A DNA stretch of 64,000 bases from Devosia insulae DS-56 (GTDB lineage: Bacteria; Pseudomonadota; Alphaproteobacteria; Rhizobiales; Devosiaceae), in NCBI RefSeq assembly GCF_000970465.2, contig NZ_LAJE02000072.1, forward strand, positions 1-64,000. Direction: 5' to 3'. The notes under the pieces were generated by a model. The model was not told where the DNA came from. It worked only from the letters and a program-made list of their open reading frames with translations, and searched no databases. The translations under genes and the position numbers were made by a program. This document shows, in pieces, positions 1 through 64,000 of this stretch (position 1 is the stretch's first letter; every line of letters begins with the position of its first letter).

Positions 1-234
1 CGGCCGTGACGAGCAAGCAGCAAGCAGGGGCCATCAGCGGGCAAGGGCGAAGATAGAGTCTGTGGGGGGGGGCGACGCGACAGCAGCGAAGTAGCCAGCG
101 AGCAGGCCGATGGCCACGGCGCCGTCGAGCACCGACCGGGCGATATCACCTTGCTTGGCCGGAGGGCGGACGGTGATGCCGGTCAGGTCCGGCGTTTCGC
201 CGTAGAGCGACGGGCCGACGAACAGCACCCTCAT
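1..234 (-). pseudogene. TfuA-like protein, degenerate and cut by the window edge
   Basis: The start resembles TfuA-domain proteins: VFVGPSL near the N-terminus, then PPAKQGDI and a GAVAIGLLAGYF stretch. TfuA partners YcaO enzymes in backbone thioamidation. From about residue 50 the match decays: where the family has a VWHKEI-like motif this gene reads PPPTDS, encoded partly by a run of nine C. The frame then meets an in-frame TGA at 36-34. After the stop the same frame (WPLLAACSS) still aligns in register with the family's VPxLGAASxG region, so point mutation rather than a frameshift seems to have broken it. The start ATG overlaps the ycaO stop (ATGA), so the pair was translationally coupled. 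The 5' part of the family identity is clear; pseudogene status is inferred. Confidence 0.6.
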
Positions 235-1427
235 TGTCCAAGCACCCGGAGGGCGCGCTGACCCGGCGACCAGTTGACGTTGGTTTCCCGGTCCTCGAGC
301 ACCGCGGAAAGCGCCCGCACCACCGAGATGCCGTAGGGGGCGCCGCCCAGTTCGCTCCAGACGATCTCAGCGGTCGGCCCGATGCGTTCCGCCAGATGAT
401 CGAGCAGTTCAGGCAATGGTGTGTCGGGGGCGAGCCAGGCGGGGGGCTGGGCCTGGCCCGGGCCATAGTGCTGTAAGAACGCGATCGACTCGTCCGCCTG
501 CTCAAAATACTCGGCCGGCAGAAAATCGTCCCGACCGCCGGCGATGTTGGTGATTCTGGTTTGCGCCGCTTCGGTGATGGCGCGGCCAATGGCGCGGGTT
601 CCCGTTGGGTGGCAGCCGTAACCCGCGGCAATGTCGAACAACCTGGCGGTGTCCGAGCCGCGCTCGCTGATCACCGCCATGACGCACGGGACGCCGAGGT
701 CGGTGGTCTGGTCGAACAGCCGAAGCTCGAGGTCGGCATCGCTGATCTGTTTGCCAAATGCCTTGATCACGGCATCATCCACGGCCTCGATCGGGAACTC
801 CGTCGCGAGCCTCGCGGCATCGGGGAGGAGTGACCACAAGGAGGTGGCGTCTCGCTCCAGCAGCTCGCAGATGGCGTGAAACAGCGCTTCCTCGGTGGTG
901 TTGCCGGAGGCGAGGCCGTTGGTGCTGCGGCCAACTTCCGGCAGGTCGGTGGCGTCCTCGCCGATGGTCAGGGCGTCGCGGGGAATCCAGAGGGGCTCAT
1001 CGTGGGGCCAGTTGCTTCCCTTGAGCCAGCGGATCGGCACGGCTGTGGGCAGCGGGCGATCGGGTGGCAAGAGGCGGGCTGCATCGTAGTAGGTCTCGCC
1101 GGCCAGCCGCAGCGCCTCGGCGGTGGCAAGCCGGTCCGGGACTTCGGATCGTTCGGCAATGGCGAATTCGGCGGCCTCCATCAGCGCCGATGCCATGGCA
1201 CTGGCATCATCGCGCCCTTTGCCCTGGCTGACGCTGAGGGTCAGTCCAGCGGGCCGAATGGCTGAGAAGCAGGGGATGCCAATACGATCGAGGCCGGTCT
1301 GGCGCGCCAGCCGGGTGATGCCGAGCGAGGCAAGGTGCGGCCGCAGCCGCTCGACCGTTTGCACGGCCGGCGTGCTGCGTTCGCCATATTCAAACCAGCT
1401 CGACGGCGTCGAAACGGCGCCGTCCAC
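231..1427 (-). CDS. YcaO family cyclodehydratase/thioamidase
   Basis: A 398-residue YcaO protein, which uses ATP to activate a peptide backbone amide. The ATP/Mg signature is complete: SQGKG at 67-71 followed by E84 and E87, E180 and E188 with ERD at 191-193, and TEAAQTR with E286, Q289 and R291. The C-terminus ends LGQ without the proline-rich tail of azoline-forming enzymes. The next gene, tfuA, overlaps its stop by ATGA, which by family knowledge suggests thioamide formation rather than azoline formation. The start is GTG, three bases after the stop of a 31-codon ORF, so translation is probably coupled to it. The substrate is unknown; the small upstream ORF is the obvious candidate. Confidence 0.85.
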   Translation of the reverse strand: MDGAVSTPSSWFEYGERSTPAVQTVERLRPHLASLGITRLARQTGLDRIGIPCFSAIRPAGLTLSVSQGKGRDDASAMASALMEAAEFAIAERSEVPDRLATAEALRLAGETYYDAARLLPPDRPLPTAVPIRWLKGSNWPHDEPLWIPRDALTIGEDATDLPEVGRSTNGLASGNTTEEALFHAICELLERDATSLWSLLPDAARLATEFPIEAVDDAVIKAFGKQISDADLELRLFDQTTDLGVPCVMAVISERGSDTARLFDIAAGYGCHPTGTRAIGRAITEAAQTRITNIAGGRDDFLPAEYFEQADESIAFLQHYGPGQAQPPAWLAPDTPLPELLDHLAERIGPTAEIVWSELGGAPYGISVVRALSAVLEDRETNVNWSPGQRALRVLGQ

Positions 1428-1430
1428 CGA

Positions 1431-1526
1431 TTACTGCCGGAAGAACTTGCGGCTGGGAATTCGGGGCAGAGCCGGAAGGGCCTTGGCAACCTGGGCGACC
1501 TTCGGCGAAGCAGATGAAGTGTTCAA
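1431..1526 (-). CDS. 31-residue ORF, candidate YcaO precursor peptide
   Basis: A short frame read from TTG at 1526, seven bases after a perfect AGGAGG (1539-1534), ending in TAA three bases before the ycaO GTG. The peptide begins MNTSSASPKVAQVAK, continues ALPALPRIP and ends SRKFFRQ; it is basic, Pro/Ala-rich and has no cysteine. Position, ribosome binding site and coupling to ycaO are what one expects of a RiPP precursor or a translated leader. No known precursor family is recognised, and the TTG start lowers certainty. It could instead serve only to couple translation into ycaO. Confidence 0.45.
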   Translation of the reverse strand: MNTSSASPKVAQVAKALPALPRIPSRKFFRQ

Positions 1527-1580
1527 TTGCAATCCTCCTGATGACACGGCAGGAGGCCCACAATCGAATTAAGACAGAGT

Positions 1581-2807
1581 TTACGCGCCGCGCGAGAAAC
1601 CAGCCAAAAGCAAGGCGTCGAGATAGTGCGCCGTGTCGGCCGGATTGGGGGCCGGATAGAGGCTTTGCCACTTTTCAACGGTGAAGGCTGGGTCACGGGC
1701 CAGCGCCTGCTCTCGGTACGCTGCCGCGGCTTCTTTGTCGTGAAGCATTGCTGCACAGGCTGCCATCAGTCGCAGCGCCAGCCCTGGGGACTCCATCGCC
1801 GACAATCTCGCCAGGGCCTGTTGGTACTCGCCCCGGAAGAAGCTGACTGCTCCGGCGATCCAGTAATAGTCGTCCGGCGCCAGCGGATTGAGGGAAAGCG
1901 CCCGCGAGATCTTGGCTTCGGCTTCATCGTGCCTGGACAGATGGGTGAGAACGTCTGCCTGGTCGACAAGCAAGTCAGCATGGTTCGGGGCGAATTCATG
2001 GGCGGCTTCGAAAAGCTCCCGGGCGCCGGGGAGGTCATGCAGGTACAAGGTGGCGTGGCCGATCTCGCGCAGGCTGGCGCTGTCGTTCGGTGCATAGCAG
2101 TAAGCGCGCTGCGCCAGGTGCCGAGCGTCGTGCAGCAGCGTGCGGTCCGCGCTGCCGCGCTCCAGCCACTCCAGGGTCTTGGTCCGCGCCAGTTGCGCCA
2201 GTGCCGGTGCAAAATCCGGCGACAACTGGATCGAGCGCTCCAGCGACTTCTGCGCTCGAAGCAAGGAGGTTAGATCGTTGCGATCCCGCCTTTGCATGGC
2301 GATCAGGTAGTGCACATATGCCGATGCGGCGCCGGTGCGTCGGTATTGCTGCAGCTCGTAGGCGCCGATTTCGCCGCAGATTTTGTCGGCGAGTACTGCA
2401 CAGAAACTGTCATGGATGCCTTGCAGCGCACCTGAGCGCAGCTCGACTTCACTGCGGTAGATGCGCCGGCCGGGGCCCGTTGCGACCACGTCGATGCTCA
2501 TCAACGCAAATGGCAGTTCTCTCTGGCAAAGCACCACGTCAGTCAGAACGACGTAGTCGGCGGGGAGCATCTCTTCCCAGATTGGGCCACTCGTCAGCTT
2601 CATTGCCGAGTGCGGCGCGATTACCTCGTAGAGGCGACTCCTGCACAGGCTGAGTGTAACATCTGTGACCAGAGACAGCGCGATCTTGTGATCTTGCGCG
2701 TCAACCAGCGGCGAGCTGTGGCGCGGCGGAACAATCAGAAGACGAGGGATAGTGTCGTTCTTCCGTTCCGCAAATGTTCCGGTGGGCTGTGACAGGTCAG
2801 TTCTCAC
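1581..2807 (-). CDS. TPR-repeat protein with FlgO/adenylate-cyclase-associated domain
   Basis: About 408 residues from the suggested GTG. The first part (IPRLLIVPP, then ALSLVTDVTLSLCRSR and EVIAPHSA) matches the domain that lies between a regulatory N-terminus and TPRs in proteins such as the cyclase at 29423-31189. At least four TPR-like helical pairs follow (for example SIQLSPDFAPALAQLA, EFAPNHADLLVDQADV and SLNPLAPDDYYWIAG). Homologues usually begin with a winged-helix or BTAD DNA-binding domain; none is seen here. The frame stays open to 3104, but that extension looks noncoding. The GTG at 2807 overlaps the TGA of a 35-codon frame (2911-2804), which supports coupling or marks a lost N-terminus. 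It lies 54 bp upstream of the small ORF/ycaO/tfuA unit, on the same strand. Confidence 0.6.
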   Translation of the reverse strand: MRTDLSQPTGTFAERKNDTIPRLLIVPPRHSSPLVDAQDHKIALSLVTDVTLSLCRSRLYEVIAPHSAMKLTSGPIWEEMLPADYVVLTDVVLCQRELPFALMSIDVVATGPGRRIYRSEVELRSGALQGIHDSFCAVLADKICGEIGAYELQQYRRTGAASAYVHYLIAMQRRDRNDLTSLLRAQKSLERSIQLSPDFAPALAQLARTKTLEWLERGSADRTLLHDARHLAQRAYCYAPNDSASLREIGHATLYLHDLPGARELFEAAHEFAPNHADLLVDQADVLTHLSRHDEAEAKISRALSLNPLAPDDYYWIAGAVSFFRGEYQQALARLSAMESPGLALRLMAACAAMLHDKEAAAAYREQALARDPAFTVEKWQSLYPAPNPADTAHYLDALLLAGFSRGA

Positions 2808-3170
2808 ACCAGGAAATCCGATTGAATTGAATGGCCGTCTCCCGTCTCGACGGTAACCGCTATTTCTTGCTCGTGGAAGCGTTGCGACGACGATATTTTG
2901 AAGTAATGCACGTTTGTCGGTGCATCGTAGAGCCGCTTCAACTCCGGGCATCGTAGATGCGAGCTTCCGACAGCTGCTGGTGATACAGCTTGCGGTCAGC
3001 TGCGGCCAACGCGAAGCCCCCTCACTGCAGATGTCGTCAAGCTGGCCTTTGGCTGTGTTGCATAGCGCCGGCCTTGACTTCCGCCTGCCGGGTTCCGCAA
3101 GCATTCGATGGGTGGTGCCGATGCTGGATCTCGAGTCCCACCGCCTGCATGAGTTTTGGAGGAGTGACGG
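2808..3170. other. Intergenic region, possible remnant of a 5' domain
   Basis: About 360 bp between the TPR gene and the ASCH-domain gene. A minus-strand frame ending in TGA at 2804 includes VHYFKISSSQRFHEQEIAV and EIAVTVETGDGHSIQSDF, which looks more protein-like than its surroundings. It has no convincing start or ribosome binding site. No other coding or structural signal is seen. Confidence 0.35.
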
Positions 3171-3458
3171 ATGCTGCTGAAGCTCGAGGTGCTGGAGGCG
3201 ATCAAGCGCGGCGACATCACGCTGCAGTTCCGGCGCTGGACCCGCCCAACGGTGAAGCCGGGCGGGACGCTGAAGACCAAGGTGGGGCTGCTGCAGATCG
3301 GCCGGATCGACGACATGTCACCGTCAGCGGTCACTGAGGCGGATGCGAAGAAGGCTGGCTTCAAGGATGTCGCCGCGTTCAACAAGTGGCTCGGCACGAT
3401 GAAGGAAGGGCCGCTGTTCCAGCGAATCGAGGTCAGCTATCTCGGTGACGCGTCGTGA
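3171..3458 (+). CDS. ASCH-domain-like small protein
   Basis: 95 residues starting at ATG after a GGAG ribosome binding site (3160-3163). The pattern FRRWTRPTVKPGGTL followed by VGLLQIGRIDDM resembles small ASCH/PUA-like proteins, thought to bind RNA or modified nucleotides. The rest is a charged alpha-helical tail. Its stop overlaps the GTG start of the following secreted-protein gene (GTGA), so the two form an operon. The family call is from the sequence pattern only; no specific role can be given. Confidence 0.6.
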   Translation: MLLKLEVLEAIKRGDITLQFRRWTRPTVKPGGTLKTKVGLLQIGRIDDMSPSAVTEADAKKAGFKDVAAFNKWLGTMKEGPLFQRIEVSYLGDAS

Positions 3459-3931
3459 TCCGGCTCGCATCCGTCGCACTTGCTCTGCTGCTCGCTGCGC
3501 TGCCGGCAGCGGCCGAGGAGGCTTGCCAGACCTGGACGGCGGGAGCGCAGGAGGACGAGGGTGGGCCAGTGTTCACCGTTGCTGCCTGCGCCACGGACCG
3601 GCCAGATGCCTACCTGTTCCTCACCTGCTCGAGCGGTGAGGTGTTCATCCGCTACGACCTCGCGGTGGGAGCCGAACGCGCCCCGGAGTCCAACGACGTC
3701 AACGATGTCGATTTCACCGTCGGCGTCTCCACGCAGCGGCTGTCGATGAGCTACCAGGAAATGGACGGGATGTTTGCCGGGAGCGTGCCGGCGAACGGAC
3801 CGCTGATGGCGCTGCTGAAGTCGGGCGAGGGGCTGAGCGTCGTCGATGCGGACAGCCGCTATCCGATTCACAGCTTCGGCCTTACCGGTTCATCGAACGC
3901 GTTGTCTCGGTTAGTGCGGCAGTGTGGTTAG
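3455..3931 (+). CDS. Secreted protein of unknown function
   Basis: 158 residues from GTG, overlapping the upstream stop. Residues 1-20 form a signal peptide (hydrophobic VALALLLAALPAAA, cleavage near AAAEEA). The mature part has four cysteines (EACQTW, AACATD, LTCSSG, RQCG) and could form two disulfides; it looks like a small periplasmic beta protein. No domain is recognised. It converges tail to tail with the next gene, overlapping by a few bases. Confidence 0.6.
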   Translation: MIRLASVALALLLAALPAAAEEACQTWTAGAQEDEGGPVFTVAACATDRPDAYLFLTCSSGEVFIRYDLAVGAERAPESNDVNDVDFTVGVSTQRLSMSYQEMDGMFAGSVPANGPLMALLKSGEGLSVVDADSRYPIHSFGLTGSSNALSRLVRQCG

Positions 3932-4290
3932 GCGCGCAGGCGCTCACGTAGCCAGGGCTGGTCGTCGAGGTTCGGGCCGATGACCGCGAACCGGCTGAGC
4001 GCGCCCTCGAGCGTGTGTTGCAGCACAACCAAGGCCCGGACCCACTCGGTGTAGAGCCGGCGCGACCGGCGGACACCGTCGAGCGAAACGCAGCGGGTAT
4101 GGGCGGCGTGCCAATCGGGGCGGCGCGCCTCGCGGGCGAAGCGGCGGATCACTGTGGCGTGCGGCACGGGCAGGGCAAGTACCGCCCAGTAGACGGTCAA
4201 CGCGTCCGGATCGGCGCCGGTCGCCGTTTCCACCGACTGGTGGCGAAAGGCCCAGACGAGCAGGTCTTGAATGTCGATCCGTTGAGCCAT
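3928..4290 (-). CDS. Hypothetical protein
   Basis: 120 residues from the ATG at 4290, which follows GAGGTGAA. The frame is open to 4353 but the longer N-terminus lacks a good ribosome binding site. The protein is rich in Trp, Arg and His, with a helical body (IDIQDLLVWAFRHQS, then TVYWAVLALPVPHATVIRRFAREAR). No signal peptide or membrane segment is seen and no family is recognised. It lies between a secreted protein and a divergent MerR regulator. Confidence 0.5.
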   Translation of the reverse strand: MAQRIDIQDLLVWAFRHQSVETATGADPDALTVYWAVLALPVPHATVIRRFAREARRPDWHAAHTRCVSLDGVRRSRRLYTEWVRALVVLQHTLEGALSRFAVIGPNLDDQPWLRERLRA

Positions 4291-4480
4291 TTCACCTCGC
4301 AGAGGCTTAATCTGAAGGGGAGAAACGGCGGACGGAATACCGAGTTTCCACATTTCCAGGGGATAGCGGAAGGGCTGGTTGACGCGGTGTGAAGCTCAGC
4401 GTCGCAGCTTCTGCGCAAATCGATATTGACCCTCACGTAGCGTCAGGGACTATTCCCTCGTCCCGCGGAGAACGCGTGCG

Positions 4481-5251
4481 ATGAAAACACTGACAGTCAA
4501 AGAGGTTGCGAGACTATCCGGGGTATCGGTCCGGACCTTGCACCACTATGACCAGATCGGCCTTCTGAGACCCGCGTTCACCGGGCAGAACCGCTATCGC
4601 TACTACGGACAGGACGAACTGCTGCGGTTGCAGCAGATCCTGCTGCACCGGGAGCTCGGCATCCCGCTGGGAGAGATCGGCGCCATCCTCGATGCGCCGG
4701 GCTTCGACCGGCTGGAAGCGCTGCGCCAGCAGCGCCAGCGGCTGAGCGAGGAAGCCAAGCGCTATGCCCAACTTGTCAGGACGATCGACCGCACGATCGC
4801 CAGTCTTGAAGGAGATCGCGCCATGAGAAACGCGGATTTGTACAAGGGCATCTCGCCCGACAAGCAGGCCGAATACGAGGCCTGGCTGGTGGAGCAGTAT
4901 GGCGGCGACATGCCGGAGCGCATCGCGCTCAGCAAGCACAAGTATGAGAGCCTGTCGGAAGCCGAGAGGCTCGAGCTCAACCAGGAGCTGCACGACATGG
5001 AGCAGGGGCTGGCGGAGGGCCTGCGGCGCGGTGTGCCGATGGGCTCGCCCAGCCTCGATCCGCTGCTCGGGCGGCATCGGGCGTGGGTGTCTCAGATGTG
5101 GGGCAGGCCGTGCCCGCCCGAGGCCTATGCCGGCCTCGCCGACCTCTATTTGTCGCACCCGGATTTCATCGCCCGTTACGAGACGATCGAGCCCGGGTTC
5201 GCCGAGTACCTGTCGGGCTCGATGAAGGTCTACGCCAACCGGCAGGGGTAA
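4481..5251 (+). CDS. MerR family regulator with TipAS antibiotic-recognition domain
   Basis: 256 residues. Residues 4-70 form a MerR DNA-binding domain (VKEVARLSGVSVRTLHHYDQIGLL, then the wing with NRYRYY), followed by a coiled-coil dimerisation helix around 72-110. The C-terminal 140 residues match the TipAS fold (W at AYEAWLVEQYGGDMPERI, then helices ending GFAEYLSGSMKVYAN). TipA-type activators bind thiopeptides and other drugs and turn on their own promoter. The gene begins after a region with a plausible promoter and stands alone. The ligand is unknown. Confidence 0.85.
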   Translation: MKTLTVKEVARLSGVSVRTLHHYDQIGLLRPAFTGQNRYRYYGQDELLRLQQILLHRELGIPLGEIGAILDAPGFDRLEALRQQRQRLSEEAKRYAQLVRTIDRTIASLEGDRAMRNADLYKGISPDKQAEYEAWLVEQYGGDMPERIALSKHKYESLSEAERLELNQELHDMEQGLAEGLRRGVPMGSPSLDPLLGRHRAWVSQMWGRPCPPEAYAGLADLYLSHPDFIARYETIEPGFAEYLSGSMKVYANRQG

Positions 5252-5257
5252 GATCAT

Positions 5258-5285
5258 GGCCGCCGGATTAATTCACCCGGCGGCC
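5258..5285 (+). terminator. Hairpin after the MerR gene
   Basis: A perfect nine-base stem GGCCGCCGG / CCGGCGGCC with a ten-base AT-rich loop directly after the MerR stop. It lacks a clear U-tract, so it may be a weak terminator or an mRNA-stabilising hairpin. Confidence 0.4.
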
Positions 5286-5346
5286 GGAACGTTTGGCGGC
5301 GGGCCGGCATTATCCGCCCCGAACGCTAACCCACGGAGACCGGGAA

Positions 5347-5529
5347 ATGCACAAGGACGAGATCAAGGGCGCCGCCAAGCAGGCACGCGGCAACGTCAAG
5401 GAGGCCATCGGCAAGGCCACCGGCGACCGCAAGCTGCAGGCCGACGGCGCCGCCGACAAGGTGGAAGGCTCGGTCCAGAAGACGGCCGGCAAGGTCAAGG
5501 AAGCGGCGCGCGACGCGCTCAAGCGCTGA
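5347..5529 (+). CDS. CsbD family stress protein
   Basis: A 60-residue, highly charged protein beginning MHKDEIKGAAKQARGN with the repeating KG.AKQ / GKATGD / KVEGSVQKTAGK pattern of CsbD proteins. These are small, abundant, stress-induced proteins of uncertain biochemical role. The ATG at 5347 follows GGAG at a usual distance; the frame is open upstream but that part is not conserved. A strong terminator follows 20 bp after the stop, so it is probably a single-gene transcript. Confidence 0.85.
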   Translation: MHKDEIKGAAKQARGNVKEAIGKATGDRKLQADGAADKVEGSVQKTAGKVKEAARDALKR

Positions 5530-5549
5530 GCTGCCGGTCCACGCGCTAA

Positions 5550-5574
5550 GGCCGCCCATCGGGCGGCCTTTTTG
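5550..5574 (+). terminator. Rho-independent terminator after csbD-like gene
   Basis: GGCCGCCC-atc-GGGCGGCC stem followed by TTTTT, just after the CsbD gene. Confidence 0.85.
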
Positions 5575-5610
5575 CATTAGGCTCGCCATATCCAGCATGG
5601 AGTCGCGGGC

Positions 5611-5961
5611 ATGATCGGCAGCATCCTGACGGGCGTCATCGCCCTCATTCACATCTACATCCTGATCCTCGAGATGTTCCTGTGGGATAAACCGCAGGGA
5701 ATGAAGGCGTTCGGCACCACGCCAGCCTTTGCTGAGGAGTCGAAGACGCTGGCGGCCAACCAGGGGCTCTACAACGGTTTCCTCGCGGCCGGGTTGATCT
5801 GGGGCATCTGGCTGGGGGAGGCGGGCGATCCGATCAAGATCTTCTTTCTCCTCTGCGTTGCCGTCGCAGGTGTGTTCGGGGCCGTGACGGTCGGCCGCAA
5901 GATCTTGTTCGTACAGACAATTCCCGCTGTTGTGGCGCTAGTTGGGGTGTGGCTCGCCTGA
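5611..5961 (+). CDS. DUF1304 family membrane protein
   Basis: 116 residues with four predicted membrane helices: about 4-24, 54-72, 78-94 and 98-115. The N-terminal pattern (HIYILILEMFLWDKPQGMKAF) and NQGLYNGFLAAGL are typical of DUF1304, a family of small inner-membrane proteins of unknown function. ATG start; no obvious partner gene. Confidence 0.85.
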   Translation: MIGSILTGVIALIHIYILILEMFLWDKPQGMKAFGTTPAFAEESKTLAANQGLYNGFLAAGLIWGIWLGEAGDPIKIFFLLCVAVAGVFGAVTVGRKILFVQTIPAVVALVGVWLA

Positions 5962-6063
5962 GCTTTTGCACAAGCGGGCAGATAGTTGGCTGGGCATAAA
6001 TTGCCCACGGGAGACGAACTGGCTAACCTTGCCCCTGCGGACGGATCTGAGGGGCGATAGACG

Positions 6064-6150
6064 ATGAGCTATCTGGAGTTGCAGCGGAGGCCACGCCTCC
6101 GATCGGGGGCGGTGCCGCCCTATTTCCGGCACATGGCGGGGGTCCTATGA
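6064..6150 (+). CDS. 28-residue ORF coupled to the next gene
   Basis: ATG at 6064 follows GAGGGGCG; the frame encodes a basic peptide beginning MSYLELQRRPRLRSG and ends in a TGA that overlaps the ATG of the next gene (ATGA). Strict overlap with a downstream gene suggests translational coupling. No homology is recognised and it may be only a leader. Confidence 0.35.
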   Translation: MSYLELQRRPRLRSGAVPPYFRHMAGVL

Positions 6151-6542
6151 CCTCAAGCAAGAGCGTATCCGCCGCATGGGCGGACGAGGCGCCGGCAGCG
6201 GCCTGGGAGCCTCGGCAAACTGGGGCCCGATCCACGGTGAAGCAGGTGGTGTTCCTGGTCGATTTCGGCATGGTCAGTCATGGGCTGGCCCCGCTGTTCG
6301 TTGACGGCCATGCCACCGAGATCGGCTTCTGGGGCTTTTCCAACGACATTATCCGCCGGTTGACGCGGCTCAACGAGCTCTACGACCGGCAGGTCAACTG
6401 GGACAACCCGAACGACCCGACGTGGCGGATCTCCGAGCGCGACCGCAACGAGTTCAACGCGCTGCTGCCGTTCCTCGTCTCGGAAATCCAGATCGCGCTC
6501 GGCGACAAATGGGAGATCGTGCTGGAGAGCCAGCCGATTTAG
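6147..6542 (+). CDS. Hypothetical protein
   Basis: 131 residues. The first 30 are low-complexity; the body (QVVFLVDFGMVSHGLAPLF, then FWGFSNDIIRRLTRLNELYD and LLPFLVSEIQIALGDKWEI) looks like a folded cytosolic alpha/beta protein. No signal peptide, membrane segment or known family is seen. The start ATG overlaps the stop of the preceding 28-codon frame. A region of palindromic repeats follows it. Confidence 0.5.
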   Translation: MTSSKSVSAAWADEAPAAAWEPRQTGARSTVKQVVFLVDFGMVSHGLAPLFVDGHATEIGFWGFSNDIIRRLTRLNELYDRQVNWDNPNDPTWRISERDRNEFNALLPFLVSEIQIALGDKWEIVLESQPI

Positions 6543-6565
6543 CGTGCTCGCTGGTCTATCCCACA

Positions 6566-6770
6566 CGCGGTGTCACCCCTGCGAAAGCCCACGCGCTAAG
6601 TCACGGTCGTGCCCCACCCACCGGGTCATTCCCGCGAAAGCGGGAACCTCTGTTTTCTTGACCTTTGCACGATCGCAAACGGAGTTCCCCGCTTTCGCGG
6701 GGATGACACCGAGTTTGGGGGACTTGCAGAGCTAGACTCCCCGCCTTCGCCGGAATTACCTCGCAGACGG
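6566..6770. repeat. Cluster of REP-like palindromic units
   Basis: The unit at about 6626-6650 (TCATTCCCGCGAAAGCGGGA) and the unit at 6689-6712 (TTCCCCGCTTTCGCGGGGAT) are inverted copies of each other and each can fold into a hairpin. Weaker copies lie at about 6569 and 6739. Such GCGAAAGCGGG units are dispersed intergenic repeats. They occupy the whole gap between two convergent genes and may also end transcription. Confidence 0.7.
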
Positions 6771-6783
6771 AGCCAGGGAGTGC

Positions 6784-7311
6784 CTACTCAAAACTGTAGT
6801 GCAGCCGCACGCAGCCGGTGCCCAGTGTGTGCGACGACAACAGCTTGAGGCGCTTTTCGAAGCCGGTGGCCGGGAACAGCGGGAAACCGCCGCCGAGCAG
6901 CTGCGAGATCATGTAGATCTCGATCTCATCGAGCGCGCCGCGCTCCATGAACGCCATCTGCAGCTGGCCGCCGCCGAGCATCCAGACGTCGCCGTCGTCG
7001 AGGGCGCGCAGCTCGGCGACCAGCGCGTCGATATCGGTGCGGGTTTCAAGCCGGCCGATCGGCGAGGGCAGGGGGCGCGAGGTGACGACGATGACGCGTT
7101 GCTCGCCATAGGGCCACGGGATGTTCTCGCGCACCAGCCAGTCATAGGTGCCGCGGCCCATCACCACGGTGCGGATACGCTTGATGAACAGGTTGTAGTC
7201 GAACTCACCCAGTTGCATGTCGCTGCGCTGAGTCAGCCAGGTGAGCGACTCCTGGGGGTCGGCGATGAAGCCGTCGAGGCTCGAAGCGATGTAGCCGACG
7301 ATGCGGGCCAT
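6784..7311 (-). CDS. Dihydrofolate reductase family protein (RibD C-terminal-like)
   Basis: 175 residues covering the bacterial RibD C-terminal/DHFR-like fold: N-terminal RIVGYIASSLDGFIA, VVMGRGTYDW near residue 50, GDVWMLGGGQL near 107-117, then a C-terminal strand. These are NADPH-dependent reductases, many of unknown substrate; length is typical. It is transcribed divergently from a TetR regulator with a 20-bp operator in the shared promoter region, so it is probably controlled by that regulator. Not the true folA. Confidence 0.85.
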   Translation of the reverse strand: MARIVGYIASSLDGFIADPQESLTWLTQRSDMQLGEFDYNLFIKRIRTVVMGRGTYDWLVRENIPWPYGEQRVIVVTSRPLPSPIGRLETRTDIDALVAELRALDDGDVWMLGGGQLQMAFMERGALDEIEIYMISQLLGGGFPLFPATGFEKRLKLLSSHTLGTGCVRLHYSFE

Positions 7312-7346
7312 GACGATTCTCCTTGTTGGTGTCTGCGTAGGCGTTT

Positions 7347-7366
7347 ATAAACGAACATTCGTTTAT
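7347..7366. promoter_or_regulatory. TetR-type operator palindrome
   Basis: ATAAACGAACATTCGTTTAT is an inverted repeat with nine-base arms and only the central two bases unpaired. It lies between two divergent genes, ten bases before the TetR start codon and 35 bp from the reductase start. Autoregulation plus control of the reductase is inferred from position. Confidence 0.75.
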
Positions 7367-7376
7367 ATTGGAAGCC

Positions 7377-7940
7377 ATGTCCAGACCCCGCAAGATTTCT
7401 GACGAGGATGTTGTTGAGGCAGTAGCCGCGCTGGTGTCTCGCGAAGGCCCGGCTGGCCTGACCTTCGCCTCGGCCTCAGTCGCCACTGGCTTGTCACCGG
7501 CGACCCTGGTGCAGCGTTATGGCAATCGCGAGGCGCTGCTGCGCGCGGCGCTGCTCTGGATGTGGGGCCAGCTCGATCTCAACGTCGCCGGCGCCGACGC
7601 GAGCCATCCGGTCGATCCGGAAGGGGCGATCGCGTTGCTGGTTCGTCTGTCGGCGGGCTATGGCGAGGGTGACGAGGCGGCGCAGGGCCTGCTGCTGTTG
7701 CGCGAGGATTTTCGCGATTCCGTGCTGCGGGCGCGTGGCGTGGCGTGGAACCAGGCGATGACACAGGCGCTGGGTCGGCGGCTCAGCCAGGATCCGGCGC
7801 GGCAGGAGCTGCTCGGCCGGCTGATGGCCAGCCAGTGGCAGGGCGCCGTGCTGTGGTGGGGGTTTTCGCGCGAGGGGACGCTGCGCGGCTTTCTGAGGCG
7901 CGAACTGCGCGAGTGGCTGACGGCGATGGGTATTTCGTAG
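7377..7940 (+). CDS. TetR family transcriptional regulator
   Basis: 187 residues from ATG at 7377 (a TTG three codons upstream is less likely because it would follow the operator directly). Residues 8-55 form the TetR helix-turn-helix (DEDVVEAVAALVSREGPAGLTFASASVATGLSP, split here by the turn at EGPAG). The rest is the helical ligand/dimer domain with many Trp and Leu. It sits divergent to the RibD-like reductase and 44 bp before the alkyltransferase gene, which may be co-transcribed. Ligand unknown. Confidence 0.85.
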   Translation: MSRPRKISDEDVVEAVAALVSREGPAGLTFASASVATGLSPATLVQRYGNREALLRAALLWMWGQLDLNVAGADASHPVDPEGAIALLVRLSAGYGEGDEAAQGLLLLREDFRDSVLRARGVAWNQAMTQALGRRLSQDPARQELLGRLMASQWQGAVLWWGFSREGTLRGFLRRELREWLTAMGIS

Positions 7941-7983
7941 TTTCCGGGTTCATTCCGCCATCGACCATCACTACATTCAAGCC

Positions 7984-8508
7984 ATGCATTACCGCATGCT
8001 CGACACGGCTCTGGGACCAATGGCGATCGGCTGGACCGATGCCGGGATCTCGCGCGTGCTGCTGCCAGGCGACACGGCGGACGAAATGCGGGCGCGGCTC
8101 GAAAAGTCCGGTGGCGTCGAGGATGTCGATGGCCAACCTGAGATCGCCGCGCGCATCCTCGCTTATGCCGAGGGAACCAACGACAACTTCGCCGATGTGG
8201 CGCTCGACCTGTCGCGGGTGCCTGAGGTCAACCGCCGCATCTACGAACACATCCGCGAACTTGCCTGGGGCGAGACCACCACCTATGGCGCCATCGCCCG
8301 TTGGCTCGGCGATGTGGTGCTGTCGCGGGCCGTGGGCGCCGCGATGGGCGCCAACCCCATCCCGCTGATCGTCCCGTGCCATCGGGTGCTTGCCGCCGAT
8401 GGGCGCACCGGCGGCTTCTCGTCTCCCGGCGGCGTCCGGGCCAAGATGGAAATGCTGGCGCTGGAAAAGGCCGCTTCGCCGACCGGGCAGTTCTCGTTCG
8501 GCTTCTAG
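7984..8508 (+). CDS. ogt: Methylated-DNA--protein-cysteine methyltransferase
   Basis: 174 residues. Removes alkyl groups from O6 of guanine by transfer to its own cysteine. The active-site motif VPCHRV is present in the C-terminal half, preceded by the DNA-binding helix-turn-helix (TTYGAIARWLG, then AVGAAMGANP) and followed by GGFSSPGG. The N-terminal domain is short, as in Ogt-type enzymes, and no Ada methylphosphotriester domain is fused. ATG start; it follows the TetR gene on the same strand. Confidence 0.9.
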   Translation: MHYRMLDTALGPMAIGWTDAGISRVLLPGDTADEMRARLEKSGGVEDVDGQPEIAARILAYAEGTNDNFADVALDLSRVPEVNRRIYEHIRELAWGETTTYGAIARWLGDVVLSRAVGAAMGANPIPLIVPCHRVLAADGRTGGFSSPGGVRAKMEMLALEKAASPTGQFSFGF

Positions 8509-8527
8509 GCGAGGGCATGCTGCAGGC

Positions 8528-9088
8528 CTACTGCCCCCGCTTGAACACCTTCAGGTGACCGAGCTGCTTCACTACCTTACTGGCGACGGTTTCGATCGGC
8601 TCTTCGATCGAGACGGCCAGCACGTTCTCATCCGGGCTCGGTCGCTCGAGCGTGGCGAACTGACTGTCGAGCAGTTTTGGGCTCATGAACTCGTGGTTGC
8701 GGGCCTCGATGCGCTTGCGGATCATCTCGATATCGCCGTCGAGGAAGACAAAGAGGATGGGCTCGCCCGCCTTCTCGGTCAGGTAATCGCGATAGGCGCG
8801 CTTCAGCGCCGAGCAGGCGCCGACAGCGACGCCTTTCTGCGCTGCCGCTTCGTGCAGCGCGCCGGCCAGCGTCTCCAGCCATGGCCAGCGGTCTTCGTCG
8901 GTGAGCGGGATGCCGTTGCGCATCTTCTCTTTGTTGGCGGGCGGGTGATAGCCGTCGCCATCGAGGAAGGGGGCGTGCAGCCGCCGCGCTATCGCCGCGC
9001 CGGTCGCCGACTTGCCCGACGACGACACCCCCATGGCGATGATGATGCGGGCATTCTCAAACGGTGGCAGTGAAGGCGCCGTCGACAT
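8528..9088 (-). CDS. gntK: Gluconokinase
   Basis: 186 residues from ATG at 9088. Phosphorylates gluconate to 6-phosphogluconate. The P-loop GVSSSGKS lies near residue 20, followed by FLDGDGYHPPANKEKM, the DEDRWPWL stretch and FVFLDGD, all typical of the thermoresistant gluconokinase family. Length matches the family. The start lies inside the 3' end of the gluconate dehydrogenase gene (32-bp overlap), so the two are one operon. The product feeds directly into Gnd, encoded just upstream on the opposite strand. Confidence 0.9.
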   Translation of the reverse strand: MSTAPSLPPFENARIIIAMGVSSSGKSATGAAIARRLHAPFLDGDGYHPPANKEKMRNGIPLTDEDRWPWLETLAGALHEAAAQKGVAVGACSALKRAYRDYLTEKAGEPILFVFLDGDIEMIRKRIEARNHEFMSPKLLDSQFATLERPSPDENVLAVSIEEPIETVASKVVKQLGHLKVFKRGQ

Positions 9089-9830
9089 AGAGGATGTGTC
9101 CGTTGACGAAGGTGGAAGCCTCGGAGGCCAGGAAGATGGCGGCGCCGCCCAGTTCGGCCGGGTCACCCCAGCGGCCCATCGGCGTGCGCTTTTCGACCCA
9201 GGAGTTGAACTCCTGGTTCTTCAGCAGCGCCTCGTTGAGTTCGGTGCGGATGTAGCCCGGCGCGATGCCGTTGACGTTGAGGCCGTGCTTCGACCAATCG
9301 ACCGCCATGCCGCGGGTCAGGTTGGCGATCGCCGCTTTGCTCGCCGCATAAGGGGCGATCGAGGGGCGGGCGAGGTTGCTCATCACCGAGCAGATATTGA
9401 TGATCTTGCCATGCCTGCGGGCGATCATGCCGCGCGCCACGGCACGGCCGACGATGAAGGCAGAGGTCAGGTTGGTATCGATGACCTGCCTGAACTTTTC
9501 GAGCGGCCATTCCTCGAGCGGCGCGCGGTGCTGCATGCCGGCATTGTTGACGAGAATGTCGATCGGGCCGATTTCGGTCTCGGCGTGAGCGATGGCGTCC
9601 TCGACGCTGTCCTCGCTGGTGACGTCGAAGGCCAGCGCCTTGACGTTCAGCGCACCGTCGTCAGCGAGACGCGACGCCGCATCGCCGAGCGCTGCCGGGT
9701 CGCGGCCGTTGAGGATCACCTCGGCGCCGGCGCCGGCGAGCGCCGCGGCGATGCCGAAGCCGATGCCGCGGCTCGAACCGGTGACCAGAGCGCGCTTGCC
9801 GCCCAGATTGAATAGAGAAATCGAGTCCAA
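9057..9830 (-). CDS. idnO: Gluconate 5-dehydrogenase-like SDR oxidoreductase
   Basis: 257 residues from TTG at 9830, chosen because GGAGGGG lies nine to ten bases upstream and it gives the family's usual length; the frame is open far upstream without coding character. SDR signatures: GSSRGIG cofactor loop, NNAG, and the YAASKAA catalytic Tyr/Lys. The protein interconverts 5-ketogluconate and gluconate. It is followed by gntK in overlapping frames and is divergent from gnd, forming a gluconate utilisation locus. Substrate is inferred from family and neighbours. Confidence 0.85.
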   Translation of the reverse strand: MDSISLFNLGGKRALVTGSSRGIGFGIAAALAGAGAEVILNGRDPAALGDAASRLADDGALNVKALAFDVTSEDSVEDAIAHAETEIGPIDILVNNAGMQHRAPLEEWPLEKFRQVIDTNLTSAFIVGRAVARGMIARRHGKIINICSVMSNLARPSIAPYAASKAAIANLTRGMAVDWSKHGLNVNGIAPGYIRTELNEALLKNQEFNSWVEKRTPMGRWGDPAELGGAAIFLASEASTFVNGHILYVDGAFTATV

Positions 9831-10023
9831 AGTCAGTGCCCCTCCCAGGCTCAGGCGGCGCGAGACTAGTAGATGACGCGCGGCTTGGTAAGACCAAGAG
9901 ACCGAAGCGGCTAGGAACGTGCACAGGGCAGGTGCGTCGGGGCTCCGATGGGGTGGCGTTCGGGCGTCGCCCGTGCCAAAAAGCCGCGCAAAGAAATCCT
10001 GATGACTCCCAATGGAGATAATG

Positions 10024-11442
10024 ATGGCGTCTGCCGATATCGGCCTGATCGGGCTCGCAGTAATGGGCTCGAATCTGGCGCTCAACATCGCCGAGAACGG
10101 CTACACCATCGCGGTGCACAACCGCACTGCCTCGAAGATCGACGATTTCGTCGCGATGGCGAAACAGCAGGGGCTCGACCAGAAGGTCGTGCCGGAAGCC
10201 GACCTGGTGCAGTTCATCCAGGCGGTGAAGCGGCCGCGCTCCATCATCATCATGGTCAAGGCCGGCAAGCCGGTCGACGAGATGATCGAACAGCTGCTGC
10301 CGCACCTCGAAGCGGGCGACGCCATCCTCGAATGCGGCAACTCGCTCTATACCGATAGCCAGCGGCGCTACGAATATCTCAAATCCAAGAATATCGGCTT
10401 TCTCGGCATCGGCGTCTCCGGTGGTGAAGAAGGCGCGCGCCATGGCCCGTCGATCATGGTCGGCGGCCCCGAGCAGCAGTGGAAGAACGCCCAGCCGATT
10501 CTCGAGGCGATCTCGGCCAAGTTCAATGGCGAGCCGTGCTGCGCCTATCTCGGCGAGGGCGGCGCTGGTCATTTCGTCAAGATGATCCATAACGGCATCG
10601 AGTATGGCGACATGCAGATGATTGCCGAGACCTATGGCGTGATGCGTGACGGGCTGGGGATGAACCCGGCGGCGGCCGCAAAAGTGTTCAAGGACTGGAA
10701 CCAGGGTCCGCTGAACTCCTACCTGATCGAGATCACCGGCTATGTGCTCGAGGCGATCGAGCCCAGGACCGGCAAGCCCCTGGTCGAGCTGATCCTCGAC
10801 AAGGCTGGCCAGAAGGGCACCGGCACCTGGACCGCCATCGCGGCGCAGCAGCTCGCGGTGCCGGCCACCGCCATCGAAGGCGCCGTCGCGGCCCGCTCGA
10901 TCTCGTCGCGGAAGGAAGAGCGCGTGGCGGCCGAGGCGGCCTATGGCAAGCCCTCGGCCGGCAAGGCCGACGTATCGCTCGATGACCTCGAGCAGGCGCT
11001 GCTGGCGGGCAAGATCGTCTCCTACGCACAGGGCTTTGCGGTGCTGTCGAAGGCCTCGGAAGAGTTCGGCTGGAACCTGCCGCTTGCTACGATCGCCAAG
11101 ATCTGGCGCGCCGGCTGCATCATCCGCTCGCGCTTCCTCGACCAGATGTCGGCGGCTTACGCCAAGGGTGGCGCCACCAACCTGCTGATGGTGCCGGACT
11201 TCGTCACCATCATGCAGGACGCGCACAAATCCCTGCGGAAGATCGTCGCGGCCGGGGCCATCGGCGAGTTCCCGCTGATCTGTCTTTCGGCCTCGCTGGC
11301 CTATTTCGACAGCTACCGCCAGGCGCAGGGCACGGCGAACCTGACCCAGGGCCAGCGCGACTTCTTCGGCGCCCACGGCTTCATCCTCACCGATCGCGAA
11401 GGCGAGCAGCACGGCAAGTGGCCGTCGACGCTGGGGAAGTAA
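10024..11442 (+). CDS. gnd: 6-phosphogluconate dehydrogenase, decarboxylating
   Basis: 472 residues. Oxidises and decarboxylates 6-phosphogluconate to ribulose 5-phosphate with NADP. The N-terminal Rossmann motif is GLIGLAVMGSNLALN, followed by the family signatures GIGVSGGEEGARHGPS and HFVKMIHNGIEYGDMQ; length is typical of the long enzyme. Of three in-frame ATGs the one at 10024 has the best spacing (six bases) to GGAG. Divergent from idnO/gntK, with which it completes conversion of gluconate to pentose phosphate. Confidence 0.95.
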   Translation: MASADIGLIGLAVMGSNLALNIAENGYTIAVHNRTASKIDDFVAMAKQQGLDQKVVPEADLVQFIQAVKRPRSIIIMVKAGKPVDEMIEQLLPHLEAGDAILECGNSLYTDSQRRYEYLKSKNIGFLGIGVSGGEEGARHGPSIMVGGPEQQWKNAQPILEAISAKFNGEPCCAYLGEGGAGHFVKMIHNGIEYGDMQMIAETYGVMRDGLGMNPAAAAKVFKDWNQGPLNSYLIEITGYVLEAIEPRTGKPLVELILDKAGQKGTGTWTAIAAQQLAVPATAIEGAVAARSISSRKEERVAAEAAYGKPSAGKADVSLDDLEQALLAGKIVSYAQGFAVLSKASEEFGWNLPLATIAKIWRAGCIIRSRFLDQMSAAYAKGGATNLLMVPDFVTIMQDAHKSLRKIVAAGAIGEFPLICLSASLAYFDSYRQAQGTANLTQGQRDFFGAHGFILTDREGEQHGKWPSTLGK

Positions 11443-11488
11443 GGCACAGCTCAGTGCATGGGGAGGGTGGCAGGCCCGGTGGCTCCGC

Positions 11489-11684
11489 ACCCCCTCTCTG
11501 GCGATTTCTGGGACTTAGCAAACGCTAAGCCCAAGAAATCGCTTTCTCCCCCGCAAGGGGGGAGATGATCGGTGGCCGCCATCCGCATGGGAGCATCAGT
11601 CGGGACTCTCCCCCATGGCGGGGGAGAAAGCGAAAACTTGGGCTTAGCGCAGCTAAGTCCTTAGTTTTCGCCAGAGAGGGGGGC
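11489..11684. repeat. Long imperfect inverted repeat (about 75-bp arms)
   Basis: The left arm, beginning CCCCCTCTCTGGCGAT and ending CAAGGGGGGAGA (about 11489-11566), is matched by the reverse complement of the right arm (about 11606-11684). Each arm holds its own small hairpin (GACTTAGC / GCTAAGCCC). The element fills the gap between gnd and the convergent MFS gene. It carries no coding capacity and resembles a dispersed palindromic or MITE-like element, and may also act as a bidirectional terminator. Confidence 0.75.
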
Positions 11685-11709
11685 GTGGTAAGCCAGCGTG
11701 CCTCGCCAG

Positions 11710-13062
11710 CTACCGGCCAGCCGTTCCTTCACCCACGCCGTTGCCATTCCCGTTCTCGTCATGCGGCGGGGTCTGCTGCTGGCCGGGCTGGGCCATTTCG
11801 TGGATGTGGTCTTTCTTGGCCACGCGTGGGCGATGCATCAGGTCGAAGCGGCGCACCGTGTAGATGAACAGCGCGGCCGCGACGAGCACCAGGATGCCGG
11901 CGCCGAGGAATGGCGCGCCGGGGAAATAGCCCGGTGTTCCGGGCGCGGCCTGGGTGTAGTAACTGAACAGCTGCGTGGCCAGCAGGGGCCCAAGAATCGA
12001 GGCCAGCGAATTGGTGGCGTTGATGGCCCCCTGCAACTCGCCCTGCGCATCGTCGGGCACCTGGCGCGACATCAGCGAGTTGATGGCCGGGCCGGCGACA
12101 CCAGCGAGCGAGCCGAAGATCAGGAAGAAGTAGAGCGGGATCTCGGAGTGGATCGAGGCCGTGCCGATGAAGGCGATCGCGGCGGCCAGCATGCCGAGCA
12201 ACACCGTGGACCACTCGCCGATCCGCTTGGTCAAGAGGCCGACCAGCAGCGCCTGGCTGGCGGCAAACCCCAGGCCGAAACACCCGAGTGCGACGCCAAT
12301 CTGGGCGGAAGAAAAGCTCAGCACTTCGATGGTGAAGAAGTTCCACACCGAAGGGAAGGACTGGCTGGCGAGGACGAACATGCCCAGCGAACCCATGAGC
12401 CAGAGGACGACCGGGTTCTTACTCAAGCTCCACAGCACGCCGAACGGGTTGGCGCGGCGGATATCGAACTTGCGGCGTTTGTCCCTGGCAAGGCTCTCGG
12501 GGAGCACGAAGAAGCCGAACAGCAGGTTGGCGCCAGCGAGAATAGCCGCGGCGTAGAACGGCCAGCGCGGCCCGAGTTCGCCGAGCAGGCCGCCGATGAC
12601 CGGGCCGAAAATAAAGCCGAGCCCGAAGGCGGCGCCGATCAGCCCGAAGCGGTGGGCGCGTTTTTCACGCGGGGTGATATCGGCGATGTAGGCGGTTGCC
12701 GTCGCCACCGAGGCGCCGGAGATGCCGGCGATGGTGTGGCCGATGAAGATCAGCACCATCGAATTGGCAAAGCCCATGATGGTGTAGTCGATGGTCAGCC
12801 CGGCCAGCGCGATCAGGATGATCGGGCGGCGACCGAAGCGGTCGGAGAGGTTGCCGAGCGCCGGGCCGAACAGGAACTGCATCAGCGAATAGGCGAAGAC
12901 CAGGTAACCGCCGATCACCGCGGCCTGTGCGACGCTGCCACCGGAGAGCTGGCCGATCAGCTGCGGCAGCACCGGCAGGATGATGCCGTAGCCCAGCATA
13001 TCCAGGAAGATGGTGATGAGCACGCAGGCGAGCGTGAGATTGGATTGCGGAGAAACAGGCAT
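11710..13062 (-). CDS. MFS transporter, TetA-like drug exporter
   Basis: 450 residues with twelve predicted membrane helices. The loop motif GNLSDRFGRRPI after helix 2 and GISGASVATATAYIADITP in helices 4-5 are typical of the TetA/DHA1 drug:H+ antiporters, including the leading ILPVLPQLI segment of helix 1. The C-terminal 35 residues form a hydrophilic His/Gln/Asn-rich tail. No TetR gene is adjacent. It may export a drug or metabolite; tetracycline itself should not be assumed. Confidence 0.85.
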   Translation of the reverse strand: MPVSPQSNLTLACVLITIFLDMLGYGIILPVLPQLIGQLSGGSVAQAAVIGGYLVFAYSLMQFLFGPALGNLSDRFGRRPIILIALAGLTIDYTIMGFANSMVLIFIGHTIAGISGASVATATAYIADITPREKRAHRFGLIGAAFGLGFIFGPVIGGLLGELGPRWPFYAAAILAGANLLFGFFVLPESLARDKRRKFDIRRANPFGVLWSLSKNPVVLWLMGSLGMFVLASQSFPSVWNFFTIEVLSFSSAQIGVALGCFGLGFAASQALLVGLLTKRIGEWSTVLLGMLAAAIAFIGTASIHSEIPLYFFLIFGSLAGVAGPAINSLMSRQVPDDAQGELQGAINATNSLASILGPLLATQLFSYYTQAAPGTPGYFPGAPFLGAGILVLVAAALFIYTVRRFDLMHRPRVAKKDHIHEMAQPGQQQTPPHDENGNGNGVGEGTAGR

Positions 13063-13132
13063 GCGGGGCGATTATTCCCAGTTTGGAGCGGCAGTTGACA
13101 CATCGCCTTCAACGAAGGCAAGCGGCAACGGT

Positions 13133-14374
13133 TTAGTGAACATCCTGGCGCGGCGAGCGCGGTGCAGGGGGCAAGCCCTCGGGGTCGGGTGCTGCGTCGT
13201 AGCCGTAGAGCCAGCCGAGGCGCTGCAAATGCCCACGCGGCCCCTGCAGTTTCACCACGGCGTTGCGGGCGAGGGTGAACGGCCACTCCAGGTGGAAGGC
13301 AAAGCCGTTGGAGCTGGAGAGTTTTCGCACCCGCTCGACGCGCGGTTGGCGGAGCGCGGCATAGCGGCGAAGCGCCGAGTCGGCGTCGGCTTCGGTCATC
13401 AGCAGCGGCGCGAGGATGGCGGCATCTTCGATGGCCATCGCGGCGCCCTGCGCCTGGAACGGCAGCATGGCGTGGGCGGCATCGCCGATAACGCCGACTC
13501 CGCCTTCGGACCAGGTCGGCGTGGTGACGGTGGAGACCGGCCAATAGCCCCACTGGTCGTCGGCGGCCTCGCGGATGGCGGCGAACTGTCGGCTCTTCAG
13601 GGCCGCCCAGGGCAGGTCAGGGGCGCGTGGCGGCTCGGCGCCAAAGGTACGGGCGGCTTTCGACTTGGCGAACAGCGCGACGTTGACCTGGTGACGGTGC
13701 GGTAACGGGTAGGTTACGGCATGATAACCCGGGCCCCAGAGTAGGCTGGTGCGATCGGGCGCCAGCACGCCGTCGAGCGCCGACTGGCCGAGGGTGATGC
13801 GCCAGGCGACCATGCCGGAATAGGTCGCCTCAGGGCCCATCAGCACGCCGGTGCGGGTGCGCGAGTTGACCCCGTCGGCGCCGATGAAGGCGAAGGCCCG
13901 GGCCGAGCGCGATTTGCCATCGGCCTCGTCGACGGTGACCGAAACGCCGCGCGAGTGGCTCACCACGTCGTAGGCCCGGACGCCGAACAGCAGGTCGATA
14001 TTGGCGAAGCGCTTGCAGGCCCGGTACAGCACCTCGGCGAGATCGGCGCGGTGCATCACGGTATAGGGCACGCCGAAGCGCTGCTCCATCACCCGGCCAA
14101 GTTCCAGCGTCAGCAGCGGCTGGTTGGCGCCGTAGGGATAGACGTCGATGCCCTCGGGCTCGAACGCCTTGGCCGCCAGCGCCTTGTCGAGGCCGAGCCG
14201 GTTGAGGATCTTTCGCGCGTTGGGGCTGACCTGCAGGCCGGCGCCGACTTCCTGCACCTGGGTGTGGCGCTCGAGCACCACGACGGTGGCGCCGAACTTG
14301 GCCAGCGCCAGCGCCAGCGTCATGCCGGCAATGCCCGCTCCCGCGATGTAGACGGTGCGTCCGTTGCCGGACAT
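13133..14374 (-). CDS. FAD-dependent aromatic-ring monooxygenase
   Basis: 413 residues from ATG at 14374 (the frame is open upstream through another gene). Class A flavoprotein: GAGIAGMTLALALAKFG dinucleotide motif near residue 10, the GADGVNSRTR-type DG motif near 165, and GDAAHAMLPFQAQGAAMAIEDA near 290-310. These match salicylate hydroxylase/UbiH-like enzymes that hydroxylate aromatic rings with NAD(P)H and O2. It lies eight bases after the zinc-finger gene, as an operon. The substrate cannot be told from sequence. Confidence 0.85.
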   Translation of the reverse strand: MSGNGRTVYIAGAGIAGMTLALALAKFGATVVVLERHTQVQEVGAGLQVSPNARKILNRLGLDKALAAKAFEPEGIDVYPYGANQPLLTLELGRVMEQRFGVPYTVMHRADLAEVLYRACKRFANIDLLFGVRAYDVVSHSRGVSVTVDEADGKSRSARAFAFIGADGVNSRTRTGVLMGPEATYSGMVAWRITLGQSALDGVLAPDRTSLLWGPGYHAVTYPLPHRHQVNVALFAKSKAARTFGAEPPRAPDLPWAALKSRQFAAIREAADDQWGYWPVSTVTTPTWSEGGVGVIGDAAHAMLPFQAQGAAMAIEDAAILAPLLMTEADADSALRRYAALRQPRVERVRKLSSSNGFAFHLEWPFTLARNAVVKLQGPRGHLQRLGWLYGYDAAPDPEGLPPAPRSPRQDVH

Positions 14375-14382
14375 CGGGGGAA

Positions 14383-14628
14383 TCAGGCGGCTTCGGAGTG
14401 ATAGACGGCCGAGAGCGGCTCGGAAGTGCCGGGCGCCAGCTGCGGGTTGAACACGTAGAGCGTCGAGCAGTACGAGCAGACCGTCTCGTTGTCCTTGCCC
14501 ATGTCGATATAGATGTGCGGGTGATCGAACGGGGGCAGGGCGCCGACGCACATAAATTCCTTGGAGCCGACCTCGATGCGCGGCAGACCCTGGGTATTGT
14601 GGAAATGCGGGGTGCTCTCGTGCGCCAT
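14383..14628 (-). CDS. Zinc-finger domain protein (zf-CHCC type)
   Basis: 81 residues with the CHCC zinc-finger pattern: C27 in EFMCVGALPPFDHPH, the DHPHIYIDMG core, and CSYCSTLYVF. This is the domain found in the mitochondrial complex I accessory subunit NDUFS6 and in small alphaproteobacterial proteins. It is first in a two-gene unit with the FAD monooxygenase. Role inferred only from the domain: zinc binding, perhaps complex I assembly. Confidence 0.85.
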   Translation of the reverse strand: MAHESTPHFHNTQGLPRIEVGSKEFMCVGALPPFDHPHIYIDMGKDNETVCSYCSTLYVFNPQLAPGTSEPLSAVYHSEAA

Positions 14629-14802
14629 CGGGTGGTCCTCGGGTTCGAATTCGGCCGGAACATAGCCAAGGCGCGGCTGATTTGGAAGCGCGGGCGCAGA
14701 ACGATGAACCCCGGCTGAGCAGGTTGGTGGCCGGCGGTTCAGTCCGGGTTGCTACCCATTGCTGGTCGATGCCTGCAACGCATTGAACGCAATGAGGGAA
14801 AA

Positions 14803-15093
14803 ATGAAATCACTGGTTCTTGCGGCGGTGCTTGCCGTCATGTCGTCTGCCGCCGGCCTCTCTCCGGTGGTGGCCGGGAGCAACTTCGTTGAACGCAACTA
14901 TCTGGGCTGCGCCACCAAATCGGAGATGTTCAGCGTGCTCCGCTCGGCCGGCCTGAAGCCGAAAAAGATCGTCAAGGTGGGCGAGTATTTCGTGCTGATC
15001 CGCACGATCGAGCCGAAGACCGGCGATCTCTACGACTATGTGGTGCTGCCTTGCCAGTTGATGGTCGACGGACGGTTTCCGGTTAAACGATGA
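14803..15093 (+). CDS. Small secreted protein
   Basis: 96 residues from ATG at 14803, which follows GAGGGAA. Residues 1-24 form a signal peptide (MKSLVLAAVLAVMSSAAG, cleavage near VVAGS). The mature part has two cysteines (GCATKS and LPCQL) and a beta-rich pattern (KIVKVGEYFVLIRTIEP). No family recognised. Divergent from the zinc-finger gene. Confidence 0.6.
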   Translation: MKSLVLAAVLAVMSSAAGLSPVVAGSNFVERNYLGCATKSEMFSVLRSAGLKPKKIVKVGEYFVLIRTIEPKTGDLYDYVVLPCQLMVDGRFPVKR

Positions 15094-15176
15094 GCGCGGC
15101 ACCGCGAGCGGTGAGGTGGTTGCCGCCTGCACCCTCGCGGGGCTAGACACGTCCTCCAAACGCTCGAGGCCGATCA

Positions 15177-15935
15177 GTGCTCCAGTTCAGCTCCGCCGGA
15201 ATCTCCATCGCCTACGAAGTCCACGGCGAGGGAAAGCCCATCCTCCTGATTCACGGCTTCGGTTCGTCCGGCAAGGTCAACTGGATCGACACCGGCTGGG
15301 TGGAGACGCTGGTCGGGGCCGGCTACCAGCCGATCACCTTCGACAATCGCGGCCATGGCGGCTCGCGCAAACTCTACGACGCGCAGCTCTATTTCGCCCA
15401 CGAGATGGCTCGGGATGCCAAGCGCCTCCTGGACCACCTCGGCATCGTCAGGTCGCCGATCATGGGCTACTCGATGGGCGCGCGGATCGCCGCCTACCTG
15501 ATGCTGCAGGATCCGGATGCGGTGAGCTGCGCGGTGTGGGGCGGCATGGGACTCAACCTGATCTCGGGCCTCGAGGACAGCGAAGAGATCATCTCGGCGC
15601 TCACCGCCGAGTCGCTCGACCAGGTGACCGGGCGCACCGGCCGGCAGTTCCGTATCTTTGCCGATCACAACAAGGCGGACCGCGCGGCGCTCGCCGCCTG
15701 CATGGTCAACTCGCGCGAGCCGATGCGCGAGGCCGATGTCCGGCGCATCGCCCAGCCGGTGCTGGTGGCGGTTGGCAGTGACGACGACATGGCGGGCTCG
15801 GCGGCGGGGCTCGCGGCACTGTTGCCTCAGGGCGAGGCTTTCACCATCGAGCGGCGCGATCACATGCGCGCGACCGGCGACAAGCAGTTCAAGGCGGCGG
15901 CACTGGAATTCCTCGCTCGGCACGCCCAAGAGTAA
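15177..15935 (+). CDS. Alpha/beta hydrolase
   Basis: 252 residues from GTG. Typical fold: LLIHGFGSSGKVNW oxyanion region, FDNRGHGGS, nucleophile elbow GYSMGA with Ser near 97, a late acid in VGSDDDMAG and the catalytic His in ERRDHMRATGD. No signal peptide, so it is cytosolic. The substrate is unknown. It stands between a secreted protein and cysE on the same strand. Confidence 0.85.
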   Translation: MLQFSSAGISIAYEVHGEGKPILLIHGFGSSGKVNWIDTGWVETLVGAGYQPITFDNRGHGGSRKLYDAQLYFAHEMARDAKRLLDHLGIVRSPIMGYSMGARIAAYLMLQDPDAVSCAVWGGMGLNLISGLEDSEEIISALTAESLDQVTGRTGRQFRIFADHNKADRAALAACMVNSREPMREADVRRIAQPVLVAVGSDDDMAGSAAGLAALLPQGEAFTIERRDHMRATGDKQFKAAALEFLARHAQE

Positions 15936-16036
15936 CCATTCAAGGCGAGTTCAGCTGAGGCGAACCAATCTGTGCGCTAAGGGTTGGTATCGGAGCACGT
16001 TTTGTCTTATATCGGCATCCGCCGATGGAGAGCCTT

Positions 16037-16861
16037 ATGAGCACGAATTTAAGAACGGCCAATGTCACGGCCATGGACCCGGTGTGGGACGCGGTGGTTT
16101 CGGGGGCTCGACGGGTGGTGGCCAGCGAGCCGTCGCTGACCAATCTGCTCTACTCCAACGTGCTCAATCATGACGGCTTCGAGGATGCGCTGGCCCACCG
16201 GCTGGCCGAGCGGCTCGACCACCCCGACGTTTCCGCCGACCTGATCCGCCAGGCCTTCCGTGAGGCGCAGGAGTCGCGCCCGGAAATCGGGCTCGAGGCG
16301 CGCGCCGATCTCGCGGCGACACTGGAGCGCGATCCGGCGCTGCATAAGGCGGTCGATTGCTTCCTCTACTTCAAGGGTTTCCATGCCATCCAGACGCACC
16401 GCTTCGCGCATGCGCTGTGGCTGATGGGCCGCAAGGATTTCGCGCTCTACCTGCAGAGCCGCTCGAGCGCGGTGTTCCAGGTCGACATCAATCCGGCGGC
16501 GCGCATCGGCAAGGGCATCATGCTCGACCATGCCACCGGTTTCGTGGTCGGCGAGACGGCCACCATCGGTGACAATGTCTCGATCCTGCAGGGCGTGACG
16601 CTGGGCGGTACCGGCAAGTCCGAGGAAGACCGCCATCCCAAGATCGGCAATGGCGTGCTGATCGGCGCACATGCGGTGGTGCTGGGCAATATCCGGGTCG
16701 GAGATTGCGCCCGCATCGGCGCGGGTTCGGTGGTGGTCAAGGAAGTGCCGCCGCGAGTGACCGTGGCCGGGGTTCCGGCGCGGATCATCGGCGAAGCGGG
16801 CACGCCGCATCCGGCATCGGTGATGGACCAGCTGGCCGTGGTGCAGGACCTCACCGGCTGA
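16037..16861 (+). CDS. cysE: Serine O-acetyltransferase
   Basis: 274 residues from ATG at 16037, six bases after GGAGAG. Makes O-acetylserine from serine and acetyl-CoA for cysteine synthesis. The helical N-terminal SATase domain (residues 10-140) is followed by the left-handed beta-helix with DINPAARIGKGIMLDHATG, VVGETATIGDNVSILQGVTLGG and the His/Asp catalytic pair, then GVPARIIG. Complete, typical length. A hairpin follows the stop. Confidence 0.95.
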   Translation: MSTNLRTANVTAMDPVWDAVVSGARRVVASEPSLTNLLYSNVLNHDGFEDALAHRLAERLDHPDVSADLIRQAFREAQESRPEIGLEARADLAATLERDPALHKAVDCFLYFKGFHAIQTHRFAHALWLMGRKDFALYLQSRSSAVFQVDINPAARIGKGIMLDHATGFVVGETATIGDNVSILQGVTLGGTGKSEEDRHPKIGNGVLIGAHAVVLGNIRVGDCARIGAGSVVVKEVPPRVTVAGVPARIIGEAGTPHPASVMDQLAVVQDLTG

Positions 16862-16874
16862 TTCTGCCGCGGAC

Positions 16875-16897
16875 CGGCGGTGTCTCCGCCGCTTTTT
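16875..16897 (+). terminator. Probable terminator after cysE
   Basis: GGCGG-TGTCT-CCGCC stem followed by GCTTTTT, 14 bp after the cysE stop. Confidence 0.55.
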
Positions 16898-17004
16898 GCG
16901 CCCTTCATCGCGGAAAAATGCACAGCACGGGATTGCCCGCCGGGGCGCAATGCCTATTGTGGCGATCCCAAATCGACCTCGCGAATGCCCTTGAAGGAGC
17001 CGCC

Positions 17005-17223
17005 GTGAACCATCCTGAAATCATCAAGCTCCAGAAGTTTCTGCAGCAGAAGTTCGGCAACCGGAACATCGACGTCCGCCCACGCAACAAGCAGAACGAC
17101 AGCGTGGAAGTGTATCTGGGCGAGGAATTCCTCGGCCTGATCTATGTCGACGACGAGGACGGCGACCGTTCGTACAATTTCCAGATGGCTATTCTGGACG
17201 TCGACCTGGACGAGATCCACTAA
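17005..17223 (+). CDS. DUF3126 family protein
   Basis: 72 residues from GTG, with AAGGAG eight bases upstream. Short acidic protein (EIIKLQKFLQQKFGN, then VYLGEEFLGLIYVDDEDGDRS) matching the alphaproteobacterial DUF3126 family of unknown function. Complete; probably shares the transcriptional direction of cysE but is separated by a hairpin. Confidence 0.8.
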   Translation: MNHPEIIKLQKFLQQKFGNRNIDVRPRNKQNDSVEVYLGEEFLGLIYVDDEDGDRSYNFQMAILDVDLDEIH

Positions 17224-17245
17224 GCACAGCGCGTTGCGGCGCGCC

Positions 17246-17917
17246 TCAGAGCGCGCCGATCTGCCCCAGCCTGGCGGTGAGTTCCGCATCGAAATCACGC
17301 CAGTGCTGCAGCGCGGGTTCCGGGAAGGCGTAGACCGCCGCGACGCCCGGCCCCAGATAGACGGTCCTCAGGCACTGTCCGACTGCGGCCGAGGCGATCG
17401 GCTTCGAGCACTTGGCGACGAACGGCTCGGACGATAGCGGGTCGTACCACACCACTTCATCGGCATAGCCACCATCTGCCCGCAATGGCTTGCCCACCAG
17501 ACCGGGCGGGCCGCTCAACTGCTCGGGCAGAAACTGGTGCAGGTAGACGCCGTCGAGCAATGCGGCGCTCGGTCGGGCGCGACTGCGCGGCAGCAGCGTC
17601 ACGTCCACCGGCTCGCTATGGGCGTCGACGCCGAACGGCAACTCGAAGCGCAGGTCGATCTGCTTGGCAAAGCCCTCGATGCGCTGCTCCTCGTAGCGGA
17701 ACCAGGATAGCGGGATTTCGAGGTCGCGGCCACCCAGCGTACGGGTCAGCGTGGTCTCGGTATCGAGCCGGTGCGCCTGCGTGCGGGCAGTGCGCCCAGC
17801 GGCGTCGATCAGGTAGGCGACGCCGATCCCCAAAAGGGCAAGCAGCACGGCGATGGCGCCGAGGTTGAAGCCGATCGAGTGGTGATGGGGTCTGTGGACC
17901 TGCGCCTCGCCGGCCAT
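17246..17917 (-). CDS. Single-pass membrane protein of unknown function
   Basis: 223 residues from ATG at 17917. A His-rich N-terminus (HRPHHHS) precedes one membrane helix at about 16-34 (GAIAVLLALLGIGVAYLI). The remaining 190 residues are predicted periplasmic and contain two cysteines (AKCSKP and GQCLRT). No family recognised. It converges with the DUF3126 gene. Confidence 0.55.
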   Translation of the reverse strand: MAGEAQVHRPHHHSIGFNLGAIAVLLALLGIGVAYLIDAAGRTARTQAHRLDTETTLTRTLGGRDLEIPLSWFRYEEQRIEGFAKQIDLRFELPFGVDAHSEPVDVTLLPRSRARPSAALLDGVYLHQFLPEQLSGPPGLVGKPLRADGGYADEVVWYDPLSSEPFVAKCSKPIASAAVGQCLRTVYLGPGVAAVYAFPEPALQHWRDFDAELTARLGQIGAL

Positions 17918-18017
17918 CGCTCTCAAATTAACCAGAGTTGTGTGCGTCAGGTGACAGCCCACTGGGCGCCGGATATGCTTAACAAAGAGTTAAGGTATTG
18001 GTGCAGAGGGCGCGTGA

Positions 18018-18338
18018 ATGCTCAGGGAATTGCTGCTGGCCGGCTTGATCATGGCGGTGGGGCTCGCCATCGCCGGCGCCGGCACCTACCTCTACCAGTG
18101 GCTGGCCAAGGCGCAGGCGGCACTGCGCTATGATGGCAAGACCTTCGCGCACAGCCTTGGTCACGTGGCGGTGAGTTTCGTGTGCGGCCCGTTCATCATG
18201 CTGCAGATGGGCTGGCAGCACGATCGCAACGGCACGTTGTCGATCAGCTTGGCGCTGGTCGCCGCATTTGTCGCTTTCGGCTGGGCCTTCATCACCGGCC
18301 TGATGTTCGTCGGCAGCTATTTCGCGCTGATGGCGTAA
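18018..18338 (+). CDS. Small three-helix membrane protein (DUF6949-like)
   Basis: 106 residues from ATG. Membrane segments lie at about 4-28, 48-66 and 76-104 (GLIMAVGLAIAGAGTYLYQW; VSFVCGPFIML; LVAAFVAFGWAFITGLMFVG). The pattern resembles the DUF6949 group of small alphaproteobacterial membrane proteins, though that name is from memory. Function unknown. It is divergent from the single-pass membrane protein. Confidence 0.6.
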   Translation: MLRELLLAGLIMAVGLAIAGAGTYLYQWLAKAQAALRYDGKTFAHSLGHVAVSFVCGPFIMLQMGWQHDRNGTLSISLALVAAFVAFGWAFITGLMFVGSYFALMA

Positions 18339-18355
18339 GCCAGCTGCCGCAGGGC

Positions 18356-18883
18356 ATGGCGCCACCCGTTCCCGTCGAACTGAAGCCGCATGACCGGCTT
18401 TGGGCAAATGCCGTTGCGGCGGAAGCCGAACGGCTTGCCGCGACGCTTGGCGAGGAACTGCTGGCCGTCCATCACGTCGGTTCGACCGCCATCCCGGGGA
18501 TCGTCGCCAAGCCCACGCTGGACATTGTCCCGGTGGTTCGTTCCCTCGACGCGCTCGATGCCATGCGGCCGGAGGTCGAGGCGCTGGGGTATCGATGGTG
18601 GGGGGAGTACGGCCTCGTCGGCCGGCGGTTTTGTACGCTCGACGATCCGGAGACCGGGAAGCGCCGCGTTCACCTGCATTGCTACCAGCTGGGTGCCGCC
18701 GCGATCGGGCGACACCTGGCGTTTCGCGACTATCTGGTGGCTCACCCCGAGCTCGCCGCCCAGTACGAGGCCGTGAAGCGACGCTGCTTCGAGCAGCATC
18801 ACAAGAGCTCGCACGACTACAGCAGCTGCAAGGGGGATTGGATCCAGCGCATCGAAGCCGAGGCGCTGGCTGCGCTCGGCTGA
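18356..18883 (+). CDS. GrpB family protein (UPF0157)
   Basis: 175 residues with the nucleotidyltransferase-like signature of GrpB/UPF0157: HVGSTAIPGIVAKPTLDIVPVV at about 40-60, then RRVHLHCYQ and FRDYLVAHPELAAQYE, then HDYSSCKGDWIQ. These proteins are predicted nucleotidyltransferases of unknown substrate, sometimes fused to CoaE. ATG at 18356 is preceded by GCAGGG. It starts 17 bp after the previous gene. Confidence 0.85.
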   Translation: MAPPVPVELKPHDRLWANAVAAEAERLAATLGEELLAVHHVGSTAIPGIVAKPTLDIVPVVRSLDALDAMRPEVEALGYRWWGEYGLVGRRFCTLDDPETGKRRVHLHCYQLGAAAIGRHLAFRDYLVAHPELAAQYEAVKRRCFEQHHKSSHDYSSCKGDWIQRIEAEALAALG

Positions 18884-18886
18884 CGC

Positions 18887-19513
18887 TTACTTCGACGCAA
18901 CGAAGGTGGTGCGGGGATCGACCAGGTCGACCCACTGGCCGGCATCGGCCTGCGACTGGCGCTTCAAGTAAGTGTAGGGCGTCTCGTTCCAGACGAGGAT
19001 GCGGCCATCCTGATTGTCGAGCACCAGGTCGCCGCGGTCGGTGCGGACCATCAGCACGGCATGGCCGGTGCCCTTGGCTTCGCGCACCACGGTGACCAGC
19101 AGGGTCGAGGGGTTCCAGCCGGCGGCGATCAGCGCCTTGCGCTTGGCCAGCGCGAAATCCTCGCAGTCGCCGTAGCCGTCATCGGGGTAGGCCCAGTACT
19201 CGGCGACCTTGTAGTAGTCCTCGTCGGTGATGGCGGTGATCGCCGAGTTGACGACGTTGTTGACCTGCACGAGCTCGGCCCAGCGCGCCTCGGTCAGCAC
19301 CGTGGCGCCGACGGCGTGCGGGTTGGCCTTGCATTCGCTGCGATGCGACTTGCAGAACTCGGAGGCGCCCACCGGGATGCTGGTGATGCCGCCGGCCGGG
19401 GCGAAGGCGGGATTGGTGAAATCGACCTGGTCGGCGCGCGCCGGCATGGCGAGAATGAATGCCGCCATCCCGATTGCGACTGCCGCTGCGATGAACCCTT
19501 TGAACTTCGACAT
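18887..19513 (-). CDS. Transglutaminase-like cysteine proteinase (BTLCP)
   Basis: 208 residues. Residues 1-27 are a signal peptide (AAAVAIGMAAFILAMPARA, cleavage after ADQ). The catalytic triad of the bacterial transglutaminase-like family is visible: Cys in YGDCEDFALAKRKAL, His in GTGHAVLMVRTD, and Asp in LVLDNQDGRI. A cysteine pair (EFCKSHRSECKANP) lies earlier. Such periplasmic proteases (LapG-related, peptidase C93) process surface proteins; no LapA or LapD-like partner is seen here. Converges with the GrpB gene. Confidence 0.85.
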   Translation of the reverse strand: MSKFKGFIAAAVAIGMAAFILAMPARADQVDFTNPAFAPAGGITSIPVGASEFCKSHRSECKANPHAVGATVLTEARWAELVQVNNVVNSAITAITDEDYYKVAEYWAYPDDGYGDCEDFALAKRKALIAAGWNPSTLLVTVVREAKGTGHAVLMVRTDRGDLVLDNQDGRILVWNETPYTYLKRQSQADAGQWVDLVDPRTTFVASK

Positions 19514-19652
19514 CGTGGTTGCCCCCTGACGGAAGCCACGATGCCCGGGCCAAATTGCCCCGAACGAAAAACTGCAAGCTAGTTTTTATGCGAATTCGAA
19601 CGGTCCTGGTGAGGACTCGTTAGGCATAGCGAAGCAGTTGGAAATCGGCGGG

Positions 19653-20276
19653 TTAGTTGACCCGCAGGTTCTGCTGCACGACGGTCAGCATTTCCTGGGC
19701 GGAGACGAATTCGACGGCGACGCCGTCGCCGAAGTGGCGGACCACGCGGGCGCGCATGCGGCCCAGGGTCACCGGGGTGCCCATCGCCGGGCGGACAGCA
19801 AGTTCGATCGCGGCGCCCGAGAGCGAGATGTCGATGATCTTGCAGTTGTAGCGGCGGCCATCGTCGAGGACGACGGTGGAATGCCGGTTGTCGGGCACCA
19901 CGCGCTCGTGCCGGCGGTCCTCCGGCAGGTTGAGCAGGTCTTTGTTGGCGAGCCAGGTCAGCTGGGCCGCCATCTTGTCGCGCTTCCGCGAGGTGGCGAC
20001 GATATCCATCTTGAAGCCGCCGTCGATGACGTCGGTGATGTCGCCCTCGATGCGGCCGAGGTGATCGATATAGGCAATGACGCGCTCGCCGGCGATGCCG
20101 GAGATCGGCGCGATGATCATCGCATCGCCCGGCGACATCTCAATCACCTGGCAGGGAAATTCGCGGCGGTCGGTGAGCATGTAGCGGCCGAGCAGCGAAA
20201 CCCTGACGCGCTGGAAACGCGGCAGCTGCGCATACGAGCGGGCAGGTCGCGCGGAGCGTGTGTTGTCGGTGAGCAT
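19653..20276 (-). CDS. Tandem PilZ-domain protein
   Basis: 207 residues with two PilZ-like halves. The first (RFQRVRVSLLGRYML, then CQVIEMSPGDAMII) has a degenerate RxxxR motif. The second (DRRHERVVPDNRHSTVVL, CKIIDISLSGAAIEL) keeps RxxxR and D/NxSxxG. PilZ domains bind cyclic di-GMP; only the second half has the full motif here. No output domain is attached. Cytosolic; stands alone. Confidence 0.8.
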   Translation of the reverse strand: MLTDNTRSARPARSYAQLPRFQRVRVSLLGRYMLTDRREFPCQVIEMSPGDAMIIAPISGIAGERVIAYIDHLGRIEGDITDVIDGGFKMDIVATSRKRDKMAAQLTWLANKDLLNLPEDRRHERVVPDNRHSTVVLDDGRRYNCKIIDISLSGAAIELAVRPAMGTPVTLGRMRARVVRHFGDGVAVEFVSAQEMLTVVQQNLRVN

Positions 20277-20381
20277 CAGAGGGGACCTGCCGGGGCCAAA
20301 CGATTGATTGGCCTACACTAGTCCGCTCTTGGTTAATCGAAGGTAAGGCTTGAGGCGCGCAATGCGCCAAACCTGCGATTT

Positions 20382-21044
20382 TTAGCGTCGGCCACCATCG
20401 ATCACGGCCAGATGAGCGTAGCGTCGCGCGGTTCGCCCGAACACCGTGGCGCTCATCGGGGTAGGGACCGCCGATCCGGCACTGGCGAAAACCAAGTCCT
20501 CTGCGGGTACCGATGCCACGACATCGCTCGCCATGTCGGCCAGCGACACGTCGTCCGGCCAGATCAGCCGCAGGCCGGTGATGCGCTGCTCCATGATCGG
20601 CTGGACGCCAAACCAATAGGGCTCGTCGATCGAGGTCATGGCGCCGAGCAGGCGGTTCTGGGTGCTGCCGTTGTGACGGAGCGGCAGGAGAATAGTCTCG
20701 ACCGACAGGCGCGTGTGCACCGCCGTCGTGCCCTGGAAGGTGACGAGGGCAACCGCATGATCCTCGGTGACGGCGCGGACCAGGGTGTCGATAGCGTCGC
20801 GGTCACGTTCGTGCCACAGACGCGTAAAGGAGCGGCCCTTCAGCTCGCGGGCATAGGCCGAACAGAGATGCGAGCCGGCGAGGCGGAAATCGAACTCGTT
20901 GGTATCGTTGAGCTCGAGGATAAAGGTATTGGCGAGGGCGGAACGGATTCGGGTCGGATCGATGTCGCGCCGATCCGGAGCACTGCGAGAACCGCGGAGC
21001 GCATTCCAATAGTCGAACAGCGCCTTGGTGCTGGCCTTTTGCAT
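20382..21044 (-). CDS. PAS domain protein (PAS_5 family)
   Basis: 220 residues from ATG at 21044. It begins with helix FDYWNALRGS and DRRDIDPTRIRSAL, then the PAS core (TFILELNDTNEFDFRLAGSHLCSAYARELKG and a strand VALVTF). This arrangement matches the alphaproteobacterial PAS_5 family of sensory proteins without output domain. Upstream is a 12-base gap holding only AAGG, so the start is moderately certain. Function unknown. Confidence 0.75.
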   Translation of the reverse strand: MQKASTKALFDYWNALRGSRSAPDRRDIDPTRIRSALANTFILELNDTNEFDFRLAGSHLCSAYARELKGRSFTRLWHERDRDAIDTLVRAVTEDHAVALVTFQGTTAVHTRLSVETILLPLRHNGSTQNRLLGAMTSIDEPYWFGVQPIMEQRITGLRLIWPDDVSLADMASDVVASVPAEDLVFASAGSAVPTPMSATVFGRTARRYAHLAVIDGGRR

Positions 21045-21231
21045 AGTCTTTTTGCCTTGTTCCCAAACCCCGAGCATCGCATCCCGGAGAAGGGGGCGAC
21101 CGCCGCAGCACTAAGAGTGACAAAAGCCGTAGCGGAAATCGCCCTTAAACAATTGTTAGGGTTAACGCGGCGGGCCCCGTGTGGATAAGTCGGGGGAATG
21201 GGCTACAAAGCCCGGAAAACCGGGAGTTTCC

Positions 21232-21990
21232 ATGTCTGACGAGCGAAATCACCAACAAAATCAAGCGTCTGACGGTCGTCAGCCGGCCATTCTATTGCCC
21301 GGCGTGGTGACTGCGCTACTGGGCCTGATGTTGGCCGTACACCTCGCCAGAGCCTTCGTTCTTAACGAACAAGGTGACCTCCAGCTGATCTACTGGCTGG
21401 CCTTCATCCCGGCTCGCGGCATCGCTGGAGCGGGGTTCGACGGAGGGTGGATACCGCTGCTCTGGACCCCGTTCACGCACGCCTTTTTGCATGCGGGATG
21501 GGAGCACCTTTTAATCAATTGCGCCTGGTTGGCGATTTTTGGCACCCCGGTCGCCCGCCGCTACGGCCCGCGCGCCACGGTGATTCTCTTCCTCGCGAGT
21601 GCGGCCGTCGGCGCCGCGGCGTTCGCCGCGACGACACTGCCGTCGGTACAGGTGCTGATCGGCGCTTCCGGTGGCGTCGCGGGGCTGACCGGGGCCGCGT
21701 GCCGCTTCATGTTCCAGCCGGTGATCGTCGGGCGCGATCTCGAGACCGGCACCGAGCAGGTGCTCGGGCGCCGGATGGCGAGCATTGCCGAGCTGATGCG
21801 CAACCAGCGTGCCGCCTTCTTCATTGTAGTGTGGCTGGTGCTCAACGCGGCCGTACCGTTCCTGCCCATGCTGATCGGGCAATCGATCGGTATCGCCTGG
21901 CAGGCACACCTGGGCGGTTTCCTCGCCGGCCTGTTTCTCACGCCGCTGTTCGAGCGCCGTCCTGCCGCCTCTGAGGAGGAAAGCAAATGA
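21232..21990 (+). CDS. Rhomboid family intramembrane serine protease
   Basis: 252 residues from ATG at 21232 after GGGAG. Six predicted membrane helices. Rhomboid signatures: HAFLHAGWEHLLINCAWL (the HxxxN region), catalytic serine in GASGGVAGL, and the catalytic His in AHLGGFLAGLF of the last helix. An extended charged insert lies between helices 4 and 5. Its stop overlaps the start of slyX, so they are co-transcribed. Substrate unknown. Confidence 0.9.
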   Translation: MSDERNHQQNQASDGRQPAILLPGVVTALLGLMLAVHLARAFVLNEQGDLQLIYWLAFIPARGIAGAGFDGGWIPLLWTPFTHAFLHAGWEHLLINCAWLAIFGTPVARRYGPRATVILFLASAAVGAAAFAATTLPSVQVLIGASGGVAGLTGAACRFMFQPVIVGRDLETGTEQVLGRRMASIAELMRNQRAAFFIVVWLVLNAAVPFLPMLIGQSIGIAWQAHLGGFLAGLFLTPLFERRPAASEEESK

Positions 21991-22208
21991 GCGATGTCGC
22001 CGACCTTACGGCCCGCATGGTCACGCTGGAGACGACGATCGCCTTCCAGGACCAGGCGATCGAGGAATTGAACGCGGCGCTGGCCGAACACTTCAAACAG
22101 ATCGAGGCGCTGAAGCGTGAGCTCAGCAACCTCGGCTCGCAGCTCCGCGACGTCGAAGCGCATCCGGCGCTGGCGCCGGCGGTCGAACCGCCGCCGCCGC
22201 ATTACTGA
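21987..22208 (+). CDS. slyX: SlyX family protein
   Basis: 73 residues forming one coiled coil ([22 protein letters not shown]) with a proline-rich tail, as in SlyX proteins. Starts within ATGA of the rhomboid stop. Cytosolic; function unknown. Its 3' end overlaps hisI on the other strand by a few bases. Confidence 0.85.
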
Positions 22209-22648
22209 ACTTTGTAGACCTCAGCTGGATCGAACAGCCGCGCTTCGCCGCTCTGGCGCAGCGTCTCAGTGTCCTCCACGATGCGGTAGAAGCAGCTTTT
22301 CCGGCCGGTGTGGCAAGCGGCGCCCCGGCCGGTCTGCTCGACGAGCAGCAGCACCACGTCCTGGTCGCAATCGGTCCGCATCTCTACGAGCTTCTGGATT
22401 TCGCCCGAGCTTTCGCCCTTCTTCCAGAGCTTTTTCCGCGAGCGCGAATAGTAGTGCACCTCGCCGGTTTCGATGGTGAGCCGCAACGCCTCGGCGTTCA
22501 TGTGCGCCACCATCAGCACGCGGTTGCTGCCGGCCTCCTGCGCCACGGCGGTGACGAGGCCGTGCGCGTCGAATTTCGGCGCGAACAGGGTGCCTTCCTC
22601 GAGGTCGGCGTGGCTGAGGGCAGTGGGGTCGGCAAAGGAGGTGCTCAT
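22202..22648 (-). CDS. hisI: Phosphoribosyl-AMP cyclohydrolase
   Basis: 148 residues. Third step of histidine synthesis, opening the adenine ring of phosphoribosyl-AMP. Conserved [28 protein letters not shown], metal-binding DCDQDVVLL and [14 protein letters not shown] are all present. It is the stand-alone HisI without the HisE pyrophosphohydrolase half, as in most alphaproteobacteria. ATG start; other his genes are not in this window. Confidence 0.95.
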
Positions 22649-22679
22649 GGCCGGGTTCTATCCCGCGCCCGGCTCGCGC

Positions 22680-23522
22680 TCAATCCTCGAGCGCGATCCA
22701 GATCTCGACCGTGCCGAGCCCGGTGTGCTCGTTGAAGTCGGGCCCGTAATACTCGATGAAGCTCCACGGCCCACGCTTCTTGCGGTACCCGCAGGTCGGC
22801 AGCCACTGCGCAAAGATCGCTTCGATGGTCGATCGGATGGTGGTGATGTGGCCGCGATGGGCGAGGCGGGCGTAGCGCTGGGCCGGCACGGTGACCAGCG
22901 TGAACTCGCGCGGCAGCTCGGCGGTCTCGCGCACCGCCATGGCGGCCATGTACTCGCACTCGCCGGTTTCGCTGAAATAGCGGCCGGAGAGCCCGTAATA
23001 GACGCCCGGGACTTCACCCGGCACGTTGCCGACATAGGGGCCGAAACGTTGCCACTGCGCCGGGATCCCGGCATCGGCATTGGCGGCGTAGCGTGCGACT
23101 ATCCCCGCCACGCGGATCGGGCCATGATCTTCGATGCGCGGCGGGCAGAGTTCCACCGGCACCTCCGGGTCGATGCGCAGGGGCTCGAGCAAGGGCAGGC
23201 CGTCGAGGCGCCGCCGCCGCCGCACCTCCTCCGGCGTCAGGCCGGTCAAGCTGCGGAAGGCGCGGGTGAAAGCCTCATGCGAGCCGTAACCGGCATCGAG
23301 CGCGACGCCAAGGATATCGGGCGCGCCACCAGCCAGCGCCTTCGCCGCTTCGGTGAGCCGGCGGCCGCGCAGATACGCGGAGATCGAGTAGCCGGTAACC
23401 TGAGGGAAGATGCGCGACAGGTGGAAGCGCGACACCCCCGCATGCACGGCCATGTCCTCGAGCGTCAGCGACATGCCGAAGCGCGATTCGATGATCCAGA
23501 GGGTCTTGGCGACGGCGGACAT
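22680..23522 (-). CDS. AraC family regulator with GyrI-like effector domain
   Basis: 280 residues. The N-terminal AraC domain has two helix-turn-helices (LTLEDMAVHAGVSRFHLSRIF and ILGVALDAGYGSHEAFTRAF) and ends by residue 105. Residues 120-280 match the GyrI-like/AraC_E_bind small-molecule domain, ending in the usual GTVEIWIALED strand. Similar to Rob/SoxS-like drug-responsive regulators such as Rob. The target is unknown; no neighbour suggests one. Confidence 0.85.
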   Translation of the reverse strand: MSAVAKTLWIIESRFGMSLTLEDMAVHAGVSRFHLSRIFPQVTGYSISAYLRGRRLTEAAKALAGGAPDILGVALDAGYGSHEAFTRAFRSLTGLTPEEVRRRRRLDGLPLLEPLRIDPEVPVELCPPRIEDHGPIRVAGIVARYAANADAGIPAQWQRFGPYVGNVPGEVPGVYYGLSGRYFSETGECEYMAAMAVRETAELPREFTLVTVPAQRYARLAHRGHITTIRSTIEAIFAQWLPTCGYRKKRGPWSFIEYYGPDFNEHTGLGTVEIWIALED

Positions 23523-23592
23523 GGGCTCACCCTATGCCCGCCCAGATATAGCAGACTTGATCGCGGTTGCGGTCAGCGCACTGCGCGTGACG

Positions 23593-24210
23593 TCAGCGCT
23601 TGCCCACCATGGCGAAGAAGCGATCCTGCTCGTTGCGATCCTCGGCGAACACACCGGTGAAGCGCTGCGTGATGGTGAGGGCACCGTGGGCGCGCACGCC
23701 GCGCATCGACATGCACATGTGCTCGGCTTCGATCATCACGGCGGCGCCGCGCGGGTTGAGGTGCTCGTTCACGGCATCGATGATCTGCGCCGTCATGTTC
23801 TCCTGCACCTGCAGGCGGCGGGCATAGACCTCGACCAGGCGGGCGAGCTTGGACAGGCCGACGACGCCGTCATGCGGCAGGTAGGCGATGTGCACCTTGC
23901 CGAAGAACGGCACCATGTGGTGCTCGCAATGAGACGAGAACGGGATGTCGCGCACCAGCACGACGTCATCGTAGCCACCGACCTCCTTGAAGGTCTTGTG
24001 CAGCACCTCGCGCGGATCGTCGCCATAGCCGGCGAAGAACTCGCGGTACGCTTTGGTAACGCGGTGCGGCGTTTCCAGCAGGCCCTCGCGCGTCGGATCG
24101 TCACCGGCCCAGGCGATCAGCGTGCGAACCGCCGCTTCCGCTTCTTCGCGGCTGGGGCGGGTGATTTCAGGGACGAGTTTGACGTGCTGCGGCTTGGCGC
24201 TGGCGTCCAT
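23593..24210 (-). CDS. folE: GTP cyclohydrolase I
   Basis: 205 residues from ATG at 24210 after GAGG. Converts GTP to dihydroneopterin triphosphate, first step of folate and queuosine precursor synthesis. The zinc ligands are visible: C95 and H98 in SSHCEHHM, and C166 in EHMCMSMRG. Complete and typical. It is divergent from the IscU-like gene, an arrangement common in the order. Confidence 0.95.
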
Positions 24211-24366
24211 CTTTGGTTCCTCGGTCAATAGCAGGCGACAGACGCAATACGTCGCCCCACGGTTCCCGGCATGGTGTCAGTGACGATGGACGCCGCTGAC
24301 TTGTTGCATCTCCATCACTATATAGGTGGGCAACGACAGCGGCCAAGAAACAGTTTCGCGAAAAAG

Positions 24367-24819
24367 ATGGAACTCAGCGATCTTTATTCGGACCGGATCC
24401 TCGAACTCGCCGGCAATCAGCCAAGGCCAGGGCGGCTCAGCGATCCCGATGCCAGCGCCCGCAAGGTCAGCCGGGTGTGCGGCTCGACCATCGAGGTGGA
24501 TATCACGGTCGAGGACGGGGTGATCACCGGCTACGGCCATGACATCCAGGCCTGCGCGCTCGGCCAGACCTCGGCCGCGGTGGTCGCAACGCACGTGGTG
24601 GGCACGCCGATCAGCGAGTTCCGCCGGGTGCGCGACGAGATGACGACGATGCTCAAGGCTGACGGGCCGCCGCCGGCAGGCGAAAAGTGGATCGACCTCA
24701 AATATCTCGAACCGGTGCGCGAGTACCGGCCGCGGCACACCTCGACGCTGCTGGTGTTCGACGCGGTGTGCGAGGCGCTGGACAAGCTCGAGGCCCCGCA
24801 GGTGGCGGCGATCGGCTGA
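24367..24819 (+). CDS. IscU/NifU-N type iron-sulfur scaffold protein
   Basis: 150 residues from ATG at 24367. A NifU_N-type scaffold on which Fe-S clusters are built. Cysteines are C38 (SRVCGS), C63 (IQACALG) and a third near residue 138 (DAVCEAL), which is close to the three-Cys arrangement of IscU/SufU. The stop overlaps the yidD start (TGATG). It lies 28 kb from the suf operon, which itself lacks a U-type scaffold but has SufB. Could be a specialised homologue rather than the main scaffold. Confidence 0.8.
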   Translation: MELSDLYSDRILELAGNQPRPGRLSDPDASARKVSRVCGSTIEVDITVEDGVITGYGHDIQACALGQTSAAVVATHVVGTPISEFRRVRDEMTTMLKADGPPPAGEKWIDLKYLEPVREYRPRHTSTLLVFDAVCEALDKLEAPQVAAIG

Positions 24820-25130
24820 TGCAGCGCATCGCGCAGGTGTTCTGGAGCATTGTCGACTGGCCGTTCAAGCTCGCCTCGTACGGGCTGATCCAGGGCTACC
24901 GCTATTCGCTGTCGATGTTCATGGGCCGCACCTGCCGGCACGCGCCCAGTTGCTCGGAGTTCACCCGCGACGCCATCTGGCGGCACGGCTTCTGGCCCGG
25001 CGGCTGGATGGGACTGGCACGGATCGTCCGCTGCCGGCCCGGCGGCACGCATGGCTACGACCCGGTGCCGGAGACGGTGCCGGCAGCGGCGCACTGGTAT
25101 GCGCCCTGGAGCTACGGGCGCTGGAAGTAG
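24819..25130 (+). CDS. yidD: Membrane protein insertion efficiency factor
   Basis: 103 residues. The HxxxCSEFTRDAI pattern (ACRHAPSCSEF-like here: CRHAPSCSEFTRDAI) and GWMGLARIVRCRPGGTHGYDPVPE are diagnostic of YidD. It assists insertion of membrane proteins with YidC. Its start overlaps the scaffold gene stop, so the two form an operon. Usually yidD is next to rnpA and yidC; this location beside folE/iscU-like genes is the alphaproteobacterial arrangement. Confidence 0.9.
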   Translation: MQRIAQVFWSIVDWPFKLASYGLIQGYRYSLSMFMGRTCRHAPSCSEFTRDAIWRHGFWPGGWMGLARIVRCRPGGTHGYDPVPETVPAAAHWYAPWSYGRWK

Positions 25131-25221
25131 CGGTACGGATCGTTTTCCGTCCTCCGCCGTTATGGCTGGCCAGCTGGAATGTTCTGGCTGGTTAGCGACT
25201 TAACGGGAAGGAAGACGTGCG

Positions 25222-25482
25222 ATGGCTTTCGACGGCGTGGGTTGGCTTGCCGCCATCATCATTGGCGGCATAGCGGGTTGGCTCGCTGGGCGGTTCATGA
25301 ACAACAGCAGCGGCGTGGTGATGAACATTATTCTGGGCATCGTTGGCGCGATCGTCGCCAGCCTGGTGTTTGGCCTTCTGGGCATCTCATTCGGCGGCTG
25401 GTTCGGTTACCTGATCGCCGGCGTGATTGGCGCCTGTATCCTCATTGCCATCGGCAGGGCGGTGTCCAGCAGGCGAAGCTAG
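25222..25482 (+). CDS. GlsB/YeaQ/YmgE family stress membrane protein
   Basis: 86 residues with three glycine-rich membrane helices ([38 protein letters not shown] and [17 protein letters not shown]). This is the transglycosylase-associated (GlsB/YeaQ/YmgE) family, induced by stress in several bacteria. Function not known. Single gene before thrS. Confidence 0.9.
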
Positions 25483-25624
25483 AGCACTTCGTGCGTCCAA
25501 GTATTCCGCCTGGGGCCAGTGCGCCCCGGGCGCTTTTGTGCGTGCGCTTGGCGTAGCCCTGCGACACATGCTAGAGACCCCGCCTTGCCGGCACTTCCGC
25601 CGGCAATTTCCATTGGAGATGAAA

Positions 25625-27595
25625 ATGATCAAGGTGACGTTCCCCGACGGTGCAGTACGCGACTATGCGCGTGGCACCACCGGGACCACCGTGGTCGAGG
25701 GCATCTCCCCAAGCCTCGCCAAGAAGACGGTCGCCATGAAGTGGAACGGGGTCCTCAGCGACCTCACGGATCCGCTCGAGGCAGACGGCACGATCGAGTT
25801 CGTGATGCGCGACAGCGTCGACGGGCTCGGGCTGATCCGTCACGATGCGGCGCACGTGCTCGCCGAGGCGGTGCAGGAGCTGTGGCCTGAGACGCAGGTC
25901 ACCATCGGTCCGGTGATCGAGAACGGCTTCTATTACGACTTCAAGCGTGACACGCCGTTCAGCGAGGATGACTTCGGCACCATCGAAAAGAAGATGGCCG
26001 AGATCATCGCGCGCGGCGCCGCCTTCACCAAGGAAGTGTGGTCGCGCGACGAGGCCAAGCGCGTGTTCGCCGCCAAGGGCGAGAACTTCAAGGTCGAGCT
26101 GGTCGACGCCATTCCGGCCGACCAGATGATCAAGATCTACAAGCAGGGCCAGTGGTTCGACCTCTGCCGCGGCCCGCACATGCGCTCGACCAAGGACATC
26201 GGCACGGCGTTCAAGCTGACCAAGGTGGCCGGCGCTTACTGGCGTGGCGACAGCAACAATCCAGTGCTGAGCCGCATCTATGGCACGGCCTTCGCCAGCC
26301 AGAAGGAACTCGACGAGTACCTGCACATGCTCGAGGAGGCCGAGAAGCGCGACCATCGCAAGATCGGCCGCGAGCTCGACCTGTTCCACCTGCAGGAGGA
26401 GGCGCAGGGCTCGGTGTTCTGGCACCCCAAGGGCTATGTGCTGTACAACCAGCTGGAAGCTTACATCCGCCGGCGCGTCAACGCCGATGGCTATAACGAG
26501 GTGAAGACCCCGCAGCTGATGTCGTCCAAGTTCTGGGAGGCCTCGGGCCACTGGGGCAAGTATCGCGAGAACATGTTCGTGGTTCCCGACGAGGTGCCCG
26601 GCACCGAGGAAGAGGGGCCGGTGCTGAGCGGCAAGGGCGAGTTGATGGCGCTGAAGCCGATGAACTGCCCGGCCCATATCCAGATCTTCAACCAGGGCAT
26701 CAAGAGCTACCGCGATCTGCCGTTGCGGATGGCTGAGTTCGGCTGCTGTCACCGCAACGAAGCGCATGGGGCGCTGCATGGACTGCTGCGCGTCCGCCAG
26801 ATGACCCAGGACGACGCCCACATCTTCTGCACCGAGGAGCAGATCCAGTCCGAGACCGAGCGTTTCGTGCACCTCTTATATTCGGTGTACGAGCAACTGG
26901 GCTTCGACAATGTGGTGATCAAGCTGGCGACCCGTCCGGAGAAGTTCGGCGGTACCATCGAGCGCTGGAACGCCGCCGAGAAGGCGCTGGGCGACGCGCT
27001 GCTCGCCACCGGCTACAAGTTCGAGATTGCCGAGGGCGACGGCGCCTTCTATGCGCCCAAGCTCGAGTTCCACATGAAGGACGCTATCGGGCGCTCCTGG
27101 CAGGTGGGAACGCTGCAGCTCGACTACGTGCTGCCGGAGCGGCTGAACGCCACCTACGTGGCCGAAGACGGCTCGCGGAAGTATGCGGTGATGCTGCATC
27201 GCGCCATCCTCGGCTCGCTCGAGCGCTTCATCGGGGTGATGATCGAGCACTATGCCGGCAAGATGCCGATGTGGCTGGCGCCGACCCAGGTGGTGGTGGC
27301 GACCATCGTCTCGGAGGCCGATGACTATGCCCAGAAGCTGGTCGACCGGCTGAAGGCGGGCGGCATCCGGGCCGAACTCGACGCGCGCAACGAGAAGATC
27401 AACTACAAGGTGCGCGAGCACTCGGTGCAGAAGGTGCCGCTGATGTTCGTGGTCGGCAAGCGCGAGGCGGAGGAGGGGACCGTATCGGTGCGTCGCCTCG
27501 GCACCGAGGGTCAGAAGGTGATCGCCGCAACTGACGCGATCATCGAGCTGATGGCGGAAGCCGTGCCGCCGGACCTCAAGCAGCAGGCTGCATAA
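25625..27595 (+). CDS. thrS: Threonyl-tRNA synthetase
   Basis: 656 residues from ATG at 25625, six bases after GGAG. Charges tRNA-Thr. Domains: TGS (residues 1-63), editing/SAD domain (about 70-225), class II catalytic core with motif 2 ([20 protein letters not shown]) and motif 3, zinc ligands in MNCPAH, HGL and the C-terminal His, then the anticodon-binding domain ([17 protein letters not shown]). Complete. A strong terminator follows. Confidence 0.97.
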
Positions 27596-27606
27596 GCCCA
27601 AGAAAC

Positions 27607-27640
27607 ATGAAAGGGGCCGCAGCGATGCGGCCCCTTTCAT
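27607..27640. terminator. Bidirectional terminator after thrS
   Basis: Perfect 15-base stem ATGAAAGGGGCCGCA with its complement and a four-base loop, between the convergent thrS and small secreted protein genes; A/T-rich ends on both sides. Confidence 0.85.
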
Positions 27641-27648
27641 CTGAGCTG

Positions 27649-27933
27649 TCAGAGCTTGACGGTTGGTTCGTAGTAGCAGTTGTCGGCGACGAGGAGCGTC
27701 TCGCCCGACCGCATCGCGCCCAGCAGGCTCTCGATCACGTAGTTGCAGTCCTTCTCGGACTGGACCAGCGAGCCCTGGTCGAGCTGCTCGCAATAGCCGC
27801 CGGGGCGCTTGTAACCCTCGGGGGCACCGGGGCCGCAAAGCGCACTGGCGCTCGAATCGGCGAGTACCGGGGTGGCGACTGGGAATGCCGCCGACGTGGC
27901 GAGCAGCAGGGCAATGGCAAGGATCTTCTTCAA
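27649..27933 (-). CDS. Small secreted Cys-rich protein (paralogue A)
   Basis: 94 residues. Signal peptide 1-25 (KKILAIALLLATSAAFPVA, cleavage near VLAD). The mature part holds the motif LCGPGAPEGYKRPGGYC, plus two further cysteines (KDCNYV and DNCYYE), fitting two disulfides. It is clearly homologous to the protein at 28638-28937, which keeps the same signal peptide sequence FPVATP and the same motif. No known family; a lineage-specific secreted protein. Confidence 0.7.
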   Translation of the reverse strand: MKKILAIALLLATSAAFPVATPVLADSSASALCGPGAPEGYKRPGGYCEQLDQGSLVQSEKDCNYVIESLLGAMRSGETLLVADNCYYEPTVKL

Positions 27934-28107
27934 GTTTCTCTCCTGAACGGGTTGCCAGCGAACTGGCAGGGAAGCGGGTGTGTGGCCCGCCGATGGGGGA
28001 GAGGCTTAATGAGGCCGGCGTGAATTGAAGCCGAACCCGGCATTCAATGTCGGTTCATAATCATAATACGACTTATGACTATTTGCCCCTGACTCGAACT
28101 GCAAACG

Positions 28108-28140
28108 GAAAAGGGCCCGTCCATTGGACGAGCCCTTTTC
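28108..28140 (-). terminator. Terminator after the cupin gene
   Basis: Stem GAAAAGGGC(c)CGTCC with GGACG(a)GCCCTTTTC, one mismatch, three-base loop; read on the minus strand it follows the cupin stop and ends in a T-rich run. Confidence 0.75.
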
Positions 28141-28159
28141 TTAAATCGGGATCGGTTGC

Positions 28160-28516
28160 CTAGGCGGCAGCGATCTGGATGGTGATTTTGCAGGCATCAC
28201 GTGCCGGCTGCGCCGGCGCGGTGCGGCAGAGCAGCCGGGCGGCCTCGTCTCCGACGCTGCGGTAGGCGAACCAGGCCTTGGCGGGGATACGGACGAAGGA
28301 CCCGGCGCCAACATAGCCGGCCGCGCCGTTCACCATCAGCTCGATCATGCCCTGTTGCACCACGAGGACCGTTTCGGCCGCTTCGTGCTGGTGTGGGCCC
28401 ACCTGGACCTGCGGCGGCAGCGTGTGCGACTGCGCCTGATACTGGAAACCGGCACCGCAGGGATTGGCGACATGAACGACGCGATCACCAGCGATGAAAA
28501 ATGCATGCCTCGACAT
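28160..28516 (-). CDS. Cupin domain protein
   Basis: 118 residues from ATG at 28516. Single cupin with the first motif GPHQHEAAETVLVVQQG (two His and a Glu as metal ligands) and the second motif in GAGSFVRIPAKAWF, where the usual histidine is replaced by a tryptophan-containing stretch. Function unknown. It sits between the two paralogous small secreted protein genes, on the same strand. Confidence 0.7.
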   Translation of the reverse strand: MSRHAFFIAGDRVVHVANPCGAGFQYQAQSHTLPPQVQVGPHQHEAAETVLVVQQGMIELMVNGAAGYVGAGSFVRIPAKAWFAYRSVGDEAARLLCRTAPAQPARDACKITIQIAAA

Positions 28517-28637
28517 TGCGAGTCCCCCCCAAGGGACGTGTGTCCGAAACGTGCTGCCGTATCTAAGATAGGGCAGATGAATGGCATTTGAATAGGCCGA
28601 AAGAGGAAGCGGCCCAAAGACCGCTTCCCGAGAGTTC

Positions 28638-28937
28638 TCAGACCGCCGCGAACGAGGGCAGCTCGCTGTCGTAGCAGTACTCGACGACGAGGATCGGCTT
28701 GGCCGCGGCGCCGAGGAAGAAGCTGGCCGGCACGTACGGCGCGCAACCTTCCTCGGTTTCGATGAGCGACTTGTTTTCAGTGATGGTTTGGCAATAGCCG
28801 CCGGGGCGCTTGTAGCCTTCCGGGGCGTCGGGACCACACAGCGTGCTCTTGCTGGCGTCGAAAGCGAACGACGGGGTGGCGACCGGGAAGGCAACAATGG
28901 ACGCAGCCAGCAAAGCCAGCGCAATGGTCTTCTGCAT
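28638..28937 (-). CDS. Small secreted Cys-rich protein (paralogue B)
   Basis: 99 residues. Signal peptide 1-25 (TIALALLAASIVAFPVA). Mature part with LCGPDAPEGYKRPGGYC and two more cysteines (EGCAPY and EYCYDS), matching paralogue A at 27649-27933. Start ATG after AGGAG (GAGAATAG spacing). The duplication is separated by the cupin gene, so it predates or includes an insertion there. Confidence 0.7.
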   Translation of the reverse strand: MQKTIALALLAASIVAFPVATPSFAFDASKSTLCGPDAPEGYKRPGGYCQTITENKSLIETEEGCAPYVPASFFLGAAAKPILVVEYCYDSELPSFAAV

Positions 28938-29067
28938 TCTATTCTCCTGTTAGACGAGCGTTCCGCGCAGGGGCGGAACGTGAGGCGGAACATATCGTCC
29001 GCATCAATGGCCGGTCTGATAGGAGGCGGGTTTTGAACGGATCCCGAACTTGCGGTTCAGGCGGAGT

Positions 29068-29364
29068 TCAGCGAATTACCGGGTCGCGGAATTGCACGCC
29101 GAGCTCTTTCACGGAGCGCCAGATGACAATACAGGCCTGCGGGCGCACCTTCTCGACCACGAGGTCGAAGGTCCGCGGAATACGGGTGACTGACGCCACC
29201 TCAAGCTTGGCGCCGGTCTCTGACAGGTTGCGGATGATGCAGCGGATCCGCGTGCGGCCACCATCGAAGACGATCGTCGCCTCGATGATGGTGTTGCGAC
29301 GCGGCGAAAGCCGCTTCTCGAGACGGATATCCAAGCTCAAACCCCCAAAGCCCAGGCGGGACAA
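29068..29364 (-). CDS. PilZ domain protein
   Basis: 98 residues from TTG at 29364; a second TTG at the LDIR codon, seven bases after GGGGG, is an alternative. Motifs EKRLSPRRNT (RxxxR) and NLSETGAKLE (the (D/N)xSxxG motif) define a cyclic di-GMP-binding PilZ domain. No other domain. Located beside an adenylate cyclase gene, but no functional link can be shown. Confidence 0.75.
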   Translation of the reverse strand: MSRLGFGGLSLDIRLEKRLSPRRNTIIEATIVFDGGRTRIRCIIRNLSETGAKLEVASVTRIPRTFDLVVEKVRPQACIVIWRSVKELGVQFRDPVIR

Positions 29365-29422
29365 TGCCGATGCGGTGTTGGAGAACCACTTACAGAATGG
29401 ATAAAGTTACGCCGCGAGTTGC

Positions 29423-31189
29423 CTATTGCAATCCGGCCAGTTGCAGGCCTTGCAGATAGCGCGCCAGCAGTGACGGATACATGAAGCGCAGTCCGTCGCC
29501 GATCGAGGCGAGGCTGACATCGGGATGCGCGTGCTGGAAACGCTGCAGCGCGTCGCGGGCCGCCGCCAGATCGCCATGATGCGCAAAGTAGACCGCGAGG
29601 TCACGATGCGGCCAGGTGAGGCCGGGACGCTCCGACATGGCGCGCTGGGCCCAGTCAATGGCCTGCTGCGGCCGGCCGGCGGCGAAGCTCGCAAGCCCCA
29701 TACCCAGGTGCACGTTGAAGGCGAACGGATCCATGGGCGAGAGCCGTGCTGAGCGTTCGAAGGCAGCGAGGCCTTCCTCGGGGGTGCCGAGATAGACGTG
29801 GCCCCAGCCGCGGCGCATCCAGGCCCAGGCGTGGTTCGGATCCAGCTCCAGTGCCCGATCGGCAAAGGCTACGGCCTGCCGGACATCGCCGCCGAGCATC
29901 ATCATGGCGGAGGCGAGGGCAGTGAGGGCCGTCGGGTCGTCGGCAACGTGCTGCGAGGCGGTTTCGACCAGGGCGCCAGCGGTGCGGCGCTCGGCGGCGA
30001 AATCGGTTGTCCAGTTATAGGCGACCTGCTGGCCGTGCGCCCAGGCGGCCAGCGCCGCGGCGAGGCCGTAATGCGGTTCGAGCGCCAGCGCCCGGGTCAG
30101 CAGCGCAATGGCCTCGCGGTTGTCGTCGGGGCTGTGCGACCAAAGGTGGGGCAGGGAGCGCATCACCAGGTCGTAGGCCGCGAGCGTCTCCGGGCGCTTC
30201 TTGCGGGCCCGTTCGACTTCGGCGCGGCGAATGGAAGGCTGGATGGCGCTCGCGACTTCAGCGGCCATGCGATCCTGCAGGTCGAACAGGTCGGCGACGG
30301 CGCCATCGATCTTGTTGGACCAGATGTGGCTGCCGGCCTCGGTCTCGACCAGCTGCGCGGTAATGCGAACGCGCTCGCCGACACGGCGCACCGAGCCCTC
30401 GACGACGTAGCGCACGCCCAGATCGCGGCCGATCTGGCGGATGTCGATGCCGGCGCGGCCCTTGTAGGTGAAGGCCGAGTTGCGGGCGATGACGAAGAAG
30501 TCCTTCACCCGGCTGAGCGTCGCGGTGATTTCCTCGACCACGGCATCGGCGAAATAGCTTTGATCGGCCTCGCCCGAGAGATTGTCGAACGGCAGGACAA
30601 CCACCGAGGGCCGATTGCTCGGCGGCGGGGGCGGCGGCGACTCGGGCTGCTGCGGGCGCGTCAGACCGGCGGGATGCCAGGCGTAAATGCGGACGGTCTT
30701 CGAAATATTCTTGAGCTCGGTCGGGCCCATGTCGACGAAGGGCAACTCGATGGTGCCATCGAGATACTGGTACATCCACTTGGTGATGCACATGCCGCCG
30801 GCCGGCGAGTGGCTCTGCACCCGCACCGCGAGGTTGATGCCGGAGCCGTAGAGGTCATTGCCGGCCACCAGCACGTCGGCGAGCACGATGCCGGCTCGCA
30901 CCTGGAACATCTCTCCGCCAGGGGCGTGGATCTTGCGCTCATGGATCTGCCGCTGCAGGTCGGCCGTCCATTGCACGGCGGCGACGACGCTGTTGAACTC
31001 AGCCAACAGGCCATCGCCCATGGTCTTGAAGACCTTGCCGCCGGCAGCGCCGATGGTGCGCGAGATCAGCCGATCGTAGACCCGCTGCACGAGGCGCAGG
31101 GTCTGACGTTCACTGCGCTCGACAAGGCGGGAATATCCCACGATGTCCAGCGATACGATCGGGACCAATCGGCGGTCGGGTTGAGCCAT
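29423..31189 (-). CDS. Class III adenylate/guanylate cyclase with FlgO-like and TPR domains
   Basis: 588 residues from ATG at 31189. Residues 8-175 are a class III cyclase domain: metal Asp in SLDIVGYSRL and in TMGDGLLAEF, and Asn/Arg of the transition-state site in GINLAVRVQ. A Pro-rich linker precedes the FlgO-like domain (VVVLPFDNLSGEADQSYFADAV, ARNSAFTYKG, GVRYVVEGSVRRVG) and then several TPRs (AFADRALELDPNHAWAWMRRG). Cytosolic; makes cAMP or cGMP in response to an unknown signal. This architecture is common in Hyphomicrobiales. Confidence 0.9.
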   Translation of the reverse strand: MAQPDRRLVPIVSLDIVGYSRLVERSERQTLRLVQRVYDRLISRTIGAAGGKVFKTMGDGLLAEFNSVVAAVQWTADLQRQIHERKIHAPGGEMFQVRAGIVLADVLVAGNDLYGSGINLAVRVQSHSPAGGMCITKWMYQYLDGTIELPFVDMGPTELKNISKTVRIYAWHPAGLTRPQQPESPPPPPPSNRPSVVVLPFDNLSGEADQSYFADAVVEEITATLSRVKDFFVIARNSAFTYKGRAGIDIRQIGRDLGVRYVVEGSVRRVGERVRITAQLVETEAGSHIWSNKIDGAVADLFDLQDRMAAEVASAIQPSIRRAEVERARKKRPETLAAYDLVMRSLPHLWSHSPDDNREAIALLTRALALEPHYGLAAALAAWAHGQQVAYNWTTDFAAERRTAGALVETASQHVADDPTALTALASAMMMLGGDVRQAVAFADRALELDPNHAWAWMRRGWGHVYLGTPEEGLAAFERSARLSPMDPFAFNVHLGMGLASFAAGRPQQAIDWAQRAMSERPGLTWPHRDLAVYFAHHGDLAAARDALQRFQHAHPDVSLASIGDGLRFMYPSLLARYLQGLQLAGLQ

Positions 31190-31304
31190 ACTGTATATGC
31201 TTCTGCTGCAAGCTCTCGCTCTATAGCACTGTGAAATGTAACGGAGATAGCCGCCGCACGTTCTGCTTAAGAACAATTCATATAAGGGGCGTCGTGGTGC
31301 CGCG

Positions 31305-32567
31305 TCAGGCCGCGGGCTGACAAGCGGCGGCGCGATCTAGCAGGAGGATGCGCTCACGTTCGTTGCGGGTGAGGCCAGCGGCGCGTTCGAACTCGCGCCG
31401 CGCCTCGGCCAGCCGGCCGAGTTTCACCAGGAAGTCGCCGCGGACGCTGGGCAGCAGGTGATAGCTCCTGAGCGCCGGGTCGTCGGCAATCAGGTCAAGG
31501 ATAGCGAGGCCCGAAGCAGGGCCGAAGGCCATGGAATGGGCGACGGCGCGGTTGAGCTCGATCACTGGACTCGGCGTCATTTCGGCGAGCATGTCGTAAA
31601 GCGCTGCGATGCGCCGCCAGTCGGTCTCGCCGGCCTTGCGGGCCCGGGCGTGGCAGGCGGCGATGGCGGCCTGCAGCACGTAAGGGCCGGCGCCGACCAG
31701 GCTCTCGGCCTTGTCGAGGGCAGCGAGACCGCGGCGGATCAGCATCTGGTCCCACAGGGCGCGATTCTGCTCGAGCAGTAGTACCGGTTCGCCATTGGCG
31801 CCGGTGCGGGCGCGGAGGCGTGAGGCCTGAATCTCCATCAGCGCGACGAGGCCGTGCACTTCGGCATCGTCGGGCGCGAGGCCGGCAAGGATGCGGCCCA
31901 GGCGCATCGCCTCCTCGCAGAGCTGCGGGCGGGTCCAGTCGTCGCCGGCGGTGGCCGAGTAGCCTTCGTTGAAGATCAGGTAGAGCACCTCGAGCACCGA
32001 GGCCATGCGCCCGGCGCGCTCCTCGGCCCTTGGGACCTCGAACGGCATGCCGGCCTCGGCGAGGCTCTTTTTGGCGCGGACGATGCGTTGCGCGATGGTC
32101 GGCTCGGCGGAAAGGAAGGCGCGGGCGATCTCGTCGGTGGTCAGCCCGCCGAGCAGGCGCAGCGTCAGCGCCACACGCGCCTCGGGCGACAGCACCGGAT
32201 GGCAGGAGGTGAAGATCAGCTTCAGCAGGTCGTCGCCGACATCGTCATCGAGCGGGGTATCGAGGTCCGGCGCGGTCGACTCGATCTCGCGGAGGTCGTA
32301 GCCGAGCTCGTCGAGCTTGCGCGCCGCCATCTTGTTGCGCCGGAAATAGTCGATGGCCCGGCGCTTAGCGGTCTGCATCAGCCAGGCGCCCGGGTTGCGG
32401 GGGACACCGCTGTCCGGCCAGTGATTGAGGGCGACGATCAGCGAATCCTGCGCCAGTTCTTCGGCAAGGCCGACATCGCGCACGATTCGCGTCAGACCGG
32501 CGATCAGCTTGGCCTGCTCGATGCGGAACACCGCCTCGATGGCGCGATGGGTTTCTCTCTCGGTCAT
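31305..32567 (-). CDS. ECF sigma factor with C-terminal TPR-like extension (ECF42 type)
   Basis: 420 residues. Residues 1-180 hold sigma region 2 (ELAQDSLIVALNHWP, PGAWLMQTAKRRAIDYFRR) and region 4 (LSPEARVALTLRLLGGLTTDEIARAF). The remaining 240 residues form the helical DUF6596-type extension characteristic of ECF42. ECF42 sigma factors are genetically linked to DGPF/YciI-like proteins; here two such genes lie directly upstream on the same strand. The first DGPF gene ends 59 bp before the sigma start, so a three-gene operon is likely. Confidence 0.9.
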   Translation of the reverse strand: MTERETHRAIEAVFRIEQAKLIAGLTRIVRDVGLAEELAQDSLIVALNHWPDSGVPRNPGAWLMQTAKRRAIDYFRRNKMAARKLDELGYDLREIESTAPDLDTPLDDDVGDDLLKLIFTSCHPVLSPEARVALTLRLLGGLTTDEIARAFLSAEPTIAQRIVRAKKSLAEAGMPFEVPRAEERAGRMASVLEVLYLIFNEGYSATAGDDWTRPQLCEEAMRLGRILAGLAPDDAEVHGLVALMEIQASRLRARTGANGEPVLLLEQNRALWDQMLIRRGLAALDKAESLVGAGPYVLQAAIAACHARARKAGETDWRRIAALYDMLAEMTPSPVIELNRAVAHSMAFGPASGLAILDLIADDPALRSYHLLPSVRGDFLVKLGRLAEARREFERAAGLTRNERERILLLDRAAACQPAA

Positions 32568-32625
32568 AGTGACGGATCAGACCAAATCCGATCCGCCGGA
32601 GCAAGATGCCGGACGCTCGCACGGC

Positions 32626-33051
32626 TTACTCAGGCTTGCCGAGCGCATTGCGGGCAGCGTCCCTGCTGGCCATGGCCTCGGTATAGGCGTCGCCAAAATC
32701 CTCCTCGGTGAACAGCTGGCGAATCTCGATCTCGACATTGCCGTGGCCGTCGAGCCTGGGCCAGCCTTTGACCCATTCGATCGCCGCCTCGCGCGACGGC
32801 ACTTCGATCAGGGTGTAGCCGGCGATCAGCTCCTTGGCTTCGGCGAACGGTCCGTCGATGACGGTTGGCCTGCCATTGTTGAACTTCACCTTGGCGCCGC
32901 GGGAGGTCGGCATCAGGCCGGAGCCGGCAATGACGATGCCGGCCTTGGCCGCATCCTCGTGGAACTGCGTCATGTCGGCGATGAGCTCCGCACCCGGCAT
33001 TACCCCGGCCTCGGTCTCGGCGTCCGCCCGGCGGATGACCATGAACTTCAT
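32626..33051 (-). CDS. YciI-like DGPF domain protein
   Basis: 141 residues. The DGPF signature is at VIDGPFAEAKELIAGYTLIEV in the middle, with KFMVIRRADAETEAGVMP at the N-terminus. DGPF proteins adopt the ferredoxin-like YciI fold and accompany ECF42 sigma factors; their chemistry is unknown. It is the middle gene of a likely operon with another DGPF gene and the sigma factor. It shares clear similarity with the neighbouring DGPF protein, so they are tandem paralogues. Confidence 0.88.
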   Translation of the reverse strand: MKFMVIRRADAETEAGVMPGAELIADMTQFHEDAAKAGIVIAGSGLMPTSRGAKVKFNNGRPTVIDGPFAEAKELIAGYTLIEVPSREAAIEWVKGWPRLDGHGNVEIEIRQLFTEEDFGDAYTEAMASRDAARNALGKPE

Positions 33052-33090
33052 GTCGATGTCCTCGTGTTGTCGTTAGTTGGTGATGGGCTT

Positions 33091-33498
33091 CTAGGTGGCG
33101 TCGCGCCAGGCCTGTTCCTGGGCGACGGCCTCCGCCGGGACGATCTCGGCGAAGTCAGCCGCCTCGAACACGCGCCTGAGCTCGATGGTCTCGCCATCGT
33201 CGAGCGGGATGCGCTTGACCCACTCGAGCGCCTCGTCGCGCGACTTGGCGCTGATCACCCAGAAGCCTGCGATCAGTTCCTTGGTTTCGGCAAACGGGCC
33301 ATCCCTGACGATCAGGCTGCCGCCTTCCGAGGTGACGCGGGCGCCCTGACCCGAGGGGTGCAGGCCCTCGGCAGCCAGCAGCACGCCGGCGTTGATGAGC
33401 GCCTCGTTGAAGCGGCCCATCGCCTCGAAGCTTTCGGGCGGCGGCATGATGCCGGCTTCGCTGTCGGCGGTGGCTTTGACGATGATCATGAAGCGCAT
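33091..33498 (-). CDS. YciI-like DGPF domain protein
   Basis: 135 residues from ATG at 33498, after AAGGAG; the frame is open upstream but the extension is not homologous. Motif IVRDGPFAETKELIAGFWVI marks the family; the N-terminus MRFMIIVKATADSEAGIMP parallels that of the adjacent gene. First gene of the DGPF-DGPF-sigma unit. Confidence 0.88.
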   Translation of the reverse strand: MRFMIIVKATADSEAGIMPPPESFEAMGRFNEALINAGVLLAAEGLHPSGQGARVTSEGGSLIVRDGPFAETKELIAGFWVISAKSRDEALEWVKRIPLDDGETIELRRVFEAADFAEIVPAEAVAQEQAWRDAT

Positions 33499-33618
33499 CT
33501 TCGGTCTCCTTGTGCCCGGACGTCGCGGCCCGTACGGCGCGAGTTCATCCTGCTTCAGTGACACGACGAGCGACCGATCGAGAGATCGACACGGGCTGTG
33601 AAGATTTTCGAGATGGCC

Positions 33619-34623
33619 TCAATAGACCGCGGTGAGGACCTCGATCTCCTTGGCCGCACCGGGCTGGACCTGGAACTCGCGGTTGTAGACCTGGTCGCCA
33701 CGCTTGGCGAAGACCAGGTAGTCGCCTTCGCCCAGTACAGTCGAAGGGAAGGCGCCGATATTGGAGAAGACCGTCTGCCCGTCGGCGGTCTTCACCGTCC
33801 AGTCGATATCGGCGATGGCCTCGCCACCGGCCTCACTGACCAGCTTGAAGGAGATCTGCGCCGCGCGATGGTAGAGGGTTGCGTCGGTCAACTGCCCCGG
33901 CTCGACGCGCAGGTCCGCGCGCACCACGGCATTCACATCGCCGAAATACGAGACGATGTGATAGGTGCCGGCATTGAGGGTGACAATGTCGTTGGGGCTG
34001 AGGTTCTGCGCCACCATGGTCCGGTCTGCCTCGGTGCTGCCGCTGGTATAGATGTCGAAGCGCAGCAGGTTGATCGGGATGGCGACGTCGCCGGTCACCG
34101 CCGCGTTGAGACGCATGGCGCCGGCATCTAGGATCAGGGATTTGGAGTTGTTGCCCTCTGCCACGGTCAGCGTGTCGGTGGTCTGGGCGCGACCATAAGC
34201 GACGTGCACTACATAGCTGCCGGGCGGTAGTTCGAGATGCGCGGTGGCGTCATCGGATTTCTGCGCCAGCACCAGGTCGCCCGAGGCATCGGTGCGGGTC
34301 TCGAACACCCGCCAGGTGACGCCGTCGGGCAGGGAATTGCCGTCCTCGGTGATCTTGGCCATCAGCGTCACGGGCTGCGGCGTGGTGTTGACGGCCTCTG
34401 CCTCGGCGGCGGCTGCCGCCGGCCCGGGATCGACGATGGGCGTCTCGGTCGCCTCGGGGGTGGCAATCTCGGCAGCGGGCGCGTTGGCCAGTTGTTCGAC
34501 GGCCTGCTGCGGCATGCGGTCGGCGCGGCGGGGCAGGGGAACCGGTGGGTCTTCGGCGATTGCCAGCATCGGCGCGAGCATCGCCGCGATCCCGAGAATG
34601 CCGATCCAATACCTGAGCTTCAC
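33619..34623 (-). CDS. Secreted repeat-type beta-sandwich protein
   Basis: 334 residues from GTG at 34623; ATG further upstream would add a basic, unconserved stretch. Residues 1-23 form a signal sequence (YWIGILGIAAMLAPMLAIAED). After a Pro/Ala/Glu linker (about 24-85) come three beta-rich repeats, each ending in a glycine-tyrosine turn (PPGSYVVHVAYG, NAGTYHIVSYFG, GEGDYLVFAKRG). They resemble carboxypeptidase-regulatory-like domains. Predicted periplasmic or envelope protein; function unknown. Confidence 0.7.
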   Translation of the reverse strand: MKLRYWIGILGIAAMLAPMLAIAEDPPVPLPRRADRMPQQAVEQLANAPAAEIATPEATETPIVDPGPAAAAAEAEAVNTTPQPVTLMAKITEDGNSLPDGVTWRVFETRTDASGDLVLAQKSDDATAHLELPPGSYVVHVAYGRAQTTDTLTVAEGNNSKSLILDAGAMRLNAAVTGDVAIPINLLRFDIYTSGSTEADRTMVAQNLSPNDIVTLNAGTYHIVSYFGDVNAVVRADLRVEPGQLTDATLYHRAAQISFKLVSEAGGEAIADIDWTVKTADGQTVFSNIGAFPSTVLGEGDYLVFAKRGDQVYNREFQVQPGAAKEIEVLTAVY

Positions 34624-34739
34624 CCTAAGACCCCGCAACCGGCGCCCCGCAGCGCCTCGCTTCAAAATGCCTCGCGTGCCTACGCTTGGATTGGGGAAAA
34701 GCTGTGTCATAAGGACCGGACGCTCGCAAGGACCAGACC

Positions 34740-35318
34740 ATGCCCATCAACGCTGCAGTGCGCGACTACCTGAAAACCCGCCGTTCCGTCGGTATCGGCT
34801 TCCTCAAGGATCCCGGCCCGACGCCCGAAGAACTGCAGGAAATCCTGACCATTGGCACGCGCGTGCCCGACCATGGCAAGTTCGTGCCGTGGCGGCTGAT
34901 TCTGATCGAGGGCGATGACCGCATCAAAGCCGGCGAGAAGCTCGCCGAGATCGCGAGGCGTAAGCGCCCCGAACTCGACGAGGCCGGGCTCGATATCGAG
35001 CGGCGGCAGTTCCTGCCAGCTCCGGTAACCATCGGCGTGCTGCTGTCGCCCAAGCCGAACCCCAAGGCGCCGGAAATGGAGCAGCTGCTGTCGGCCGGCA
35101 ATGTCTGCTTCAACCTCTCGCACGCAGCCTTTGCCATGGGCTTTGCCGCCAGCTGGACCAACCGCTGGTACGGCTTCGACACCGAGGCGCAGACCATGCT
35201 CGGGGCGCGCGGTGGCGAACGCTTTGTCGGCTTCATCCATATCGGCACCCCGACCACGGTGATCGAAGATCGCGACCGGCCGAACCTCGATGAGGTGGTG
35301 ACGCGGTGGCAAGGCTAA
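34740..35318 (+). CDS. Nitroreductase family protein (YdjA-like)
   Basis: 192 residues, the short YdjA type. FMN-binding pattern: RRSVGIGFLKDPGPT near the start, GTRVPDHGKFVPWRL in place of the usual APSxxNxxPW, and the C-terminal GFIHIGTP. Such enzymes reduce nitro or quinone compounds with NAD(P)H. ATG start; divergent from the secreted beta-sandwich gene. Confidence 0.88.
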   Translation: MPINAAVRDYLKTRRSVGIGFLKDPGPTPEELQEILTIGTRVPDHGKFVPWRLILIEGDDRIKAGEKLAEIARRKRPELDEAGLDIERRQFLPAPVTIGVLLSPKPNPKAPEMEQLLSAGNVCFNLSHAAFAMGFAASWTNRWYGFDTEAQTMLGARGGERFVGFIHIGTPTTVIEDRDRPNLDEVVTRWQG

Positions 35319-35381
35319 CCATTCGTTAACCAGTCGCAGGCGATTGGTTAACCGAACGTTAGCAACGGACCCTTCGAGTCG

Positions 35382-36239
35382 ATGGGCGTGAAGCCGATAT
35401 CGGTGCCGCAACCGCTCGCCTATGCCATGGATACGGCAGGGGCGAAGAGCGATGTCGACTTCGACTATCTGCTGCGCACGGCGATCCGCGAAAGCAGCCT
35501 CAACCCCGAAGCCAAGGCCCGGACGTCGAGCGCCACCGGGCTGTTCCAGTTCCTCGACAGTACCTGGCTGCAGGTGATGAAGGAGGAGGGGCCGCGGCTC
35601 GGGTACGGCCAGTATGCCGACGCCATCAAGGTCGACTCGGACGGCGATTACTATATCGCCGACAAAGCGCTGCGGCAGGAAGTTCTGAAACTGCGTGAGG
35701 ATCCGCAGATCGCCTCGGATATGGCGGCGGCGTTCACCCGGAGCAATGGCGCCTACCTGTTCGAGAAGTTCGGCCGCATGCCGAGCCCGGGCGAACTCTA
35801 CATCGCGCATTTTCTCGGGGCGCAGGGGGCGGAAAAACTGTTCAACGCCGGCCTGAAGGATCCCGACCAGATCGCCGCGAAGCTCTTCCCCAAGCAGGCC
35901 AAGGCCAACCGGGCGATCTTCTACGAAGGCGGCGAGGCGCGAACCATACGCGAGGTCTACCGGGCGCTGGTCGACAAGCATGACGGCGCCGTCGATCCGC
36001 GCTTTACCGCGCAGCAGCTGGCGGTCGATCCAGCCGCGCCGGCGGGCAAATGGGACTCGGCCACGGTGCCGTCGCGCTTCTCGCCTGACGACATGTCGTT
36101 CACCTCGTTGTTTGCCAGCGACGGCGAGGTGCAGGCGCGTACGTTGCTGAGCCCGGCATCCGAAGCGCAAGGCAGCGCGCTGTTCACCCAGCTCTATGGG
36201 CAGGATGGCACGCTGCCCAAGCCCCCGAAATTATGGTGA
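35382..36239 (+). CDS. Transglycosylase-like (SLT-type) protein
   Basis: 285 residues from ATG. Residues 25-70 hold a lysozyme-like start (YLLRTAIRESSLNPEA with the catalytic-type Glu, then SSATGLFQFLDSTWLQVM), as in phage and flagellar lytic transglycosylases. No signal peptide is evident, so export is uncertain. The C-terminal third is low-complexity. In alphaproteobacteria such proteins cut peptidoglycan during assembly of envelope machinery; no partner is seen here. Confidence 0.8.
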   Translation: MGVKPISVPQPLAYAMDTAGAKSDVDFDYLLRTAIRESSLNPEAKARTSSATGLFQFLDSTWLQVMKEEGPRLGYGQYADAIKVDSDGDYYIADKALRQEVLKLREDPQIASDMAAAFTRSNGAYLFEKFGRMPSPGELYIAHFLGAQGAEKLFNAGLKDPDQIAAKLFPKQAKANRAIFYEGGEARTIREVYRALVDKHDGAVDPRFTAQQLAVDPAAPAGKWDSATVPSRFSPDDMSFTSLFASDGEVQARTLLSPASEAQGSALFTQLYGQDGTLPKPPKLW

Positions 36240-36320
36240 ACCGTTCCTTAAGCCTTCCCCGCTAGCGTCTTTCTTGGCGACGAGAGCAGGATTGCGCTTC
36301 GTGGAATCGCACTCCAGCTC

Positions 36321-36385
36321 CGCGTTTTTTGTTTGTCGCGAGATCGAACCGGAAAAGCCTGCAACTTTTTCCTGATCTCGCTCGG
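36321..36385. repeat. Dispersed palindromic repeat, copy A
   Basis: About 65 bp with the core GTCGCGAGATCGAACCGGAA, which can fold through GCGAGATC/GATCTCGC and GGAAAA/TTTTCC. The same element, diverged, occurs at 60807-60871. Both lie in short gaps just before genes on the plus strand. Confidence 0.65.
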
Positions 36386-36396
36386 CGGAGAGGTTG

Positions 36397-37605
36397 ATGG
36401 TTGCGTACCAGGATTTTGTCGCGCTGAGCCAATCGCGCGACAGTGAGGAGCGGGGGCAGGCGGCCCACCTCGCTGCCATGGCCTATCTCAACCATTATGG
36501 CCCGGCCGATGAGCACGCGGCGCTCTATGCAGCGCTGATCGGCTTCCTCGACGATCCCTCGGTGCGGGTACGCGGGGCGCTGGCCTATGGGCTGCTGCAC
36601 GCGGTGGAGGCGCCGCGGCCGATCCTGTTGGCGCTGCTGCAGGATAGCCCGGTGATCGCGCGGGCGGTGGTGCAATACTCTCCCGCGCTGGTTGATGCCG
36701 ACCTGATGGCGCTGATCCGCGGCGCCGACGAGGCCATGCTGATGGCGACGGCGACGCGCGAGCGACTCAGCCAACGGGTGGCCGAGGCGCTGGTGGCCAG
36801 CGGCGGGCGACCGCTGCTGGCCAAGCTGCTGGATCGACCCGACGTACCGTTCTCCCCAGCAATGCTGCGGCAGGTGGCGGATCGCGATGGTGCCGAGGAT
36901 GCCGAGCTGCGTGGGCTGCTGCTGGCGCGCGACGATCTGCCGGCCGATGCGCGGCTGGTGCTGGTGCAGGCCGTGGCGGCGGTGCTGCGGCGCACCCGGA
37001 TGGTCAGTGGCGCAGTGGCGCCGCATCGGCTGGAGCGGCTGCTGCGCGACGCGACCGATACGGCGCTGACGGCGATCGGCGAGCAGGAAGCGGCGGCGGG
37101 CCGGGCGCCCTACGCGGCGGAACTGGTGGATTCGGAGTTTGTGTCGACCCGGGTGATGCTGCACGCCATCGTTCAGGGACATGTGCTGTTCTTCGCCGAT
37201 TGCGTGGCGCAGCTGTCGGAAACGCCGCGGGAGAAAGTGTTCACGCTGCTCGAGCATGGCAGCCGGTCGACCCTCAACGCGCTGTTCTCGCGCTGTGGGC
37301 TCAGCCAGGCAGTGCGCAACATGCTGGCCCGGCTGATCTTTCACGCCCGGGCCGCGGACCTTGCGGACGACCTCGCGGCGCGGCATTTCGTGGTGACGGC
37401 GCTGACCGAAGAGCTGATCGTCGAGCATGACGGGGTGATCCCGCCAGACCTCGAGGAGGCGTTTGCCTATCTCAGCGAACAGAACGTCATTCTCGCCCGA
37501 CGGGCGGCACGCGGCGTAATGTCGGCCTTTGCCGGAATGACGCAAACCGAGATGGCGCTGCCGCAGCTCGAAGCCGAAGCACGGCTGGCACTGCCGGCGG
37601 CCTGA
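36397..37605 (+). CDS. DUF2336 domain protein
   Basis: 402 residues from ATG at 36397, after GGAGAGG. Long helical repeat protein (HEAT-like: ALYAALIGFLDDPSVRVRGALAYGLLHAVEAP at about 48-75) matching DUF2336, an alphaproteobacterial family. Some DUF2336 proteins contain degenerate phosphatase/HEAT modules; the role is unknown. Cytosolic. Converges with nadK. Confidence 0.8.
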   Translation: MVAYQDFVALSQSRDSEERGQAAHLAAMAYLNHYGPADEHAALYAALIGFLDDPSVRVRGALAYGLLHAVEAPRPILLALLQDSPVIARAVVQYSPALVDADLMALIRGADEAMLMATATRERLSQRVAEALVASGGRPLLAKLLDRPDVPFSPAMLRQVADRDGAEDAELRGLLLARDDLPADARLVLVQAVAAVLRRTRMVSGAVAPHRLERLLRDATDTALTAIGEQEAAAGRAPYAAELVDSEFVSTRVMLHAIVQGHVLFFADCVAQLSETPREKVFTLLEHGSRSTLNALFSRCGLSQAVRNMLARLIFHARAADLADDLAARHFVVTALTEELIVEHDGVIPPDLEEAFAYLSEQNVILARRAARGVMSAFAGMTQTEMALPQLEAEARLALPAA

Positions 37606-37616
37606 CAGCCAACGGG

Positions 37617-38390
37617 CTAGTAGCGGAACTGTTCGCTCAGCACGCGCTCGTCGAGCCCGGTGCCCGGGTCGAACAGCAGGGTTACCCTCTGGGTACGGTT
37701 CTCGCGCACGGTCACCTCGATCACCCGCTGGAACTCGACATTGTCGGCCACCGCGCTCACCGGGCGCTTGTCGGCCTCGCGGGTGCGGAAGGTGACGACG
37801 GCGCGGTTGTTGAGGATGGCGCCACGCCAGCGGCGCGGGCGGAAGGGCGAGATCGGGGTCAGCGCCAGCAGCGGCGAGTCGATAGGCAGGATCGGACCAT
37901 GCGCCGACAAGTTGTAGGCGGTCGAGCCGGCCGGCGTCGACAGCAGCACGCCGTCGCAGATCAGTTCGGCGAGCCTTGGCTGGCCATCGACGAGGATTTC
38001 GACCTTCACTGCCTGATAGGTCATGCGGAACAGCGACACTTCGTTGAGCGCCAGCGCCCGGTGTTCCGAGCCGTCGGCGAGCCGGACGTTCATTTCGAGC
38101 GGATAGATGTGCGTCGGTTTGGCGGCGGCGAGGCGGGCGGACAGGCCGTCGGCGGAAAACTCGTTCATCAGGAAGCCGACCGAGCCGAAGTTCATGCCGT
38201 ATACCGGCACGTTCCTGCCCATCTTGCGATGCAGCGTCTGCAACATCAGCCCGTCGCCGCCGAGGGCAACAACGGTGGTAGCCTGGTCGAAGCCGCTGTC
38301 GCCGTAGCGCTCGCGCAGCAGGTCGGCAGCGCGATCCGCTTCCGGCGTGCCGCTCGATACGAAGCTTACCCCTTCGATACGTTCCGTCAC
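37617..38390 (-). CDS. nadK: NAD kinase
   Basis: 257 residues from GTG at 38390, just after GAGGGG; the open frame upstream is not conserved. Phosphorylates NAD to NADP. Signatures: [15 protein letters not shown] (GGDG), [18 protein letters not shown] and [22 protein letters not shown]. Complete enzyme of typical length for the order. Confidence 0.95.
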
Positions 38391-38506
38391 AGCCAGCCCC
38401 TCGCTACCAAGCCCGCTGCCTAGCATGGGCGGGTGACGCGGGGAAGAACGGGTTGATTGGGCCCTTCGTCTCAACTACATGAGCGGCAACGGATTTGAGG
38501 ATAGAA

Positions 38507-39635
38507 ATGCGCGCCGAAATCATCAAGGTCATCGCCGAAATCGAGCAGGTCGTAAGCCTGCTGAGGAGGCATCTTTGACTGGGATACAGCTGAAGCCCGC
38601 CTCGACGATCTGACTGCACGTACCGAGCATCCCGACTTCTGGGCCGACCCGGACAAAGCGCGGCCGATCATGCAGCAGCGCGATGAGCTGGACGTGCAGG
38701 TGAAGGCGGTAAAGGCCTTCGAGGCTGCGGTGCGCGACAATACCGAGCTCATCGAAATGGGCGAGGCCGAGAACGACGCCGATGTGGTCAAGGAGGCCGA
38801 GCAGGCGCTGCACGAGACGCTGAAGGAAGCCCGTTCGGCGCAGGTCGAGACGCTGCTGTCCGGTGAGGCGGATGCCAACGACTGCTACCTCGAAATCCAC
38901 TCTGGCGCCGGTGGCACCGAGAGCCAGGACTGGGCCAACATCCTGTTGCGCATGTACACGCGCTGGGCGGAGCGGCGGAAGTTCAAGGTCGAGACGATGG
39001 AAATCCATGACGGCGAAGAAGCCGGGATCAAGTCGGCGACGATCAAGGTCACCGGCCACAATGCCTATGGCTGGCTGAAGACCGAGAGCGGTGTGCATCG
39101 CCTCGTGCGCATTTCGCCCTATGACAGTGCGGCGCGCCGGCACACCAGCTTCTCGAGCGCCTGGATCTACCCGGTGGTCGACGACACCATCAACATCGAG
39201 ATCAACGAGAGCGACCTCAAGGTCGACACCTATCGTTCGTCCGGCGCCGGTGGCCAGCACGTCAACACCACCGACTCGGCGATCCGCATCACGCACATCC
39301 CGTCGGGCATCATCGTTGCCTGCCAGCAGGAGCGCAGCCAGCACAAGAACCGTGCGACTGCCATGGCAATGCTGAAGGCGCGGCTCTACGAGGCCGAGCT
39401 GCAGAAGCGCGAGGAAGCGGCCAACGCTGAATCGGCGGCCAAGACCGATGTCGGCTGGGGCCACCAGATCCGCAGCTATGTGTTGCAGCCGTACCAGATG
39501 GTGAAGGACCTGCGCACCGGGCACGAAACCTCGAACACCTCGGCGGTGCTCGATGGCGATCTCGACGACTTCATGGAAGCCTCGCTCGCGGCGCGCGTCA
39601 CCGGCTATGCCGATAAGGTATCGGACGCCGAATAA
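38507..39635 (+). CDS. prfB: Peptide chain release factor 2 (programmed +1 frameshift)
   Basis: The gene starts at ATG 38507 (after GAGG) and reads 23 codons to CTT, then an in-frame TGA at 38576. A +1 shift at CTTTGAC continues in the frame ending at 39635, giving 376 residues. Downstream: [12 protein letters not shown], the [16 protein letters not shown] recognition region (SPY in place of SPF) and the GGQ motif in [16 protein letters not shown]. Reads UGA and UAA stops. The shift is an autoregulatory device that responds to release-factor level. A hairpin follows. Confidence 0.95.
38564..38579 (+). promoter_or_regulatory. prfB: RF2 programmed frameshift site
   Basis: AGGAGG at 38564-38569 acts as an internal Shine-Dalgarno three bases before CTT-TGA-C (38573-38579), the conserved RF2 slip site. 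Same spacing as in other bacteria. Confidence 0.95.
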
Positions 39636-39640
39636 CGAAG

Positions 39641-39667
39641 TTGGCCGGTGGCTCTGCCACCGGCCAA
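39641..39667 (+). terminator. Hairpin after prfB
   Basis: TTGGCCGGTGG / CCACCGGCCAA, a perfect 11-base stem with a five-base loop, five bases after the prfB stop. No T-tract follows, so its strength is uncertain. Confidence 0.6.
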
Positions 39668-39730
39668 CAACCATCCGAAGACCCGAAAAATCGAGATGAG
39701 CGCCCAGGGCCACCTTGGCGCAGGTAAACT

Positions 39731-39742
39731 GTTACCGGTAAC
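39731..39742. promoter_or_regulatory. 12-bp perfect palindrome before the LuxR gene
   Basis: GTTACCGGTAAC lies about 90 bp before the LuxR-type start. Palindromes of this form (central CG, TTACCGGTAA) are typical of LacI-family operators, including those of gluconate regulators. No LacI gene is seen nearby, so this is a candidate site only. Confidence 0.35.
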
Positions 39743-39829
39743 GTCTTGCCGACGCATGATGCATTTGAACTAATGCGCGGTGCCGTGAGTTACGTCACTC
39801 AACAGGCATCTGCCATGGGGAAGCCGCCG

Positions 39830-40954
39830 ATGGAGGACGACGACCTGGTCGACAGGATCTACGAGGCCGGGGCTGTTCCCGATCTCTGGCCGAGCGTGCT
39901 CGAAAGGCTGGGCGATCTCGCCAAGGTGGCGGGCACCGTGCTGTTCGCCATCCGCGGTGAGGCGGCCCACTGGACGGCGTCGCCGGGCTTGCACGAGATG
40001 TCGCGGGGCTATTTCGAAGGCGGCTACCCCGGGCATGACGATCGCACGGCGCGCCTGCTTGCCTACGATCATCCCGGCTTCGTCACCGACCTCGACGTGT
40101 TCAGCCGCGAGGAGTGGGAGGCCGATCCGATCCGCAGGGAATTCTTCGTACCGCGCGGGTTTGGTTGGGGCGTCGCGACCGGCATCAAGGTGCCGACCGG
40201 TGACCTCTTGATCTTCCACGGCGAGCGCCGGCTCGAGGATGGTCCAGTGGAGCGGCAAGTGGTGGAGCGTCTCGACCTGCTGCGGCCACACTTGGCGCGG
40301 GCGGCGCTGATGTCCGCACGCATCGCCTTCGAGCGCGCCCAGGGCGCCGTCGCGGCGCTCGAAATGGTGGGCATACCCGCCGCAGTTCTCGGACCGCGCG
40401 GTGCGGCCATCGCGACCAACAGCATGCTTGAGGCGCTGACGCCGTCGGTGGTGCAATCGCGCCCGACACGGCTGGCCCTCGCCAACCTGCGGGCCGACGA
40501 AATGCTGAGCACAGCCCTCGAGGCTGCGGAGGCCGGGCTGCATACCGGGCCGGTGCGTTCGATTCCCATTCCCGCAGGGAACGACAGTCCGGCGATGGTG
40601 GCCCACATACTGCCCATCCGTGCATCGGCTCGCGAAGTGTTCACCGGGGCAGCGGCGGTGTTGCTGATGACACCGGTGACCTTGCGCGAGTTGCCCGATG
40701 CCACGGTGATTCAGGGGCTGTTCGACCTGACGCCGGCGGAAGCGCGGATCGCTCGCGCGCTCGGCGGCGGCATGACCATCGGTCAGATTGCCTCGAGCAC
40801 CGGCGCCAGCGCGGCGACCGTGCGCAACCAGGTGCAGGCAGTGTTCGGCAAGACTGGAATGCACCGGCAGGCCGATCTGGTCGGCCTGCTGCAGGGGCTG
40901 GTGCCGACGGCTAGCGCCCCGATCCCACCGTCGCGATTGCCGCCGCGTAAGTGA
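39830..40954 (+). CDS. LuxR-type helix-turn-helix regulator
   Basis: 374 residues from ATG at 39830, after GGGGAAG; the frame is open to 39746 but the start used here fits the family (LVDRIYEAGAVPDLWPSVLERL). The N-terminal 300 residues lack a recognised ligand domain, though GFVTDLDVFSREEWEAD resembles autoinducer-type regulators' N-termini in Hyphomicrobiales. The C-terminal HTH is clear (LTPAEARIARALGGGMTIGQIASSTGA, then TVRNQVQAVFGKTG). It ends 44 bp inside the 3' end of the convergent E1-KAS III fusion gene. Confidence 0.85.
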   Translation: MEDDDLVDRIYEAGAVPDLWPSVLERLGDLAKVAGTVLFAIRGEAAHWTASPGLHEMSRGYFEGGYPGHDDRTARLLAYDHPGFVTDLDVFSREEWEADPIRREFFVPRGFGWGVATGIKVPTGDLLIFHGERRLEDGPVERQVVERLDLLRPHLARAALMSARIAFERAQGAVAALEMVGIPAAVLGPRGAAIATNSMLEALTPSVVQSRPTRLALANLRADEMLSTALEAAEAGLHTGPVRSIPIPAGNDSPAMVAHILPIRASAREVFTGAAAVLLMTPVTLRELPDATVIQGLFDLTPAEARIARALGGGMTIGQIASSTGASAATVRNQVQAVFGKTGMHRQADLVGLLQGLVPTASAPIPPSRLPPRK

Positions 40955-43900
40955 TGCCGCCACCGAAGGCGACGAGGCCGAGCCGGTCGCCCGGCTTGGT
41001 GCTCGGCAGCGCATCCATCAGCGCCAGCGGAATGGTCGAGGAACTGGTGTTGCCGAGGTTGCGGATGATCGAATGCGCCGGGCGGCCAGAGCGGCGGGCA
41101 ATGGCGTCGATGATGCGCTGGTTGGCCTGGTGCGGCACCATCAGGTCGATATCGTCCATGGTGATGCCTTCGGCGGCGCAGGCCGAGGTCAACGTCGCCG
41201 ACATGGCGCGGACGGCATCGGCGAACACCTCGCGGCCATTCATCTTGATGTAGCCCTCGCCGGCGCGCGGCACGCTCAGCAGCTCGCCGGATTCCGGCGC
41301 GCCGGCAATGGTCGGCTGGGCGAAGGTGAAGAGGGTCGGCTGTTCGTGACCCGTGCCCTGCACCAGCGAAGCGGTGGCGGCATCGGCGAACAGCACGGCA
41401 GTGTTGAAGTCGTTCTGGTCGAGCAGCGGCGAGAGCACTTCCGACGTCACCACCAGCACGCGGGCGCTCGGGTTATTGGTGACGTAGTCGCGGGCCTGCG
41501 CCAGGGCGTAGAGGTAGCCGGAGCAGGCGGCGTTGATGTCGTAGGCGGGCAGGCTGGTCCGGCCGACGGTGCTGACGGCATCGGCGACGCGGCAGGCCAG
41601 CGACGGGGTGATCACATCCGGCGTGCCGGTGGCCGCGATCACCAGGTCGATGTCGCCGATCTCGAGCTGCTGCTCGTCGAGCAATTTCTGTGTGGCCGAG
41701 ACGGCGAGGGAGAACACTGTCTCGCCGGGCTGTACCCAGCGACGGCTCTCGATGCCGGTGAGCTTGACGATGTCGCCGGCGTCGCGGGTCTGCCAGTTGC
41801 CCTTGAGGTCGGCGTTGTGCACCTTGCGGGCGCCGGTCACCCCGGCAATGCCGGCAACGCCGACGGAAACCTCGGCGCGGCCGATGCTGACGGGGGCAGC
41901 CTGCGGCGCGCTGCGGCGCTTCAGGATGGCTTTGTCGATGCGTTCGGCGGTGACGGTCGCCTGCTGCCGCGCCACCGAGGCGTCGGCTTCGACGAACATC
42001 AGCGGGGCGCCGACGGCGATCTTCTGCTTGGGTTCGACCGGGATCGACAGCACCTTGCCGGTAACCGTCGCCTGGACGTCGACGGCGGCCTTGGTGGCCT
42101 CAACCACCGCGACCAGATCGCCGGTCTTGATCATGTCGCCCGGCTTCACCAGCAGCTCGACAACCTCGACTTCGTCGTCGGCCGGGCCGGAGCCGATGGC
42201 GGTAATCGCGGCGGGACCGGTGTCGAGCTTGGGCGCTTCCCACGCGAGATCGAACTCGAGCAGCGCCGCGGCGGCTGCCATGATCCGGCGATAGGAGGGC
42301 AGGGTATCGATCTGCCGCTCGAACTGGAACGGCACGTGGATGTCGTCACGGGTGACGCGCCTGGCGCTGACCGGGATGCCGGCCTTCTCCATCACCGTCG
42401 CCATGACTTCGGCGCCGAAGCCGGCAGTGTGATTGTCTTCGTGCACCACCAGCAGGCGCTTGCTGCGGCGCACCGAGCGGAGCACCGCGTCCTCGTCCCA
42501 GGGCGAGATCGAACGGAGGTCGATCACATCGAGCTCGGCGCCGGCGCCGGACAGCGTCTCGGCGGCGAGCAGCGACTGGGTCAGCGGGTTGCCCCAGGTG
42601 ACCAGCGTCAGATCATTGCCCTGGCGCACCGCGCGGGCCTTACCGGGCACCACGAATTGCTTGGCCGTATCGTCCGAGGTGCGGCGGTCCGAGAGGTTCA
42701 GGCCGCTCTTGGGGTAGAGAAACACCGTCGGGCGCTTGCTCTGGAACGCGGCGTTGAGGAGGCCAGCGGCGTCGCCGGCGCTCGAGGGCATCACTACATC
42801 GATGCCGGGCACATGGGCGAGGATCGATTCGAGGGTCTGGGCGTGGAACGGGCCGAGGCCGGCCTTGTAGCCGCCGCAACTCACCATCAGGATCACCGGC
42901 GCCTGCCAGCTGCCATCGGTGCGCCAGTACATCGAACCGAGTTCGGAGATGATCTGGTTGAAGCCGAGCGGCAGGAAATCGGCGAACTGGATGAACGCCA
43001 CCGGCCGCTGGCCGGTCAGGGCGCGGCCGATCGAGGTGCCGACGATGGTCGATTCGGACAGCGGAGCGTTACGGACCCGGCCCGGGAAGGCGGTCGACAG
43101 GCCCTTGGTGACGCCGAACACGTCTCCCTTGGGGTCTTCGATGTCCTGGCCGAGCAGGTGCACTTCGCGGTTGGCGGCAAGCTGGTCGCGCAGCACCCGG
43201 TTGAGGGCCTCGCGCATCGTCAGGTTGGGCGCCTTGGCGTCGCCGCGATATTCCTTGGCGTGCGCAAATTCGGCGGGGTATGGCGCCTTGGCCGCGCCGG
43301 CGGTCTCAGGCACCGCTTCGGCGCGTGCTTCGACCACAGCCGCCGCCACTTCGGCGATCAGGCTGGTTTCGAGCTGCGCCAAAGCCGCATCGCCCATTTG
43401 CGACTCGCGCAGCGACTGCCGGATGGCTTCGAGCGGATCGCGGCTCTTGCCCGATTTCAGCTCGTCGGCAGCGCGGTACAGCGCCTGGTCATCGGCATTG
43501 GTGTGATCGGAGAGCCGCTCCAGCTCCATCAGCAGCAGCGACGGGCCGCGGGTGGCGCGGGTATGGGTCACCGCCGTTTCGAAGGCGGTGCGGGTGGCGG
43601 CCAGGTCGACACCGTCGACGCGACGGATCGGCAGACCGAGGAAGCTGTCGGCGGGCCCCGTGGGCAGATCGAAGAAGGTCTGGCCCGGGGTCTTGGTCGA
43701 AATCGCCCAGTTATTGTTCTGGATGACGAAGACCACCGGGGCGCCGGTGCGCACCGCTTCGCCGACCGCCTCGAGGAACTCGCCCTGCTGGGTGGTACCG
43801 TCGCCGACGCAGCAGATCACCACCGGAGAATCAGGGTGGAACTTCACGGCCTGGGCGTTGCCCACGGCATGCAGCGCATTGTTGCCGACCGGGCCGACCA

Positions 43901-44234
43901 TCGAGGCGACATTCAGCTCGCGGGCCGAATAGTGCGCGCTCATCTGGCGACCGGCGGAATGCGAGGGGCCGGTGGCGAGCAGGCTGCGGAAGAATTCAAC
44001 CAGTGGCAGGCCACGCGCCAGAAGCAGCGCCTTGTCGCGATAGTGCAGGTGCAGCCAATCCTGCTGGCCGAGATAATCGGCGATCAGTGCGGTCGACTCG
44101 TGGCCGGCGCCGGAGACATGGAAATGCGCAAGGCCCTGCTTGACCAGGTCTTGTTCCACGCGGTCAATCTCACGGGCGAGAAACATCGCCCGGTGCAGCC
44201 GCAGCATCGTCGGAATGTCTGAGGTCATCAGCAT
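40911..44234 (-). CDS. Fused 2-oxoacid dehydrogenase E1alpha/E1beta, lipoyl domain and KAS III
   Basis: 1107 residues in one chain. (1) E1alpha, about 10-300: HVSGAGHES, HYRDKALLLARG and the thiamine-diphosphate motif CVGDGTTQQGEF ending VIQNNNWAIS. (2) E1beta, about 335-650, with LSESTIVGTSIG and VVHEDNHTAGFGAEV. (3) Lipoyl domain, about 680-745, with the lipoyl lysine K715 in EATKAAVDV. (4) FabH-type ketoacyl synthase, about 785-1105, with the complete triad C904 (NAACSGY), H1035 (VPHQANQR) and N1062 (NLGNTSSS). There is no E2 acyltransferase core or E3. The inferred reaction is oxidative decarboxylation of a 2-oxoacid on the lipoyl arm, then transfer to KAS III for condensation with malonyl-ACP. 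It would start a branched or unusual acyl chain. Confidence 0.88.
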   Translation of the reverse strand: MLMTSDIPTMLRLHRAMFLAREIDRVEQDLVKQGLAHFHVSGAGHESTALIADYLGQQDWLHLHYRDKALLLARGLPLVEFFRSLLATGPSHSAGRQMSAHYSARELNVASMVGPVGNNALHAVGNAQAVKFHPDSPVVICCVGDGTTQQGEFLEAVGEAVRTGAPVVFVIQNNNWAISTKTPGQTFFDLPTGPADSFLGLPIRRVDGVDLAATRTAFETAVTHTRATRGPSLLLMELERLSDHTNADDQALYRAADELKSGKSRDPLEAIRQSLRESQMGDAALAQLETSLIAEVAAAVVEARAEAVPETAGAAKAPYPAEFAHAKEYRGDAKAPNLTMREALNRVLRDQLAANREVHLLGQDIEDPKGDVFGVTKGLSTAFPGRVRNAPLSESTIVGTSIGRALTGQRPVAFIQFADFLPLGFNQIISELGSMYWRTDGSWQAPVILMVSCGGYKAGLGPFHAQTLESILAHVPGIDVVMPSSAGDAAGLLNAAFQSKRPTVFLYPKSGLNLSDRRTSDDTAKQFVVPGKARAVRQGNDLTLVTWGNPLTQSLLAAETLSGAGAELDVIDLRSISPWDEDAVLRSVRRSKRLLVVHEDNHTAGFGAEVMATVMEKAGIPVSARRVTRDDIHVPFQFERQIDTLPSYRRIMAAAAALLEFDLAWEAPKLDTGPAAITAIGSGPADDEVEVVELLVKPGDMIKTGDLVAVVEATKAAVDVQATVTGKVLSIPVEPKQKIAVGAPLMFVEADASVARQQATVTAERIDKAILKRRSAPQAAPVSIGRAEVSVGVAGIAGVTGARKVHNADLKGNWQTRDAGDIVKLTGIESRRWVQPGETVFSLAVSATQKLLDEQQLEIGDIDLVIAATGTPDVITPSLACRVADAVSTVGRTSLPAYDINAACSGYLYALAQARDYVTNNPSARVLVVTSEVLSPLLDQNDFNTAVLFADAATASLVQGTGHEQPTLFTFAQPTIAGAPESGELLSVPRAGEGYIKMNGREVFADAVRAMSATLTSACAAEGITMDDIDLMVPHQANQRIIDAIARRSGRPAHSIIRNLGNTSSSTIPLALMDALPSTKPGDRLGLVAFGGGITYAAAIATVGSGR

Positions 44235-44350
44235 TGTGGCGGGAACCTAAACCCGTCCCCGGCGAAAAACCAGAGCAACTAGCTGGTCTTGGGTGAATGC
44301 ATGGCTGATTTGCCGGAGGCGTTGCGGCGTTGCAATTTCCTGGAGGCGCC

Positions 44351-45541
44351 CTACGCCCCGAGGAAGTGCGCCAGCCGCTTGCCAGCAGCGAGATACTTGC
44401 CGGGATCAACCGCCACATCCTTGCGGCGCACCTCGAAATGCAGGTGCGGACCGGTGGAGCGGCCGGTGGAGCCGACCTTGGCGATCGGCGTGCCGGTGTT
44501 CACCACCTGGCCCTCCTTGACGAGAAAGGCGCTGAGGTGGCCGTAGCGGGTGACGAGGCCGGTCAGGTGGGTCACCTCAACCAGGTTGCCGTAGCCCGAC
44601 TTCTCGCCGACGAAGGTCACCTTGCCGTAGCCGGCGCTGAGCACGGTGGTGCCTTTGGGCGCCGGGAAATCGAGGCCGGCATGGAAGGCGCGGCCGCCGG
44701 TAAAGGGGTCCTTGCGGTTGCCAAAGGTCGAGCTGATGCGGCTGAGCGAGTCCATCGGCTTGTGGATCGGCGCCAGGTCGATGGCGCCGCGCGCCGCCTT
44801 GAAACGTGCGAGCGCGAGATAGACGTCGTTGGCGTCATCGACGATGCCGCTGCTATCGCTGCCATCGACCGGGGGCTGATAGGGGCCGCCCACGGCGTCG
44901 GTCAATCCATCCGGCATGTTCGGCTTGATGCCGAGGCCGCCAAGCACGTCGAGGATGGTGTCGGTCGATTCGGTGGCCGAGACCGAGAGCGCCGCCAGCG
45001 CCATGCGGCTATCGTCCATCATGTTCGCCATCGAGGCGCTGACCTCGGCGAGGTCGCCGGTTGCGGTAACGGGGGCAATGGCGGCGAGCGGCGCGACATC
45101 GTCGTCGGTCGTCGGGTCGGCTGCGGCGGTTTCGATACCGAGCTCGGCGGCCTTGGCGGCGAGTTGCTTTACCAGTTGATGCTGTTCGAGCAGCACTTCC
45201 TGCTGCTGGGTCAGTTCCTGCAACTGCAGGTTGATGTCGCCGGCCTGGGCGAACTGCCGTGAATGGAGGCGATCCACCTCGACGCGCAACTGGGCGATGC
45301 GGTCCTCATAGGCGGAAACGACCACGTTGTTCTGCCCATTGAGCAGCGCGGCGATATCGGGAGCCATCAGGAAACCGACGAGCGTCAGGACATTGGTGCC
45401 GAACAGCGCCGCGAAGGCCAGGTAGAACAGGCCGGGCCGGATGCCGGGCGCCCGTTTCGCTTTCTGCGGGGGAGCGCCGAACACTTTGGAGACCGGCTGG
45501 GCGGCCGGCTGAACGCCACTCGATTTCGCACGCACCGCCAT
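44351..45541 (-). CDS. M23 family peptidase, membrane-anchored
   Basis: 396 residues. One membrane helix near 37-60 (GLFYLAFAALFGTNVLTLVGFLM-type), a coiled coil at about 75-140 (VVSAYEDRIAQLRVEVDRL), a linker, and a C-terminal LytM/M23 domain: FHAGLDFPAPKGT (first zinc ligands), GYGNLVEVTH, HLHFEVRRK. The ligands are present, so it may be an active endopeptidase, unlike EnvC/NlpD types. Likely acts on peptidoglycan during growth or division. Confidence 0.88.
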   Translation of the reverse strand: MAVRAKSSGVQPAAQPVSKVFGAPPQKAKRAPGIRPGLFYLAFAALFGTNVLTLVGFLMAPDIAALLNGQNNVVVSAYEDRIAQLRVEVDRLHSRQFAQAGDINLQLQELTQQQEVLLEQHQLVKQLAAKAAELGIETAAADPTTDDDVAPLAAIAPVTATGDLAEVSASMANMMDDSRMALAALSVSATESTDTILDVLGGLGIKPNMPDGLTDAVGGPYQPPVDGSDSSGIVDDANDVYLALARFKAARGAIDLAPIHKPMDSLSRISSTFGNRKDPFTGGRAFHAGLDFPAPKGTTVLSAGYGKVTFVGEKSGYGNLVEVTHLTGLVTRYGHLSAFLVKEGQVVNTGTPIAKVGSTGRSTGPHLHFEVRRKDVAVDPGKYLAAGKRLAHFLGA

Positions 45542-45635
45542 AACTCCGGGACGCCACTTTCACTGGTCCCGATCATGATCTGTTAGGGTTAACAAACGCG
45601 AAAAGCCCGGTCGCAGGCGACCTTAGGCTCCGGGC

Positions 45636-46151
45636 TCATGCCTTGGCGCGTTTAGATTTAGTGGGCGGGACCCCGGTTTTCGCGACCAGCGCACGCGTCG
45701 CGGCGAGCACTTTTTCGGCGTGGCCCTTGATGCGGGTGGCGTGGAAGACTTCGGCGACCTTGCCGTCGGGGTCGACCAGCACGGTGATGCGCTTCACCCC
45801 CATATACTCGACGCCCCAGAGCTTCTTCAGCTGCCAGATGCCATAGGCCTCGATGGCTTTGCGCTCGGGGTCGGCCGCAAGGATGACGCCGAGATTGTAC
45901 TTGTCGCGGAACGAGCAGTGCTTTTCCACCGTGTCGGGCGAGATGCCGACGACGACGGCACCGAGCTTCTTGAATTCAGGCATCTGGTCGGTGAACTCGA
46001 TGTTCTCGAGCGTACAGCCCTCGGTGTCGTCCTGGGGGTAGAAATAGAGCACCACCGGGTGGCCAAGATGATACGACAAGCGGAACTTCTCGTAGCTGTC
46101 GGTGACAAGTTCAAAGTCGGGGGCAGGGGTGCCGGGTGTGGGAAGGGTCAT
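45636..46151 (-). CDS. bcp: Thioredoxin-dependent peroxiredoxin (BCP/PrxQ type)
   Basis: 171 residues from ATG at 46151. Reduces hydroperoxides. The peroxidatic Cys lies in DDTEGCTLENIEF. The usual resolving Cys five residues later is absent; another Cys sits in VEKHCSFRDKYNL, the position used by the alternative PrxQ resolving cysteine. ATG start; C-terminus KSKRAKA is unusually basic. Single gene between an M23 peptidase and the AsmA-like protein. Confidence 0.9.
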   Translation of the reverse strand: MTLPTPGTPAPDFELVTDSYEKFRLSYHLGHPVVLYFYPQDDTEGCTLENIEFTDQMPEFKKLGAVVVGISPDTVEKHCSFRDKYNLGVILAADPERKAIEAYGIWQLKKLWGVEYMGVKRITVLVDPDGKVAEVFHATRIKGHAEKVLAATRALVAKTGVPPTKSKRAKA

Positions 46152-46305
46152 GTGGTCCGGTTCGGTAGACGGGAAAACGCCGGAAAAGCCGCGCATCCAA
46201 TGGGTGTTAGTGCCATATTACAGCCGGTATCATCTGGCAGTGAACCGCTGCTCGGTTTGATTCTAAGATAGGGCGGCAAAGCGAGCGGCCTCAAGTCGGA
46301 AAGCA

Positions 46306-49300
46306 GTGAAACCTACTCCAGCCCCTGGCTCCCAGCTCCGCAAGCGCTCGGCATGGCGCATCCTGGGTAGGATCGCCGCGGCGGCAGTCGCTGCGCCTGT
46401 CATCCTGCTCGTCGTCATGTACGCCGTGCTGCTCGTCACCCCGATCCCGCTGCCGTTCGTCAGCTCGCAGGTGCGGAACTTGGTGCTCAACTCCATGCCG
46501 TCAGGCAGCAAGCTCGAGCTGGGCGACATGGCGCTGGCGCTCGAGGGCTTCGTCTGGCCGGTGATCCAGTTCAAGCCGGTCACCTTCACCGATGTGAAGA
46601 CCGGCGGCACGGTGAGTATCGACGCGCTCGAGGTTGGGTTCTCGCCGCTGAGGGCGTTGGTCGGGCAGCCTGGCGCCACGGTGACGATCGTCGGTCCGCA
46701 CCTGCAGGTGAACCAGGACCTGTTCGGGCCGCGCCTCGCCAAGTTCGAGTATGTGGACGAGCCCGATGGCGGCCGGACGGTGCGGATCATCGAGGGGCAG
46801 GACCAATTCCCCGAGGTGAACCTGTCGCCTGATGGTGTCGACGTGAAGGGGCAGGTGCCCGATGCCAATCTGGGCATCCGGTCGGACAATGACTGGCTGG
46901 TCTATAACCTCGAAGCGGCGGCCAAGGGCATCGCGGGCATCGTGCAGCAGGCCAAGCTCGGGAATTTCTCGAGGCTGGTGGTCAAGCGCGGCGCGCTCGA
47001 CATGAACGATGCGCTCTATGGCGTGCTCCGGCATTTCACCGAAATCAATATCGACATCGCCCCGAACGCCGATGGCAAGTCGGCCTCGGGCAATTTCTCC
47101 GCCGGGATCGGCGGCTCGGTGATGAACGGCATCCTCGAGTGGGTCGAGACCGATGATGGAGGGGCGCGCCTCAAGGCCTCGATTACCAACCTCGACCCCG
47201 GCGCCTTTGCGCCGTTCGTGGGCGAGCAGGAGACCGCGATCTCGGTGGTGGGCACCGCGTCGGTGTCGATCGATGTCGGCTTCACCGACACGCAGAAAAT
47301 CACCGACGGGCTGTTTCATGTCGACCTGACCGGCATGGATGTGCGGGTCAACGGCCAGTTCTTCCCGATCGCCACGTCGATCGCCGAAGTGGTGTGGGAT
47401 CCCTCGATCGGCCAGTTCACCATGGGCGAAATGCAGGTGAGCGTTGCGGGCAGCACCGGCTCGGTCAGCGGGGTGTTCAAGCTCGGGCTCGACCCCCTCT
47501 ATGGCCCTATCGTCGGCATGAAGGTGGCGGCGCGCAACGTCTCCATCGCCAACGAGCAGGGGGTGCCGGAGGCGCCGTTCTCGGAGGTGAACTTCCAGGG
47601 CTGGTCGGCGCCGCTTTACGGCGCGACGGGTATCGACCAGTTCGAGGCCAAGAAAGCCGACGGCAGCAAGCTGGTTTCGACCGGGCGCATCGACATGGTG
47701 CGGCGCGGCACCGGCTTCGAGATGAACATCGCCGGTGACGGGTTGTCGGCCGACGACCTCAAGCGGCTATGGCCGGCATTTCTGGCCAGCGAGTCGCGGG
47801 ACTGGTTCGTCAAGAACGTGGTGGGTGGCCGGATCAAGAAATCCACCATGCGCTATGATTTCCCAGTCGGCTCGCTCGGCGAGCCGGGGGAAAACAAGCC
47901 GATTCCGAAGAATGCGATGTCGATCGATATCGTCGGCGTCGGTGTACAGATCAAAGCCCTCGACACGATGGATCCGATCACCATCGAAGGCGAGATGCGG
48001 CTGAGCCTCAAGGACAACGACATCCAGATTTCCGGTGATGGCGCGACGATCCCGACGTCCAAGGGCAATATCTCGATTGCCAATGCCGGCTTCATCATGG
48101 GCTCGAACAGCGATACCGAGGCGGTGTACGAGATCTCCGGCGATCTGTCCGGCGGCATCCCGGCACTGATCGACTGGGTCAAGACAAACCAGCCCGACGC
48201 GCTGAAGCAGGCGACGCTGCCGATCGACCTCGACATCCTCAAAGGCCAGGTTTCACTGGGCCTGGTGGCGACCTTCGTCACCGACAAGAAGACCAACAAG
48301 CCGCGAACCATGGACTATGTGGTCAACGGCACGCTGCAGGATCTCGAGACCGCCTCGCCGATCGAAGGCCACACCATCGGCAAGGGGCAGTTGCAGTTCC
48401 GCCTGACCCAGGCCGGGTTCAATATCGGCGGTACGACGGAACTCGACGGGGTGCCTGCTGCGATCTCGGCGATGGGGACGCTCGATCCCAAAAAGCCTGA
48501 CGTGGTGCTGACGGCGAAGGTCGATTCCGACGCGTTCAATAAGTTCGGCGTCGATACCTCGGCGTTCCTCAACGGGCCGCTGACGGTTTCGGTGAAGCCG
48601 CTCAGCGATGGCAGCATGCAGCTTGTCGCGGACCTCAAGGACGCCAGCCTCAGCGTCAAGGACCTCGGCATCAGCAAGGCGGCGGGGGTCAAGGGAACCG
48701 TCGCGGCACAGATCAAGCTTGCAGGCGACGCTGTCACCATCGAGGACCTCGATCTCGGCTTCGGCGATGTGAAGCTCGCGGGCGGCCTCGATTTCGATCT
48801 CAAGGAAGGCCTGCAGTCGGCCGAGTTCACCTCGTTCGCGCTCAGTCCCGGCGACCAGGCGCAGATCTCGCTGACGCCGATCCGCAACGGCTACCAGGTG
48901 CGGCTGCGCGGCGATCAGCTCGATTTGAAGCCGATGCTGCAGCGTTTCTTCAGCCTCTCAGGCGATTCGACCGGCGGCCCGCAGGCGACCGCGGTCAACA
49001 ACCAGACCATTGCTGTCGATCTCGAGCTGAAGCGAGCGCTGGGTTTTTACAAGACCACGGCGTTCAACGTGAACCTTGACCTGGTGCTGCGCGGGGCGGA
49101 CCTGCAGCGGGTGAACCTCCAGGCCAATCTCGGCGGCAACCGCAGTGTCTCGGTGACCACCAATCCAACGCCGGACGGCAAGGTGATGTCGGTGGCATTC
49201 AATGACCTCGGCACGCTGCTGCGGCTGATGAATATCTACCCCAATGTCGAGGGCGGCGCCGGCAGCCTGGTGGTCGAGACGGTCAAGGAGCAGAAGATCG

Positions 49301-49770
49301 ATGTCGGGCAGTTCTCGCTACGCAACTTCGCCTTCGTCAACGAAGGCAACGTGGCGCAGATTCTCGGCAACGACTCCCAGTCCCGGCAGATGATTGCCCG
49401 CTCCAACAAGCTGGAGTTCAAGAGCGCCGAGGCGGAGTTCGTACGGCGCAGTGACCGAGTGGAGATCACCGATGCGGTGCTGGCCGGCGCCACGGTGGGC
49501 GGCACGGCACGCGGCTTCATCTACACCGACAAGCGACAGTACGACATTACCGGCACCTATGTGCCGCTGTTCGGGCTCAACAACGCGTTCTCGAAGCTCT
49601 TGGGACCGCTGGCCGGGCGCGACGGCGAGGGGCTGTTCGGGGTGACCTTCGCGGTGCGTGGGCCGCTGGACAAGCCCGATTTCAAGATCAACCCGATGTC
49701 TGCGCTGGTGCCCGGGGCGTTCCGCCGGATGTTCGAATACCGATCCAAGGAAATCCCGCGCGTCGAGTGA
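46306..49770 (+). CDS. AsmA/DUF3971-type giant envelope protein
   Basis: 1154 residues from GTG. One N-terminal membrane helix at about 20-45 (IAAAAVAAPVILLVVMYAVLL), then repeating beta-strand blocks (for example TFTDVKTGGTVSIDALEVGF, and PLDIKGQVSLG-like patterns) through to an AsmA-like C-terminus (FGLNNAFSKLLGPLAGRDGEGLFGVTFAVRGPL split across the end). Such YhdP/AsmA-family proteins bridge the periplasm and are linked to phospholipid transport. No operon partner. Length is typical for the alphaproteobacterial form. Confidence 0.85.
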   Translation: MKPTPAPGSQLRKRSAWRILGRIAAAAVAAPVILLVVMYAVLLVTPIPLPFVSSQVRNLVLNSMPSGSKLELGDMALALEGFVWPVIQFKPVTFTDVKTGGTVSIDALEVGFSPLRALVGQPGATVTIVGPHLQVNQDLFGPRLAKFEYVDEPDGGRTVRIIEGQDQFPEVNLSPDGVDVKGQVPDANLGIRSDNDWLVYNLEAAAKGIAGIVQQAKLGNFSRLVVKRGALDMNDALYGVLRHFTEINIDIAPNADGKSASGNFSAGIGGSVMNGILEWVETDDGGARLKASITNLDPGAFAPFVGEQETAISVVGTASVSIDVGFTDTQKITDGLFHVDLTGMDVRVNGQFFPIATSIAEVVWDPSIGQFTMGEMQVSVAGSTGSVSGVFKLGLDPLYGPIVGMKVAARNVSIANEQGVPEAPFSEVNFQGWSAPLYGATGIDQFEAKKADGSKLVSTGRIDMVRRGTGFEMNIAGDGLSADDLKRLWPAFLASESRDWFVKNVVGGRIKKSTMRYDFPVGSLGEPGENKPIPKNAMSIDIVGVGVQIKALDTMDPITIEGEMRLSLKDNDIQISGDGATIPTSKGNISIANAGFIMGSNSDTEAVYEISGDLSGGIPALIDWVKTNQPDALKQATLPIDLDILKGQVSLGLVATFVTDKKTNKPRTMDYVVNGTLQDLETASPIEGHTIGKGQLQFRLTQAGFNIGGTTELDGVPAAISAMGTLDPKKPDVVLTAKVDSDAFNKFGVDTSAFLNGPLTVSVKPLSDGSMQLVADLKDASLSVKDLGISKAAGVKGTVAAQIKLAGDAVTIEDLDLGFGDVKLAGGLDFDLKEGLQSAEFTSFALSPGDQAQISLTPIRNGYQVRLRGDQLDLKPMLQRFFSLSGDSTGGPQATAVNNQTIAVDLELKRALGFYKTTAFNVNLDLVLRGADLQRVNLQANLGGNRSVSVTTNPTPDGKVMSVAFNDLGTLLRLMNIYPNVEGGAGSLVVETVKEQKIDVGQFSLRNFAFVNEGNVAQILGNDSQSRQMIARSNKLEFKSAEAEFVRRSDRVEITDAVLAGATVGGTARGFIYTDKRQYDITGTYVPLFGLNNAFSKLLGPLAGRDGEGLFGVTFAVRGPLDKPDFKINPMSALVPGAFRRMFEYRSKEIPRVE

Positions 49771-49855
49771 CCGGCCGGATAGTTGATTTCGATCAAAGTA
49801 TAGGTTGGCGCAACGGCTTACGATCTCCACATCTGGGGTCTCGGAGGTACGTCAA

Positions 49856-50305
49856 ATGTACGCACATATTCTCGTCGCAACGGATGGTTCGGAACTCGCC
49901 TCGCGGGCGCTGGACCATGCGCTCGGTCTCGCCAAGGCGCTCGGCTCGGCGGTGACCATCGTCACGGTCACTGAGCCCACCGCGGTGCTCGGCGGCGGTT
50001 ACGCCACGGTCGCCGGTACGGCGTTCGACCCCATTCCGGAATTGATCGAGGCGCAGGAAACCGGCGCCAAGGAACTGCTGGCTAAGGCTGAGACTGCAGC
50101 CAGCGCTGCCGGCGTCGCGGCCAAGACGGTCTATGTCAATGACAGCTTTCCGGCCGACGGCATCATCTCGACCGCCAATTCGGTGGGCGCCGACCTGATC
50201 GTCATGGGCTCGCATGGCCGCCGCGGGCTTGGCCGGCTGCTGCTCGGCAGCCAGACCAACAATGTGCTGGCGCACACTGCCATCCCGGTGCTGGTGACGC
50301 GTTGA
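49856..50305 (+). CDS. Universal stress protein
   Basis: 149 residues from ATG at 49856, nine bases after GGAGG; the longer frame upstream is not conserved. USP fold with HILVATDGSELASRAL at the N-terminus and the ATP-binding GSHGRRGLGRLLLGSQTNNVL motif (the G-2x-G-9x-G(S/T) pattern). Cytosolic. Function in stress tolerance is by family only. Confidence 0.92.
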   Translation: MYAHILVATDGSELASRALDHALGLAKALGSAVTIVTVTEPTAVLGGGYATVAGTAFDPIPELIEAQETGAKELLAKAETAASAAGVAAKTVYVNDSFPADGIISTANSVGADLIVMGSHGRRGLGRLLLGSQTNNVLAHTAIPVLVTR

Positions 50306-50314
50306 GGTGAGAGG

Positions 50315-50343
50315 TGAAGTGCGGTTCGTTGAACCGCACTTCA
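50315..50343. terminator. Bidirectional terminator
   Basis: TGAAGTGCGGTTC-gtt-GAACCGCACTTCA, perfect 13-base stem between the convergent universal stress gene and tyrS. Confidence 0.8.
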
Positions 50344-50349
50344 GTTCGC

Positions 50350-51606
50350 TTAGACCGGCTTCAGCAGGGCGTGCTTCTTCTTGCCGACCGAGAGCTTGAT
50401 CACGCCTTCCGGCAGCAGAGCGGCCGTCCCCAGGGTAGCGCGGTCATCGGTTACCGGTTCATCGTTGACGCGCACCGCACCCGATTGAATGTGCCGGCGG
50501 GCCTCGCCGTTGGATGCGGCAAGACCGGCGGTGACCAGCGCGGCAAGCAGCCCGATGCCGGCGTTGAGGTCGGACTTCGAGACCTCAGCAGTCGGCAGCG
50601 ACAGGTCGAGCGACCCGGCCTCGAAGGTCGCGGCAGCGGTCGACGCCGACTGCTCCGCGGCCTCGCGGCCGTGGACGATCGCCGTGACTTCCGTCGCCAG
50701 CACTTTCTTCGCCTCGTTCAGCTCCGAGCCGCCCAGCGCCGCGAGCTTTTCGATCTCGGCGAGTGGCAGACGGGTGAAGATCTTGAGGAACTTGCCGACA
50801 TCGGCGTCCTCGGTGTTCCGGAAATACTGCCAGAAATCATAGGGGCTGAAGAGCTCGCCATTGAGCCAGACGGCGCCCGAGGCCGACTTGCCCATTTTCT
50901 CGCCGGAAGCCTTGGTCAGCAGTGGCGTGGTCAGGGCGTAGAGCTGCGGGCCGCCCATGCGGTGGCTGAGGTCGACGCCGTTGATGATGTTGCCCCACTG
51001 GTCGGAGCCACCCATCTGCAGCACCGTGCCGTAGCGCCGGTTGAGCTCAGTGAAATCGTAGCCCTGCATGATCATGTAGTTGAACTCGAGGAAGCTCAAC
51101 GATTGGTCGCGATCGAGCCGCAGCTTCACCGAATCGAAGCTCAGCATGCGGTTGACCGAGAAGTGGCGGCCGACATCGCGCAGGAATTCGACATAGTTGA
51201 GCTTCAGCAGCCAGTCGGCATTGTCGACCATGACGGCGTCGGTCGGGCCGTCGCCGTAGCGGAGGATGCGCGAGTAGACCTTCTTGATGCTCTCGATGTT
51301 GGTCTTGATCTTCTCGACGCTGAGCAGGCTCCGCTGGTCGTCGCGGAAGCTCGGATCGCCAACCATGGAGGTGCCGCCGCCCATCAGGCTGATGGGGCGG
51401 TGGCCGGTTTCCTGCAGCCAGTAGAGCATCGTCACCGTGATCAGGTTGCCGATGTGGATGCTGGTCGCCGTCGCATCGTAGCCGACATAGCCGGTGATGC
51501 GTTCCCTTGCCGCGAGGGCATCGAGGCCCTCGGGATCGGAGATCTGGTGGATGAAGCCTCGCTGATCGAGGACGTTCAGGAAATCGGACTTGAACTTGGC
51601 GGCCAT
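50350..51606 (-). CDS. tyrS: Tyrosyl-tRNA synthetase
   Basis: 418 residues. Class I synthetase of the TyrRS short type: [15 protein letters not shown] (HIGH-like) near 40-55, and [14 protein letters not shown] (KMSKS-like) near 230. A C-terminal S4 RNA-binding domain is visible ([19 protein letters not shown]). Complete; the start ATG at 51606 overlaps nothing upstream. Charges tRNA-Tyr. Confidence 0.96.
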
Positions 51607-51707
51607 CGGCTTGCCCTATGTAATCGACCGGCTCGTCATGGGGGTACTTTACCCCCATGAGGACCTCATCCCCGAGCCTTCCGAAGGAGGAGGTCCGGGG
51701 CGTATGG

Positions 51708-52370
51708 CTAGCGCCCCTTGCCCGCCGCGATTTCCGCGCGGCGCCGGTCAAGATAGTCGGCGCAGCGTTCGGTGAGTTCGTCGATCTTGCCTTCGTAGAA
51801 GTGGTTGGCGCCCTCGACCTGCTGCTGCTCGATGGTGATGCCCTTCTGGGTCTTCAGCTTGTCGACCAGCTTCTGCACCGATTGCGGCGGCGCAACGCGG
51901 TCCTTGTCGCCATGGATGATCAGGCCCGAAGACGGGCAGGGGGCGAGGAAGGAGAAGTCGTAGAGGTTCTCCGGCGGGCTCACCGAGATGAAGCCCTCGA
52001 CCTCGGGGCGACGCATCAAGAGCTGCATGCCGATCCAGGCGCCGAACGAGAAGCCGGCGATCCAGCAGCCGCGCGACTCGCGGTTGAGCGACTGCAGCCA
52101 GTCCAGCGCCGCGGCAGCGTCGGAGAGTTCGCCGATGCCGTGATCGAACAGGCCCTGGCTGCGGCCGACGCCGCGCGAGTTGAAGCGCAGCACCGAGAAG
52201 CCGCGCTGGGCGAACATGTAGAACAGGTTGTAGACGATCTGGTTGTTCATCGTGCCGCCGAACTGCGGATGCGGATGAAGCACGATCGCGATCGGAGCGT
52301 TCGGGTCCTTGCCCTGCTGGTAGCGCCCCTCGAGGCGGCCTTCGGGTCCGTTGAAGATGACTTCTGGCAT
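51708..52370 (-). CDS. Alpha/beta hydrolase (dienelactone-hydrolase-like, short form)
   Basis: 220 residues. Begins EVIFNGPEGRLEGRYQQG, then LHPHPQFGGTMNN, nucleophile GFSFGAW, acid in HGDKDRVAPP and His in GANHFYEG. This matches the compact alphaproteobacterial alpha/beta hydrolase with HPHP motif, whose substrate is unknown. Its 5' end faces the suf operon across a 316-bp gap, so the two are divergent. Confidence 0.88.
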   Translation of the reverse strand: MPEVIFNGPEGRLEGRYQQGKDPNAPIAIVLHPHPQFGGTMNNQIVYNLFYMFAQRGFSVLRFNSRGVGRSQGLFDHGIGELSDAAAALDWLQSLNRESRGCWIAGFSFGAWIGMQLLMRRPEVEGFISVSPPENLYDFSFLAPCPSSGLIIHGDKDRVAPPQSVQKLVDKLKTQKGITIEQQQVEGANHFYEGKIDELTERCADYLDRRRAEIAAGKGR

Positions 52371-52686
52371 TAGGTCGTTTCCTTGACCGTTCTTTCTGGG
52401 GCCCCGCCGAGCCTCTATGCGCTGGGCTCATGCCTCGCGCGCGGGCCGGTCTCTCGGCTTGACGAATGCTGCGCCGCTGCCTAAAACATGGGCCGAAAAC
52501 TCCAGTTTCGAATAATTCTAAACTGGGTTTTCGAAGGCGGCAGTTGGTGGTCCAACCGCTTCCGGTTGCTGGTGAGCGCTCCTTGTAGTGAAAGTGAGCG
52601 CCCGATTTCAAGATTTGTTTCAGGCACGTGCGGCGCCTTGGCGTCGCGGCTGGCCTTTCGGAGCGGATGAGGCAGGCCTCGGATCT
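52371..52686. other. Intergenic region before the suf operon
   Basis: 316 bp between the divergent hydrolase and desulfurase genes. It contains the Irr-box-like palindrome at 52505-52523 and AT-richer DNA around it, in contrast to the GC-rich flanks. The part from 52524 to the ATG at 52687 is open in frame on the plus strand but lacks conservation. Promoter(s) for both genes are expected here. Confidence 0.6.
52505..52523. promoter_or_regulatory. Irr-box (ICE)-like palindrome upstream of the suf operon
   Basis: GTTTCGAATAATTCTAAAC is an inverted repeat with one arm mismatch (C/A) and resembles the TTTAGAATnATTCTAAA iron-control element bound by Irr in Hyphomicrobiales. It lies about 165 bp before the first desulfurase gene. 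Iron-dependent regulation of the suf operon is inferred; the site needs a binding test. Confidence 0.6.
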
Positions 52687-53841
52687 ATGGCGCGACAGTC
52701 GATCTATCTCGATCACAATGCGTCGGCGCCGCTGTTGCCGGAGGCCCGCGCTGCCCATATCGGGGCGCTCGACCTCGTCGGCAACCCCTCGTCGGTGCAT
52801 GCCGAGGGTAGGGCGCTGCGTGCGGTGATCGACAAGGCTCGGGCCCAGGTGGCGCGGCTCGCCGGGGCTGAGCGCGACCAGGTGGTGTTCACCGGCTCGG
52901 CCACCGAAGCGATCACCCAGGCGATTGTCGGCGGCGCCAAGGCGCTCAACGTCGATGCCATCGTCGTTTCGGAAGGCGAACACGCCGCCGTGCTCCGGGC
53001 GGCCGAAGCGACCGGACTGCCGATCAAGAAAGTCGGCCTCGATGCCGATGGAGTGATCAAGCTCGAGGAGATCGCGGCGGCGCTGGCCGCCGCGGACCTC
53101 GTGGGGATGCGGCTCCTGGTGGCGGTGCACCTCGTCAACAACGAGACCGGGGTGATCCAGCCGGTCGATCGCATTGAAGTGCTGGTCGGCCCGAGCCCGC
53201 ATTATCTTTTTGTCGATGCGGTGCAGGGCTTTGGCAAGGTGGGGCTCGAATTTGCCTCGCGCGCACCCGATATGATGGCGGTCAGTGGCCACAAGATCGG
53301 CGGTCCCGCCGGCATCGGCGCGCTGCTGATGAAAGGCCACGCCGACCAGGTTCGACTGATCCCCGGTGGGGGCCAGGAGAGCGGGCGGCGCGGTGGCACG
53401 GAATCAGCGGCGGCAATCGCCGGGTTTGGCGCCGCGGCAGAAGTGTTCGCCGAGCGGTTCTACCAAGCCAATGTCAGCGAACTGGTACGGACGGCCGAAG
53501 ACGGCATGCGCGTGATTGCCCCGGACCTGGTGGTCTTCGGAGAGAAGGCCGACCGGATCGGCAACGTCAGCAACTTCGCGGTGCCGGGGCTGAAGAATGC
53601 GGTGGCGATGATGGGGCTGGACCTGCTTGGTCTTGCCGTTTCGTCGGGTTCCGCCTGCTCGTCGGGCAAGGTTGGCCCGAGCCATGTGCTCGCCGCCATG
53701 GGTGTGCCGGCAGAGCTCGGCGAGTGTGCAATGCGTGTGAGCTTCGGCTGGTCCTCTTCAATCGAGGACGTCGAGGCTTATCTGAAGGGTTTTAGCGAAG
53801 TCGTCGGGCGTCATCGCGCTCGCCACGGCGTCGCAGCATAG
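52687..53841 (+). CDS. Cysteine desulfurase, NifS/IscS type
   Basis: 384 residues from ATG at 52687. PLP enzyme that removes sulfur from cysteine. H99 (EGEHAAV), PLP lysine K203 (SGHKIGGP) and the catalytic Cys C324 in the GSACSSGK loop are present; this loop marks the group I NifS/IscS type. First gene of the suf operon, ten bases before sufB. A second desulfurase of the SufS type lies later in the same operon, so two sulfur donors are encoded together. Confidence 0.92.
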
Positions 53842-53851
53842 GAAGAAGACG

Positions 53852-55351
53852 ATGGCCCGTTACGACATCCCGACTTTGAAGGAAGAGATCGAGAACGATA
53901 CCGTTGAGAAGGTACTCGCGCTCGATGTCGAGAAATACAAGTACGGGTTCGAAACTCAGCTCGAAGTCGACAAGGCTCCCAAGGGCCTGAACGAAGACAC
54001 GATCCGTTTCATCTCGGCCAAGAAGGACGAGCCGGAGTGGATGCTGGAGTGGCGGCTGGATGCGTACAAGCGCTGGCTGACCATGGACGAGCCGACCTGG
54101 GCCAAGGTGCACTACCCCAAGATCGACTTCCAGGACATGTACTATTACGCGGCGCCCAAGAGCTCGAACCGGCCCAAGAGCCTCGACGAGATCGATCCGG
54201 CGCTGCTCGAAATGTACGAGAAGCTCGGCGTGCCGCTGAAGGAGCGCGAACTGCTCGCCGGCATCGAGCAGCCCAAGGTTGCCGTCGATGCGGTGATCGA
54301 TTCCGTCTCGGTGGGCACGACGTTCCGGGCCGAGCTCGAGAAGATGGGCATCATCTTCTGCTCGATCTCGGAAGCCATCCGTGAGTACCCCGACCTGGTG
54401 AAGCAGTATCTCGGCTCGGTTGTTCCGGTGTCCGACAACTACTATGCGACGCTGAACTCGGCGGTCTTCACTGACGGGTCGTTCTGCTACATCCCCAAGG
54501 GCGTCCGTTGCCCGATGGAGCTCTCGACCTATTTCCGCATCAACGAGGCCAAGACCGGCCAGTTCGAGCGCACGCTGCTGATCGCCGACGAAGGCGCCTA
54601 TGTCTCCTATCTCGAGGGCTGCACGGCGCCGGCACGCGCCGAGCATCAGCTGCATGCAGCGGTGGTCGAGCTCGTCGCCCTCAAGGACGCCGAGATCAAG
54701 TACTCGACGGTGCAGAACTGGTTCCCGGGCGACAAGGACGGCAAGGGCGGCGTCTACAATTTCGTCACCAAGCGTGGCGACTGCCGCGGCGACAATTCCA
54801 AGATCAGCTGGACGCAGGTTGAGACCGGCTCGGCGATCACCTGGAAGTACCCCTCGTGCATCCTGCGCGGCGACAACTCGTCGGGCGAGTTCTACTCGAT
54901 CGCCATTTCGAACGGCTATCAGCAGGTTGATAGCGGCACCAAGATGCTGCACCTGGGCAAGAACACCACCTCGCGGATCATCTCCAAGGGCATCGCGGCG
55001 GGTTTTTCGGACAACACCTATCGCGGCCAGGTCTCGGCGCATGCCAAGGCCAAGGGCGCTCGCAACTTCACCCAGTGCGACAGCCTGCTGATCGGCGACA
55101 AGTGCGGTGCGCATACCGTGCCCTATATCGAGAGCCGCAACGCCTCAGCCGTGTTCGAGCACGAGGCGACGACCAGCAAGATCTCGGACGACCAGATGTT
55201 TTACTGCATGCAGCGCGGCCTCTCGGAAGAGGAAGCCGTGGCGCTGATCGTCAACGGTTTCGTCCGTGACGTGCTGCAGCACCTGCCGATGGAGTTCATG
55301 GTCGAAACGCAGAAGCTGATCTCGATCTCGCTCGAGGGCAGCGTCGGCTGA
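53852..55351 (+). CDS. sufB: Fe-S cluster assembly protein SufB
   Basis: 499 residues. SufB is the scaffold of the SufBCD complex. Conserved blocks: [51 protein letters not shown], then the C-terminal [17 protein letters not shown]. The cysteine in GDCRG region and C in [10 protein letters not shown] are kept. Its stop overlaps the start of the first cupin gene (TGATG). Confidence 0.96.
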
Positions 55352-55866
55352 TGACGACGGTACCCCACAACATCGTCAACGTTGCCGAGCTTGAGCTGAA
55401 ATGGCTCAAGGTGGGCAATCGCTTTGAGGTGGGGCTCCACGATATCGATGCGGCCATCGGTACCGAGCAGATCGGCGCGACGCTGCACGTGGTGCCGGCC
55501 GGCAAGACTGCCTGGCCGTACCACCGGCACCACGGCAATGACGAGCTGTTCTTCATCGTCTCGGGCACCGGCACCTATCGGGTGGGTGAAGCGCGGCTGC
55601 CGATCAAGGCCGGCGATTGCATCGGCGCTCCGGCCGGTGGCGAAGCGCACCAGATCATCAACAGCAGCGAAGCGGAACTCCGCTACATCGCCTTCGCCAA
55701 CCATGGCCGGGCCGATGTGACCGAATATCCCGACAGCGGCCGGATCGCCGTCGATATCGCGCATGGCAACGACAAGGAGCCGATGTCGATCTTCAGCACC
55801 GCCGGCAAGCTGACGCCGTTCGGTTACTGGGACGGCGAAGACACGGAGGGTGGGAACGGTGGCTAA
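55351..55866 (+). CDS. Cupin protein 1 of the suf operon
   Basis: 171 residues. One cupin with full metal site: H58, H60 and E65 (YHRHHGNDELF) and H100 (AHQIIN), in the arrangement G-x5-HxH-x4-E-x6-G and PAG..HQIIN. The C-terminus ends in FGYWDGEDTEG, a motif shared with the other two cupins. No signal peptide. Start overlaps sufB stop and its own end overlaps the next gene, so it is firmly inside the operon. Function unknown; the site predicts metal binding. Confidence 0.88.
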   Translation: MTTVPHNIVNVAELELKWLKVGNRFEVGLHDIDAAIGTEQIGATLHVVPAGKTAWPYHRHHGNDELFFIVSGTGTYRVGEARLPIKAGDCIGAPAGGEAHQIINSSEAELRYIAFANHGRADVTEYPDSGRIAVDIAHGNDKEPMSIFSTAGKLTPFGYWDGEDTEGGNGG

Positions 55867-56161
55867 GTACTGGTTCGCCCGGCGTTTCCCGGTCGGACAT
55901 CCGCGCAATGCGATGGGCCCGGTCAGCCGCGAGGGCTGGCTGGTCGCATGGGCGTTCGTCGCCAGCATGGCGATCGGCGGCCTCGGTTTCCTCGGCCTCG
56001 CGCTTACGGGCTCGCCGCTGCTGGGCATTGCAATCTTCGTGGTGCTGGCTGCCTCGGGCATGGGCCTGTTCATCAGCCTCGCAGGTCGCAGGGGCGACAC
56101 GCAGCACACGGTTGAAGACTACCGGTCAGGCCGCGTGTCGAATGAGGAGGGCACCCCGTGA
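55859..56161 (+). CDS. Small membrane protein in the suf operon
   Basis: 100 residues from GTG at 55859 (another GTG three codons earlier is possible). After a conserved N-terminal KYWFARRFPVGHPRNAMGP there are two membrane helices at about 28-50 and 53-75 (AWAFVASMAIGGLGFLGLAL; LLGIAIFVVLAASGMGLFI), then a hydrophilic tail. Its stop overlaps the next cupin start (GTGA). Unknown family; it would tether something to the inner membrane. Confidence 0.75.
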   Translation: MAKYWFARRFPVGHPRNAMGPVSREGWLVAWAFVASMAIGGLGFLGLALTGSPLLGIAIFVVLAASGMGLFISLAGRRGDTQHTVEDYRSGRVSNEEGTP

Positions 56162-56655
56162 AGGTGATCCTCAACCTCGACGAGGTGCCACTCGATCAGT
56201 CGTCGGAAGGGACGCGGTTCGCCGCGGCAACCGGCGAGTTCGGGGTGTTGCTTGGCCTCTTCGGGCTCGGCGCAGCGCTGCACGTGGTGCAGCCGGGAAA
56301 GACCGCCACGCCGTTCCACCGCCACCACACCTCCGATGAGATGTTCCTCGTGCTGTCGGGTTCGGGCACCTATCGCTACGGCGAGGACCGGTTGCCGTTC
56401 CGGGCGGGTGATTGCCTGTCAGCCCCTGCCGGCGCCGAGGGGCACCAGATCATCAATACCGGCACCGAAGAGCTGCGCTACGTCGCGTTCTCCAACAACA
56501 CCAATGCCGACGTCGTCGAGTATCTCGACAGCGGCCGGATTCGGGTCGATGTCGGCGCCGTCGGTCACCACCGCGAGAACGCCACCTTTGGCGCGGGCGG
56601 CAAGCTGACGCCGATGGGCTACTGGGACGGCGAAGACACTGGAGCGGACAAGTGA
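56158..56655 (+). CDS. Cupin protein 2 of the suf operon
   Basis: 165 residues from GTG overlapping the membrane protein stop. Metal ligands H54, H56, E61 (FHRHHTSDEMF) and H96 ([14 protein letters not shown]). Same ending as cupin 1 (MGYWDGEDTG), so the two are close paralogues. Overlaps cupin 3 by GTGA. Soluble, no signal peptide. Confidence 0.88.
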   Translation: MKVILNLDEVPLDQSSEGTRFAAATGEFGVLLGLFGLGAALHVVQPGKTATPFHRHHTSDEMFLVLSGSGTYRYGEDRLPFRAGDCLSAPAGAEGHQIINTGTEELRYVAFSNNTNADVVEYLDSGRIRVDVGAVGHHRENATFGAGGKLTPMGYWDGEDTGADK

Positions 56656-57161
56656 ACAAGCCTCTCCTCAACATCGCGGAACTGGCGCTCGAAAGCTGGA
56701 CGCAGGGCACGAACTACCAGTCGTCGGACGCCTCGTTCGGCCGGCTGCTGGGGCTGCGTAACCTCGGCATCAGCTACAACGAGGTGCCGGCAGGCAAGTC
56801 GAGCTGCCCGTTCCACAATCATCATGTCGAGGACGAGCTGTTCATCGTGCTCGAAGGCGAGGGCACCTACCGCTTCGGCGCGGACAGCCATGCCATCAAG
56901 GCCGGCGACGTGCTGGGCGCCCCAGCGGGCGACCGCTCGACCGCCCACCAGATCATCAACACCGGCACTGGCGTGCTTCGGTATTTCGGCATCTCGACGA
57001 TGGCCGCGACCGAAGTGTGCGAGTACCCGGACTCGAACAAGTTTGGCGTCTTTTCCCGGACCAGCGGTAACCCGACCGACAAATCGTCGCTTCGGCACAT
57101 CGCGCGCGAGGCAGCGAGCCTCGACTACTGGGACGGCGAGAATATCGGAGAAGTGAAATGA
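56652..57161 (+). CDS. Cupin protein 3 of the suf operon
   Basis: 169 residues from GTG. Metal ligands H55, H57, E62 ([11 protein letters not shown]) and H99 (AHQIINTG). More diverged than cupins 1 and 2: the C-terminal part has [22 protein letters not shown]. Its stop overlaps the sufC start (ATGA). With cupins 1 and 2 it forms a tandem family; they may bind the same or different metals or form hetero-oligomers. Confidence 0.88.
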
Positions 57162-57919
57162 CCACCCCCATGCTCGAAATCCGCGACCTCACCGTGCGCA
57201 TCGAGGAACGCGAAATCCTCAAAGGCGTGAACCTTGTCGTCCCCAAGGGCGAAGTGCACGCGATCATGGGTCGCAACGGTTCGGGCAAATCGACGCTGAG
57301 CTATGTGCTGGCCGGCAAGGAGGACTATGAGGTCACCGGCGGCGAAGTGCTGCTCGACGGCGTCAACATCCTCGAGCTGGAGCCGTCGGAGCGGGCCACG
57401 GCCGGGCTGTTCCTCGCCTTCCAGTACCCGATCGAAATCCCGGGTGTTGCCACCATGACCTTCCTCAAGGCAGCGCTGAACGCCAAGCGCAAGGCCAATG
57501 GCGAGGCCGAGATGTCGACGCCGGACTTCATGAAGGCAGTCAAGGAAGCCGGCAAGGCGCTGCATATCGACAGCGACATGCTGAAGCGCGCGCTGAACGT
57601 TGGCTTCTCGGGCGGCGAGAAGAAGCGCGCCGAGATCCTGCAGATGGCGCTGCTGAAGCCCAAGATGTGCATCCTCGACGAGACCGATTCCGGCCTTGAT
57701 ATCGATGCGCTGAAGGTGGTGTCGGAGGGCGTCAACGCGCTACGCAGCCCCGACCGCTCGATGCTGGTGATCACCCACTACCAGCGGCTCTTGAACCACA
57801 TCGTGCCCGATGTCGTGCACGTGTTCTCGGATGGCCGCGTGGTCGAGAGTGGTGGCAAGGAGCTGGCGCTGGAACTGGAAGCCAAGGGCTATGCCGGCTT
57901 CGACGAAGCGGCGGCGTAA
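57158..57919 (+). CDS. sufC: Fe-S cluster assembly ATPase SufC
   Basis: 253 residues. ABC ATPase with Walker [11 protein letters not shown]-loop FLAFQYP, signature [10 protein letters not shown], Walker [13 protein letters not shown] and H-loop ITHYQRLL. SufC energises the SufBCD scaffold. Start overlaps cupin 3. Typical length. Confidence 0.97.
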
Positions 57920-57925
57920 GGACCA

Positions 57926-59134
57926 ATGACCATGCATGTCCCCGTCCGGCTTGGGCCGGCTGAACTGAAGCTCATCGACCAGCTGACGGCCGCCGGTGCG
58001 GTGGCGGAAGCCGAGCGCCTCAGCGGCGCCGGGCTGCCGACGCGGCGCGTCGAGGCCTATCACTACACCGACCTGAAGCAGCTGCTGCGGACGGTGCCGG
58101 AACTGGCTGCTGCCGCCACCGAAGCGAGCGTCCCGGCGCTGCGTGTCGCCGGCGCCTACCAGTTGATGATCGCCAATGGCGTAGTGCAGGAGACTGGCAC
58201 GGCGCCGGCCGGCGTCATCGTCGGCAAGGCGGCAGGCGGCGTGCTGTCGACGCGTGATGATGTGGTTACGCGTCTCAACATGGCGCTGACCAAGGAATGC
58301 CTGACGCTCGACCTCGACGGCTCGGTCGATCCGGTGATCCAGATCGATCGCCGGACCGAAGGCGCCGCCGGCCACTCGACCAGCGCGGCAAAAATCTTCG
58401 TCGCCGACGACAGCAGCGCGGTGATCGTCGAGACCTATGCGGGCAGCGAGCAAGCGCATCTGGGCAACCACGCGACCTACCTGGCGCTCGGCAAGAACGC
58501 GAAGGTGACCCACATCACCGTCAACCTGGCTGCGGCCAAGGCGACGCATTTCGCCTCGAACGAGTACCATCTTGCCGAGGGCGCACAGCTCAGGACGTTG
58601 ATCATCAACGCCGGCGCGGCGCTGAGCCGGACGCAACTGTTCCCACGCTACGAAGGCGCCGGCGCCCATGCCGACATCACCGGGCTGAACCTCGTCTCCG
58701 AGGGGCAGCACGCCGATATCACCATGGATGCGCTGCACGCCGTGCCGCACACTTCGTCGAAGCCGCTGTTCAAGTCGATTGCCCGTGGGCGGTCAAAGGC
58801 GGTGGTGCAGGGCCGGCTGGTGGTGGCGCGTGATGCGCAGAAGACCGACGCCAAGCTGATGAGCCAGGGGCTGATGCTCTCGGACGAAGCAGAAATCCTC
58901 TGCAAGCCCGAGCTCGAGATCTATGCCGACGACGTGGTCTGCGGCCACGGCTCGACCTGCGGCCAGCTCGATGAAGACTCGCTGTTCTATCTGACGAGTC
59001 GCGGCATCGCGAAAGCTGATGCCGAGACCATGCTGGTGCGAGCCTTCCTCGCCGAGCTGGTGGATCCGATCGAGGACGAGGCTTTGAACGAAGCCCTGAC
59101 GGCGGTCATCGAGGGCTGGCTGGCGGGCAAATGA
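57926..59134 (+). CDS. sufD: Fe-S cluster assembly protein SufD
   Basis: 402 residues from ATG, seven bases after sufC. SufD pairs with SufB in the scaffold. Typical SufD features: N-terminal RRVEAYHYTDLKQLL, TALELHS-like central strands, then GHGSTCGQLDEDSLFYLTSRG. Its stop overlaps sufS. It lacks the SufB-type cysteine scaffold residues as expected. Confidence 0.95.
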   Translation: MTMHVPVRLGPAELKLIDQLTAAGAVAEAERLSGAGLPTRRVEAYHYTDLKQLLRTVPELAAAATEASVPALRVAGAYQLMIANGVVQETGTAPAGVIVGKAAGGVLSTRDDVVTRLNMALTKECLTLDLDGSVDPVIQIDRRTEGAAGHSTSAAKIFVADDSSAVIVETYAGSEQAHLGNHATYLALGKNAKVTHITVNLAAAKATHFASNEYHLAEGAQLRTLIINAGAALSRTQLFPRYEGAGAHADITGLNLVSEGQHADITMDALHAVPHTSSKPLFKSIARGRSKAVVQGRLVVARDAQKTDAKLMSQGLMLSDEAEILCKPELEIYADDVVCGHGSTCGQLDEDSLFYLTSRGIAKADAETMLVRAFLAELVDPIEDEALNEALTAVIEGWLAGK

Positions 59135-60351
59135 GTTTCGATCTCGCCAAGATCCGCGCCGATTTCCCGATCCTCGAAGAGAAGATCCATGGAAACCGGC
59201 TGGTCTATCTCGATAGCGGCGCCTCGGCCCAGAAGCCGAACCAGGTGCTCGACCGGATGGATTGGGCGCATCGGCATGCCTATGCCAACGTCCACCGCGG
59301 CCTCCACACACTCGCCAACCGGGCGACCGAAGCCTATGAGGGCGGGCGCGAGGCGACCCGGCGGTTCCTCAATGCTGGCCGTCCGGAAGAGATCATCTTC
59401 ACCCGCTCGGCCACCGAGGCGATCAACCTCGTCGCGGCATCGTTCCTCGGGCCGCGGATCGGGGAGGGCGACGAGATCGTGCTGTCGATCATGGAGCACC
59501 ACTCGAACGTCGTGCCGTGGCACTTCCACCGCGAACGCAAGGGCGCGGTGCTGAACTGGGTCGATGTGCGCGACGACGGCAGCTTCGACATCGACGCGTT
59601 TGAAGCGGCTTTGACGTCGAGGACGCGGATGGTGGCGATCACCCACATGTCCAACGTGCTGGGCACGGTGACGCCGATCAAACAGATCGTCGAGATCGCC
59701 CACGCGCGAAAGATCCCGGTGCTGGTCGACGGCAGCCAGGGCGCCGTACACCTCAAGGTCGACGTGCAGGACCTGGGCGTCGATTTCTACGTCTTTACCG
59801 GCCACAAGCTCTATGGCCCGACCGGTATCGGCGTGCTGTACGGGCGCTACGACCTGCTCGCCGACATGCAGCCCTACCAGGGCGGCGGAGAGATGATCGA
59901 TACCGTCACCCGCGACACCGTCACCTACAACGAGCCGCCACACCGCTTCGAAGCCGGCACGCCGCCGATCGTCCAGGCGATCGGGCTCGGCGCCGCCATC
60001 GACTATGTCGAGGGCATCGGGCGCGAGGCGGCGCAGGCGCACGAAGCGGAACTCACTGGTTACGCGATGGAGCGGCTGGGGCGGATCAATTCGCTGCGGC
60101 TGATCGGCACCGCGCCGGGCAAGGGCGGCATCTTCTCGTTCGAGGTGAAAGGCGCGCATGCGCACGACGTCTCGACCATCCTCGACCGCTACGGCATCGC
60201 CGTGCGTGCCGGCACGCACTGCGCCATGCCGCTGTTACAAAGGTTCGGCGTCACCTCTACCTGCCGGGCCTCCTTCGGCCTATATACCGGCAAGGACGAT
60301 ATCGACGCCCTGGTCGAGGGCATTGAAAAGGCGCGGAGCTTCTTCGCGTAG
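59131..60351 (+). CDS. sufS: SufS family cysteine desulfurase
   Basis: 406 residues. PLP lysine K226 (TGHKLYGP), catalytic C364 in RAGTHCAMPLL, and H123/H124 (MEHHSNV) identify a group II SufS. It supplies sulfur to SufB, usually through SufE or SufU; neither is in this operon. Overlaps sufD stop. Confidence 0.95.
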   Translation: MSFDLAKIRADFPILEEKIHGNRLVYLDSGASAQKPNQVLDRMDWAHRHAYANVHRGLHTLANRATEAYEGGREATRRFLNAGRPEEIIFTRSATEAINLVAASFLGPRIGEGDEIVLSIMEHHSNVVPWHFHRERKGAVLNWVDVRDDGSFDIDAFEAALTSRTRMVAITHMSNVLGTVTPIKQIVEIAHARKIPVLVDGSQGAVHLKVDVQDLGVDFYVFTGHKLYGPTGIGVLYGRYDLLADMQPYQGGGEMIDTVTRDTVTYNEPPHRFEAGTPPIVQAIGLGAAIDYVEGIGREAAQAHEAELTGYAMERLGRINSLRLIGTAPGKGGIFSFEVKGAHAHDVSTILDRYGIAVRAGTHCAMPLLQRFGVTSTCRASFGLYTGKDDIDALVEGIEKARSFFA

Positions 60352-60381
60352 GCGCGAAGCCGTTTCGTCTAAGGAAGTAAC

Positions 60382-60798
60382 ATGTCTGACGAGATCAACG
60401 AGATTGCCCCCGAGGTCGAGGCCACCGAGCCGAATGCCGGCGATGCGCCTCGCATCACCCCCAATGTCGGCGCGGCGATTCCCGCCGACGACGTGGAGCG
60501 GATCACCAAAGACCTCATCGGGGCGCTGAAGACCGTCTACGATCCGGAGATCCCGGTCGATATTTACGAGCTCGGGCTGATCTACAAGGTCGACCTCGAT
60601 GACGACCGCAACCTCACCATCGACATGACGCTCACCGCGCCAGGTTGCCCGGTGGCCGGCGAAATGCCGGGCTGGGTGGAGAACGCGGCGCGCAACGTCG
60701 AGGGCATCCAGGACGTCACCGTCAACATGGTCTACGATCCGCCATGGGACGCTTCGCGCATGAGCGAGGAAGCTCAGGTGGCGCTGAACTGGTGGTAA
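60382..60798 (+). CDS. sufT: SUF system protein SufT (DUF59/MIP18)
   Basis: 138 residues. An acidic 40-residue N-terminus precedes the DUF59 core: DVERITKDLIGALKTVYDPEIPVDIYELGLIY, then the TLTAPGCPVAGEM motif with the conserved Cys, and YDPPWDASRMSEEAQ. SufT supports maturation of Fe-S proteins. It follows sufS by 30 bp. Confidence 0.93.
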   Translation: MSDEINEIAPEVEATEPNAGDAPRITPNVGAAIPADDVERITKDLIGALKTVYDPEIPVDIYELGLIYKVDLDDDRNLTIDMTLTAPGCPVAGEMPGWVENAARNVEGIQDVTVNMVYDPPWDASRMSEEAQVALNWW

Positions 60799-60806
60799 GT
60801 TCCAGC

Positions 60807-60871
60807 GGCGTTCTTGTTTGTCGCGCTCGCGAACCGGAAATGCGCTAGCGACTTTTCCTGCTCACGCTCCG
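60807..60871. repeat. Dispersed palindromic repeat, copy B
   Basis: Diverged copy of the element at 36321-36385, with TTGTTTGTCGCG, GAACCGGAAA and ACTTTTCCTG in the same order. It lies between sufT and sufA and could form a hairpin that alters their expression ratio. Confidence 0.65.
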
Positions 60872-60911
60872 ATGCTATATATCGTCTTGTTACGATGAAG
60901 GTCCGCAGCCG

Positions 60912-61292
60912 ATGCCTTTGAAGATCATGAGCCTCACCGATGCCGCCGTCGAGCGCATCAACGAGATCATCGAGGATAGCGCCACACCCGTGGTGGGCGT
61001 ACGCGTCGGCATCAAGGATGCCGGCTGCGCCGGCCAGTCCTACACGCTCGCCTATGTTGGTGAGCCGGTGAAGGGCGACGACCACATCGAGGAAAAGGGC
61101 GTCCACGTCTATGTGGAGCCCAAGGCCACTTTGTTCCTGCTCGGCACGGTGATGGATTTCGAGGAAGACATCCTCAAATCCGGCTTCACCTTCAAGAACC
61201 CGAACCAGACCGGCGAATGCGGCTGCGGCGAGAGCGTGCAGCTGAAGCCGGCCGACCTCAAGGCGCTGGCCGAGGCCCGAGCGCACGCCTGA
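60912..61292 (+). CDS. sufA: A-type iron-sulfur carrier SufA
   Basis: 126 residues from ATG. Cluster-binding cysteines C39 (DAGCAG), C103 and C105 (GECGCGES) are all present; an N-terminal MSLTDAAVERINEI helix completes the A-type fold. Moves clusters from SufBCD to targets. Last gene of the operon, separated from sufT by a repeat. Confidence 0.93.
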   Translation: MPLKIMSLTDAAVERINEIIEDSATPVVGVRVGIKDAGCAGQSYTLAYVGEPVKGDDHIEEKGVHVYVEPKATLFLLGTVMDFEEDILKSGFTFKNPNQTGECGCGESVQLKPADLKALAEARAHA

Positions 61293-61508
61293 ATCTGTCG
61301 TCGATCAAGCTGGCAAAGCAGACAGGGTGGCGCGACTGGTGCGCCCCGGTGTTGCTCCGGGGCTGGAACTGTACGACGACTTCCGTTACACCCATCGGGC
61401 TTGCTTCAACCTCACCCCGGCGACGCTCCGGGCCAGTCGACCGATCGATGTGTCCGGCCCTGCCGGAGTGAGTGCGGCCGTCGCGCCGCTGCCTGACGGA
61501 GTTTTCCA
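61293..61508. other. Intergenic region before aroA
   Basis: 216 bp. A plus-strand frame crosses it but has no ribosome binding site or homology. It probably holds the aroA promoter. Confidence 0.4.
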
Positions 61509-62786
61509 TTGACCGCTGCCGCTTCCTCAAAGCTCGAGGCTTTGACGATCATTCCGCCTGATCATCCGCTGGTCGGCCGGGTCACGCCTCCCGGCTCGAA
61601 ATCGATCACCAATCGCGCGCTGCTGCTGGCGGCGCTGGCCAAGGGCACGAGCCGGCTCTCCGGAGCGCTGAAGAGCAAGGACACGGCGCTGATGGCCAAG
61701 GCGCTGATCCAGATGGGCGTCAGCGTCGAGGAACCGGATGCGACGAGCTTCGTCGTCACCAGCGACGGCGCATTGAAGGCGCCGACCGAACCGCTGGTGC
61801 TGGGCAATGCCGGCACCGCCACACGGTTCCTGACGGCCGCCGTGTCGCTGGTCGAGGGCAGGGTGGTGGTGGATGGCGACGAGGCGATGCGCAAGCGCCC
61901 GATCGAACCGCTGTTGGTGGCACTGCGCTCGCTCGGCATCGATGCGACCAGCGAGACCGGCTGTCCGCCGGTGCTGATCAACGGCACCGGTTCGTTCGGC
62001 AGCGGCCGGGTCGAGATCGATGGCGGTCTCTCGAGCCAGTATGTCTCGGCGCTGCTGATGGCGGCGCCGTTCGGCGAGGGCCCGATCGAGGTGGCGCTCA
62101 CCGGCAAGGACCTCGATGCCCGCGGCTACGTCAACCTGACGCTCGCCGCGATGCGGGCCTTCGGCGCCAGCGTCGAGCAGCTCGACGAGATGACCTGGCA
62201 GGTACAGCCCACCGGCTATCAGGCGACCGACTTCCATATCGAGCCTGACGCGTCGGCGGCGACTTACCTGTGGGCGGCGGAAGCGCTGACCGGCGGCAGC
62301 ATCGACCTGGGCGTACCGATGGAGGCCTTCACCCAGCCCGATGCCGAGGCGGCCAAGCTGATCCGGATGTTCCCGCGCATGCCAGCGGTAATCGATGGCT
62401 CGCAGATGCAGGATGCCGTGCCGACGCTGGCGGTGCTGGCGGCGTTCAACGAGACACCGGTGCGCTTTGTCGGTATTGCCAATCTCCGGGTCAAGGAATG
62501 CGATCGGATCTCGGCGCTCTCCACCGAGCTCAACCGCATCCGGCCTGGCCTCGCGCATGAGGAGGGCGACGATCTGGTGGTCGCGTCCGATCCGCGGCTC
62601 ATTGAGCTCAAGCACCGCAACGCTCGGACCAGCATCGAGACCTATGACGACCACCGCATCGCCATGAGCTTTGCGCTGGCGGCGCTGAAAATCGGCGGGA
62701 TTGCGATCCTCGATCCGGACTGCGTCGGGAAGACCTATCCCGGCTATTGGGACGCGCTGCGGTCGTTGGGGGTGGAGACGGTCTAG
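61509..62786 (+). CDS. aroA: 3-phosphoshikimate 1-carboxyvinyltransferase
   Basis: 425 residues from TTG at 61509. EPSP synthase of the shikimate pathway. Recognisable: PPGSKSITNRALLLAALA, LGNAGTATRFLTAA, DGDEAMRKRPI, VEIDGGLSSQYVSALLMA and VKECDRISAL. The substrate loop reads NAGTATRF rather than the NAGTGARL usual for Hyphomicrobiales enzymes, so it belongs to a different sequence type. No cmk or rpsA follows as in the usual aroA operon. It could be the only or a second copy. Confidence 0.93.
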   Translation: MTAAASSKLEALTIIPPDHPLVGRVTPPGSKSITNRALLLAALAKGTSRLSGALKSKDTALMAKALIQMGVSVEEPDATSFVVTSDGALKAPTEPLVLGNAGTATRFLTAAVSLVEGRVVVDGDEAMRKRPIEPLLVALRSLGIDATSETGCPPVLINGTGSFGSGRVEIDGGLSSQYVSALLMAAPFGEGPIEVALTGKDLDARGYVNLTLAAMRAFGASVEQLDEMTWQVQPTGYQATDFHIEPDASAATYLWAAEALTGGSIDLGVPMEAFTQPDAEAAKLIRMFPRMPAVIDGSQMQDAVPTLAVLAAFNETPVRFVGIANLRVKECDRISALSTELNRIRPGLAHEEGDDLVVASDPRLIELKHRNARTSIETYDDHRIAMSFALAALKIGGIAILDPDCVGKTYPGYWDALRSLGVETV

Positions 62787-62787
62787 G

Positions 62788-63001
62788 TCGCTCCTCGCGT
62801 TGCTCGGATCGCGCAACCTTCGGTTGCGGCACCCCTCATCCGGCGCTTCGCGCCACCTTCTCCCTCAAGGGGAGAAGGAAGTCCCGACTGAGATGCTTGA
62901 GGGGGTGTCCTTCTCCCCTTGAGGGAGAAGGTGCCCGAAGGGCGGATGAGGGGTATCGCATCGGAACGATGCGCGATCGGAGCGGAGCGACGAGCGAGGC
63001 C
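62788..63001. repeat. Large palindromic repeat element
   Basis: About 210 bp. The core is CACCTTCTCCCTCAAGGGGA and, inverted, CCCTTGAGGGAGAAGGTGCC, flanked by CCCTCATCCGG / CGGATGAGGGG and outer GC-rich arms. It matches the type of large intergenic palindrome common in Hyphomicrobiales. It lies between convergent aroA and the GGDEF gene. Confidence 0.75.
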
Positions 63002-64000
63002 TAAGCCGCGACAATATCCTCGTCGCCCAGCTCAGTCTCGCCGACCACCATGTTGCGGCCGCGGTGCTTGGCGGCATAGAGGCAGCGGTCGGCGCGTTCG
63101 ATCAGGGTCGAGGGTGTATCGCCGGCGCGGTACATGGCGACACCGAACGAGGCAGTGACGCGGCCGAGCTTCTCGTTGGTCGAGCGCTTCAGCAGTTCCT
63201 TGGCCTGGATCGCCTTGCGGATGTTGTCGGCGAGGATCACCGCGCCCTCGAGGTCGGTATCGGGCAGCACAGCGGCGAATTCCTCACCGCCATAGCGGGC
63301 GGCGATATCGCGGCCCTTGATGTTGGATTTCAATGTCATGGCGACAAGGCGCAGCACCTGGTCGCCGGTCTGGTGGCCCCAGGTGTCGTTGAAGCGTTTG
63401 AAGTGATCGATATCGATCAGCATCAGGCACATATGGTCGCCGTGCTCTTCGGCCCGGCTCACGGCGCGCAGCAGCCCATCGTCGAAGGCCTTGCGGTTGT
63501 AGACCTTGGTGAGCGGATCGAGCAGCGCTTCGCGCCGGACATCGTCGAGGTCGCGCTGCAGTGCTTCGATATCGTCGCGCGAGGCCGCGAGATTCATCTC
63601 GAGTTGGTGATTGGCATCCTGCATGCGGCGGGTTTCTGCCAGCAGCGCATCGGCCAGCACCCGCAGTCTGGTGGCATCCAGCTCGTCCGAACCGAGATCG
63701 CCGCTCGCAACCTGCAGCGAGGCCGAATAGGCGCTGGCGGTGGTCATGGCGGTGTCGATGGCATCGTGAATGGCGACGATGCGGTTCGACATCCGCTGCG
63801 ACACGCCGGAGATGCGCTCGTTGGCGTCCTGGGCGCGGAGGAACTCGTTGTAGAGGCGCTCGGCGATATCGGCAGTCGGATGCCCGTCGCGGAAGATCGC
63901 GTTGACGCGGGCGTTCAGCGCCGGGTTGATGCCGGTAGCGTAGGTGTAGAGCAGTTCGTAGAACTGGGGGTACGGAGGAATCGTGGCCCGCTTCAGCAGG
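63001..64000 (-). CDS. Diguanylate cyclase (GGDEF), 5' end beyond window
   Basis: The same frame stays coding to the window edge (LLKRATIPPYPQFYELLYTYATGIN at 63999 downward), so the start lies outside. The N-terminal helical part (ARVNAIFRDGHPTADIAERLYNEF, split here) and a coiled coil precede a GGDEF domain: DPLTKVYNRKAF, LIDIDHFKRFNDTWGHQ and the active GGEEF in ARYGGEEFAAVL. The inhibitory site reads KGRD instead of RxxD, so product inhibition may be lost. It makes cyclic di-GMP, which the PilZ proteins in this window could bind. Confidence 0.9.
   Translation of the reverse strand, partial: LLKRATIPPYPQFYELLYTYATGINPALNARVNAIFRDGHPTADIAERLYNEFLRAQDANERISGVSQRMSNRIVAIHDAIDTAMTTASAYSASLQVASGDLGSDELDATRLRVLADALLAETRRMQDANHQLEMNLAASRDDIEALQRDLDDVRREALLDPLTKVYNRKAFDDGLLRAVSRAEEHGDHMCLMLIDIDHFKRFNDTWGHQTGDQVLRLVAMTLKSNIKGRDIAARYGGEEFAAVLPDTDLEGAVILADNIRKAIQAKELLKRSTNEKLGRVTASFGVAMYRAGDTPSTLIERADRCLYAAKHRGRNMVVGETELGDEDIVAA

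Follow-up and report, generated by a model that had tools for sequence, protein, structure and literature searches.

The window, a stretch of 64,000 nucleotides from the soil bacterium Devosia insulae DS-56, carries on its minus strand a gene whose product joins E1alpha, E1beta, lipoyl and KAS III modules in one chain. The locus is laid out as follows.

40911-44234, minus strand: E1alpha-E1beta-lipoyl-KAS III fusion gene, a single open ORF with an ATG start, 1107 aa
43308..44192, minus strand: E1alpha module, residues 15-309 (Pfam PF00676, E1_dh), containing Gly144-Asp145 and Asn174
42699..43223, minus strand: E1beta pyrimidine-binding module, residues 338-512 (PF02779, Transket_pyr), containing Glu394 and His464
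42318..42644, minus strand: E1beta C-terminal module, residues 531-639 (PF02780, Transketolase_C)
41997..42176, minus strand: lipoyl domain, residues 687-746 (PF00364, Biotin_lipoyl)
41868..41984, minus strand: variable linker between lipoyl domain and KAS III, residues 751-789, with a low-pLDDT stretch and raised dN/dS
40932..41867, minus strand: KAS III module, residues 790-1101 (PF08545/PF08541), FabH fold
39746-40954, plus strand: convergent LuxR-like ORF, overlapping the fusion gene by 44 bp

No tie between the overlapping LuxR-like gene and the function of the fusion was found. All six Pfam domain matches of the fusion protein exceed the curated cut-offs, those in the KAS III module being ACP_syn_III (residues 898-969) and ACP_syn_III_C (residues 1019-1101). 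In NCBIfam, the KAS III part passed the cut-off of PRK09352 (beta-ketoacyl-ACP synthase 3; 261 bits, cut-off 249) and scored below that of TIGR00747 fabH (221.9 bits, cut-off 292.1). An AlphaFold model of the whole protein had a mean pLDDT of 88.4 and a pTM of 0.69, with pLDDT <50 at linker residues 776-787, and structure comparison matched its KAS III part to the FabH fold with a Z of about 42. An E2 core (PF00198), an E3-binding domain and a PP-binding domain did not appear among the 7 Pfam families matched at E<=0.001. The single-chain architecture reported in the initial annotation is thus confirmed.

The catalytic residues of all modules are conserved. In the counts below, 80 refers to the window protein plus 79 other fusions, and is used for E1 and lipoyl residues; 79 refers to the fusions with an intact KAS part, leaving out L036, which is broken before that part.

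42090..42092, minus strand: Lys715, the predicted lipoylated residue, invariant in 80/80 together with Glu712
41523..41525, minus strand: Cys904, KAS III nucleophile, in 79/79
41130..41132, minus strand: His1035 of KAS III, in 79/79
41049..41051, minus strand: Asn1062 of KAS III, in 79/79

Likewise, Gly144-Asp145 and Asn174 of the ThDP motif in E1alpha and Glu394 and His464 in E1beta are invariant in 80/80 fusions; the last position of GDG varies, being Ser in L074. The lipoyl motif reads E-x-x-K-[AS] in all 80 and has no Met adjoining the Lys, which is predicted to be lipoylated. The description of the four modules as complete by motif therefore holds for the ThDP site, the E1beta residues, Lys715 and the Cys-His-Asn triad alike, and so does that of the chain as lacking an E2 acyltransferase core, PF00198 not being among the Pfam matches.

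A homologue search found such fusions at 79 further loci, at 43-97% identity and in several phyla, with carriers in Devosia, Rhizobium, Rhodobacterales, Beta- and Gammaproteobacteria, Planctomycetota and Verrucomicrobiota. The E1 parts form one clade and so do the KAS III parts (split support 1.0 each), and pairwise distances measured on the E1, lipoyl and KAS parts agree with one another (correlations of 0.82-0.87), a pattern of sequence divergence consistent with modules that travel together. The four domains are under purifying selection: dN/dS was 0.065-0.098 in all of them versus 0.12-0.41 in the linker (three usable pairs, the pair with L007 being left out for indel misalignment). Two copies are damaged, L036 (broken) and G007 (in two pieces), and these are what a non-functional gene or an assembly artefact can point to; single long ORFs in several phyla and the low dN/dS already contradict such an origin, which we regard as practically dismissed. 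On plasmids, 1010 records matched but none over 80% of the protein, and a lipoyl-KAS III query gave 0 of 366, so neither a fusion nor an intermediate was found.

The flanks of the fusion loci showed no neighbour gene common across lineages and no conserved operon. Neighbours were limited to single lineages: the Devosia group has an M23 peptidase at 9 loci, 25 Rhizobium-type loci have a fatty-acid-hydroxylase-type gene and 8 Pirellulales loci have a tandem BMC protein. These disagree among lineages, and an operon-based reading of function was rejected. The BMC protein was also rejected as a general partner: among 77 Pirellulales genomes, the matches listed include a full-query BMC relative for 18 and the fusion (E<=1e-150) for 3, and both occurred together only in the starting genome.

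The same flanks were searched for an E2 core with two E2s from the Devosia genome and one Streptomyces lipoyl-E2-ACP segment. No E2 core was matched at the 79 loci, where flanks were full in 46/79 and divergent cores may escape, the own-genome queries having missed a Streptomyces E2 control. The Streptomyces segment itself gave no match at E<=1e-6 at these loci. The sole match of the scan lay inside the L074 fusion and involved the query's lipoyl portion. E3 was likewise unmatched in the flanks scanned (full in 46/79). The Devosia genome encodes LipA, two lipoamide dehydrogenases (E3) above cut-off and two E2 cores; with only two E2s, it has no evident branched-chain dehydrogenase. All 49 carrier genomes tested had one or more additional KAS III matches, so the fusion is not the only candidate initiator of fatty-acid synthesis in its hosts, and the idea of a sole initiator was discarded.

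Where would the KAS III part obtain its acyl group? In E. coli FabH, Trp32 and Arg151 clamp the adenine of CoA (PMC4606726). The residues of the fusion at these and two further sites are as follows.

41772..41774, minus strand: Asp821, at the FabH Trp32 site (CoA-adenine stacking); Trp in 0/79 fusions
41406..41408, minus strand: Phe943, at the FabH Arg151 site (CoA-adenine clamp); Arg/Lys in 0/79 fusions
41115..41117, minus strand: Arg1040, equivalent to FabH Arg249; Arg in 79/79 fusions
41607..41609, minus strand: Thr876, at the FabH Phe87 site (primer-size gatekeeper); Thr/Ser in 77/79 fusions

The comparison set was 50 unfused KAS IIIs encoded by carrier genomes, comprising 30 best-scoring ones (31 loci minus L128, a fragment) and 20 divergent ones. 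Loss of the clamp with retention of Arg249, which we take to be an ACP-side residue, marks 79/79 fusions versus 0/30 best-scoring and 0/20 divergent stand-alone enzymes. Lys214, presumably another ACP-side residue, tells a different story, since Lys/Arg occupies its site in 2/79 fusions versus 30/30 of the best-scoring set; in other words, the ACP side is not kept in full. Against the same set, two more basic sites on the ACP side were counted: position 257 is Arg in 74/79 fusions versus Lys/Arg in 18/30, and position 256 is Lys/Arg in 52/79 versus 11/30. Two features temper the clamp result: both clamp residues are also missing in 3/20 divergent stand-alone enzymes, so clamp loss by itself is no proof of lipoyl priming, and the 79 fusions form one clade, so the loss may amount to a single event. 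Judged from these residues, the lost clamp with Arg249 kept favours the proposed lipoyl-to-KAS III hand-off.

The KAS III part might instead be an ordinary acyl-CoA-primed FabH fused by chance, with a separate E2 serving the E1-lipoyl part. The close match to the FabH fold, the PRK09352 score and Arg36, retained in 32/79 fusions, would suit such an enzyme, but the clamp is missing throughout, the fusion has been maintained across large distances and no E2 core was found in the flanks scanned; we hold this to be quite improbable. Alternatively, KAS III could be an acyltransferase that does not condense and passes the lipoyl-bound acyl group to ACP or another acceptor. Acylating ketosynthases are known from cervimycin, xenocyloin and nonactin, as one paper reports (PMC4578411), and the loss of Lys214 would fit; the complete Cys-His-Asn triad and Arg249, both in 79/79 fusions, speak for condensation and leave this alternative unlikely, if less so than a chance fusion.

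We lean, with some reserve, towards a self-contained 3-oxoacyl-ACP synthase that draws its primer from a 2-oxoacid through lipoyl hand-off to KAS III. The E1 half would decarboxylate the 2-oxoacid with ThDP and then reductively acylate the lipoyl group on Lys715, and the lipoyl domain would swing on flexible linkers to the C-terminal KAS III. There Cys904 would be acylated straight from the lipoyl arm in place of acyl-CoA; we infer that this transfer occurs directly and without an E2 core. KAS III would then condense the acyl group with malonyl-ACP, the putative extender, to 3-oxoacyl-ACP, feeding fatty-acid synthesis. Each turnover leaves a dihydrolipoyl arm that needs reoxidation, probably by the cell's ordinary lipoamide dehydrogenase, and with two such enzymes in the genome E3 is expected to be supplied in trans. 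The initial annotation, which called E3 missing, needs amending on this point. Its proposal that the lipoyl arm passes its acyl group to KAS III and bypasses acyl-CoA gains from the lost clamp, the retained Arg249 and the cross-phyla fusion with matched divergence, and is weakened at the Lys214 site. The wider proposal is that the tethered lipoyl is the direct donor to a CoA-independent KAS III, converting 2-oxoacid and malonyl-ACP to 3-oxoacyl-ACP without acyl-CoA, acyl-ACP primer or E2 catalysis, and that it passed from one phylum to another as a portable starter encoded by one gene; we find it very nearly evenly poised.

Which 2-oxoacid would be used? The E1alpha substrate motif reads GPV or TPV in most of 30 aligned fusions, where human and Thermus BCKDHs have SPL/SPI, and the PDH-type NGIVGAQ is not present in them; by its sequence the motif appears neither clearly BCKDH-like nor PDH-like. 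Annotated bacterial BCKDHs read SGNV/SGNL here, so the motif sorts substrates poorly. In the E1 tree (L110 left out; four reference tips with one subunit or a partial one), the E1s nearest to the fusions are those adjoining synthases (split support 1.0), where calling them sister presumes a root among other E1s and the deeper PDH/BCKDH order is weakly supported. These nearest E1s sit in clusters resembling those of the streptogramins, whose group A starter is isobutyryl. With an unchanged mechanism, pyruvate or 2-oxobutyrate could also serve as substrate; the product would then be acetoacetyl- or 3-oxopentanoyl-ACP, and central metabolism would supply fatty-acid initiation through a shunt free of acetyl-CoA. 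This smaller substrate draws on the departure from SPL/SPI and on the pepteridine pathway, which is tied to pyruvate and 2-oxobutyrate supply (PMC5384830). The missing NGIVGAQ, the Thr/Ser gatekeeper and the streptogramin-like setting of the nearest E1s count against it, none of them decisively, and we rate it as rather unlikely. A branched starter from a 2-oxoacid, as first suggested for this gene, is plausible, and a branched primer rather than a small straight one is our tentative choice, held with slightly more doubt than belief.

If the proposed hand-off is right, this one gene would let its host turn 2-oxoacids, possibly those of branched amino acids, into fatty-acid starters with no use of CoA, in a cell that has no evident branched-chain dehydrogenase. 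The lipoyl arm would join the acyl donors of KAS III, and the single-gene module would be ready for engineering branched or odd lipids.

Known systems resemble the fusion in part. FabH and the E1s of PDH and BCKDH share its folds and catalytic residues; however, FabH has the CoA clamp that the fusion KAS III lacks, and PDH and BCKDH make acyl-CoA via a separate E2. The E1 of the streptogramin-like cluster L112, from a Streptomyces xanthii plasmid, is likewise a single E1alpha-E1beta chain (670 aa) near a lipoyl domain and a ketosynthase, and such E1s are 38-44% identical to the fusions in E1alpha and about 41% in E1beta. The adjoining L112 synthase, the one scanned, begins lipoyl-E2-ACP-KS with a KAS I/II-type KS, whereas the fusion has no E2 or ACP and carries KAS III instead. 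In naphthyridinomycin biosynthesis, the PDH-like E1 NapB/NapD reportedly loads two carbons onto an assembly line (work ascribed to Peng et al. 2012, which PMC5384830 and PMC9268379 cite), a similar service that is said to differ in using a ketose and an NRPS partner. Photorhabdus BkdABC decarboxylates 2-oxoacids to feed iso-fatty acids (PMC4578411, PMC4901931, PMC3838401), by description a likeness to the fusion in fatty-acid starters. Its product is given as the already condensed 5-methyl-3-oxohexanoyl thioester in PMC4578411 and as isovaleryl-CoA in PMC3838401, a disagreement between the sources. BkdABC comprises three genes, and BkdB either is an acyl carrier protein or includes one, with need of a phosphopantetheinyl transferase, whereas the fusion is one chain with a lipoyl domain only and no ACP. 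For pepteridine (Photorhabdus plu2792-plu2799), a 2-oxoacid-derived acyl group is likewise proposed to reach a carrier other than CoA, with E3 in trans; there, however, an E2-like subunit is fused to T and C domains and a pterin is acylated, and KAS III goes unmentioned in the available part of the paper (PMC5384830). These known or proposed relatives use an E2 core and/or an ACP for transfer, which counts against E2-free transfer in the fusion. The literature search yielded no precedent for a KAS III acylated directly by a lipoyl arm, and the titles and abstract openings that it found, in a coverage mostly outside subscription papers, do not describe the fusion. Loading of 2-oxoacid carbon on carriers is thus already known from BkdABC and pepteridine, with E2 or ACP parts, and it is the one-chain, direct lipoyl-to-KAS III transfer that looks new.

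The initial annotation described a single-chain E1alpha-E1beta-lipoyl-KAS III protein without an E2 core, and this observation is confirmed at the stated open reading frame (ORF).

Window 40911-44234, minus strand: E1alpha-E1beta-lipoyl-KAS III fusion ORF, 1107 residues
Window 42990-42992, within that ORF: E1beta Phe, residue 414 of the window protein (A-F-I-Q-F-A-D-F), placed by alignment

Pfam orders the domains as E1alpha, two E1beta modules, a lipoyl domain and both KAS III modules, and its scan of the window protein detected neither an E2 core nor an E3-binding domain nor an ACP. The AlphaFold model, built on an alignment of 38 fusions, has a mean pLDDT of 88.4, with segments below 50 only at residues 1-4 and in the linker 776-787. 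Residues 335-661 matched E1beta chains in structure comparison (best Z 44.9, 1um9_B) and residues 787-1104 matched FabH chains (Z about 42); the E1alpha part was assigned by its sequence match to solved E1alpha chains. The E1beta residue before I/L-Q-F is Phe in 30/30 aligned fusions and invariant in the 38-fusion alignment, and it is Glu in most other E1betas aligned. The 3' end of the fusion overlaps by 44 bp a convergent ORF for a LuxR-like regulator (39746-40954, plus strand), which has weak NCBIfam matches under the cut-off and none in Pfam.

The fusion was recovered at 79 further loci in several phyla. Scanning species genomes yielded 115 confirmed relatives, of which the best 80, representing 79 loci, were kept. 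All 79 carry the fusion at 43-97% identity, with two copies truncated by a contig end (L004, L073) and one broken (L036). Hosts include Devosia, the Rhizobium tropici/rhizogenes group, Rhodobacterales, Neisseriales and other Betaproteobacteria, Francisellaceae/Thiotrichales, a Rheinheimera, Planctomycetota and Verrucomicrobiota; many of the genomes are MAGs. Identity to the copy of Devosia sp. Root413D1 is 97%, in keeping with a Devosia-like host genome. The gene occurs in 12/18 same-genus genomes (one copy split in two pieces), 0/18 other genomes of the family and 0/24 others of the order. A spread sample of the phylum gave only the own genome (1/199, E<=1e-180), and one planctomycete order gave 3/77, starting genome included (E<=1e-150). 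This rare and patchy occurrence across phyla suggests horizontal spread. Just upstream of the intact fusion at L079, a 203-aa ORF (L079:6213-6824) with 62% identity to window protein residues 30-187 is a probable tandem-duplication remnant. The planctomycete bin G091 (locus L063) may hold two fusions, as two KAS III matches lie in fusion-length frames (1166 and 1176 aa, contigs C78 and C223).

The fusion is maintained as a unit. Alignments show catalytic residues conserved in every module across fusions. Set against 51 stand-alone sequences, the KAS III parts of 79 fusions group as a single clade; the E1 parts, taken from 30 of the 80 and compared with 31 others, do the same (split support 1.0 in both). 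Among 30 fusions, correlations between the pairwise distances of the E1, lipoyl and KAS parts are 0.82-0.87. Three Devosia-type pairs were usable for dN/dS, which is 0.065-0.098 in all domains and 0.088-0.41 in linkers, exceeding the domain range in 5/6 linker comparisons.

How would the KAS III receive its primer? The proposed step is that lipoyl-S-acyl would be handed directly to the ketosynthase. In FabH, the CoA adenine is stacked between Trp32 and Arg151, according to a passage of PMC4606726. The KAS III parts of 79 fusions were aligned with two stand-alone sets from carrier genomes: the 30 KAS IIIs that score best against PF08541, most of them therefore ordinary FabH, and 20 divergent KAS IIIs. 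Trp32 is present in 0/79 fusions, 30/30 best-scoring and 6/20 divergent stand-alone enzymes; Arg/Lys at 151 in 0/79, 26/30 and 14/20; and Arg249, which we take to be an ACP-side residue, in 79/79, 30/30 and 4/20. Loss of both clamp residues with retention of Arg249 characterizes 79/79 fusions and none of the stand-alone enzymes (0/30, 0/20), although 3/20 divergent ones also lack both clamp residues. Since the fusions are one clade, this pattern counts as one evolutionary state, not 79 independent events. At the other presumed ACP-side positions, fusions compare with best-scoring stand-alone enzymes as follows: 257 is Arg in 74/79 (Lys/Arg in 18/30), 256 is Lys/Arg in 52/79 (11/30), and 214 is Lys/Arg in only 2/79 (30/30). 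Position 36 is mixed among fusions (32 Arg, 43 Leu). Judged by these residues, the fusions have given up the CoA side and retain most, but not all, of the ACP side, as expected if a tethered arm gives the primer and malonyl-ACP is still used. The interpretation suggested in the initial annotation is partly supported, and its central point, the hand-off, is strengthened by the clamp loss and Arg249; the loss of Lys214 counts against it.

The predicted modification site looks like a lipoyl site and not a biotinyl site, which is distinguished by a Met beside the modified Lys: E-x-x-K-[AS] occurs in 80/80 fusions with no Met adjoining Lys. Reductive acylation by E1 consumes the disulfide form of lipoyl, and acyl transfer to Cys904 would leave a dithiol, so the arm would have to be reoxidised. 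LipA and two lipoamide dehydrogenases score over the cut-off in the own genome, and a lipoylated arm can therefore be made and reoxidised. The E3 reported as missing is indeed not on the window protein, but is better read as acting in trans. A passage of PMC5384830 argues likewise for pepteridine.

Near-full-length E1alpha matches in the own genome number three, namely the fusion and one each on contigs C285 and C292, which also carry the two E2 cores. From this pairing and the lengths, we infer that C285 encodes PDH and C292 2-oxoglutarate dehydrogenase, leaving no evident branched-chain complex in the host. At most two E2 matches occur in 22/28 carrier genomes, a count with genome completeness not given and no non-carrier control set. 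E1 motifs of the fusions fit neither substrate class clearly. A branched primer is the tentative first choice, at slightly less than even odds; a small straight-chain primer is less likely. Position 87 is Thr/Ser in 77/79 fusions, 5/30 best-scoring and 0/20 divergent stand-alone enzymes. A passage of PMC3734052 relates Phe87 of E. coli FabH to acetyl-CoA; for the M. tuberculosis enzyme, it relates Thr at this position to long-chain primers, and it says nothing on branched ones.

Neighboring genes vary. In 25 Rhizobium-type loci, the fusion is preceded on its own strand by an ORF of the fatty-acid-hydroxylase family (PF04116, from a scan of L012); the distance is about 190-320 bp in 24 of them and 1133 bp in the other, L031. 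This ORF may indicate a lipid link. Eight Pirellulales loci have an ORF with two shell-protein (BMC) domains that either follows the fusion after 7-22 bp or overlaps it; it was identified by Pfam scan in L042 and by homology in L043, L048, L052, L053, L054, L055 and L058. The genomes of L043 and L058 (G074, G089) gave no BMC matches beyond the two domains of this ORF, hence no evident compartment. On an uncultured Neisseriaceae contig, the fusion is followed after about 11 bp by a class I/II aminotransferase ORF (L080:7079-8248), which could supply a 2-oxoacid.

In a tree with 27 other E1s and four Streptomyces plasmid E1s, the Streptomyces set is the clade nearest to the fusion E1 (split support 1.0). 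The three annotated ones (L112, L113, L165) lie immediately 5' of an annotated non-ribosomal peptide synthetase gene, of which the one at L112 was scanned.

L112:16963-20562, Streptomyces plasmid: synthase start with lipoyl-E2 core-ACP-KS, an acyl-loading arrangement within a megasynthase (domain scan)

The L112 and L165 clusters contain pabB, chorismate mutase family and ornithine cyclodeaminase family genes, a content we take to be streptogramin-like; the group A streptogramin starter is isobutyryl. Because the E1 gene precedes a synthase and the cluster content is streptogramin-like, the E1s closest to that of the fusion seem to serve an assembly line, not catabolism. They share a common plan with the fusion, but their E2 and ACP are absent from it.

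No description of a single-chain E1-lipoyl-KAS III was found in the literature searched. A passage of PMC5384830 covers pepteridine, naphthyridinomycin, N-acyl amides and pristinamycin IIA (the last three as cited there), systems proposed to prime a carrier. Bkd is described in a passage of PMC3838401 as making isovaleryl-CoA. Photorhabdus Bkd shares a common logic with the fusion, but has three genes and an ACP. Direct transfer from lipoyl-S-acyl to a ketosynthase would possibly be a new chemical step.
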